Shown here in pieces: positions 1 through 35,806 of a stretch of DNA of 35,806 nucleotides. How positions within the stretch are numbered: position 1 is the first letter of the stretch; each line of letters begins with the position of its first letter. The stretch comes from Bacteroidales bacterium (GTDB lineage Bacteria; Bacteroidota; Bacteroidia; Bacteroidales; UBA932). A program made the translations under genes and the position numbers. The stretch spans positions 1-35,806 of the forward strand of contig JAGCDF010000073.1 in NCBI GenBank assembly GCA_017651225.1, given 5' to 3'. The notes under the pieces are model-generated. The model ran no database searches. It was not told the origin of the DNA and worked only from the letters and a program-made list of their open reading frames with translations.

Positions 1-229
1 CGAGGGCGGAGGAGCAGTAGCAGAAGACGCCGAGCGTCCAGAATAACAGGAAGAAAACGGGCGTGCGCGGCCCCCGGCCGCAGGCGAGCGCCAGCAGGCC
101 CGTCGCCGCGAGGCAGCTCCCCGCGGCGGTCAGGAACAGCGCATCTCCCCAGGGCGACACGCATGCCGCCATGGCCACTCCTGCTGAAAAAGGGATTGAA
201 ACCGCCACCATGTCTCTCCGCACGACCAT
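1..229 (-). CDS. ComEC/Rec2-like competence membrane protein, N-terminal fragment (partial)
   Basis: An open frame runs from an ATG at 229 leftwards off the window, giving 76 codons with no stop. The peptide begins MVVRRDMVAVSIPFSAGVAMAA, has two strongly hydrophobic stretches (residues ~8-25 and ~33-50) and a third (FFLLFWTLGVFCYCSSAL) at its end. A short N-terminus followed by a PF..G motif and closely packed membrane segments is the pattern of the DUF4131 N-terminal region of ComEC/Rec2, the DNA-uptake channel. The call rests on this pattern only; another polytopic membrane protein is possible. A second ATG at 211 is an alternative start. The gene is divergent from ackA and shares a 70-bp intergenic region with it. 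Confidence 0.45.
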   Translation of the reverse strand, partial: MVVRRDMVAVSIPFSAGVAMAACVSPWGDALFLTAAGSCLAATGLLALACGRGPRTPVFFLLFWTLGVFCYCSSAL

Positions 230-241
230 TTCAATCGAATT

Positions 242-273
242 TTTGCCAAAATACGCAATATTTCGTAATTTTG
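242..273 (+). promoter_or_regulatory. Bacteroidota-type promoter of ackA-pta
   Basis: TTTG at 242-245 and TAATTTTG at 266-273 match the -33 TTTG and -7 TAnnTTTG elements of the Bacteroidota primary sigma factor, with a 20-nt spacer. Transcription would start near 280, about 20 nt before the ackA ATG. It is one of the two best -33/-7 pairs in the window. Confidence 0.65.
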
Positions 274-299
274 CGATTCAAAGAAAAGAAACTTTCAAT

Positions 300-1517
300 A
301 TGATTATTCTGGTTATCAATTGCGGCAGCTCTTCGGTCAAGTACCAGTTGCTGGACATGAAGAACGACGAAGTCTATGATCTGCTGGCCAAAGGCCTGGT
401 CGAGAAGATCGGTCTGCCCGACGGCTGCCTCACCCATAAGCCCACCAGCAAGGAGCCTTACACCGTGACCCAGTCCATCCCGGACCACAAGGTCGGCATG
501 AAGCTCGTGCTCGACGCCCTCGTGGATCCCGAGCACGGCGTGCTCTCCAGCTTCGACGACATCGAGGCCGTCGGCCACCGCATCGTGCAAGGCGCGGATT
601 TCTTCTCCGGCAGTACCCTCGTCAGCGAGGACGTGCTCAAGAAGATCGAGATCTGCTGCGACTTCGCCCCGCTCCACAACCCGGCCCACCTGCTCGGCAT
701 CGAGGCCGTCTCGCACGTGCTGCCCGACGTGCCGCAGGTCGTGACCTTCGACACCGCATTCCACCAGACGATGGAGCCGTACGCCTACATGTACGCCCTT
801 CCGTATGAGTATTACGAGAAATACCGCGTCCGCCGCTACGGCGCCCACGGCACCTCCCACCAATACGTCTCCCAGCGCGGCGCCAAGCTCGCCGGCCTTG
901 ACATCAACCATTCCAAGATCATCACCTGCCACCTCGGCAACGGCAGCTCCGTGACCGCCATCAAGGACGGCAAGGTGGTGGACACCTCCATGGGCTTCAC
1001 CCCGCTCGAGGGCATGATCATGGGTACGCGCTGCGGCAACATCGACGCCAACATCGTCCCCTACATCATGAAGAAGGAGGGCCTGACGCCCGACGAGATG
1101 ACGAACATCATGAACAAGAAGAGCGGCTTCCTCGGCCTGTCCGGCAAGAGCTCCGACCTGCGCGACATGGACGCCGCGGCCAAGGCCGGCGACGCCCGCG
1201 CCAAGATCGTGCTCAAGAAGCTGACCTTCGATACGATCAAGAACGTCGGCGCCTACATTGCCGAGATGAACGGCGTGGACCTCATCGTCTTCACGGCCGG
1301 CATCGGCGAGAACAACCCGCGCCTGCGCCGCCACATCTGCGAGAACCTCTCCTACATGGGCGTCAAGATCGACATCGACGCCAACGACGGCGCCCGCAGT
1401 GCCGAGACCATCATCTCCCTGCCGGATTCCACCGTCAAGGTGGCCCTCATCCCGACCAACGAGGAGCTGGTGATCGCCCGCGACACCATGCACATCGTCT
1501 CCGAACTCGAAAACTAA
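300..1517 (+). CDS. ackA: acetate kinase
   Basis: The 405-residue cytoplasmic enzyme interconverts acetyl phosphate + ADP and acetate + ATP, the ATP-yielding last step of acetate fermentation. The ATG at 300 was chosen because the protein then starts MIILVINCGSSSVKY, the family N-terminal signature with the conserved Asn; the open frame upstream has no family resemblance and overlaps the promoter. Other family motifs are visible: GHRIVQGADFFSGS, FDTAFHQTM, the phosphate-binding HLGNGSSVTAI, GMIMGTRCGNID and the C-terminal IPTNEELVIARDT. Length is normal for AckA (about 400). It is followed 6 nt later by pta, so the two form the classic ackA-pta operon. Confidence 0.97.
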   Translation: MIILVINCGSSSVKYQLLDMKNDEVYDLLAKGLVEKIGLPDGCLTHKPTSKEPYTVTQSIPDHKVGMKLVLDALVDPEHGVLSSFDDIEAVGHRIVQGADFFSGSTLVSEDVLKKIEICCDFAPLHNPAHLLGIEAVSHVLPDVPQVVTFDTAFHQTMEPYAYMYALPYEYYEKYRVRRYGAHGTSHQYVSQRGAKLAGLDINHSKIITCHLGNGSSVTAIKDGKVVDTSMGFTPLEGMIMGTRCGNIDANIVPYIMKKEGLTPDEMTNIMNKKSGFLGLSGKSSDLRDMDAAAKAGDARAKIVLKKLTFDTIKNVGAYIAEMNGVDLIVFTAGIGENNPRLRRHICENLSYMGVKIDIDANDGARSAETIISLPDSTVKVALIPTNEELVIARDTMHIVSELEN

Positions 1518-1523
1518 CTGCAT

Positions 1524-2531
1524 ATGTCTCTCATTGACCAGATCATCGCGCGTGCCCAGTCCAACAAGCAGCGCATCGTGCTCCCGGAATCCTTCGAGGA
1601 GCGTACCATCACGGCGGCCGACCGCGCCATCGCCGACGGCCTCGCCGATATCATCCTCATCGGCAACCGCGAGAAAGTCCTCGCCTATGCCGCCGAGCTG
1701 GGCCTGAAGCACATCGCCCAGGCCACCATCATCGACCCTGAGACCAGCGAGAAGACCGCCGAGTATGCGAATCTGCTCTATGAGCTGCGCAAAAACAAGG
1801 GCATGACGCCCGAGGTCGCGGCCAAGACGGTGCTCGATCCGCTGTACTTCGGCTGCCTCATCATCAAGAGCGGCGACGCCGACGGCCAGATCAGCGGCGC
1901 CCTCTCCACCACCGGCGAGACCCTCCGCCCGGCCCTGCAGATCATCAAGTGCGCTCCCGGCATCACCTGCGTGAGCGGCGCCATGCTGATGATTACGCAG
2001 ACCCCGCAGTACGGCGAGAACGGCGTGCTGGTGATCGGCGACGTGGCCGTGACCCCGGCCCCCGACGCCCAGCAGCTGGCGCAGATCGCCGTCTGCACGG
2101 CGCAGACCGCCAAGAGCGTGGCCGGCTTCGCCGACCCGCGCGTGGCGATGCTCTCCTTCTCCACGAAGGGCTCCGCCAAGCACGAAGTGGTGGACAAGGT
2201 CGTTGAGGCCACGGCTCTCGCGAAAGAACTCGATCCGACCCTCAAGGTCGACGGCGAGCTCCAGGCCGACGCCGCCCTGGTGCCGTCCGTGGGCAAGAAG
2301 AAGGCCCCCGGCTCCGACATCGCCGGCAACGCCAACGTCCTCGTCTTCCCGAACCTCGAGGTCGGCAACATCGCCTACAAGCTGATCCAGCGCCTGGGTA
2401 ACGCCGACGCCATCGGCCCCATCCTGCAGGGCATCGCCCGGCCGGTCAACGACCTCAGCCGCGGCTGCTCGGTGGACGACGTCTACAAGATGATCGCGAT
2501 TACCGCTTGCCAAGCGATGGACGCGAAATAG
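1524..2531 (+). CDS. pta: phosphate acetyltransferase
   Basis: The 335-residue protein converts acetyl-CoA + phosphate to acetyl phosphate + CoA and feeds AckA. It is the short single-domain Pta, lacking the N-terminal DRTGG/P-loop region of the enterobacterial enzyme. Family motifs are present in order: RIVLPESFEERT near the N-terminus, DADGQISGALSTTGETLRPALQI, AMLSFSTKGSAKH, DGELQADAALVP, VFPNLEVGNIAYKL and the C-terminal GIARPVNDLSRGCSVDD. It starts 6 nt after the ackA stop, so co-transcription is very likely. A hairpin follows at 2559-2582. Confidence 0.97.
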   Translation: MSLIDQIIARAQSNKQRIVLPESFEERTITAADRAIADGLADIILIGNREKVLAYAAELGLKHIAQATIIDPETSEKTAEYANLLYELRKNKGMTPEVAAKTVLDPLYFGCLIIKSGDADGQISGALSTTGETLRPALQIIKCAPGITCVSGAMLMITQTPQYGENGVLVIGDVAVTPAPDAQQLAQIAVCTAQTAKSVAGFADPRVAMLSFSTKGSAKHEVVDKVVEATALAKELDPTLKVDGELQADAALVPSVGKKKAPGSDIAGNANVLVFPNLEVGNIAYKLIQRLGNADAIGPILQGIARPVNDLSRGCSVDDVYKMIAITACQAMDAK

Positions 2532-2558
2532 GTTTCGCACCCATAATACCCCTACGTC

Positions 2559-2590
2559 ATTCGCCGGCCTTGCCCGGCGAATCTCTTTAT
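2559..2590 (+). terminator. terminator-like hairpin after pta, inside the left inverted repeat
   Basis: ATTCGCCGG (2559-2567) pairs perfectly with CCGGCGAAT (2574-2582) across a 6-nt loop and is followed by CTCTTTAT. It lies 27 nt after the pta stop, so it can act as its terminator, although the T-run is weak. The same hairpin, with a G-C pair changed to A-T, ends the convergent operon at 4284-4307. Confidence 0.6.
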
Positions 2591-2624
2591 CCATTCGGCG
2601 GAGGCGACAGGGCTGCTGACGTCC
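2559..2624 (+). repeat. left outer inverted repeat (IR-L) of the transposase island
   Basis: This 66-nt segment (hairpin, short T-rich linker, then a 29-nt block at 2596-2624 beginning CGGCGGAGGCGACAGG) recurs in inverted orientation at 4243-4307. The 29-nt block is identical between the two copies. The hairpin part differs at several positions but stays paired. Confidence 0.8.
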
Positions 2625-2874
2625 GGGCAACAAAATGCCCGTCCGCCAGCACCCTGCCGCCTTCCCGCCACCAGCCTATAGCGCCCGCCGCACTATCTAT
2701 GAAGGGGGCTCCGCCCCCTGCGACCCCTTGCGCCCCTCAAGTCGCTTTCCAACTTTGCTGACGCAAAGTCCCGCGACCGGGCCGGTCGGCTGGTGCCGAC
2801 TTCGCTTCGCTCAAATCCAAACGGGCGCGGGCCCTCACACATCCTCCCCGCCGGCTGCCGCAAAACCGATTCCG
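2625..2874. other. gene-free, palindrome-rich stretch left of the transposase
   Basis: No credible gene is seen here. The stretch carries several short perfect hairpins: GGGCA/TGCCC (2625-2629 with 2636-2640), GGGGGC/GCCCCC (2704-2709 with 2713-2718), ACTTTGC/GCAAAGT (2752-2758 with 2763-2769) and GACCGG/CCGGTC (2775-2780 with 2782-2787). It has no counterpart on the right side of the transposase gene. Short frames here have no family resemblance and are best treated as chance. Confidence 0.6.
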
Positions 2875-2925
2875 GACAGGTGTCCACAAAAACGCCATCC
2901 TACGCAATATTTCTGGACACCTGTC
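2875..2925 (+). repeat. hairpin unit A (12-nt arms, 27-nt loop)
   Basis: GACAGGTGTCCA (2875-2886) and its exact reverse complement TGGACACCTGTC (2914-2925) flank a 27-nt loop (2887-2913) with the core GCCATCCTACGCA. The loop matches that of unit D at 23 of 27 positions in the same orientation. Confidence 0.85.
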
Positions 2926-2960
2926 GGCATTTTTGGCCTATTTCGCCTATTTCCCAGGGG

Positions 2961-3005
2961 AGGTGTCCACTTTTAACGCGCCAGAGGCCGTTTTTGTGGA
3001 CACCT
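2961..3005 (-). repeat. hairpin unit B (10-nt arms)
   Basis: AGGTGTCCAC (2961-2970) pairs with GTGGACACCT (2996-3005). Measured with 9-nt arms the loop (2970-2996) is 27 nt. Its reverse complement matches the loop of unit C at about 18 of 27 positions, so B is oriented opposite to C. It ends 15 nt from the transposase stop codon and may also serve as that gene's 3' hairpin. Confidence 0.8.
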
Positions 3006-3020
3006 GTCTTGTACTAACGT

Positions 3021-3947
3021 CTATAGCGCCAGGCAGCGAAGAATCTGGGCGGCGGGGGCGTGAAAGCGCCGGGCCAGATCGCCGGCGATGCGGCGCCGCT
3101 GCTCTATGGTTAGTTGATAGACAGAGGCCTGGCCATAGCTCCGGACATACTCCATGTCGATAATCTGACACAGGTCCATGTCCGAGCGCTGCGAGGGAGA
3201 ATAGTTGTATCCTTTTTCGCTGGCGAGCATTTTCGCGATCGGCTCATATTGCGTGGCCTGCTCCATCGACTCGAGCGTGATTGGCGCATCGGAAACGCCG
3301 TCTTCCCGCTGCTCCCGCTGCCATTCCTCGCCGGACAGGCGACTCATATAATATTCGAAGCAGCGTGGTGTCCGATAGCAGTGCTCCACCCGCGCCAACT
3401 GCTCGAAAGAATTGCGGATCAGCATTCCATGTCGGTCCATCGCGAAGTGATCGGGGAACTCCGAGCGTCGCGGCAGGTGCCGGGCAATATCCCGCCGGGA
3501 GGTGATTACACCTTCCTGGGGAAGTTTTCCGAGTTCTTGGCAAAACAAATGGTTGGCCGAACAATGGGGATAGCTGAACGGCGTAGCGCTCTGCCCGTGG
3601 TGCAGTCCGTTGCGGAGCACGTAACTGACTGCGGCCAGGATATGATTGCTGCCATCCAAGCGCAAGAGGAAATGACCGTCGTCAAACAGCGGACCGGTTC
3701 CCAGGTGGCGATTCCGGTGGTACTTGGTGATGCGCATCTTCAGCATGCGGCAAAAGCGGATGATCGCATCCTCTTCGCCGAATGCAATGCCGTGGATGTG
3801 GGTGGACATAATCGCGTCCGCCCAAATTTCGACCTGACAAGCGAAGGCTTCGAGCGCCAGAATATTGGTGATGTTGCGGATGTCTTCGTCGTCCCGGAAC
3901 AGGACCTCATCGTGGCAGGTGATGCAGAAGTGGTAAAGTTGTTTCAT
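3021..3947 (-). CDS. IS200-like Y1 (HUH) transposase / RAYT-like protein
   Basis: The 308-residue protein resembles the Transposase_IS200-like (Y1_Tnp) superfamily, single-strand DNA nickases that act on hairpins. The N-terminal half holds the nuclease: the HUH motif is HIH at residues 50-52 in IMSTHIHGIAF, and Tyr109 in AAVSYVLRNGLHHG sits where RAYT proteins have the catalytic tyrosine (compare their YIHxNPVxxG). Tyr76 is a less likely candidate. The ~170 C-terminal residues are not part of the Y1 fold; their end (YQLTIEQRRRIAGDLARRF) looks like a helix-turn-helix. IS200 TnpA is about 150 residues, so this is a long form. Codon use is less GC-biased than in neighbours, which suggests a separate history. 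No strong promoter is seen. Confidence 0.8.
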   Translation of the reverse strand: MKQLYHFCITCHDEVLFRDDEDIRNITNILALEAFACQVEIWADAIMSTHIHGIAFGEEDAIIRFCRMLKMRITKYHRNRHLGTGPLFDDGHFLLRLDGSNHILAAVSYVLRNGLHHGQSATPFSYPHCSANHLFCQELGKLPQEGVITSRRDIARHLPRRSEFPDHFAMDRHGMLIRNSFEQLARVEHCYRTPRCFEYYMSRLSGEEWQREQREDGVSDAPITLESMEQATQYEPIAKMLASEKGYNYSPSQRSDMDLCQIIDMEYVRSYGQASVYQLTIEQRRRIAGDLARRFHAPAAQILRCLAL

Positions 3948-4003
3948 AGCATATACAATTTACCATAAAGATGGGGCCATCCTGCGGGAAGTCCAAGGGA
4001 TCG

Positions 4004-4036
4004 TAAGATTTGTTCTGAAGAAATTGTGAAATCTTA
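4004..4036. repeat. inverted repeat upstream of the transposase start
   Basis: TAAGATTT (4004-4011) and AAATCTTA (4029-4036) are perfect inverted copies with a 17-nt spacer, 57 nt upstream of the transposase ATG. It could be an operator, a nick site or chance. It has no copy on the left side. Confidence 0.4.
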
Positions 4037-4074
4037 ATGCCCGGCGGGAAAAGTGCCCGAATCCCGGGACGAAC

Positions 4075-4119
4075 AGGTGTCCACGAAATCGGCATTTGGT
4101 GCAATATAATTGGACACCT
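4075..4119 (+). repeat. hairpin unit C (9-nt arms, 27-nt loop)
   Basis: AGGTGTCCA (4075-4083) and TGGACACCT (4111-4119) flank a 27-nt loop (4084-4110). Arm sequence and loop length are the same as in the other units; the loop is more diverged (about 16 of 27 matches to unit A). Confidence 0.8.
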
Positions 4120-4154
4120 CCCCCACAAATCGGGCGAAAACAGCCCAAAACACC

Positions 4155-4205
4155 GACAGGTGTCCAGATAATCGCCATCCTACGCATTATTTCTGGATAC
4201 CTGTC
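4155..4205 (+). repeat. hairpin unit D (12-nt arms, one mismatch, 27-nt loop)
   Basis: GACAGGTGTCCA (4155-4166) pairs with TGGATACCTGTC (4194-4205), with one G-T pair. The 27-nt loop (4167-4193) shares the core GCCATCCTACGCA with unit A. The 35-nt linker between C and D (4120-4154) is recognisably the reverse complement of the 35-nt linker between A and B (2926-2960). Confidence 0.85.
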
Positions 4206-4242
4206 CGAATAACACACCGCGCCCGCCGGTGCGGGGGCGTGG

Positions 4243-4307
4243 GGACGTCAGCAGCCCTGTCGCCTCCGCCGGATAGAAAAAAGATTCGCCGACGGAGGTC
4301 GGCGAAT
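4243..4307 (-). repeat. right outer inverted repeat (IR-R) of the transposase island
   Basis: This is the reverse complement of the left repeat at 2559-2624. The 29-nt block at 4243-4271 is an exact inverted copy of 2596-2624. It is followed by the hairpin at 4284-4307. Confidence 0.8.
4276..4307 (-). terminator. Rho-independent terminator of the minus-strand operon 8493-4341
   Basis: On the minus strand ATTCGCCGAC (4307-4298) pairs with GTCGGCGAAT (4293-4284) around a 4-nt loop and is followed by CTTTTTTC. The 10-bp stem and T-run are a convincing intrinsic terminator, 33 nt after the stop codon at 4341. Confidence 0.8.
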
Positions 4308-4340
4308 AATGGATTACAGGAGGGATGGGCAGGGGAAGAC

Positions 4341-4955
4341 CTACAGCAGGCCGGTTTTGCGGCCGAAGTCGATGATGATGTCTACGCAGCCCTCGAGGCC
4401 GACGAGCGAGGAGTCGAGGCAGAGGTCGTAGTTCGCGGCGACGCCCCAGTTGCCGAGCGTGAAGAAGTTGTAGTAGTCCCGGCGCGCCCGCTCTTTCTTG
4501 ACGATGAACTTTTCCGCCTCTTCGGCGGTCATGCCCGTGCGCTGGCAGACGCGGGCCACACGGTCCTCCATCGGGGCGCAGATGAACACGTCCAGACACT
4601 CCATGTCGCGCAGGACGTAGTCCGACGCGCGACCCAGGAAGATGGCGTTGCCCTGCTCCGCGATGCTGCGGATGGCGTCGCTCTGATACTTGAAGAGCTC
4701 CGTCTCGTCGATGCCCGACGGGGCGTAGGAGCTGGCCCGGTTCAGGCCGAACAGGGAGCCGAAGCGGAAGAGGCGGCGCTTCTCGTCGTTCTTCTTGAAG
4801 AAGGCCGGGCTGAAGCCGCTCTCGGCGGCCGCCTTCTGCAGGAGCTCATTGTCGTAGACCGGAATGCCCAGGCGCTTGCCGAGCAGGTCGGCGACGCCCT
4901 TGCCGCCGGCGCCGAACTGGCGCCCGATGTTGATCAAGATGTGCTTCTCGTCCAT
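4341..4955 (-). CDS. cytidylate kinase-like family protein
   Basis: The 204-residue protein belongs to the cytidylate kinase-like family (Cytidylate_kin2). The N-terminus HILINIGRQFGAGGKGVADLLGKRLGIPVYDNELL has the family's glycine-rich nucleotide loop and a YDxELL segment. Later come FLGRASDYVL, DVFICAPMEDRVARV and the RARRDYYNFFT segment, where CMP kinases have a basic lid. The loop lacks the standard GxxGxGK[ST] form, which is usual for this branch. True CMP-kinase activity is uncertain because Bacteroidota normally also carry a separate cmk. It is the last gene of the operon, 6 nt after the MATE gene. Confidence 0.8.
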   Translation of the reverse strand: MDEKHILINIGRQFGAGGKGVADLLGKRLGIPVYDNELLQKAAAESGFSPAFFKKNDEKRRLFRFGSLFGLNRASSYAPSGIDETELFKYQSDAIRSIAEQGNAIFLGRASDYVLRDMECLDVFICAPMEDRVARVCQRTGMTAEEAEKFIVKKERARRDYYNFFTLGNWGVAANYDLCLDSSLVGLEGCVDIIIDFGRKTGLL

Positions 4956-4961
4956 ATGTGG

Positions 4962-6365
4962 CTAGGATTGGATGTTACTGCCGAGGATATCGGGACTCTC
5001 GCCGTCCTTGAGCCGGTCAAACTTGCGGAACAGCCGGACGATCAGGATGGCGGAAATGATGACGTTCAAGGTGTCCGAGATCGGGAAACTGATCCAGACG
5101 CCCGTCTCCTGCAGCCAGAGCGGCAGGGTATAGATCAGCGGCAGCAGGAAGAGCAGCTGGCGCGACAGCGACAGGAAAATGGATTTGCGGACCATGCCGA
5201 GGCACTGGAAGAAGTTGCCCGTGACCATGCCGAAGCCGACCAGGGCGAAGGCGCAGTTCATGATGCGCAGGCCGCGGGAGGCCAGGTCGATCAGCTCCGG
5301 GTCGTTGGTGAACAGGCTCACGGCCTGGCGCGGGATCAGCTCCGACATCAGGAAGCAGAGCGTGGTAACGAGCACCGCCCACTTGGCCGTGAGGACGAAG
5401 ATCTCCCGGACGCGGCGGTACTGCCGCGCGCCGTAGTTATAGCCGGCAATCGGCTGCAGACCCTGGCAGAAGCCCATGTTGACCATGACGAAGAGCATCG
5501 TCAGGCGGTTCAGGATGCCGTAGGAGCCGATGGCCATGTCGCCGCCGTACTTGCCCAGCTGCTGGTTGATGAACAGCGCTACCAGGCAGGCGGCCACGTT
5601 CATCAGGAAGGGGCCCACGCCGATGGCGAGCGACTGCTTGGCGATGCGCCAGTCCAGCTGGAAGAGCGGACGGGTGAAGTGCAGCAGGCGCCGCTTGTCG
5701 GACAGGAAGCGGAGGGTGTAGACCAGGGCCGCGAGCTGGCAGAGGATGGTTGCCAGGGCGGCGCCGCGGATGCCCATCCCCAGCGCGAAGATGAAGATCG
5801 GGTCCAGGATGGCGTTCGAGATCACGGTGAAGAGCGTCAGGCCCATGGCCACCTTCGGGTGGCCGGACGAGCGGATCAGTCCGTTGAAACCGTGATACAG
5901 GTGCGTGAATACGTTGCCCCCCAGGATGATCATCATGTAGTCCCGGGCAAAGGGCAGGGTGGTGTCGCTGGCCCCGAAGAAACGCAGGATCGGGTTCAGG
6001 AACGGCAGGGTGACCGCCGTGAAGATGACGCCGATGAAGACGTTGAGGGTCAGGACGTTGGACAGGACCTTCTGTGCCGCTTCGTAGTTGCGCTGTCCCA
6101 GCAGGACGGAGATGAGCGTCATGGCGCCCACGCCGACCAGCGTACCCATCGCGATGGACAGGTTCATCAGGGGGAAGGTCACGGCGAGGCCGCTGATGGC
6201 GGCCGAGCCCACACCGGGGATGTGCCCGATGTAGATGCTGTCCACCATATTGTACAAAGAAGCCGCCGTCTGGGCGATGATGCCCGGGACGGCGTACTGT
6301 CTCAGAAGTTTGCCGATTTTCTCGGTTCCGAGTTCGGTCGGAGCTGCACTGGTCGCCGCTGCCAT
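4962..6365 (-). CDS. MATE family multidrug/organic cation efflux transporter
   Basis: The 467-residue polytopic inner-membrane protein has the size and about twelve hydrophobic segments expected of MATE antiporters, which export drugs or metabolites using H+ or Na+. The N-terminal half contains QYAVPGIIAQTAASLYNMVDSIYIGHIPGVGSAA, the typical MATE helix-1 pattern, and the second half has GFCQGLQPIAGYNYGARQYRRV, the matching repeat motif. The substrate cannot be inferred. It lies 3 nt after the FKBP gene and 6 nt before the cytidylate kinase-like gene, so it is surely co-transcribed. Confidence 0.93.
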   Translation of the reverse strand: MAAATSAAPTELGTEKIGKLLRQYAVPGIIAQTAASLYNMVDSIYIGHIPGVGSAAISGLAVTFPLMNLSIAMGTLVGVGAMTLISVLLGQRNYEAAQKVLSNVLTLNVFIGVIFTAVTLPFLNPILRFFGASDTTLPFARDYMMIILGGNVFTHLYHGFNGLIRSSGHPKVAMGLTLFTVISNAILDPIFIFALGMGIRGAALATILCQLAALVYTLRFLSDKRRLLHFTRPLFQLDWRIAKQSLAIGVGPFLMNVAACLVALFINQQLGKYGGDMAIGSYGILNRLTMLFVMVNMGFCQGLQPIAGYNYGARQYRRVREIFVLTAKWAVLVTTLCFLMSELIPRQAVSLFTNDPELIDLASRGLRIMNCAFALVGFGMVTGNFFQCLGMVRKSIFLSLSRQLLFLLPLIYTLPLWLQETGVWISFPISDTLNVIISAILIVRLFRKFDRLKDGESPDILGSNIQS

Positions 6366-6368
6366 GCC

Positions 6369-7445
6369 CTAGGATTTGGGTTTGTCAACGACCTCGAAAT
6401 CGAAGCGCAGCGGAGAGTAGGTCGGGATCGCGTGGCCGGAGCCCTTGGCGGCGTATCCCCAGTCGGAGATGAAAATGGCGGAGCCTTTCTCGTGCGGGTG
6501 CATCTGGTCGAGACCGAAGGAGAAGCCGGTGATCACGCTGGAGCTGGAACTGGACCCGGCCGTACGCATCGTGATGTCCTTGTAGGTTTCGTCCGTATTG
6601 TACCAGTCGATGGCGCAGGGACCGTAGGTTCTCGAGGCGGAGTAGATGCCGTAGAACTTGGCCGTGTCGGCGATGCTGGTGTCGAACACCGAGCCGTCCA
6701 GCCGGCGGCCGATGTAGTTGATATAGATCGTCGTATCGCTCTTGAACTTCTCCGTGGAGGACGGCGCGCCGGTCTGGAAATAATAGAAACCGAGCTTGAC
6801 GGAATCCTTGACGCTGCTGCCGGGGAAATTGCGCGCGACATAACGGCCGACCGAGTCGATCTGCCATTTCTGGATGTCGGGGATGACTTCCTCCAGCTTG
6901 ATCTCGTAGATCAGCGGCGTGCTGCCGGCGACCTTCTTCTCGTAGTCCTCTGCGGTGCTGTAGAGGATCGGGGCGCCGCTGCTGGAGTCGTAGCCCAGCA
7001 GCCAGCCGGGGATGGCGACCGTGCGGCGGCCGCCGACGCTCATCTGTGCGACGGACTCCTCCACGCCGGCGACCTGTCCGTAGGCGCCGCGGGCCCAGAC
7101 GATCGGACCGTAGTAGGGATTACTGCTCTCGTTCGTCGTATAGTAGCCGATCTGCTTGGACAGATCCTCGTCCGTAGTGCCCTGGACCGTACCGCTCAGC
7201 GAGCGGATCGTATAGCTGACGCGCACGAAGGGGTTGCTCTCCGGCGTGCCGGCGGCGGCGCCCGTGCCCGGCGTGTCGCTCAGGATGTAGGCGCCCAGGC
7301 TGGTGCGGACCGCATGGGGATGGTACACCTGCACCCAGGATTCAAAAAAACGCTTGTTGTCGTCGTTCGTGCCCGCCTTCGGGGTCTTGGCGCAGCCGGC
7401 CAGCACGAGCGCAGCCAAACTCAAATATAGGATGGTTTTCTTCAT
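6369..7445 (-). CDS. FKBP-type peptidyl-prolyl isomerase lipoprotein, two domains
   Basis: The 358-residue protein begins with a lipoprotein signal (MKKTILYLSLAALVLAGC, acylated Cys18), so it should be membrane-anchored and face the periplasm. A first FKBP-like region spans roughly residues 75-190 (VRVSYTIRSLSG, then QMSVGGRRTVAIPGWLLGY). A second spans about 235-355 (TTIYINYIGRRLDGSVFDTS, then GFSFGLDQMHPHEKGSAIFISDWGYA and a C-terminal YSPLRFDFEVV). FKBPs catalyse cis-trans isomerisation of prolyl bonds and assist folding of exported proteins. A serine-rich insertion (SSSSS) sits before the second GFSFGL segment. It lies 7 nt after the DHH gene. Confidence 0.9.
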   Translation of the reverse strand: MKKTILYLSLAALVLAGCAKTPKAGTNDDNKRFFESWVQVYHPHAVRTSLGAYILSDTPGTGAAAGTPESNPFVRVSYTIRSLSGTVQGTTDEDLSKQIGYYTTNESSNPYYGPIVWARGAYGQVAGVEESVAQMSVGGRRTVAIPGWLLGYDSSSGAPILYSTAEDYEKKVAGSTPLIYEIKLEEVIPDIQKWQIDSVGRYVARNFPGSSVKDSVKLGFYYFQTGAPSSTEKFKSDTTIYINYIGRRLDGSVFDTSIADTAKFYGIYSASRTYGPCAIDWYNTDETYKDITMRTAGSSSSSSVITGFSFGLDQMHPHEKGSAIFISDWGYAAKGSGHAIPTYSPLRFDFEVVDKPKS

Positions 7446-7452
7446 AATCGGT

Positions 7453-8493
7453 TCATTGATTCCGCATAAATCGTGCCGTTACGTCAGAGACGTAGCGCTC
7501 CGCCTCGGCCGGGGTGGAAATGTCCTGCGGGAAGTGCAGCTTCCCGCCCGCCGCCTGCTCGTGGCCGCCGCCGTGGAAGACATCGGTGGCCAGCCGGTTG
7601 GCGGACACGCCCGCCTTGGAGCGGATGGACACGCGGAAGTGTCCCTCGTCCTCGCGCAGCAGCACGCTGATGCGCACGCTGCCGATGGCCAGGGGCATGT
7701 TGACGAAGCCTTCGGACTCGCCCTCCCGCAGCTCGTAACGCTTCAGGAATGCCTTGTCCAGGATGATATAGGCCACCCCGTCCGGACGGACGACCATGCG
7801 CTCGGAAAGGGCGGCGCCCATGGCGCGGAGGCGGTTCTCTCGGTGGCTCTGATACAGGTGCTCCAGCAGCGCTTCCCGGTCCACGCCCGCGGACAGCAGC
7901 AGGGAGGCCATCTGCAGGGTGGTGGGGAAGACGGAGTTGGCGAAGTTGTTCGTATCCGTGGTCATGCCCGTCATCAGGGCGTTCAGCACCTGGATCGGCA
8001 GCTTGCCCGCTTCGCCGACACCCGGCAGGGCGAGCAGCACCCAGAAGAGCAGCTCGCAGGTGGAGGAAACGTCCATCTCGCTGAATGTCAGGTCGAAAGA
8101 GGCGAGGTCGGGATGCAGATGATGATCGATCAGCACCTTGCGGATCTTGGCGCCTGCCAGGACGGGTGCGAGCGCTTCCGTGCGGCTGAACGTGTTTATG
8201 TCCAGGGCGACGATCAGGTCGCTGCCGGCAATCCAGGCCCGCGCGGCGTCCGGCTCCCGGGCGGCGTTGATCCAGCCGTCTGCGGGGAGCATGAAATCGA
8301 GCGATGTCTGATGCGCGTCCGGCAGCAGCAGGCAGGCATCCACGCCCCTGCACTGTCGAAGGTAGGTCATCAGGGCGATGCCGCTCCCGAGCGCATCCCC
8401 GTCGGGATGCGTATGGACGGCGATGGAAACGCGCTTCGCGGCCGCGAAGGTGGCATCCAGCTCCAGGATATCGGTCGGTACAAGTGCTTGCAT
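7453..8493 (-). CDS. DHH family phosphoesterase (NrnA-like oligoribonuclease/pAp phosphatase)
   Basis: The 346-residue protein has the DHH-DHHA1 layout: an N-terminal DHH domain with HTHPDGDALGSGIAL, LIVALDINTFSRTE and VLIDHHLHPD supplying the metal ligands, and a C-terminal DHHA1 domain with the substrate-binding GGGHEQAAGG. NrnA-like members degrade short RNA oligonucleotides and dephosphorylate 3'-phosphoadenosine 5'-phosphate in the cytoplasm. ATG 8493 was chosen; an in-frame TTG at 8502 is also possible. It is first in a four-gene minus-strand operon, with a TAnnTTTG motif 20 nt upstream. Confidence 0.9.
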   Translation of the reverse strand: MQALVPTDILELDATFAAAKRVSIAVHTHPDGDALGSGIALMTYLRQCRGVDACLLLPDAHQTSLDFMLPADGWINAAREPDAARAWIAGSDLIVALDINTFSRTEALAPVLAGAKIRKVLIDHHLHPDLASFDLTFSEMDVSSTCELLFWVLLALPGVGEAGKLPIQVLNALMTGMTTDTNNFANSVFPTTLQMASLLLSAGVDREALLEHLYQSHRENRLRAMGAALSERMVVRPDGVAYIILDKAFLKRYELREGESEGFVNMPLAIGSVRISVLLREDEGHFRVSIRSKAGVSANRLATDVFHGGGHEQAAGGKLHFPQDISTPAEAERYVSDVTARFMRNQ

Positions 8494-8512
8494 GTCTTCC
8501 AAAAAAACTGTG

Positions 8513-8520
8513 CAAATTTA
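8513..8520 (-). promoter_or_regulatory. -7 promoter element for the DHH-FKBP-MATE-kinase operon
   Basis: TAAATTTG on the minus strand matches TAnnTTTG. Transcription would begin near 8507, about 13 nt before the ATG at 8493. No clear -33 TTTG was found. Confidence 0.5.
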
Positions 8521-8552
8521 ATAAGAATATTGCATTTGATAAATCAATTTCA

Positions 8553-8560
8553 TAACTTTG
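8553..8560 (+). promoter_or_regulatory. -7 promoter element for the 8597-10289 operon
   Basis: TAACTTTG matches TAnnTTTG, about 37 nt upstream of the ATG at 8597. A TTTG at 8535-8538 is only 14 nt away, too short for a normal -33 spacing. Confidence 0.5.
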
Positions 8561-8596
8561 TGGGACTTTGGATATCAAATAAAATTAACCCATACA

Positions 8597-9298
8597 ATGA
8601 ACAAAGCAACTAAAATTATCATCGAGATCGCCCTGCTGGCGCTCATCTGCGGCCTTGTTTATGTGCTGTACAGCAACATCATGAAGCCGGTCAACTTCAA
8701 CAAAGAGAAGGAAACCCGGCAGGCTGTCGCCGTGCAGCGTCTGAAGGACATCCGTACCCTGCAGGTCGCCTTCAAGTCCGTCACCGGCAAGTTCAATTCC
8801 TCGATTGACTCCCTCAAGCAGTTCTACGAGGGTGGCCAGATGGAGATCGTGATGCAGATCGGTTCCATGGACGACTCCCTCGCCGTGATGAACACCGAGG
8901 CCATCAAGAAGGCCAACAAGAAGCTCAAGCCCGAGCAGCTGACCGCGAAGCTCCAGGAGGCTTATGCCGCCGGCCAGAAGGTCGTGTTCTCCACCGTGAC
9001 CAAGGTCCCGGTGCGCGACACCCTCTTCAACAACCGTCCCGACTTCTGCATCGACTCCCTCAAATATATCCCGTTCTCCGGTAAGGAGGCCATCCAGATG
9101 GAGTCCGCGATCAAGATGGTGTCCGGTGTGCCCGTGCCCCTCTTCGAGGCCCGCATCCCCTGGAAGTCCCTCCTCAAGGGTATGGACCGCCAGCTGATCA
9201 TCAACCTGAACGCCGAGAGCCGCGACCTCAACCGCTACGAAGGTCTCCAGGTTGGTTCCGTCACCGCCCCGAACAACAACGCAGGTAACTGGGAGTAG
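8597..9298 (+). CDS. conserved membrane-anchored protein of unknown function
   Basis: The family is not recognised with confidence. The 233-residue protein has one N-terminal membrane segment (about residues 6-25, IIIEIALLALICGLVYVLY) and a soluble, presumably periplasmic remainder. The segment just after the membrane (VQRLKDIRTLQVAFKSVTGKF) resembles the amphipathic helix of pseudopilins, where a long helix is followed by an 'AY..x.G.Y'-like motif, but there is no prepilin peptidase site, so this is only an architectural likeness. ATG 8597 was chosen because the upstream 13 codons cross the promoter. It overlaps the next gene by 1 nt (the G of TAG begins GTG), so the two are translationally coupled, with rsmD third. 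Confidence 0.75.
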   Translation: MNKATKIIIEIALLALICGLVYVLYSNIMKPVNFNKEKETRQAVAVQRLKDIRTLQVAFKSVTGKFNSSIDSLKQFYEGGQMEIVMQIGSMDDSLAVMNTEAIKKANKKLKPEQLTAKLQEAYAAGQKVVFSTVTKVPVRDTLFNNRPDFCIDSLKYIPFSGKEAIQMESAIKMVSGVPVPLFEARIPWKSLLKGMDRQLIINLNAESRDLNRYEGLQVGSVTAPNNNAGNWE

Positions 9299-9759
9299 TG
9301 TTTACGCTCGTTCCCGCCCGTTTCTTTGACCCTGCGACGGCGCGTCAGGCGCTGGCCGAAGTGGCCGACTTGAAGGAAGGGGACGTCGTCGAGCACCTCA
9401 ACATTCCGCAATATGATGCTGTCCTCGTCTATACGTTAGGCGAGGACAGCGTCGTTGTGGACGGCAAGCCCGAAATCTACAAGCTGCTGATGCAGCTCCC
9501 CGACTGCCCGGAGTACAACAAGATTCTCTGCAGTCTCGCCGAAGACCATCTTTTCCTGGCCATCGCCCAGGGCGGCAACCTGAAGCTGGCCAACAGTTTT
9601 CCGGTCCAGGACTTCACCACGGCCGAATACTACATCTTCCTGTCGCTGAAGTCGCTCCAGGTAAACCCCGTGATCTCCACGATCTGCTGGCGGAGCCCGC
9701 TGGACGCCGAGGACGAGATGTCCCTGTACCGCTACTTCAAGGCCGTCATCAACCTATGA
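9298..9759 (+). CDS. DUF3822 family protein, short form
   Basis: The 153-residue protein resembles the C-terminal half of the Bacteroidota DUF3822 family, whose members are usually about 250-280 residues. Recognisable parts are FTLVPARFFDPATAR at the start, YNKILCSLAEDHLFLAIAQGGNLKLAN, DFTTAEYYIFLSLKSLQVNP and the C-terminal EDEMSLYRYFKAV. Function is unknown. The GTG start overlaps the stop of the preceding gene, and its own stop overlaps the rsmD start by 4 nt (ATGA). The N-terminal half is missing here, and the upstream frame is occupied by an unrelated protein. Confidence 0.75.
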   Translation: MFTLVPARFFDPATARQALAEVADLKEGDVVEHLNIPQYDAVLVYTLGEDSVVVDGKPEIYKLLMQLPDCPEYNKILCSLAEDHLFLAIAQGGNLKLANSFPVQDFTTAEYYIFLSLKSLQVNPVISTICWRSPLDAEDEMSLYRYFKAVINL

Positions 9760-10289
9760 GGATCATCGGCGGCCGCCTGAAAGGCAAACCCATCCAGCCC
9801 CCCATGGGCTATGGCGCCAGGCCCACCACGGATTTCGCCCGGGAGGGCCTGTTCAATATCCTGAACAACGAATACGAATTCGAAGACCTGCAGGTGCTCG
9901 ACCTCTTCGGCGGCACCGGCGCCGTGTCGTACGAATTCGCCTCGCGCGGCGCGCGGCGCGTGTATTGTGTGGAGATGAACCGCGACCACGCGGCCTTCAT
10001 CCGCCGCGAAGCCGCCCGGCTCGGCCTGCCGGCCGTGACAGCCGTCCACGACAACGTCTTCGACTTCCTGCCCATCTGCCGCGAGAAGTTCGACCTCATC
10101 TTCGCCGATCCGCCCTATGCGCTGGAGGGGCTGGACACCCTCCCCGACAAGGTGCTGGGCCGGGACCTGCTCCACCCGGGCTGCTATTTCATCCTGGAGC
10201 ACGGCGATGAGTATTCCTTCACCGACCACCCGAATTTCAAGAAGGAAAAGACCTATGGGCGCGTCCATTTCTCCTTTTTTGAAAAATAA
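9756..10289 (+). CDS. rsmD: 16S rRNA (guanine(966)-N(2))-methyltransferase
   Basis: The 177-residue protein is a class I SAM-dependent methyltransferase that methylates G966 of 16S rRNA in the 30S subunit. It starts MRIIGGRLKGKPI, the family signature, followed by RPTTDFAREGLFNIL. The SAM-binding loop is VLDLFGGTGAVSYEFASRGA (residues 47-66) and the catalytic ADPPY is at 117-121. Length is normal. The start overlaps the DUF3822 stop (ATGA), so it is co-translated. A hairpin follows at once. Confidence 0.95.
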   Translation: MRIIGGRLKGKPIQPPMGYGARPTTDFAREGLFNILNNEYEFEDLQVLDLFGGTGAVSYEFASRGARRVYCVEMNRDHAAFIRREAARLGLPAVTAVHDNVFDFLPICREKFDLIFADPPYALEGLDTLPDKVLGRDLLHPGCYFILEHGDEYSFTDHPNFKKEKTYGRVHFSFFEK

Positions 10290-10324
10290 ACGAACCGCTT
10301 TGCAACAATCCGGTTCGTTTTGCG
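10290..10324 (+). terminator. Rho-independent terminator of the rsmD operon
   Basis: ACGAACCG (10290-10297) pairs perfectly with CGGTTCGT (10311-10318) across a 13-nt loop and is followed by a T-rich run (TTTTGCGTT). It begins immediately after the rsmD stop and ends about 30 nt before the sigma-factor gene. Confidence 0.75.
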
Positions 10325-10347
10325 TTATATAGACAGAGCAAGCAAAA

Positions 10348-10860
10348 ATGACACGACAGGAGATCACGGAATTCTACCAGGAGCACCACCGGCGGCTGTA
10401 CAACATCAGCCTGCGGATCCTCCGGGATTCCGACGAGGCGGAAGAGGTGATGCAGGACACGATCCTGAAGTTCGTCTCCACGCCGGGAAGCTTCTCCTCG
10501 CCCGAGCAGGTCTCGGCCTGGCTGGCTCGCACCTGCATCCGCGCTTCCATCGACCGGCTGCGCCGCCGCGAACGCCGCGAGGCTTTCCTGGAGGAATTCG
10601 CCCGGGAGGAAGCGGACCGCGAGGAGCCTTGTCATCCTGAGCAAAGCGAAGGATCTCCCGCTCTCCCGTCCGTCAGCGAAGTCAAGGCCGCGATGGAGCG
10701 CCTGCCCGAGCCTTACGGCCTGATCCTGGACCTCGTGCTCATCGAGGGGCTGGACTACGGCGAGATCGCCGAGCTGACCGGCCGGAAAGAGACGACGCTT
10801 CGCTCCCTGTACTCCCGCGGACGGAGCAAACTGGTTGACATGCTGAATCCTAAGATATGA
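10348..10860 (+). CDS. RNA polymerase sigma-70 family factor (ECF type) with an in-frame repeat insertion
   Basis: The 170-residue protein has sigma region 2 at about residues 8-75 (FYQEHHRRLYNISLRILRDSDEAEEVMQDTILKF, then WLARTCIRASIDRLRRRERR) and region 4 at about 108-165 (LPEPYGLILDLVLIEGLDYGEIAELTGRKETTLRSLYSRGRSKL). It is an extracytoplasmic-function type sigma factor. The linker between the two regions (residues 95-104, CHPEQSEGSP) is the in-frame translation of a dispersed palindromic repeat at 10631-10657. The stop overlaps the next gene by 4 nt (ATGA). The operon layout (sigma factor, membrane protein, surface protein) suggests an envelope-stress regulon. No TAnnTTTG promoter lies before it, so it may be autoregulated. 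Confidence 0.92.
   Translation: MTRQEITEFYQEHHRRLYNISLRILRDSDEAEEVMQDTILKFVSTPGSFSSPEQVSAWLARTCIRASIDRLRRRERREAFLEEFAREEADREEPCHPEQSEGSPALPSVSEVKAAMERLPEPYGLILDLVLIEGLDYGEIAELTGRKETTLRSLYSRGRSKLVDMLNPKI
10631..10657. repeat. dispersed palindromic repeat inserted in the sigma-factor linker
   Basis: The segment starting GTCATCCTGAGC and ending AGCGAAGGATCTC has terminal arms ATCCT/AGGAT and corresponds to a short intergenic repeat I know from many bacterial genomes, read in frame as HPEQSEGS. Here it is 27 nt, a multiple of three, and leaves the reading frame intact. Confidence 0.8.
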
Positions 10861-11336
10861 ACAATTTGGAGAAATACATCCGCGCCCACGCGGCGGAATT
10901 CGACACGGCGGAGCCCGCCGGCGGCCACGAGGCGCGTTTCCTCGCCCGCCTGGAAGCCACTCCGCTTAGCCCGACCCCTGCAAGAGGCCGAAAGATCGGT
11001 TTCCGCATCGCCCTCCGCAATGCTTTCGCACGGTACGCCTGGATCCCCGCTGTCGCAGTGGCCTGCGCCGCCGCTCTGCTGGTGCTGCGCCCCGGCGACC
11101 CGCTCCACGGCCTGTTCAGCAGCCCGGAGGCCGTCTACGTGGCCTACATGGACGAAGTGGCCGACCTCTACCGCGAGCTTCCGATGCAGGACGAAGCCCT
11201 GCGCGAGATTACGGAGGAGGCCGAGTCCCTCTTCGAGCAGATGCCCGAAGGTCTGTCCGACCGGCAGCGCTCCCGCATCCTGCAGAATCATTACGGCGAA
11301 CTGCTCGCCGCAGCCCGACAACTCAAAAAATACTGA
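10857..11336 (+). CDS. putative anti-sigma factor, single-pass membrane protein
   Basis: The 159-residue protein has a soluble N-terminus of about 58 residues, one membrane segment at about residues 62-78 (AWIPAVAVACAAALLVL) and an acidic C-terminal part that would face the periplasm (PEAVYVAYMDEVADLY onward). The zinc-finger HxxxCxxC motif of many anti-sigma factors is absent. Its role is inferred from the context: it overlaps the sigma gene by 4 nt and is translationally coupled, the usual arrangement for a sigma/anti-sigma pair. A simple membrane protein of unknown function is the alternative. Confidence 0.65.
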   Translation: MNNLEKYIRAHAAEFDTAEPAGGHEARFLARLEATPLSPTPARGRKIGFRIALRNAFARYAWIPAVAVACAAALLVLRPGDPLHGLFSSPEAVYVAYMDEVADLYRELPMQDEALREITEEAESLFEQMPEGLSDRQRSRILQNHYGELLAAARQLKKY

Positions 11337-11340
11337 TAAA

Positions 11341-12264
11341 ATGAAAAAGTTCATCACCCTGCTTGCGACGGCCCTGCTTGCCGTCCTGCCCCTCTCCGCC
11401 CGGACGGTCGCCGATCCTGAACTCGGCGCCAAGAGCGAAACCAAGGAGTACAAACTCAACAACTTTACCGGCCTGGACGTCTCCTGGATCTACCAGGTCG
11501 AGCTCACCCAGGCGCCGCGCCACGCCGTGCGCGTGGAGGCCCCGGACTTCCTGATGCCCTTTGTGAGCGTCGAGGTCCGCAACGGCATCCTGGTGCTCGG
11601 CGTCGGTGACCTGCCGCGCGACATCCGCCGCCGCGTGGAAAACGGCGGCCGCAACCAGGTGCGCGTCTACGTGAGCATGCCGGACCTGACGGTCCTCCGC
11701 ATGTCCGGCGCGTCCAAGCTGACGGCCAAAGGCGACTTCTCCAGCCGCCGGGATTTCGAACTGAGACTCAGCGGCGCCACCAACGCCCAGGGCCTCTCCG
11801 TGCGAGCCTCCGGAGCTGATATCGAGACCTCCGGCGCCGCGAAATTCGACCTGGCAGGCAAATTCGACAAACTGTCCGTCCTGGGCTCCGGCAGCGTGAA
11901 CGGCACCATTGCCGCCGACGTCAAGACGGTCGAACTGCGTCTCTCCGGCGCGACCAAACTCTCCCTCAGCGGGAAATACAGCGACGTGACCCTGCGCGGC
12001 TCCGGCGCCGCCAACACCGAGCTCATCGGCTCCGTCGAGGACCTCGACGCCGAGTGCTCCGGCGCGGCCAAGCTGAGCGCCAACCAGGCCCCCGCCCGCC
12101 GCGCGAAGATCTTCTTCTCCGGCGCCGCCAACGGCATGATCGAGGTGCGCGACGAGCTGAGCGTCTCACTCTCCGGCGCTTCCAAGCTCAACTACCACCC
12201 GGGCCCCTCGCTCCGCATCAAGAACCAGTCCGTCTCCCGCGCCTCCACGCTCTCGAGCTATTAG
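11341..12264 (+). CDS. head GIN domain (DUF2807) surface protein
   Basis: The 307-residue protein has a signal peptide (MKKFITLLATALLAVLPLSA) and a body typical of the putative auto-transporter adhesin head GIN domain. This is a right-handed beta-helix-like repeat with recurring SGA triplets, such as LRMSGASKL, LRLSGATNA, ETSGAAKFDL, LRLSGATKL, LRGSGAANTE, AECSGAAKL, FFSGAANG and SLSGASKL. The first part FTGLDVSWIYQVELTQ is the family N-terminal motif. It is probably exported to the periplasm or cell surface. It lies 4 nt after the putative anti-sigma gene and is the likely output gene of that sigma operon. Confidence 0.88.
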   Translation: MKKFITLLATALLAVLPLSARTVADPELGAKSETKEYKLNNFTGLDVSWIYQVELTQAPRHAVRVEAPDFLMPFVSVEVRNGILVLGVGDLPRDIRRRVENGGRNQVRVYVSMPDLTVLRMSGASKLTAKGDFSSRRDFELRLSGATNAQGLSVRASGADIETSGAAKFDLAGKFDKLSVLGSGSVNGTIAADVKTVELRLSGATKLSLSGKYSDVTLRGSGAANTELIGSVEDLDAECSGAAKLSANQAPARRAKIFFSGAANGMIEVRDELSVSLSGASKLNYHPGPSLRIKNQSVSRASTLSSY

Positions 12265-12287
12265 ATTCCGGGCTTGACCCGGAATCT
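12263..12287. terminator. bidirectional terminator hairpin, a dispersed-repeat type
   Basis: AGATTCCGGG (12263-12272) and CCCGGAATCT (12278-12287) form a perfect 10-bp stem with a 5-nt loop. It overlaps the stop codon of the GIN gene and ends 1 nt before the stop codon of the convergent CoA-transferase gene, so it can end both transcripts. There is no T-run. The sequence matches a palindromic intergenic repeat seen in many bacteria. Confidence 0.6.
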
Positions 12288-12288
12288 C

Positions 12289-13590
12289 CTAGATGCTGAA
12301 ATTGTGGTAGTGCGGGCCGAAGCGCTCGAAGGCGGCGCGGTCCAGCATTTCCCGGTCGTCGGGGTGCGCGATGCCGATCATCAGCTTGGCGCGCTCCTGC
12401 AGGCTCTTGCCGTAGAGGTCCACGGCGCCGTACTCCGTCACGATCCAGTGCGCGTCCGCGCGGGGCGTGACCACGCCGGCGCCCGGATTCAGCTCCGCGA
12501 CGATCTTGTTCTTGCCCTTCAGCGTGCGTGACGCGAAGGCGGTGATGCTCTTGCCACCCTGCGACATCGTGGCGCCCTTGACGAATTCGAGCTGGCCGCC
12601 GGTGCCGCTGAAGATGCGCGTGCCGATGGAGTCGGCGCTGATTTGGCCGGTGAAGTCCACCTCCGTGGCGGAGTTGATGGCCTTCATGTGCGGGTTCTGG
12701 GCGATGACCCAGGGGTCGTTGGTGTATTTGATGTCGCGCATCAGCACGTTCGGGTTGTGGTCGATGAAGGAATAGACCTCCTGCGAGCCGAGCAGGAAGG
12801 AGGCCACGACCTTGCCCGTGTCGATCTTCTTGTTGGCGCCGTCGATCACGCCCGCCTTGATCAGGCGGAGCAGGCCGTCGGCGAACATCTCCGTGTGCAG
12901 GCCCAGGTGCTTGTGGCCGCCGAGCTGCGCCGCGAGGGCGTTCGGCAGGGCGCCGATGCCCATCTGGATGCAGTCGCCGTCCTCCACGAGCGCCGCGCAG
13001 TTCTTGCCGATCAGTACCTCGGTGGGCGTGGGCTCGGCGAACGCGGCCGTCACCAGCGGCGTGTCGTCCTGCACGAGGTAGTCGAACTGGTCCACGGACA
13101 GCAGGTCGCCATAAGCGAACGGCACGTTGGGATTCACCACGCCGATCACGACCTTCGCGCTCTCGACGGCCGCCACGGAGCAGTCCACGGAGGTGCCGAG
13201 GCTCACGCGGCCCTGCTCGTCCGGCAGGGACACGTTCACGAGGGCGGCGCCGAGGGGAATGTAGCCCTCGCGGTAGAGCTTCTGGCTCTCGCCCAGGTGC
13301 ACGGGCAGGTAGTCGGCGTAGCCGGCGTTCACGTTGGCGCGCACGTTCGGTCCGACGAAGAAGCCCTGCTCGAAGAAGATGCCTTCGTAGCGCGGCTCGC
13401 TGTACGGGGCGGGGCCTTCCGTGTGGAAATGGTGGAAGTGCAGGTCGCACACATCGCCCGCGTCGGCGCGTCGGCAGAGGGCCTGGATGAGGCAGTGCGG
13501 CACGCTGGCGACGCTGCTCAGGTGGACGTGGCAATGGGAGGGGATGTGGCTGACCGCCTCGTCGGCGGAAACGTATCGGATCGGCTTCAT
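12289..13590 (-). CDS. acetyl-CoA hydrolase/transferase family protein (carboxylate CoA-transferase)
   Basis: The 433-residue cytoplasmic enzyme belongs to the family with succinyl-CoA:acetate and 4-hydroxybutyrate CoA-transferases. These move CoA between carboxylic acids through a glutamyl-CoA intermediate. The likely catalytic Glu is in INSATEVDFTGQ, followed by GTGGQLEFVKGA and the C-terminal PRADAHWIVTEYGAVDLYGKS and IGIAHPDDREML, all family motifs. MKPIRYVSADEA at 13590 was chosen as the start because upstream codons run through the promoter and into mazG. With ackA-pta it gives the cell another acetyl-CoA/acetate exchange route. It is divergent from mazG. Confidence 0.92.
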   Translation of the reverse strand: MKPIRYVSADEAVSHIPSHCHVHLSSVASVPHCLIQALCRRADAGDVCDLHFHHFHTEGPAPYSEPRYEGIFFEQGFFVGPNVRANVNAGYADYLPVHLGESQKLYREGYIPLGAALVNVSLPDEQGRVSLGTSVDCSVAAVESAKVVIGVVNPNVPFAYGDLLSVDQFDYLVQDDTPLVTAAFAEPTPTEVLIGKNCAALVEDGDCIQMGIGALPNALAAQLGGHKHLGLHTEMFADGLLRLIKAGVIDGANKKIDTGKVVASFLLGSQEVYSFIDHNPNVLMRDIKYTNDPWVIAQNPHMKAINSATEVDFTGQISADSIGTRIFSGTGGQLEFVKGATMSQGGKSITAFASRTLKGKNKIVAELNPGAGVVTPRADAHWIVTEYGAVDLYGKSLQERAKLMIGIAHPDDREMLDRAAFERFGPHYHNFSI

Positions 13591-13605
13591 GTCGAAGATT
13601 ATTGT

Positions 13606-13613
13606 TATTTTTG
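13606..13613 (+). promoter_or_regulatory. -7 promoter element for mazG
   Basis: TATTTTTG matches TAnnTTTG and would start transcription near 13620, about 20 nt before the ATG at 13640. It lies back to back with the divergent promoter. Confidence 0.5.
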
Positions 13614-13619
13614 CAAGCG

Positions 13620-13651
13620 CAAATGTAGCAAATATTTCCATGCATACCAAA
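13620..13651 (-). promoter_or_regulatory. Promoter for the CoA-transferase gene
   Basis: On the minus strand TTTG (13651-13648) and TACATTTG (13627-13620) have a 20-nt spacer and match both Bacteroidota elements. The -33 box lies inside the first codons of mazG, so the two divergent promoters overlap. Confidence 0.65.
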
Positions 13652-14431
13652 GAAGAAAAACTCGCCGCCTTCGGGCGGCTGCTCGATACGATGGACGCCC
13701 TGCGGGAGAAGTGCCCCTGGAACGCCGCGCAGACCATGGAGACCATCCGCCCGATGACGGAGGAGGAGGTCTACGAGCTCAGCGACGCCATCCTGAAGGG
13801 GGACCGCCCCGGCACGGCCAAGGAGATCGGCGACCTGCTCTACCACCTTGTATTCTACGCGCGCATCGCGCAGGAGGAGGGGAGTTTCGACATCGCCGAC
13901 TCGCTCGACAAGGTCGTGGACAAGATGGTCTTCCGCCACCCGCACGTCTTCGGCCCGGAGGCCGGCAAGCCCACCTCCGCCAAGGAGATCGCCGACACCT
14001 GGGAGCTCGTGAAGGCCAAGGAGAAGGACGGCAACAAGACGGTCCTCTCCGGCATCCCCGACGCGATGCCGGCCATCCTCAAGGCCCTCTCGATGCAGGA
14101 GAAGGCCCGCGGCTGCGGCTTCGACTGGGAGCAGCGGGAGGATGTCTGGGACAAGGTGCGCGAGGAGCTCGGCGAGGCGCGCGAGGCCTGCGACGAGCAG
14201 GATCCCCGCCACATGGAGGAGGAATTCGGCGACCTGCTCTTCGCCGTCATCAACGCCGCGCGCCTCTACGAAGTCGACCCCGAGGCCGCCCTCAGCGGCA
14301 CCTGCTCCAAATTCCGCCGCCGTTTCACCTACCTCGAAGAACAAACCCTCAAAAAAGGCCGCAAACTCACCGACCTCACCCTCGCCGAAATGGATGCCAT
14401 CTGGGATGAGGGTAAAGCGAAAGGGTTGTGA
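13640..14431 (+). CDS. mazG: nucleoside triphosphate pyrophosphohydrolase MazG
   Basis: The 263-residue protein has the two-domain MazG layout. The first domain starts EKLAAFGRLLDTMDALREKCPWN, where 'LREKCPWD/N' is the MazG signature, and contains TEEEVYELSDAI with the metal-binding acidic residues. The second has EELGEAREACDEQDP followed by EEEFGDLLFAVINAAR. MazG hydrolyses NTPs to NMP + PPi and cleans non-canonical nucleotides or lowers (p)ppGpp. The C-terminus FRRRFTYLEEQTLKKGRKL is also typical. ATG 13640 places the first residues at the family start; longer frames would run through the divergent gene. Confidence 0.95.
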   Translation: MHTKEEKLAAFGRLLDTMDALREKCPWNAAQTMETIRPMTEEEVYELSDAILKGDRPGTAKEIGDLLYHLVFYARIAQEEGSFDIADSLDKVVDKMVFRHPHVFGPEAGKPTSAKEIADTWELVKAKEKDGNKTVLSGIPDAMPAILKALSMQEKARGCGFDWEQREDVWDKVREELGEAREACDEQDPRHMEEEFGDLLFAVINAARLYEVDPEAALSGTCSKFRRRFTYLEEQTLKKGRKLTDLTLAEMDAIWDEGKAKGL

Positions 14432-14440
14432 AAAATTGAT

Positions 14441-14448
14441 TATCTTTG
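14441..14448 (+). promoter_or_regulatory. -7 promoter element for the GNAT-prfA operon
   Basis: TATCTTTG matches TAnnTTTG, 20 nt before the ATG at 14468. Confidence 0.5.
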
Positions 14449-14467
14449 CAAGTTATTTGTAACGAAG

Positions 14468-15586
14468 ATGTCCAGCTATCAGATACGTGAAGTGCAGTCC
14501 CGCAAAGACCTGATGCGGTTTGTCCAGTTTCCGGACGAACTGTACCGGGGCTGCCTGCAGTACGTCCCGGCCCTGCACAACGACCAGGTACGCTCCTTGA
14601 CTTGTGTTGCGCCCCTCAAATACTGCAGCCACAAACTCTGGCTGGCCCTCGACGGCGACCGCGTCGTCGGCCGCATCTCCGGCATGATCAACCCCCGCTA
14701 CAACGAGCGCTACGGCAAGAAGCGCGCCCGCTTCGGCTGGTTCGACTGCATCAAAGACTTCGAAGTGGCCCGCCTGCTGATCGGCACCGCCGAGGCCTGG
14801 GCCAAAGAGCAGGGAATGGACGAAATCCACGGCCCGCTCTACTACAACACCTTCGGCAAGCAGGGCATGCTGGTGGAGGGCTACGACCACGTCCCGCCCT
14901 TCAACTGCCTCTACAACTTCCCGTACTACAACGACTACGTCCAGGAGCTCGGCTACGAAAAAGAATGCGACTGGATCCAGTACAAAGTGGTGGCGAACCA
15001 CGGCGTCCCCGAAAAGGCCCGCCGCGTGTCCAAGCTGGTCAAAGAGCGCTACAACCTCCACTTCGGCAGCATCGAAAAGCTCAAGCGCGACAAAGCGCTG
15101 GTGCGCAAATTCTTCCAGGTCTACAACGACAGCTTCGCCTCCTCGGTGATGAACTACATCCCCCTGACGGACGAAGAAATCGACGAAGAAGCCGCCAACG
15201 TGCTGCCTTACGTTTCCGACAAGGTCAGCTGCATCCTGCTGGACGAACACGACGAGATCGTGGCCTTCGGCATCTCCTTCCCGAATATCTCCCCGGCCCT
15301 CCAGAAGGCGAAAGGCAAACTCTTCCCCTTCGGCTGGTGGCACCTCTGGCGGGCGATGCACGACTTCGAAGTGACGGACCTGATGGTCAACGGCGCCGCC
15401 CCCGAATGGCAGAACAAGGGCGTTTCGTCCGTCTACTACGAAGAGATGGCGGACAAGGCCCTCAAGGTGGGCAACCGCTGGGCCATCTCCAACCCGCAGA
15501 TTGAAACTAACAGCGCGGTGAACATCTGGAACAGCTACGAACGCGAGCCATTCATGCGCCGCCGCTGCTACCTCAAGAAGATTTGA
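14468..15586 (+). CDS. GNAT family N-acetyltransferase-like protein
   Basis: The 372-residue protein resembles a Bacteroidota family annotated as GNAT acetyltransferase. The first half contains WLALDGDRVVGRISGMINPRYNERYGKKRARFGWFDC, the beta-strand region of GNATs, followed by AEAWAKEQGMDEIHGPLYYNTFGKQGML. The second half holds a further acyltransferase-like region ending GAAPEWQNKGVSSVYYEEMADKALKVGNRWAISNPQIETN. The substrate is unknown. It is 4 nt upstream of prfA and probably co-transcribed; the pairing may only reflect shared expression. Confidence 0.75.
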   Translation: MSSYQIREVQSRKDLMRFVQFPDELYRGCLQYVPALHNDQVRSLTCVAPLKYCSHKLWLALDGDRVVGRISGMINPRYNERYGKKRARFGWFDCIKDFEVARLLIGTAEAWAKEQGMDEIHGPLYYNTFGKQGMLVEGYDHVPPFNCLYNFPYYNDYVQELGYEKECDWIQYKVVANHGVPEKARRVSKLVKERYNLHFGSIEKLKRDKALVRKFFQVYNDSFASSVMNYIPLTDEEIDEEAANVLPYVSDKVSCILLDEHDEIVAFGISFPNISPALQKAKGKLFPFGWWHLWRAMHDFEVTDLMVNGAAPEWQNKGVSSVYYEEMADKALKVGNRWAISNPQIETNSAVNIWNSYEREPFMRRRCYLKKI

Positions 15587-15590
15587 TCCC

Positions 15591-16682
15591 ATGGCAGACA
15601 ACAATACCTTACTCGACAAAGTCCTTTCCCTCGAAGGGAAATTCAAGTCGCTCCAGGAGCAGCTTTCGAGCCCCGAAGCGATGGCGGACATGAAGAAATA
15701 CGTCCAGCTGAACAAGGACTACAAAGAACTGGAGCCGATCATCAAGACCGGCAAGCAATACGAAAAGATGGTGGAGGACCTCGCCTCCGCCAAGGACATC
15801 CTCGTCAACGAGAAAGACGAAGAGCTGCGCGAAATGGCGCGCATGGAGATCGCTGAGATCGAGCCGAAGATTCCCGAGATGGAGCAGCAGATCAAGCTCC
15901 TGCTCATCCCGGCCGACCCGGACGACGGCAAGAACGCCATGGTCGAAATCCGCGGCGGCACCGGCGGTGACGAGGCGGCGATCTTCGCCGGCGACCTCTT
16001 CCGCATGTACCAGCACTTCGCGGAGAACCGCGGCTGGAAGCTCGAGGTCACCGACCAGGCGCCCGGCACCTCCGGCGGCTTCAAACAGATCGTCTTCAAG
16101 CTCTCCGGCAACGACGGCGTGTACGGCGTGATGAAATACGAATCCGGCGTGCACCGCGTCCAGCGCGTGCCGCAGACCGAGACCCAGGGCCGCATCCAGA
16201 CGTCTGCCGCCTCCGTGGCGGTCTTCCCGGAAGCGGGTGAGTTCGACGTGGACCTGAACTGGGACGACATCCGCCTCGACCTCTTCTGCGCGTCCGGCCC
16301 GGGCGGCCAGGGCGTCAACACGACCTACTCCGCCGTGCGCCTCACCCACATCCCCACCGGCCTGGTGGTCCAGTGCCAGGAGGAGCGCTCCCAGCTGAAG
16401 AACAAGGACCGCGCCTTCGAAGAGCTCCGCACCCGTCTCTACAACCTGGAGCACCAGAAATACCTCGACGGCATCGCCGCCAAGCGCAAGACCATGGTCT
16501 CCACGGGCGACCGCTCCGCCAAGATCCGCACCTACAACTACCCGCAGGGCCGCGTCACCGACCACCGCATCAACTGGAGCATGTACAACCTGCCCGTCTT
16601 CATGGACGGCGACATCCAGGAGTGCATCGACCAACTGCAGATCGCCGAGAACGCCGAGCGCCTCAAAGAAGCGGGCGATTAA
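15591..16682 (+). CDS. prfA: peptide chain release factor 1
   Basis: The 363-residue protein recognises UAA and UAG stop codons and triggers peptide release on the ribosome. The codon-recognition tripeptide PxT (PQT, residues 194-196, in HRVQRVPQTETQGRIQTSA) marks it as RF1; RF2 would have SPF. The catalytic GGQ is at 238-240 (SGPGGQGVNTTYSAVRLTH), and the Gln is the residue usually methylated by PrmC. The N-terminal coiled region (residues 5-105) and GGTGGDEAAIFAGDLFRMY are standard. Length matches the family (about 360). Confidence 0.97.
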   Translation: MADNNTLLDKVLSLEGKFKSLQEQLSSPEAMADMKKYVQLNKDYKELEPIIKTGKQYEKMVEDLASAKDILVNEKDEELREMARMEIAEIEPKIPEMEQQIKLLLIPADPDDGKNAMVEIRGGTGGDEAAIFAGDLFRMYQHFAENRGWKLEVTDQAPGTSGGFKQIVFKLSGNDGVYGVMKYESGVHRVQRVPQTETQGRIQTSAASVAVFPEAGEFDVDLNWDDIRLDLFCASGPGGQGVNTTYSAVRLTHIPTGLVVQCQEERSQLKNKDRAFEELRTRLYNLEHQKYLDGIAAKRKTMVSTGDRSAKIRTYNYPQGRVTDHRINWSMYNLPVFMDGDIQECIDQLQIAENAERLKEAGD

Positions 16683-16689
16683 GACAGAA

Positions 16690-16720
16690 AAGCCCAGCCG
16701 ACCGGCTGGGCTTTTATTTT
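16690..16720 (+). terminator. Rho-independent terminator of prfA
   Basis: AAGCCCAGCC (16690-16699) pairs perfectly with GGCTGGGCTT (16704-16713) around a 4-nt loop, followed by TTATTTT. It lies 7 nt after the prfA stop. Confidence 0.9.
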
Positions 16721-16742
16721 GCATTTGTCGTTGGACGCGTGT

Positions 16743-17987
16743 TTAGATTTTTCTAAAGGCTAAACACGCGTTATGTCCGCCGAAGCCGAAGGAATCGCTG
16801 AGGCCCAGATTCACGTCGGCCTTGACGGCCTTGTTGGGCGTGTAGTCCAGGTCGCACTCGGGATCCGGCGCGTCCAGGTGGACGGTCGGAGGGACGATGC
16901 CCTCCTGCAGGGCCAGCACCGTGGCGATGGCCTCGACGGCGCCCGTGGCGCCGAACATGTGGCCGTGCATCGACTTGGTGCTGCTGATGTGGCACTTGTA
17001 GGCGAAGTCGCCCATCGCGATCTTGTAGGCCTTGGTCTCGGCCACGTCGTTGAGGAGCGTGCCCGTGCCGTGGGCGTTGATGTAGACGTTGTCTTTCGTG
17101 GAATCAAATCCGGACTCCTCCAGCGCGAGGCGGATGCACTCGGCCTGGGTGGTGCCGTCCGGGCGCGGGGCCGTGGCGTGGTGGGCGTCGCAGGTGCTGC
17201 CGTAGCCCGTGACCTCGGCGTAGATGTGGGCGCCGCGGGCCTTGGCGTGCTCCAGCTCCTCGAGGATGAGGACGGCGGAACCGTCGGCCATCACGAAGCC
17301 GCTGCGGTTGGCGTTGAACGGCAGGGAGGCGTACTGCGGGTCCGTGGCGCGGGTCAGCGCCTTGGCGTTCGCGAAGCCGGCGATGCCGATCGGAATGGTG
17401 CAGCGGTCGGTGCCGCCCGCGATGACGGCGTCGGCGTAGCCGTGCTTGATGGCGCGGAACGCCTCGCCGATGGAGTGCGTGGAGGTGGCGCAGGCCGTGA
17501 CGATGTCAATGCAGGAGCCCTGCGCGCCGAACTTGATTGCGATCTGGCCGCCGGCCATGTCGGAGATCATCGTCGGGACGAAGTTGGGGGAGACCCACTG
17601 GCCGGACTGGTCCTCGAAGAACTTCTCCAGCTCGCGCTGGATGGTCGTGAAGCCGCCGATGCCGGAGCCGACATAGGTGGCCAGGCGGTTCGGGTCGATG
17701 TTCTCGCCGCTCACCAGGCCGGAGTCGCGCATCGCCTGGAAGGCGGACGCCATCGCGTAGATGGTGAAAGGATCCTGCTTGCGGATGAACGGCTTGTCCA
17801 TCCCGTAATCTTCAGGATTGAAATTCCGGACCATGCCGCCGATCTTGACGGCCAGGTTCTCGGTCGGGTACTCCGTGATATAGTCAATTCCGCATACGCC
17901 GTTGACCAGGTTGTCCCAGAAAGTCTTGACATCGTTTCCGATGCAGGAGAGGACACCGAGTCCGGTCACTGCTACTCTTTTCTCCAT
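16743..17987 (-). CDS. fabF: beta-ketoacyl-ACP synthase II
   Basis: The 414-residue cytoplasmic condensing enzyme elongates fatty-acyl-ACP with malonyl-ACP in type II fatty-acid synthesis. The thiolase-fold catalytic triad is visible: Cys166 in DIVTACATSTHSIGEAF, His306 in NAHGTGTLLNDVAETKA and His343 in SSTKSMHGHMFGATGAVEA. The N-terminus MEKRVAVTGLGVLSCIG is typical, so ATG 17987 was chosen over an upstream in-frame ATG that would run through the promoter. Family length is about 412. It is convergent with prfA and divergent from the LytTR gene. No acpP is adjacent. Confidence 0.96.
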   Translation of the reverse strand: MEKRVAVTGLGVLSCIGNDVKTFWDNLVNGVCGIDYITEYPTENLAVKIGGMVRNFNPEDYGMDKPFIRKQDPFTIYAMASAFQAMRDSGLVSGENIDPNRLATYVGSGIGGFTTIQRELEKFFEDQSGQWVSPNFVPTMISDMAGGQIAIKFGAQGSCIDIVTACATSTHSIGEAFRAIKHGYADAVIAGGTDRCTIPIGIAGFANAKALTRATDPQYASLPFNANRSGFVMADGSAVLILEELEHAKARGAHIYAEVTGYGSTCDAHHATAPRPDGTTQAECIRLALEESGFDSTKDNVYINAHGTGTLLNDVAETKAYKIAMGDFAYKCHISSTKSMHGHMFGATGAVEAIATVLALQEGIVPPTVHLDAPDPECDLDYTPNKAVKADVNLGLSDSFGFGGHNACLAFRKI

Positions 17988-18011
17988 AAAAGAATCAATA
18001 TTTATCCGGCG

Positions 18012-18019
18012 CAAAGGTA
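18012..18019 (-). promoter_or_regulatory. -7 promoter element for fabF
   Basis: TACCTTTG on the minus strand matches TAnnTTTG, 24 nt before the ATG at 17987. Confidence 0.5.
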
Positions 18020-18031
18020 GTAAATTATTCT

Positions 18032-18039
18032 TATATTTG
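18032..18039 (+). promoter_or_regulatory. -7 promoter element for the LytTR gene
   Basis: TATATTTG matches TAnnTTTG, 24 nt before the ATG at 18064. Only 12 nt separate it from the divergent fabF element, so the two promoters overlap. Confidence 0.5.
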
Positions 18040-18063
18040 CAGTTCATAGGATCGAGGAAGACG

Positions 18064-18942
18064 ATGATTGCACTGAATGACAGGCTGCCCCGTTATCTGC
18101 TCGAAAAGGAGCAGATTTGGACGACCGTGGTCTATACGGCCCTGTTTTCCCTGGTCTTCATCCTGGTCAGCATCCCCTTTTCCGCCACCGCCTGGTTCGC
18201 CCTCGGCGAGAGCGAGGCGTTCGTCTACACGCTCGCCTTCGTGCTGCTCTCCGCCTTGCTCATCATCCTGAGCCGCTCGCTGATGCACCGCTGCCGTGAC
18301 CTTAAGGGCTTCACCCTGCTGGGCTACATCGCCTGGAATGTGGCGGAGGTGGTCGTCGTGGCGCTGGTGTACACGGTCTTCACCCGCAAGGGCATGGAAG
18401 TGGGCATCGCCGGCGGCGGGCGCGAGAGCGGGGAGATCTTCCTCAGCGCCCTGGTCTACACGGCCGTGTGCCTGTGCGTGCCGTTCGCCTTCTGCGCCCT
18501 GCACTTCGCCCTCCAGGACCGGGACAACACCATCCGACTGATGAACTACGGCAACGTGGTCTCCGACAAGCCCGCCAAGCCCTACACCGACCAGCGCATC
18601 ACCCTGTTCGACAACAACGGCGTGCTCAAGTTCTCCATCAGCTCGGACAACCTCTACTTCATCGAGTCCGACGACAACTACATCAAGGCCTGGTACATGG
18701 ACAGCGCCGGGGAGATGAAGCAGTACATGTTGCGCTGCCGGCTCAAGACGGTGGAGGACAGCTTCGCGGACAGCGAACTGGTCCGCTGCCACCGCAAGTA
18801 CATCGTCAACATCCGCAAGATCTCGATCCTGAAGTCCGAGAAAGAGGGCTACAAGGTCGACTTCGACATCGATTCCATCGAACCCATTCCGATTTCAAAA
18901 ACCTACGAGCAGGCCGTCCTGGCCCGCTTCAATTCGCGATAG
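18064..18942 (+). CDS. membrane-anchored LytTR-domain transcriptional regulator
   Basis: The 292-residue protein has four hydrophobic segments in its first ~155 residues and a C-terminal LytTR DNA-binding domain (about 185-290). The domain is marked by NLYFIESDDNYIKAWYMDSAGEMKQYMLRCRLKTVEDSF and LVRCHRKYIVNIRKISIL. It has no receiver domain, so it is not a classical response regulator; it probably senses something at the membrane. ATG 18064 was chosen because the longer frame reads through the fabF promoter region. It lies 3 nt before the DUF4293 gene. The target is unknown. Confidence 0.9.
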   Translation: MIALNDRLPRYLLEKEQIWTTVVYTALFSLVFILVSIPFSATAWFALGESEAFVYTLAFVLLSALLIILSRSLMHRCRDLKGFTLLGYIAWNVAEVVVVALVYTVFTRKGMEVGIAGGGRESGEIFLSALVYTAVCLCVPFAFCALHFALQDRDNTIRLMNYGNVVSDKPAKPYTDQRITLFDNNGVLKFSISSDNLYFIESDDNYIKAWYMDSAGEMKQYMLRCRLKTVEDSFADSELVRCHRKYIVNIRKISILKSEKEGYKVDFDIDSIEPIPISKTYEQAVLARFNSR

Positions 18943-18945
18943 ATT

Positions 18946-19350
18946 ATGTGGCAAAGAGTTCAAACCCTGTATCTTCTCCTGGCGACGGGCCTCGTCGCCT
19001 CCCTGTTGTTCTGCACCAAGGCGGGTGACGTCCCGTACATGGAATACTGGCCCTACGCCGTGCTCATCATCCTGACGACCTTCCTGCAGGTGATGGCGCT
19101 GACGACCTACAAGCACCGCATCTTCCAGATGCGCACGGCGGTGCTCGCCGCCATCATCCTGGTCGGCCTGCAGGGCTGGCTGGTCGTCGACTTCCTCAAG
19201 ACGCACAACGATCCCGTCTTCCACGTGACCGCGGTCTTCCCGATCGTCGCCACGATCCTCGACTTCCTCGCCGCCCGCGGCATCCTCGCCGACGAACTCC
19301 TGGTGCGCAGCGCCGACCGCCTGCGCGCCGCCAAGCGCAAAAAGAAATAA
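18946..19350 (+). CDS. DUF4293 family membrane protein
   Basis: The 134-residue protein matches the Bacteroidota-specific DUF4293 family: it starts MWQRVQTLYLLLATGLVASLLF and has four membrane segments. The family's QTLYLL start and a lysine-rich C-terminus (AAKRKKK) are seen. Function is unknown. It follows the LytTR gene by 3 nt, so the two are one transcription unit. Confidence 0.85.
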   Translation: MWQRVQTLYLLLATGLVASLLFCTKAGDVPYMEYWPYAVLIILTTFLQVMALTTYKHRIFQMRTAVLAAIILVGLQGWLVVDFLKTHNDPVFHVTAVFPIVATILDFLAARGILADELLVRSADRLRAAKRKKK

Positions 19351-19374
19351 TAACCAGATAGTCATCACATAGTT

Positions 19375-20244
19375 ATGAGAATCCCTGAATCTGAATTGAT
19401 TATCAATAGCGACGGCTCCGCGTTCCACCTCCACATCCGTCCGGAGCAGCTGGCCGACAACATCATCCTCGTCGGCGACCCCGGCCGCGTGCCCATGGCG
19501 GCGTCCCATCTCGATTCCATCGAGGCGGAAGGCGCCTCGCGCGAGTTCGTCTGGGCCACCGGCCTCTATAAAGGCAAGCGTCTCACGGTCCTGTCCACCG
19601 GCATCGGCGCGGACAACATCGACATCGTGATGACGGAGCTGGACGCCCTCGCCAATGTCGACTTCACGACCCGCGAGGTCAAGCCGGAGCACCGCACGCT
19701 GACGATCCTGCGCATCGGCACCTGCGGCGCCATCCAGCCGGAAATTCCCCTCGGCGGCTTCATCTTCTCGCACATCTCCATCGGCTGCGACGGCCTGCTG
19801 AACTGGTACGCCGACCGCGACAAGGTCTGCCTGCTCGACTTCGAGGAAGCCTTCAAGAAGCACTCCCACTGGGTCAAGCACCTTCCGGATCCGTATTTCG
19901 TCCGCTCCAGCCAGCAGCTGATCGACCGCTTCGCGGACTGCACCGTGAAGGGCATGACCGTCTGCGCCGGCGGCTTCTACGGCCCGCAGGGACGCGTCGT
20001 CCGCGAGGGCCTCGCGCTGCCGGACATGCTCGAAGACTTCGAGAGCTTCGAGTACGGGGGCTACAAGATCACGAATTTCGAGATGGAAGGCTCCGCCCTC
20101 GCCGGCATGTCCGCCATGCTCGGCCATGATGCCGGCACGGTCTGCTGTGTCGTCGCGCACCGCTACCTCAAGGGTGCCAACCCCGACTACAAGGCGCGCG
20201 TCGAGGAGCTGGTCCAGCTGGTGCTGGACCGCCTGACCGCGTAG
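19375..20244 (+). CDS. nucleoside phosphorylase (uridine phosphorylase-like)
   Basis: The 289-residue cytoplasmic enzyme of the NP-I family cleaves nucleosides with phosphate into base and ribose-1-phosphate. The phosphate-binding ILVGDPGRVPMAASHLD lies near residue 40, followed by LTVLSTGIGADNIDIVMTEL, ILRIGTCGAIQPEIPLGGF and the base/ribose motif KITNFEMEGSALAGMSAMLG. The overall pattern is closest to uridine phosphorylases, but substrate specificity cannot be read from the sequence alone. It starts 25 nt after the DUF4293 gene and ends 10 nt before the convergent esterase gene; no terminator is visible between them. Confidence 0.85.
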   Translation: MRIPESELIINSDGSAFHLHIRPEQLADNIILVGDPGRVPMAASHLDSIEAEGASREFVWATGLYKGKRLTVLSTGIGADNIDIVMTELDALANVDFTTREVKPEHRTLTILRIGTCGAIQPEIPLGGFIFSHISIGCDGLLNWYADRDKVCLLDFEEAFKKHSHWVKHLPDPYFVRSSQQLIDRFADCTVKGMTVCAGGFYGPQGRVVREGLALPDMLEDFESFEYGGYKITNFEMEGSALAGMSAMLGHDAGTVCCVVAHRYLKGANPDYKARVEELVQLVLDRLTA

Positions 20245-20254
20245 GCGGGCTTAT

Positions 20255-21205
20255 CTATTCCGTGGCTTCGTACAGATCCCGGGTGGTGAGTGATCCCCAT
20301 CCGGGTTTTTCCATGCCCGCGTCGGTGAGGGTGGCGTCGATCGGACGGTAGACGCCCTTGAGGACATTCTCCTCGATGAAGCGGAGCTCCTCCGGGACGT
20401 TGCGCCGCATGGAGACGGAGATCTCGTGGCCGGCGCCCTTGTAGCGGAACACCTGGAAATTGGCGTCGATGTCCGCGAGCTTCTTGGCGAGCGTCTCGCT
20501 GCCCGCGAAATGATTCTTGAAGAGGGTGATCGCCCCCGGGGGCACCATCTTGTCGGCGGTGCCGTACAGCAGCATGATCGGGCAGGGTTTCTGCGGGAAG
20601 AGGATCGGACCGTCGATGGAAAGGATGGCGCCGGCAAAGGCCATCACGCCGGCGTAGTTGAACCAGTCGGGGAGCGCCTGCGCCTCCGGCTTGCCGTTGC
20701 AGATCTCCCACTCGGCCTGCAGGACCGTCATCGCGCCTGCGGAGGAACCGCTGATGACGATGTGGTCGGGGTCGATGCCCAGCTCCGCCGCATGCTCCAG
20801 CAGGTAGTTCGTGGCGGCGAACAGGTCGTCCACGGCGGCCTGGATCGCTTCGTTCAGGACGGGCGGCAGGGAAAGCTTGCCTTTGACGGCCTTGTTCTTC
20901 ATCCCGAGCCGGTAGTCGATGGCGGCCACGTGGTAGCCCGCATCGGCCATCTGGCGGTACCAGGGGCGGTCGTCCGGGTGGTTGCGCACGCCCATCACGA
21001 ATCCGCCGCCGAACACGTGGATGATGAGCGGGTGGCTGCCCGGCCCGGCGGAGTAGAAGTCCAGCATCAGGTCGCAGGTGTCGCGCTGCGCGTAGAGCAG
21101 GGTCTGGTCCGGCTGGGGGATGCCGGGACTTTCAATGACGGGACGCGTTTGCGCGTACGTCAGGCAGCTGCAGAGTAGCAATGCGATGGGAATCAATTGT
21201 TTCAT
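20255..21205 (-). CDS. secreted alpha/beta hydrolase (esterase/lipase-like)
   Basis: The 316-residue protein has a signal peptide (MKQLIPIALLLCSCLTYAQ) and an alpha/beta-hydrolase core. The oxyanion segment is HVFGGGFVMG (63-72), the nucleophile Ser155 is in ISGSSAGAMT, Asp218 is in YGTADKMVPP and His260 is in KGAGHEISV. This is the layout of the hormone-sensitive lipase/BD-FAE esterase group, likely acting on ester-linked substituents of carbohydrates or xenobiotics in the periplasm. Cys14 could be a lipobox Cys only loosely. It overlaps the ClpN-like gene by 1 nt, so the two are coupled. Confidence 0.85.
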   Translation of the reverse strand: MKQLIPIALLLCSCLTYAQTRPVIESPGIPQPDQTLLYAQRDTCDLMLDFYSAGPGSHPLIIHVFGGGFVMGVRNHPDDRPWYRQMADAGYHVAAIDYRLGMKNKAVKGKLSLPPVLNEAIQAAVDDLFAATNYLLEHAAELGIDPDHIVISGSSAGAMTVLQAEWEICNGKPEAQALPDWFNYAGVMAFAGAILSIDGPILFPQKPCPIMLLYGTADKMVPPGAITLFKNHFAGSETLAKKLADIDANFQVFRYKGAGHEISVSMRRNVPEELRFIEENVLKGVYRPIDATLTDAGMEKPGWGSLTTRDLYEATE

Positions 21206-21759
21206 CAGCTGTAGAGGTTTGTTTCAGAATTTGCGTTAGTATACAGATGGGTAAGTTGTTCGCCGAGCGGTCCCAGCAGATCCTCCAGGCGGGGCAGGAC
21301 GATCTCTTCGTGGGGGAGGATGTAGTTCTGCTCGCGCATCAGCGCGAACAGGCGGTCGTAGTCGAAGTCGCGCCCGCGGAGCAGCTCCGCGGCGGTGCTC
21401 TTCTCGTGGCGGATCAGGGCCAGCAGCAGATGGGCCGGAAAGATCTCGTGGCCGCCCTGCTTGAGGGCCTCGTAGGCCGCGCCGCCCACCAGGGCCGCGG
21501 CCCCGCGCGTCGGGCGGATCTGCGCCTGGTCCGCCCAGGGGACCGGCCGCTCGCCGAGCACCTGCGCGTCGATATCCTGCTTGAGGCGGTCCAGATCCAC
21601 GCCGCAGGCGCTCAGGATGCGGCACGCGTCGTTGTCCCGATGGCGCAGCAGGCCGAGCACGACGTGGTCCGCGCCGACGCCGTAGCTACCGGTGCGCGCG
21701 GCCTCGTCGCGGGCATAGCGGAGGATGGTCTGCAAATCTGTCGAAAACTTGATTTCCAT
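21205..21759 (-). CDS. stand-alone Clp N-terminal (ClpN) domain protein
   Basis: The 184-residue protein consists of two ClpN repeats like the N-terminal domain of ClpA/ClpC. The first is FSTDLQTILRYARDEAARTGSYGVGADHVVLGLLRHRDNDACRIL; the second is AYEALKQGGHEIFPAHLLLALIRHEKSTAAELL. No AAA+ ATPase domain follows. Such proteins bind substrates or adaptors without unfolding activity, as ClpS-like or ClpN-only adaptors may do. It is transcribed together with the esterase gene; a functional link is not obvious. Confidence 0.85.
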   Translation of the reverse strand: MEIKFSTDLQTILRYARDEAARTGSYGVGADHVVLGLLRHRDNDACRILSACGVDLDRLKQDIDAQVLGERPVPWADQAQIRPTRGAAALVGGAAYEALKQGGHEIFPAHLLLALIRHEKSTAAELLRGRDFDYDRLFALMREQNYILPHEEIVLPRLEDLLGPLGEQLTHLYTNANSETNLYS

Positions 21760-21775
21760 CGGGGTAATTTATGTA

Positions 21776-21783
21776 CAAAAATA
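21776..21783 (-). promoter_or_regulatory. -7 promoter element for the ClpN-esterase operon
   Basis: TATTTTTG on the minus strand matches TAnnTTTG, 16 nt before the ATG at 21759. Confidence 0.45.
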
Positions 21784-21806
21784 GCAATTTAATCGGAAAA
21801 TTTTGT

Positions 21807-21814
21807 TATTTTTG
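21807..21814 (+). promoter_or_regulatory. -7 promoter element for gyrA
   Basis: TATTTTTG matches TAnnTTTG, 26 nt before the gyrA ATG. The region between the divergent promoters is AT-rich. Confidence 0.5.
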
Positions 21815-21840
21815 CATGTTTAGATCTATAGTGTATTTTT

Positions 21841-24384
21841 ATGGACGAGGTAAAGAATCCTGAAGAGATTCAAGAAGAAGTGAAAGGTATCATCGAACCG
21901 GTCGAAATCGACCACGAGATGCGTACCGCGTACATCGATTATTCGATGTCCGTGATCGTGTCCCGTGCCCTCCCGGATGCCCGGGACGGTCTGAAGCCGG
22001 TGCAGCGCCGCGTGCTCTTCGGCATGGACGGGCTGGGCTTGAACTATGGCGGACAGACCAAGAAGTCGGCCCGTATCGTGGGTGAGGTGCTCGGTAAGTT
22101 CCACCCGCACGGCGACTCCAGCGTGTACGACGCCATGGCGCGCCTGGCGCAGCCCTGGAACCAGCGCTACCCGCTGGTCTTCGGCCAGGGTAACTTCGGT
22201 TCGATGGACGGCGACCCTGTGGCCGCCATGCGATATACGGAAGCCAAACTCGAGAAGATGGCGGAGGACGTCCTGGCCGACCTGGAGAAGGACACCGTCG
22301 ACATGACGCTCAACTTCGACGACTCCCTCCAGGAGCCGACGGTGCTGCCGACCAAGCTCCCGCTCCTGCTGCTCAACGGCTCGGCGGGTATCGCCGTCGG
22401 TATGGCCACGAACATGGCCCCGCACAACCTGGGCGAGGTCTGCGACGCCATCTGCGCCTATATTGACAACCCGGACATCACCACCGAGGGCCTGATGGAG
22501 CACATCCAGGGCCCCGACTTCCCGACCGGCGGCATCATCATGGGCCGCCAGGGCATCATCGACGCGTACAACACCGGCCGCGGCCGCGTGGTGATCCGCG
22601 CCAAGGCCGAGATCGAGGAGGGGGACAACGGCCGCGAGACCATCGTGGTGACGGAAGTCCCGTACATGGTCAACAAGGCCGACATGCTCGCCCGCATCAG
22701 CGAAATGGTGCACGAAAAGAAGATTGAAGGGATCTCCGACATCCGTGAGCTGTCCAACCGCGAGGGACTCCGCATCGAGTTCCAGGTGAAGAAGGAAGCC
22801 AACGCGAACGTCGTCCTGAACACCCTCTTCAAATACACGGCGCTGCAGAGCAGCTTCTCCATCAACAACGTGGCCCTCGTGGGCGGCCGTCCCCGGACGC
22901 TCACCCTTAAGGACATGCTGGCCAACTTCGTCGACTTCCGCCACGAAGTGGTGGTCCGCCGCACGAAGTTCGACCTGGACAAGGCCCTCAAGCGCGCCCA
23001 CATCCTCGAAGGCCTGCTCAAGGCCATCGACGTGATCGACGAGATCATCGCCATCATCCGGGCCTCCCGCAGCGTCGACGACGCCAAGGCCACCCTCATG
23101 GCGACCTTCGGTTTCGACGACATCCAGGCGTCGGCCATCGTGGAGATGCGCCTGCGCCAGCTCACCGGCCTGGAGAAAGAGAAGCTGCAGGCGGAGTACG
23201 ACGAACTCGAGCGCTTCATCGCCCGCTGCCACGAGATCCTCGCCAGCGACGCTGAGCAGCTCGCCATCGTCAAGGCGGAGACCCAGGACCTGAAGGCCCG
23301 CTACGGCGATCCCCGCCGCACGGAGATCACCCTCTCCGACGACGAATTCAACCCCGAAGATTTCTACGCCGACGAGGACGTCGTCATCACGATTTCCCAC
23401 CTCGGCTACATCAAGCGCACCGCCCTCACGGAGTTCCGGACCCAGGCGCGCGGCGGCGTGGGCAAGAAGGCTAGCGCCACCCGCGACGAGGACTTCATCG
23501 AGCACATCTACGTGGCCAACATGCACTCCACGATGCTCTTCTTCACCGACAAGGGCATGTGCTACCGCCTCAAGGTCTACGAGCTGCCGGAAGGCACGCG
23601 CACGTCCAAGGGCCGCGCGGTGCAGAACCTCCTTTCCATCGACCCGGAGGACTGCATCCGCACCTATCTCAACGTCCGCTCCATCGAGAATCCGGAGTAC
23701 ACGGACAACCATTTCGTGATCCTCATCACGAAGCGCGGCGTTGTGAAGAAGACCAACCTGACGGAATATTCCAACAAACGCAGCCGCAACAAGGGCATCA
23801 TCGCCATCGGCATCCGCGAAGGGGACGAACTCCTCGACGCGCTGCTGACCGACGGCGCCCACGAGATCATGATCGCCGCCCGCAAGGGTCGTTGCTGCCG
23901 CTTCAACGAAGAAGAAGTCCGAGCCATCGGACGCAGCGGATCGGGTGTCCGCGGAATCAATATAGACGAGGACGACGAGGTGATCGGAGCCATCTCGGCC
24001 AACCCGAACGCAGAGGATGCAGCTGCCCATACCGTGCTGGTAGTCAGCGAGAACGGTTACGGCAAGCGGTCCGACCCTGACGAGTACCGCCTGACCTCAC
24101 GCGGTGCCAAGGGTGTCAAGACCATCAACATCACTGATAAGACTGGCCCGCTTGTTGCAATAAAGAGCGTGACGGAAGAGAATGATCTTATGATCATCAC
24201 GAAGTCCGGCCTGACCATCAGAATGGCTGTATCCGACATCCGGGTCGCCGGCAGGGCCACCCAGGGTGTGAGACTGATCAATATCCGGGAGGGAGATGCA
24301 ATCGCCGCGGTGTCACCGGTCGCCAAGGCGGAGGAAGAACTCCCGGAGGAGAATCCGGAAGCGGACACGGAAGTGACCGAGTAA
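21841..24384 (+). CDS. gyrA: DNA gyrase subunit A
   Basis: The 847-residue A subunit of gyrase cuts and rejoins DNA to introduce negative supercoils. The catalytic Tyr132 is in [10 protein letters not shown]. The quinolone-determining region [15 protein letters not shown] has Ser93 and Asp97, the wild-type residues at the positions of E. coli Ser83 and Asp87. GyrA-type features include the C-terminal beta-pinwheel with a GyrA box-like QTRGGVGKK variant ([18 protein letters not shown]) at about residue 536-550, which separates GyrA from ParC. The last ~155 codons (from about 23920) use clearly different codons from the rest. An acidic tail follows. Confidence 0.95.
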
Positions 24385-24427
24385 AGCGAACAGAAACTAA
24401 TTTAAATTATTAACAACGAATAACCCA

Positions 24428-25741
24428 ATGAAAAAGTTTGTAGCAATCCTCGCACTCGCTGCCACCATGTTCGCAGTGAATGCCCAGGCGCAGAACAAAG
24501 AAGTAGCTGCCGCCAAGGCCGCCCTTGAGAAGGCTCAGGCAGCTGCCGAGAACCCGAAACAGAACACCAAGCTCGCCACCTGGCTGAAGTATGGCGAGGC
24601 CCTGGTGAAAGCTTATGCTGCCCCCTCCGGCGCCGCCTGGGTGGGCATGTCCATGCAGGAATTCCAGATGCTGGCCGGTGAGCGCGCCCAGAGCGAGAGC
24701 CAGGTCGTGGTCGGCGGCGAGCAGATGACCAAGCGCGTCTTCGCCAACAAGAACATCTACTTCAACGAGGCTGGCCAGGTGGCCATCATCGAAGTCACCC
24801 AGCCCGTCGTGGCCGATCCGCTCGACAAGGCCCTCAACGCTTACGCCAAGGCCGCCGAGCTCGATCCGAAGGGCACCAAGACCAAGGAGATCAACGCCGC
24901 CCTCGAGGACATCGCCTCCAAGTTCACGGACGATGCCTACAGCGCCTACAGCCTCGGCAACATGAAGGGCGCTTCCGAGCTCTTCGAGAAGGCCGCGAAG
25001 GCTTCCGCCACCGCTCCGCTGAACGTCGTGGACACCTCCGCCATCTACAACGCCGGCTTCGTGGCCTGGGCTTCCCAGGACTGGGCCCGCGCCAACAACT
25101 TCCTCGGCCAGTGCGAGAAGCTCGGCTACTACGAGAAAGGTGAGGTCTATGCCAAGCTCGCCGACGTGGCCACCGGCCTCGGCGACGCCGCCGCTTCCAA
25201 GAAATACCTCGAGACCGGTATGACCAAGTTCCCGGAGAACCAGAGCGTGCTGATCGGCCTGATCAACTACTACCTCAACAGCGGCGACGACACCGCCCGC
25301 CTGTTCGAACTCTTCGAGGACGCCAAGAAGAACGAGCCGGACAACGCTTCCCTCTACTATGTGGAAGGCAACGCCCGCAAGAAACTCGGCCAGACCGAGG
25401 AGGCCCTCGCCGCTTACGACAAAGCCACGCAGGTCAACCCGAACTACGAGTGGGGCTACATCGGCAAGGGTATCGCTCTCTACGACCTCGCCGTCGAGCT
25501 GCAGGACAAGGCCAACAACGAGATGGACAACGACAAGTACATGGCGTTGATGGGTGAGTTCGAGAAGGCCCTCAAGGGTTGCATCGAGCCGTTCGAGAAG
25601 GCTTTCAACCTGGTCCAGGACAACGAGATCAAGGCCAACCTGGCCGAGTACCTCAAGAACGCCTGCTTCCGCTTCCGCAACGAGGGTGCTGAGTTCCAGG
25701 CGAAGTACGACAAGTACAACGCCGCTGCCAGCCAGCGCTAA
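24428..25741 (+). CDS. secreted tetratricopeptide repeat protein
   Basis: The 437-residue protein has a clear signal peptide (MKKFVAILALAATMFAVNAQAQ) and several TPR-type helical repeats between about residues 130 and 400. The clearest is NASLYYVEGNARKKLGQTEEALAAYDKATQVNPNYEWGYIGKGIALYDL. TPRs mediate protein-protein contacts. It is probably periplasmic or outer-membrane associated. Codon use is extremely biased towards the preferred G/C codons, which suggests high expression. It follows gyrA by 43 nt and has no clear TAnnTTTG element of its own. Its partner is unknown. Confidence 0.85.
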   Translation: MKKFVAILALAATMFAVNAQAQNKEVAAAKAALEKAQAAAENPKQNTKLATWLKYGEALVKAYAAPSGAAWVGMSMQEFQMLAGERAQSESQVVVGGEQMTKRVFANKNIYFNEAGQVAIIEVTQPVVADPLDKALNAYAKAAELDPKGTKTKEINAALEDIASKFTDDAYSAYSLGNMKGASELFEKAAKASATAPLNVVDTSAIYNAGFVAWASQDWARANNFLGQCEKLGYYEKGEVYAKLADVATGLGDAAASKKYLETGMTKFPENQSVLIGLINYYLNSGDDTARLFELFEDAKKNEPDNASLYYVEGNARKKLGQTEEALAAYDKATQVNPNYEWGYIGKGIALYDLAVELQDKANNEMDNDKYMALMGEFEKALKGCIEPFEKAFNLVQDNEIKANLAEYLKNACFRFRNEGAEFQAKYDKYNAAASQR

Positions 25742-25753
25742 TCTGCGAAAGAA

Positions 25754-26872
25754 TTAATCTTCGATCCCGCACGTGTTCTTGACACGTTCCCAGGTCGAGA
25801 TCATATTATCAAAATCTGAAGGAGTGAGCCAATCGTTTCGACGGTTGGCCCATTCTTTTATAAAGACCGTGGCGTAACTGTCGGGCAGGAGGCGCTCCGG
25901 CAGCGTGCACCACAGGAAGCGGAGCTCCGGCTCCAGCATCCGTTTCTCGCCCGTGATCGGGTCGTGGGTGAAACGGAGCGTGGCGGCCAGGCCCAGCCGC
26001 GAATTGATGATGCTCATGTTGGAGATGGCGTTGCCCAGCGAATAGATCACGGGCACGCCCTTGATGTGCGTGGTGTCCTGCACCACGTGCGGGTGGGAGC
26101 CCACGATGGCGTCCACGCCCTGCGAGACCAGCCAGTTGGCCCAGGATACCTCCGAGGCGTCCGGGTTGAGTTGGTATTCCGTGCCCCAGTGGGGCAGGGC
26201 GACGACGAAGTCGGCGCCGCGCTCGCGGGCGCTCCGGATGGCCTTGCTGATATCCTCCTTGTTCATGCGGTTGGCCTTGGGCCAGGCCGCGTCGGCGCCG
26301 GTGTTGGTGCCGTAGGTGAAATTGACCAGCGCGATCGTCACCCCGTGGCGGGCGAGCATCAGGGGGTAGGTCTCCTCCAGCTCTTTCTGGTTGCGGGCGG
26401 CGCCGGTCTGGCGCACGCCGAGCGAGTCGCGGATCTGCTCATACACGTCCAGGGTGCGCTTCAGGCCGCTCGCGCCGCGGTCGAGGACGTGGTTGTTGCC
26501 CGTCAGGAAAACGTCGATCCCGCAGTCCTCCGCCAGGTACCAGGCGTAGTAGTCCGGCGTCGAGAACACCGGGTAGCCGGTGTAGGGCTCGCCGCCCAGC
26601 GGAAACTCCAGGTTGGCCACCGCGATATCCGCTTCGCGCAACACCGGCGAGACCTTCTCCAGGAAGGTGCGGTGGTCACGCACCAGCTGCTTGGCGTGCA
26701 TCATCACGTCGCCGATCACGATCATGCTCACGGTGTCGGGCGCGGTGAGCATCGCTTTCGGGAACGGGATTTGATATTGATTGCTGAAGCGGGGATAATC
26801 GTGGCGCTGGGCCCGTGCGCTGAAGGTGCAGAGAAGCGTCAGAAACAGGAGTATAAGGCGGGTCGTTTTCAT
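25754..26872 (-). CDS. CapA family protein (PGA_cap metallophosphatase-like)
   Basis: The 372-residue protein has a signal peptide (MKTTRLILLFLTLLCTFSARAQ) and a PGA_cap/CapA fold related to calcineurin-like phosphatases. Metal-binding motifs are visible: IVIGDVMMHAKQ, VANLEFPLGG, LTGNNHVLDRG, ALPHWGTEYQ and VGSHPHVVQ. CapA proteins were named for poly-gamma-glutamate capsule synthesis, but most stand-alone members have unknown substrates in the envelope. ATG 26872 was chosen over an in-frame TTG at 26884, which falls within the promoter. It is convergent with the TPR gene and only 12 nt separate the two stops; no strong terminator is seen between. Confidence 0.88.
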   Translation of the reverse strand: MKTTRLILLFLTLLCTFSARAQRHDYPRFSNQYQIPFPKAMLTAPDTVSMIVIGDVMMHAKQLVRDHRTFLEKVSPVLREADIAVANLEFPLGGEPYTGYPVFSTPDYYAWYLAEDCGIDVFLTGNNHVLDRGASGLKRTLDVYEQIRDSLGVRQTGAARNQKELEETYPLMLARHGVTIALVNFTYGTNTGADAAWPKANRMNKEDISKAIRSARERGADFVVALPHWGTEYQLNPDASEVSWANWLVSQGVDAIVGSHPHVVQDTTHIKGVPVIYSLGNAISNMSIINSRLGLAATLRFTHDPITGEKRMLEPELRFLWCTLPERLLPDSYATVFIKEWANRRNDWLTPSDFDNMISTWERVKNTCGIED

Positions 26873-26881
26873 AAAATTGTG

Positions 26882-26889
26882 CAAATATA
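26882..26889 (-). promoter_or_regulatory. -7 promoter element for the capA-like gene
   Basis: TATATTTG on the minus strand matches TAnnTTTG and lies only 10 nt before the ATG at 26872, implying a 5' leader of about 4 nt. Confidence 0.5.
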
Positions 26890-26899
26890 AGACTTTTTG

Positions 26900-26907
26900 T
26901 ATTTTTG
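26900..26907 (+). promoter_or_regulatory. -7 promoter element for the SPOR lipoprotein operon
   Basis: TATTTTTG matches TAnnTTTG, 10 nt before the ATG at 26918. ATTG at 26876-26879 with a 20-nt spacer is a 3-of-4 match to the -33 box. Confidence 0.5.
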
Positions 26908-26917
26908 TAAGTTAAAT

Positions 26918-27508
26918 ATGAGAAAAGCTATCATCATCGTGGCGTTTGCCGTTACCGCCTGCCTGCTGCAGGGATGCGATTTCTTCCGCGTCCTGGCCGG
27001 CCGGCCCACCTCCCGTGAGATCGAGGAGAAGCGCAAGGCGATCCTGCTGTTGGACGCGGTGCTGCCGCAGAACCAGACGGACACCGTCCAGGTGGACGCC
27101 CTGACGGAGCCTGCCGTCGACACGCCGGCGGAGACCCTGCCGGCGACGGAACCTGCCAAGGAGCCTGCGACGAACCAGGAAGTCAAGCAGGAGGTCAAGC
27201 AGCCGACCACCGGCAGTACGGGCGGCATCCGCGTCTCGACGCGGAAGGCCGACACCTTCGCCGACCCCAAACCGGCCTATCGTTACTATGTCATGATCGG
27301 CACCTTCGGGAGCCGCGACAACGCTGTCCGGCTGTCCGGCAAGGCGGGGGAGGCCGGCTACCCGGTCACGCTCCTGCCGTTCGCCAACGGCATGACGACC
27401 GTGGCGGTCTGCCCGACCAACGACTTCGGCGACGTGTGCGCCGCGCTCGAGAAGCTTCGCAAGGAGGCCTTCTGTCCGAAGGACGCCTGCATCCTCAAGA
27501 TTGAGTAG
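26918..27508 (+). CDS. SPOR-domain lipoprotein
   Basis: The 196-residue protein has a lipoprotein signal (MRKAIIIVAFAVTACLLQGC, acylated Cys20) and a Pro/Glu/Thr-rich linker (residues ~50-115). A C-terminal SPOR domain follows (about 120-195; YRYYVMIGTFGSRDNAVRLSGKAGEAGYPVTLLPFANGMTTVAV). SPOR domains bind denuded peptidoglycan at division sites. It would be anchored in the outer or inner membrane facing the periplasm. It is 2 nt upstream of the M28-TonB gene and clearly in one operon with it. Confidence 0.88.
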   Translation: MRKAIIIVAFAVTACLLQGCDFFRVLAGRPTSREIEEKRKAILLLDAVLPQNQTDTVQVDALTEPAVDTPAETLPATEPAKEPATNQEVKQEVKQPTTGSTGGIRVSTRKADTFADPKPAYRYYVMIGTFGSRDNAVRLSGKAGEAGYPVTLLPFANGMTTVAVCPTNDFGDVCAALEKLRKEAFCPKDACILKIE

Positions 27509-27510
27509 CC

Positions 27511-28830
27511 ATGAGACGGATCCTGACCGGCCTGTTCCTCTTCCTGCCCCTGCTTGCCGCCGCCCAGCTCCGCCCCGCCTACGGGGCGCTGGAGGACAGC
27601 GAAGCCGTGGCCGCGATGAAGGAGCACGTCAGCTTCCTCGCCTCCGCCGCCCTGGAAGGCCGCAAGGCCGGCTCGGAAGGGGAGCGCGAGGCGGCCGTCT
27701 ACGTGTCCGAGGTGCTGGAATCCTACGGCCTCGACCTGCTGAACGGCCCGGAGGGCGACGTCTTCGGCCTGAAGCGGGAGAACGGCGACACGCTCACCTC
27801 CCGCAATGTCCTCGCCTGCATCCCCGGCTACGACCCGGCCCTGCGCGAGCACTACATCGTGATCGGCGCCCGGCTCGACAACCTCGGCCTGACGACCTAC
27901 AGCGTGGACGGCGCCACCCGCGAGCGCATCTACTACGGCGCCAACGGCAACGCTTCCGGCGTGGCCGTCCTGCTCGAACTCGCCCGCATGCTTTCCCGCA
28001 ACAGCGTGCTGCTCCGGCGTTCCGTGATCATCGCCGCCTTCGGCTCCTCGCTGGAGACGGGCGCGGGCGCCTGGTACTTCCTGAACCGCTCCTTCCCGCA
28101 GCCGGAGCGGATCGACGCGATGATCAACCTCGACATGCTCGGCACGGGCACGAACGGATTCTACGCCTACACGGCGTCGAACCCCGACCTGAACGTCCTC
28201 CTGGAGCAGGTGAACGCCACGCTGGAGCCCGTCCTGCCGCAGCTGGTGTCGATGGAGCCCGTGAGCTCCGACCACCGCATCTTCTACGACAAGGAGATCC
28301 CGTCCGTCTTCTTCACGACGGGCCGCTACCCCGAATACAACACCGACCGTGACACCGCCTCCATCCTCGAATACGACGGCATGGAGCGCGAGCTCGAATA
28401 CCTCTACAACTTCTCCGTCGCGCTGGTGAACGGGCGCAAGCCCGAGTTCCGCCGCGACGCTTCGAAGGACAGCGGCGCCGCCGGCGACGTGGTGTCCTTC
28501 TTCGACTGCGACGTCAAGCCCACATTCTTCCGGTCCAACGACCCCGCCGACTTCCTGCAGCGCTGGGTCTACACCTATCTGCGCTACCCGCAGAGCGCGA
28601 TCGACGAGGGGGTGCAGGGGCGCGTGCTCGTGGACTTCGTCATCGACGAGAAGGGCAAGGTCGGGCAGGTGAAGGTCGCCCGCGGGGTGGATCCCCGCCT
28701 GGACGACGAAGCCGTGCGCGTGATCGCCGCGTCGCCCGACTGGAAGCCGGGCCAGGTGCGCGGCAAGAAGGTGAAGACCGCCCTGTCGGTCTATGTGGAA
28801 TTCAGATTGGAGAGAAAGAAGAAAAAATAG
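27511..28830 (+). CDS. M28-like peptidase (probable pseudoenzyme) fused to a TonB C-terminal domain
   Basis: The 439-residue exported protein (signal MRRILTGLFLFLPLLAAAQ) has an M28/Zn-peptidase-like fold at about residues 30-305 and a TonB C-terminal domain at about 350-435 (YLRYPQSAIDEGVQGRVLVDFVIDEKG, then ALSVYVEFRL). The M28 metal site looks dismantled. The usual GAHxDHxG is GARLDNLG (His becomes Arg121), the DDNASG aspartate is replaced in GANGNASG (145-146), the EE pair aligns with SL at 180-181 (Glu182 is one place away) and the last His is Asn277. Only Asp208 (INLDMLG) remains. It is likely a binding or structural protein rather than a protease. It is co-transcribed with the SPOR lipoprotein and leuS. 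Confidence 0.8.
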   Translation: MRRILTGLFLFLPLLAAAQLRPAYGALEDSEAVAAMKEHVSFLASAALEGRKAGSEGEREAAVYVSEVLESYGLDLLNGPEGDVFGLKRENGDTLTSRNVLACIPGYDPALREHYIVIGARLDNLGLTTYSVDGATRERIYYGANGNASGVAVLLELARMLSRNSVLLRRSVIIAAFGSSLETGAGAWYFLNRSFPQPERIDAMINLDMLGTGTNGFYAYTASNPDLNVLLEQVNATLEPVLPQLVSMEPVSSDHRIFYDKEIPSVFFTTGRYPEYNTDRDTASILEYDGMERELEYLYNFSVALVNGRKPEFRRDASKDSGAAGDVVSFFDCDVKPTFFRSNDPADFLQRWVYTYLRYPQSAIDEGVQGRVLVDFVIDEKGKVGQVKVARGVDPRLDDEAVRVIAASPDWKPGQVRGKKVKTALSVYVEFRLERKKKK

Positions 28831-28833
28831 TGT

Positions 28834-31565
<2,732 letters not shown>

Positions 31566-31569
<4 letters not shown>

Positions 31570-32489
31570 CGCGCAAGGCCGTTCTCCATACCGTCTGGGA
31601 GTACATCATCCTGACCGTCGCGTGCTTCATCTTCGCGATGGCCTGGGAGTGCTTCATGATTCCCAACGGGATGTCGGCCGGCGGCCTGATGGGTCTGTCG
31701 ACCATCATCCAGTACGCCACCGCCGGCGTGGTGCCGGCCCAGTACACCTACTTCGCCATCAACGCCGTGCTCATCATCGTCGCCGTGTGGGCGATGGGGA
31801 TCGGCTTCGGCTTCAAGACCATCTGGTGCATCATCTTCTCCAGCGTCGCGATGCACATCGTGGCCGGGCTGCCGGTCATGCACGCCATCCCCGGCTCCTT
31901 CTTCTATATGGAGGAGCGCCTGCTGATCCCGGTCGTGGCCGGTGTGTTCGAATCGGTGGGCCTGGGGCTCGTGCTCCGCTACGGCGGCAGCACGGGCGGC
32001 ACGGACATCATCGCCCTGATGGTCAACAAGTACTGGCCCGTCTCGCTCGGGTCCGTCTTCCTGGTTTCCGACGTGGTGATCTGCGCCCTGCTGCTCTGCC
32101 TCCCGGAGAAGAACTTCTCCGATATGTGCTACGGCCTCACGGAGGTGGTCATCTTCTCGATGGTCATCGACCTGGTCGTGGGCGGCAAGCGCTCCTCCTA
32201 CCAGCTGCTGGTCTTCTCGGAGCACTACGACAAGATCGCCGACCACATCATCCACAAGATGGACCGCGGCGTGACGGTGCTCAAGGCCCAGGGCTGGTTC
32301 ACCAAGGCCGACAAGAACGTGCTGCTGATCCTGATCAACCAGACGCAGCTCTCCGGCCTCTCGCAGGTCATCAAGGAGATCGACCCCCGCGCCTTCATGA
32401 CCATCTCCCCGACCCACAACGTCTACGGCGAGGGCTTCGAGGAGATCAAGACGGGCGTCCATCTGAAAAAGAAACATAAACATGAATAA
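31566..32489 (+). CDS. YitT family membrane protein (first copy)
   Basis: The 307-residue protein has five or so membrane segments in its first ~200 residues and a C-terminal DUF2179 domain (about 215-295, [45 protein letters not shown]). The family motif [19 protein letters not shown] is clear. YitT proteins are inner-membrane proteins of unclear function. ATG 31566 overlaps the leuS stop by 4 nt. It overlaps the following paralogue by 8 nt, so all three are translationally coupled. Confidence 0.9.
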
Positions 32490-33414
32490 CAAGAAATTCT
32501 GGATCGGGGTGAAGGAATACTTCCTGATCACCCTCGGCGTGACGATGTACGTGATGGGATGGATCATCTTCCTGATCCCGAACAACATGATCGGCGGCGG
32601 CGTGACGGGCCTAGGCTCCATCGTCCAGTACGCGACCAACGGCGTCATCAAGATCGGTTACACCTACTTCGTCGTCAACGCGGGCCTGCTCGTCGCGGCC
32701 CTCTTCACGCTGGGGCGCAGCTTCGGCGCCAAGTCCATCTACGCCATCCTGCTCACTTCCGTCCTGCTCAACGCCGCGCAGGGCATCTTCCCGGACCAGA
32801 TCATCCAGACCCTCGCGCTCGATAACGGCAAACTGATGTGCACCATCATGGGCGGCATCATGGTCGGTATCGGCATCGGCCTGTCGATGTCGCAGGGCGG
32901 CAGCACGGGCGGCACCGACATCATCGCGCTGATCGTCAACAAGTACCGCAACGTCTCGCCGGGGCGCATGATCCTCATCCTCGATGCCGTCATCATCCTG
33001 TCCTCGCTCCTGGTGCCCTCCTACATGGCGGACGGCACGCTGATGAGCTGGCCGGACAAGATCACGACCGTCGTCTACGGTTTCATCTTGATCACGATCG
33101 TGAGCACGGTGCTCGACCTCTACCTGACCGGCTCCCGCCAGTCGGTGCAGATTTTCGTGCTCTCGCCGAAGTTCGCCGAGATCGCGGATGCGATCACCAA
33201 CGAGCTGCACCGCGGCGTGACCGTCTTCAACGGCAAGGGCTGGTACACCAAGCATGACACGGAAGTGGTCATGGTGATCACTCGCAAAGCGGATTTGAAC
33301 GTTTTTTTAAAGTGCATCAATTCGATCGATCCGAACGCTTTTATTTCCGTTTCATCGGTAACTGGCGTGTACGGACAGGGATTTGATAAATTCAAATCGG
33401 GCAATAAAAAATAA
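32482..33414 (+). CDS. YitT family membrane protein (second copy)
   Basis: The 310-residue paralogue of the preceding protein has the same layout: about five membrane segments, the motif [19 protein letters not shown] and a C-terminal DUF2179 domain (about 220-300, VQIFVLSPKFAEIADAITNELHRGVTVFNGKGWYTKHDTEVVMVI). The two differ widely outside these motifs, so the duplication is old. The pair may form a heteromer. It ends the leuS operon and is followed by a hairpin. Confidence 0.9.
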   Translation: MNNKKFWIGVKEYFLITLGVTMYVMGWIIFLIPNNMIGGGVTGLGSIVQYATNGVIKIGYTYFVVNAGLLVAALFTLGRSFGAKSIYAILLTSVLLNAAQGIFPDQIIQTLALDNGKLMCTIMGGIMVGIGIGLSMSQGGSTGGTDIIALIVNKYRNVSPGRMILILDAVIILSSLLVPSYMADGTLMSWPDKITTVVYGFILITIVSTVLDLYLTGSRQSVQIFVLSPKFAEIADAITNELHRGVTVFNGKGWYTKHDTEVVMVITRKADLNVFLKCINSIDPNAFISVSSVTGVYGQGFDKFKSGNKK

Positions 33415-33434
33415 TTTCAAATCAAAAATCACAA

Positions 33435-33442
33435 TATTTTTG
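33435..33442 (+). promoter_or_regulatory. distal -7 promoter element for the AraC gene
   Basis: TATTTTTG matches TAnnTTTG, upstream of the hairpin at 33448-33476. Transcripts starting here would have to pass the hairpin. Confidence 0.35.
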
Positions 33443-33447
33443 TTTAC

Positions 33448-33480
33448 CCCCGGACTGCCCCCTGGAAAGTTCGGGGCATT
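33448..33480 (+). terminator. terminator or attenuator hairpin after the leuS-YitT operon
   Basis: CCCCGGACT (33448-33456) pairs with AGTTCGGGG (33468-33476) over 9 bp with one G-T pair and an 11-nt loop, then CATTTATT. A shorter alternative, TGCCCC (33456-33461) with GGGGCA (33473-33478), is mutually exclusive. Confidence 0.6.
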
Positions 33481-33483
33481 TAT

Positions 33484-33491
33484 TACATTTG
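33484..33491 (+). promoter_or_regulatory. proximal -7 promoter element for the AraC gene
   Basis: TACATTTG matches TAnnTTTG, 19 nt before the ATG at 33511. Confidence 0.5.
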
Positions 33492-33510
33492 CGCACACTG
33501 TTATTATCCG

Positions 33511-34509
33511 ATGAAACACAAGCCCTTTATTTCATTCTACCGGATCGTGTGCGGCATTTCCTTTCTTTGTCTGATTCTTCCGCCCGTCATCCGATCCCTG
33601 TGGACCGGCGCCTTCGCCGGTCCGTCCTGGGTCGCCGGCGCGACGCTTTCGGCCAGCGCCGTCCTGCTCCTTCTTCCTATTTTTGACGAATACGTCCGCC
33701 CTTCCGTGCGCTACGCCGTCGCCATCCTGTGCGTCTGCGTGTGCTGCGCGCTGATGGATGTGCCGCTGCGCCTCTGGCTGCTGGCCGTCCTGATCGTGTT
33801 CGGCATCAGCCTGCTCTTCCGCTGCATCGCGCGCTATGCGCAGCTGCAGCCCCTCTTCCACAACATGGCCGTCTGGTACGGCGTCGAGAACCAGGCCCGC
33901 AACAGCTACGCGCTGGCGCTCTTCATGCTGATCGCCATGCTGCCGGGCGCCGGCGCGCCGCCCTGGGTTGGCTGGGCGCTGCTGCCGCTCAGCCTGGCGC
34001 TCTACGCCCTGCTGCTGGTCCGCGTCTTCACCGGCCGGACCTGCTTCCTGCGCCCCGTGCGGGAGCTGGAGATCAAGGAGCTGATCCGCGGCAACCTCCG
34101 CACCGCACCCGTCCAGGCGGGGGAGAAGACGGAGGAGATGGCGCGGATGTCGCGCCTGTACGCGCGGGTTGTCACCTTGATGGAGCAGAAGCGCCCCTAC
34201 CTGGACGAAGGCTTCGGTCTGGACGACCTGGCCGGCGCGGTCTTCACGAACCGCGGCTACCTTTCGCGCACCATCAACATCCTGTCCGGCCGCAACTTCA
34301 GCCAGTTTGTCAACTACTTCCGCGTGCGCTACGGCGCGGAGCTGCTCCGCAAGGACCCCAACCTGCGCCTGATCAGCGTCGCGCAGATGTGCGGCTTCCA
34401 TTCCAGCCCGTCGTTCAACGCGGCCTTCAAGGTGAACATGGGCGAGACGCCCTCCGTCTACCAGGAGCGTCTGAAGAATGAGAAGTTCGAAAAAGAGATG
34501 AAAAGCTAG
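33511..34509 (+). CDS. membrane-anchored AraC family transcriptional regulator
   Basis: The 332-residue protein has about six hydrophobic segments in its first ~185 residues and a C-terminal AraC/XylS helix-turn-helix domain (about 225-325). The domain contains GFGLDDLAGAVFTNRGYLSRTINILSGRNFSQFVNYFRVRYGAELLRKD and SVAQMCGFHSSPSFNAAFKVNMGETPSVYQERL. It is a membrane-bound one-component regulator, common in Bacteroidota. Its stop and that of the convergent rluA-like gene share the palindrome CTAG (34506-34509). The signal sensed and the targets are unknown. Confidence 0.9.
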   Translation: MKHKPFISFYRIVCGISFLCLILPPVIRSLWTGAFAGPSWVAGATLSASAVLLLLPIFDEYVRPSVRYAVAILCVCVCCALMDVPLRLWLLAVLIVFGISLLFRCIARYAQLQPLFHNMAVWYGVENQARNSYALALFMLIAMLPGAGAPPWVGWALLPLSLALYALLLVRVFTGRTCFLRPVRELEIKELIRGNLRTAPVQAGEKTEEMARMSRLYARVVTLMEQKRPYLDEGFGLDDLAGAVFTNRGYLSRTINILSGRNFSQFVNYFRVRYGAELLRKDPNLRLISVAQMCGFHSSPSFNAAFKVNMGETPSVYQERLKNEKFEKEMKS

Positions 34510-35228
34510 ACCCCTTTCCAGCTGTCGGGCACCGGCGCCGTGATCTCCATCTCCTCCTTCCGGACGGGATGCACGAAGCGGATGTGGCGGGCCAGCAGGC
34601 AGATGCCACCGTCGGGATTGGAGCGCGGCGCGCCGTACTTCAGGTCGCCCTTGATCGGGCAGCCCAGGTGGGCGAGCTGGCAGCGGATCTGGTGGTGGCG
34701 GCCGGTCAGCAGTTCCACTTCCACGAGGTGGTAGCGGTCCGTGCTGCGCAGGTAGCGGTAGTTGAGTTTCGCGAGCTTGGCCTCGGGATAGCGGGCGGGC
34801 TTCGGCGCGGCGCCGTCCGCCACGATGTAGGACTTGTTCTGCTGCTCGTTGCGGTTCATCCAGCCCTCCAGATGCCCCTCCGCCGGCTCCGGCTTCGCGC
34901 AGCACAGCGCCCAGTAGGTCTTGTGCACGCTCCCGTCGCGGAACGCGGCCGTCAGCCGCTCCAGCGCCTTGGAGGTCTTCGCCAGCAGGCAGATGCCGCT
35001 CACCGGGCGGTCCAGCCGGTGGGGGAGGCCCAGGAAGACCTTGCCGGGCTTGCCGTCCCGCTGCGCGATGAAGGCCTTGTAGGCCTCCGTCAGCGGCTCG
35101 TCGCCCGTCTTGTCCCCCTGCGTGATCTCACCCACGCGCTTGCACACCACCAGCAGGTGGTTGTCCTCATACAGGATCCGCCCCTGCAGATCCTCGAACT
35201 CAGCCTTACTCAATTCCCGGTATTCCAT
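34506..35228 (-). CDS. RluA family pseudouridine synthase
   Basis: The 240-residue protein isomerises uridine to pseudouridine in RNA. The catalytic Asp73 lies in GLPHRLDRPVSGICLLAKT, the RluA signature. The later VEVELLTGRHHQIRCQLAHLGCPIKGDLKYG is the matching C-terminal motif. There is no S4 domain at the N-terminus. The exact rRNA or tRNA target cannot be assigned. The -7 promoter element ends 5 nt from the ATG, so the mRNA may be leaderless. Confidence 0.93.
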   Translation of the reverse strand: MEYRELSKAEFEDLQGRILYEDNHLLVVCKRVGEITQGDKTGDEPLTEAYKAFIAQRDGKPGKVFLGLPHRLDRPVSGICLLAKTSKALERLTAAFRDGSVHKTYWALCCAKPEPAEGHLEGWMNRNEQQNKSYIVADGAAPKPARYPEAKLAKLNYRYLRSTDRYHLVEVELLTGRHHQIRCQLAHLGCPIKGDLKYGAPRSNPDGGICLLARHIRFVHPVRKEEMEITAPVPDSWKGV

Positions 35229-35232
35229 AATG

Positions 35233-35240
35233 CAAAGATA
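35233..35240 (-). promoter_or_regulatory. -7 promoter element of the RluA gene, leaderless layout
   Basis: TATCTTTG on the minus strand matches TAnnTTTG. Its G is at 35233 and the ATG begins at 35228, so the start site 4-7 nt downstream falls on the ATG. Confidence 0.5.
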
Positions 35241-35248
35241 GCGAAAAA

Positions 35249-35261
35249 TGACAAATTGTCA
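35249..35261. promoter_or_regulatory. palindrome, possible operator
   Basis: TGACAAATTGTCA is a perfect 6-1-6 palindrome between the expected -33 and -7 positions of the RluA promoter, about 95 nt upstream of dnaK. It could be an operator for either gene, or chance. Confidence 0.3.
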
Positions 35262-35353
35262 GAAAATGGGTGGTGGCAAAGGTTTTGATGATGTGTTTCC
35301 GGCCTGTCGGGACTGGCAGGTCACAGAAAGTGAATTTTAAAAGTTAAGATATT

Positions 35354-35806
35354 ATGGGAAAAATTATTGGAATTGACCTCGGTACCACGAACTCCTGCGT
35401 GGCCGTGATGGAAGGCAACCAGCCTACTGTCATCATCAACGACGAAGGCGCCCGCACGACGCCGTCCGTCGTCGCATTCACGGAGAATGGCGAGCGCAAA
35501 GTGGGCAACCCCGCCAAGCGCCAGGCCATCACCAACCCTCACAACACCATCTTCTCCATCAAACGTTTCATGGGCGAAACCTATGACCAGGTGGACAAAG
35601 AAATCGCCCGCGTGCCGTACAAAGTAGCCCGCGGCGAAAACAACACCCCGCGCGTCGACATCAACGGCCGCCTCTACTCCCCGCAGGAGATCTCCGCGAT
35701 CATCCTCCAGAAGATGAAGAAGACGGCTGAAGACTACCTCCGCCAGGAAGTCACCGAAGCGGTCATCACCGTCCCGGCCTACTTCTCCGACTCGCAGAGC
35801 CAGGCC
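35354..35806 (+). CDS. dnaK: chaperone DnaK (Hsp70), N-terminal part (partial)
   Basis: The first 151 residues of the Hsp70 chaperone are present; the gene continues past the window. The ATPase signature [21 protein letters not shown] opens the protein. [29 protein letters not shown] and the phosphate-2-like segment [17 protein letters not shown] follow. DnaK binds unfolded peptides in an ATP-dependent cycle with DnaJ and GrpE. No TAnnTTTG promoter and no CIRCE element are visible in the 113 nt upstream, so how it is expressed is unclear. Confidence 0.97.

Follow-up and report, generated by a model that had tools for sequence, protein, structure and literature searches.

A probable REPtron enclosed by composite outer inverted repeats in a Bacteroidales genome

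Does a transposase gene that lies midway between two long inverted repeats form a mobile element together with these repeats, or is the enclosure made of something else? The question is raised by a locus in the genome of a Bacteroidales bacterium (GCA_017651225.1; 1.87 Mb, 78.7% complete), whose contig JAGCDF010000073.1 supplied the stretch of 35,806 nucleotides that was analysed, hereafter termed the window. The convergent genes for phosphate acetyltransferase (pta; 1524–2531, + strand) and for a cytidylate-kinase-like protein (4341–4955, − strand) are neighbours here of a gene (3021–3947, − strand) whose open reading frame encodes a 308-amino-acid HUH/Y1 transposase of the RAYT type. A sequence-only reading had described this gene as centred between outer inverted repeats, and both the approximately central position and the coordinates of the repeats are confirmed. 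Arms at 2586–2624 and 4243–4281 are 92% complementary over 39 nt, and those at 2559–2588 and 4278–4307 are 80% complementary over 30 nt; together they form a 66/65-nt pair that includes an exact inverted block of 29 nt (2596–2624 and 4243–4271). Among exact inverted matches whose arms lie over 200 nt from each other, this block is the longest, and because 200 dinucleotide shuffles of positions 2300–4600 reached 15 nt at most, the outer pair is not due to chance. In our judgement, with a probability of roughly 87%, the locus is a REPtron, meaning a single-copy domesticated RAYT with its own repeats, to which the outer 66-nt pair does not belong. The functional unit is the RAYT gene between two 134-nt repeat units, which lie inside the outer arms.

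Each outer arm is a mosaic, composed of a terminator-like ATTCGCCG palindrome and all or half of a hairpin of about 70 nt. On the pta side, the outer part (2555–2588, + strand) is a CGTC-tagged REP palindrome that scores as a terminator of pta. Starting from position 2555 it reads CGTC-ATTCGCCGG...CCGGCGAAT-CTC, with a 9-bp stem that begins with AT and a tail that is mostly CTC, not CCA. Its family occupies at least 30 further places in the same genome, according to a search in which 40 of 65 candidates were scored and 31 of 42 rows map to the palindrome alone (E is about 0.001 or lower in 24 of these rows and reaches 0.56 in the others). The tag CGTC stands beside the stem in 20 of the 21 copies inspected, and CGCC in the remaining one. 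On the kinase side, the outer part (4284–4307, − strand) is a palindrome with a T-run that resembles a terminator of the kinase gene and carries the tag CATT, not CGTC.

Read in the direction of the gene that approaches it, each outer palindrome thus scores as a terminator. This is what would be expected if the palindromes were kept as a shield of the RAYT gene from pta and kinase read-through, with the outer pair being functional. We regard this rival reading as unlikely: terminator-like matches in the region show no excess over shuffled sequences (2 versus a mean of 2.2), the relative designated G199 has the left palindrome without a RAYT gene, and the identical 29-nt block is left unexplained.

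That block belongs to the second component of the arms. The pta-side arm holds a complete hairpin (H2; 2597–2669, + strand) of a type that is dispersed in relatives, with the block in its 5′ strand, and the kinase-side arm holds the 5′ half alone (4243–4271, − strand). When up to three mismatches are allowed, the exact block has two matches in the genome, both at this locus. Diverged whole hairpins are present at C72:28835 and C47:70698 of the same genome and in five relatives (G058, G107, G258, G322 and G199), and their AAAAT loop is conserved. Nine distinct copies were compared, which constitute a biased sample in that they come from sequence already collected and were partly found via the block. 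For 10 of the 24 predicted pairs, one or more copies differ on both sides and still pair, and we therefore consider the hairpin itself to be conserved. In relatives, five of the neighbourhoods covered (L086, L089, L104, L127 and L128) contain the hairpin without a RAYT gene. Had the 29-nt block been found throughout the genome without a transposase, the sequence-only reading would have given up its mobile element; given that the exact block is confined to the locus, this situation obtains only by way of the diverged copies and the relatives. A search of 400 genomes of the genus with a 23-nt core of the block (three mismatches or fewer) matched 21 genomes, and the reversed control matched one (G187), among the matches listed. 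Part of the core matches were inspected, and some are not this hairpin (for example, L092). A search of the window and of four RAYT loci from relatives (L036 to L039) at the Rfam gathering thresholds gave no match to known structured RNAs. A further dispersed repeat (2693–2812, + strand), which has an 86% copy at C38:1180–1300 of the same genome, lies between the left arm and the left unit; relative to the palindrome, L036 has this repeat on the opposite side from the window.

The two repeat units that adjoin the RAYT gene are of a different type. The sequence-only reading mentions neither this inner pair, which is longer than the outer one and recurs across the genome, nor the palindrome within each outer arm. 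They span 134 nt each, at 2875–3008 (+ strand) and, inverted, at 4072–4205 (− strand), and they match in inverted orientation over 96 nt at 77% complementarity. A unit consists of two 43-nt palindromes of the form GGTGTCCA-N27-TGGACACC at a fixed pitch of 83 nt, and folding predicts one long hairpin for the left unit (z −7.6) and two hairpins for the right one (z −5.7). A search of the genome for single palindromes (two mismatches or fewer) yielded 34 places, compared with none for the reversed control. From these places, 28 pair into 14 units, and the six unpaired palindromes are left out of this count. The same 14 units were recovered with the two-palindrome pattern (three mismatches or fewer), all have the 83-nt pitch, and two of them are the units that flank the RAYT gene. 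Conservation over the 14 units is 0.85 and 0.88 for the palindromes and 0.68 for the spacer, the latter value being lower in part owing to the two orientations in which the spacer is found. No GTAG foot (GT[AG]G) is present beside the palindromes in the flanks of these units. The two orientations of the 40-nt spacer give the impression that palindromes and spacer have been shuffled. On contig C54 (L115), two units in direct orientation at 36161 and 38408 have common flanks, and the approximately 2.1 kb between them carries ORFs that, as named from their translations, are regulator-like and phosphoesterase-like.

Units were found with the two-palindrome pattern in nine of the 400 genus genomes, with 14 in the genome under study, 10 in G224, six in G322, five in G250, four in G107, three each in G015 and G199, and one each in G164 and G176. 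These counts are lower bounds, as G322 has a further unit-like stretch (on C21) and G199 has two (on C3 and C10), and the pattern misses both units next to the RAYT gene of G176 because they have diverged too far. The presence of RAYT genes was checked in 20 genomes (our own and 19 others) that were chosen as keeping the kinase gene, a sample to which G164 does not belong. A RAYT with at least 70% identity occurs in six of the 20, and units are present in all six of these versus two of the 14 others, namely G015 and G199 (Fisher p 7e-4, a statistic that ignores kinship). One of the 14 genomes classed as lacking a close RAYT, G149, has a 57% homologue. The six genomes with the gene (our own, G322, G250, G176, G107 and G224) have one close RAYT each. 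In G176, where the RAYT (locus L038) is 72% identical, both palindrome arms are jointly changed to GGTCTCC/GGAGACC, such that the change is compensated.

The encoded protein bears the marks expected of its class. Residues H50, H52 and Y109 are invariant in all 14 aligned sequences, the other 13 of which were chosen from the homologues found and are 35–92% identical to the window protein. This invariance is as expected of a HUH/Y1 enzyme, and the three residues are presumably catalytic. The NCBIfam model NF047646 (REP_Tyr_transpos) matches the protein with E 1.1e-7 and 31.8 bits, and because this falls below the cut-off of 80, the protein is not filed under that equivalog. At E 0.05 or better, the same model matches eight of the 14 aligned sequences, and Pfam Y1_Tnp matches one of them; the window protein itself has no match in Pfam and none in PHROGs. 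In a PDB search, the single protein sequence matched myoglobin twice, both times weakly (E 0.22 and 0.36), and a profile of the 14 sequences found no relatives there up to E 1. An AlphaFold model built from five sequences has a mean pLDDT of 44.7, which is too poor for confirming the fold. In comparison with the RAYT of L036, which is 92% identical as protein, dN is 0.047 and dS is 0.55 (dN/dS about 0.09), and the gene is therefore under purifying selection. Besides the one close copy, the genome has three other matches at 25–31% identity, which are RAYT-like genes on contigs C26 (L002), C66 (L003) and C56 (L004). Palindromes of the forms TCCTCAAA.../GGGGAAGGTCTGATT... adjoin the latter two.

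The surroundings of the locus in relatives indicate which parts belong together. Of the 400 genus genomes, 20 have the kinase gene at E 1e-60, and its flanks were inspected. In G301 (56% complete), only 7 nt separate the stops of pta and the kinase gene. In G199, whose kinase DNA is 92% identical, the order is pta, arm, one unit, a four-gene ECF sigma operon and kinase; the arm is 94% identical to window positions 2555–2624, and the pta–kinase interval contains no RAYT gene, with only a 28% homologue elsewhere in that genome. In G322 (RUG11407), whose locus is L036 (DNA identical over 9578 nt), the order is pta, arm, unit, sigma operon, RAYT, unit and kinase, such that the operon lies between the RAYT gene and one unit, and there is no arm on the kinase side. 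The ECF sigma operon is located at 5949–7879 of L036 (G322) and at 3578–5505 of L124 (G199), and it is missing from the window. In G250 (L037), the RAYT gene adjoins pta in the opposite orientation, and in G176 (L038) it is about 2 kb from pta, again in the opposite orientation. The kinase-MATE-FKBP-DHH block of both genomes is inverted relative to pta and farther off. When window positions 1524–8502 are compared with L037/L182 and with L038/L181, the RAYT gene is seen at or near the inversion junction. In G224 (L039), the gene is present with no pta in the 10.6 kb of sequence covered, and its units are in direct orientation, being 93% identical over 176 nt.

The RAYT gene has units on both sides in the window and in L036 to L039. 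This constancy, along with the fact that G199 and G301 lack the gene at this locus and that G224 has it away from pta, is also what a low-copy IS200/IS605-like element (TIRtron) would show if its ends were the inner units and it occasionally moved as a segment of about 1.3 kb. We nevertheless find such an element quite improbable, given that there is one close RAYT copy per genome, that in four lineages, reaching down to 72% identity, the gene adjoins pta or is close to it, that the flanking units are direct rather than inverted in L039, and that units far outnumber the gene. Some findings count against the REPtron reading itself. When two unit sites were compared with their counterparts in G322 and G199, the result was rearrangement and no clean empty site: the site on C47 has its unit in common with G199, and the G322 flanks fall on two contigs; the site on C22 has its unit in common with G322, and in G199 about 600 nt are missing, other repeats among them. 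The units of G199 and G015, which have no close RAYT, also speak against it, as do the missing GTAG foot and, for the protein, the NCBIfam score below the cut-off, the lack of Pfam and PDB relatives and the poor structural model.

As their variation among these relatives (G199, G322 and L037 to L039) shows, the outer arms do not constantly accompany the RAYT gene, nor does the gene require them as companions, and on the strength of these sequence comparisons we judge that neither the pta-side nor the kinase-side arm is part of the RAYT machine. The idea of a transposon of about 1.75 kb that is moved whole by the HUH protein and ends in the outer 66-nt repeats draws on the symmetry of the arms about the gene, which is far beyond chance, and on the confinement of the exact block to this locus, but it is rejected as highly improbable on the evidence of G199, with an arm and no gene, of G322 (L036), with one arm, of arm parts that come from two different dispersed families, of the 23-nt core, which was not found in L037, L038 or L039 with up to six mismatches, and of the lack of a second complete copy in the genome. 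The sequence-only reading had offered two options, a transposon or a domesticated REP-mobilising locus, and the latter fits our findings while the former does not. It had proposed that multiple complete copies would support a mobile element, and the genome has no second one (one close protein copy, and both block matches are at this locus). It had also conceded that repeats without the gene in the pta–kinase region of relatives would refute it, and the pta-side arm and a unit without transposase in G199 are such a case.

The right arm of the window is shaped like the pta-side module of G199, which consists of the half hairpin, then CCCCCGCA.CGGCGGGCGCGGTGT and a unit. Most simply, it would be an inverted and truncated copy of that module which arose inside this locus in the window's lineage. 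Each outer arm comprises the terminator-like palindrome of the neighbour gene that converges on it, with the dispersed hairpin, whole or halved, coming next. The kinase-side arm was perhaps copied when the inner units, being inverted, recombined or allowed template switching. By analogy with published TnpA-REP systems, the RAYT of the proposed REPtron would recognise the folded unit in single-stranded DNA, would cleave beside it via a phosphotyrosine intermediate at Y109, and may help new units to insert, with the gene itself mostly staying put.

With this interpretation, a suspected new transposon becomes a known type of locus, and the example illustrates that terminal inverted repeats can be mimicked where convergent genes end in a stack of short dispersed hairpins. 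RAYTs at 92, 77, 72, 72 and 70% identity with matching repeats provide a natural series for studying the co-evolution of RAYTs and repeats in Bacteroidales, which also includes one lineage with jointly changed palindrome arms and relatives that have units without a close RAYT. Within the literature searched, REP-associated tyrosine transposases (RAYTs) are rarely mentioned together with Bacteroid taxa, and no paper was found that mentions such a transposase in connection with the rumen.

Among known systems, the outer palindrome of the left arm resembles the CGTC-tagged REPs that have been reported from Bacteroidetes among five phyla (PMC3733652), sharing the tag, the 9-bp stem starting with AT and the dispersal, but its tail is CTC where CCA is common. 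The REPs of CGTC-bearing genomes are located mostly between unidirectional and convergent genes (PMC3733652). The same paper reports neither a RAYT gene flanked by CGTC repeats nor a dedicated transposase for them, whereas here a CGTC repeat lies outside the RAYT's own units. IS200/IS605 elements (PMC6006769) share the HUH/Y1 chemistry and the expected recognition of hairpins, although multiple complete copies are lacking from the present genome, which has one close copy. The layout had been thought to match no standard family, yet RAYT genes between long inverted repeats have already been described as TIRtrons (PMC3733652; taken up in PMC6006769). The locus is similar to these TIRtron or TIRYT arrangements in having a RAYT-like gene within long inverted repeats, some of these being double palindromes that belong to dispersed families, and it differs in that neither the inversion of the flanking units (direct in L039) nor the outer arms are constant.

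The closest counterpart is the REPtron or TnpA-REP system, in which the nearest group is subclass 2.6, equivalent to RAYT group 5 of Bacteroidetes (PMC6006769). As in REPtrons generally, the protein has the HUH motif and one Tyr, and on both sides of its gene lie palindromes from a family with further members in the genome. Subclass 2.6 shares with the window a HUH/Y1 protein encoded by one close gene and atypical flanking palindromes that recur in the genome without a GTAG foot (PMC6006769), and the pairing of palindromes able to fold into one hairpin is as in REPINs (PMC3116915). In contrast, the window protein has 308 amino acids versus a subclass median of 179, its motifs are THIH and YVLRNG versus NH[LIV]H and YIH[QN]NP, and its units, unlike those of the subclass, have two palindromes at a fixed pitch of 83 nt in few copies (14) (PMC6006769). 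Because of the difference in length and in motif letters, the large RAYT may represent a new subclass, with the features of about 300 amino acids, xHxH, YxLRN[PG] and a conserved helical C-terminus that ends in QIxRCL. The fuller proposal, that this is an undescribed subclass of large Bacteroidales RAYTs whose partner is a double palindrome with a fixed pitch of 83 nt, and that mobilisation acts on this whole unit and not on the single palindrome, is put forward tentatively and is doubtful at present. Overall, the locus is of a known kind and is not a new transposon, and the large Bacteroidales variant of the RAYT is mildly new.
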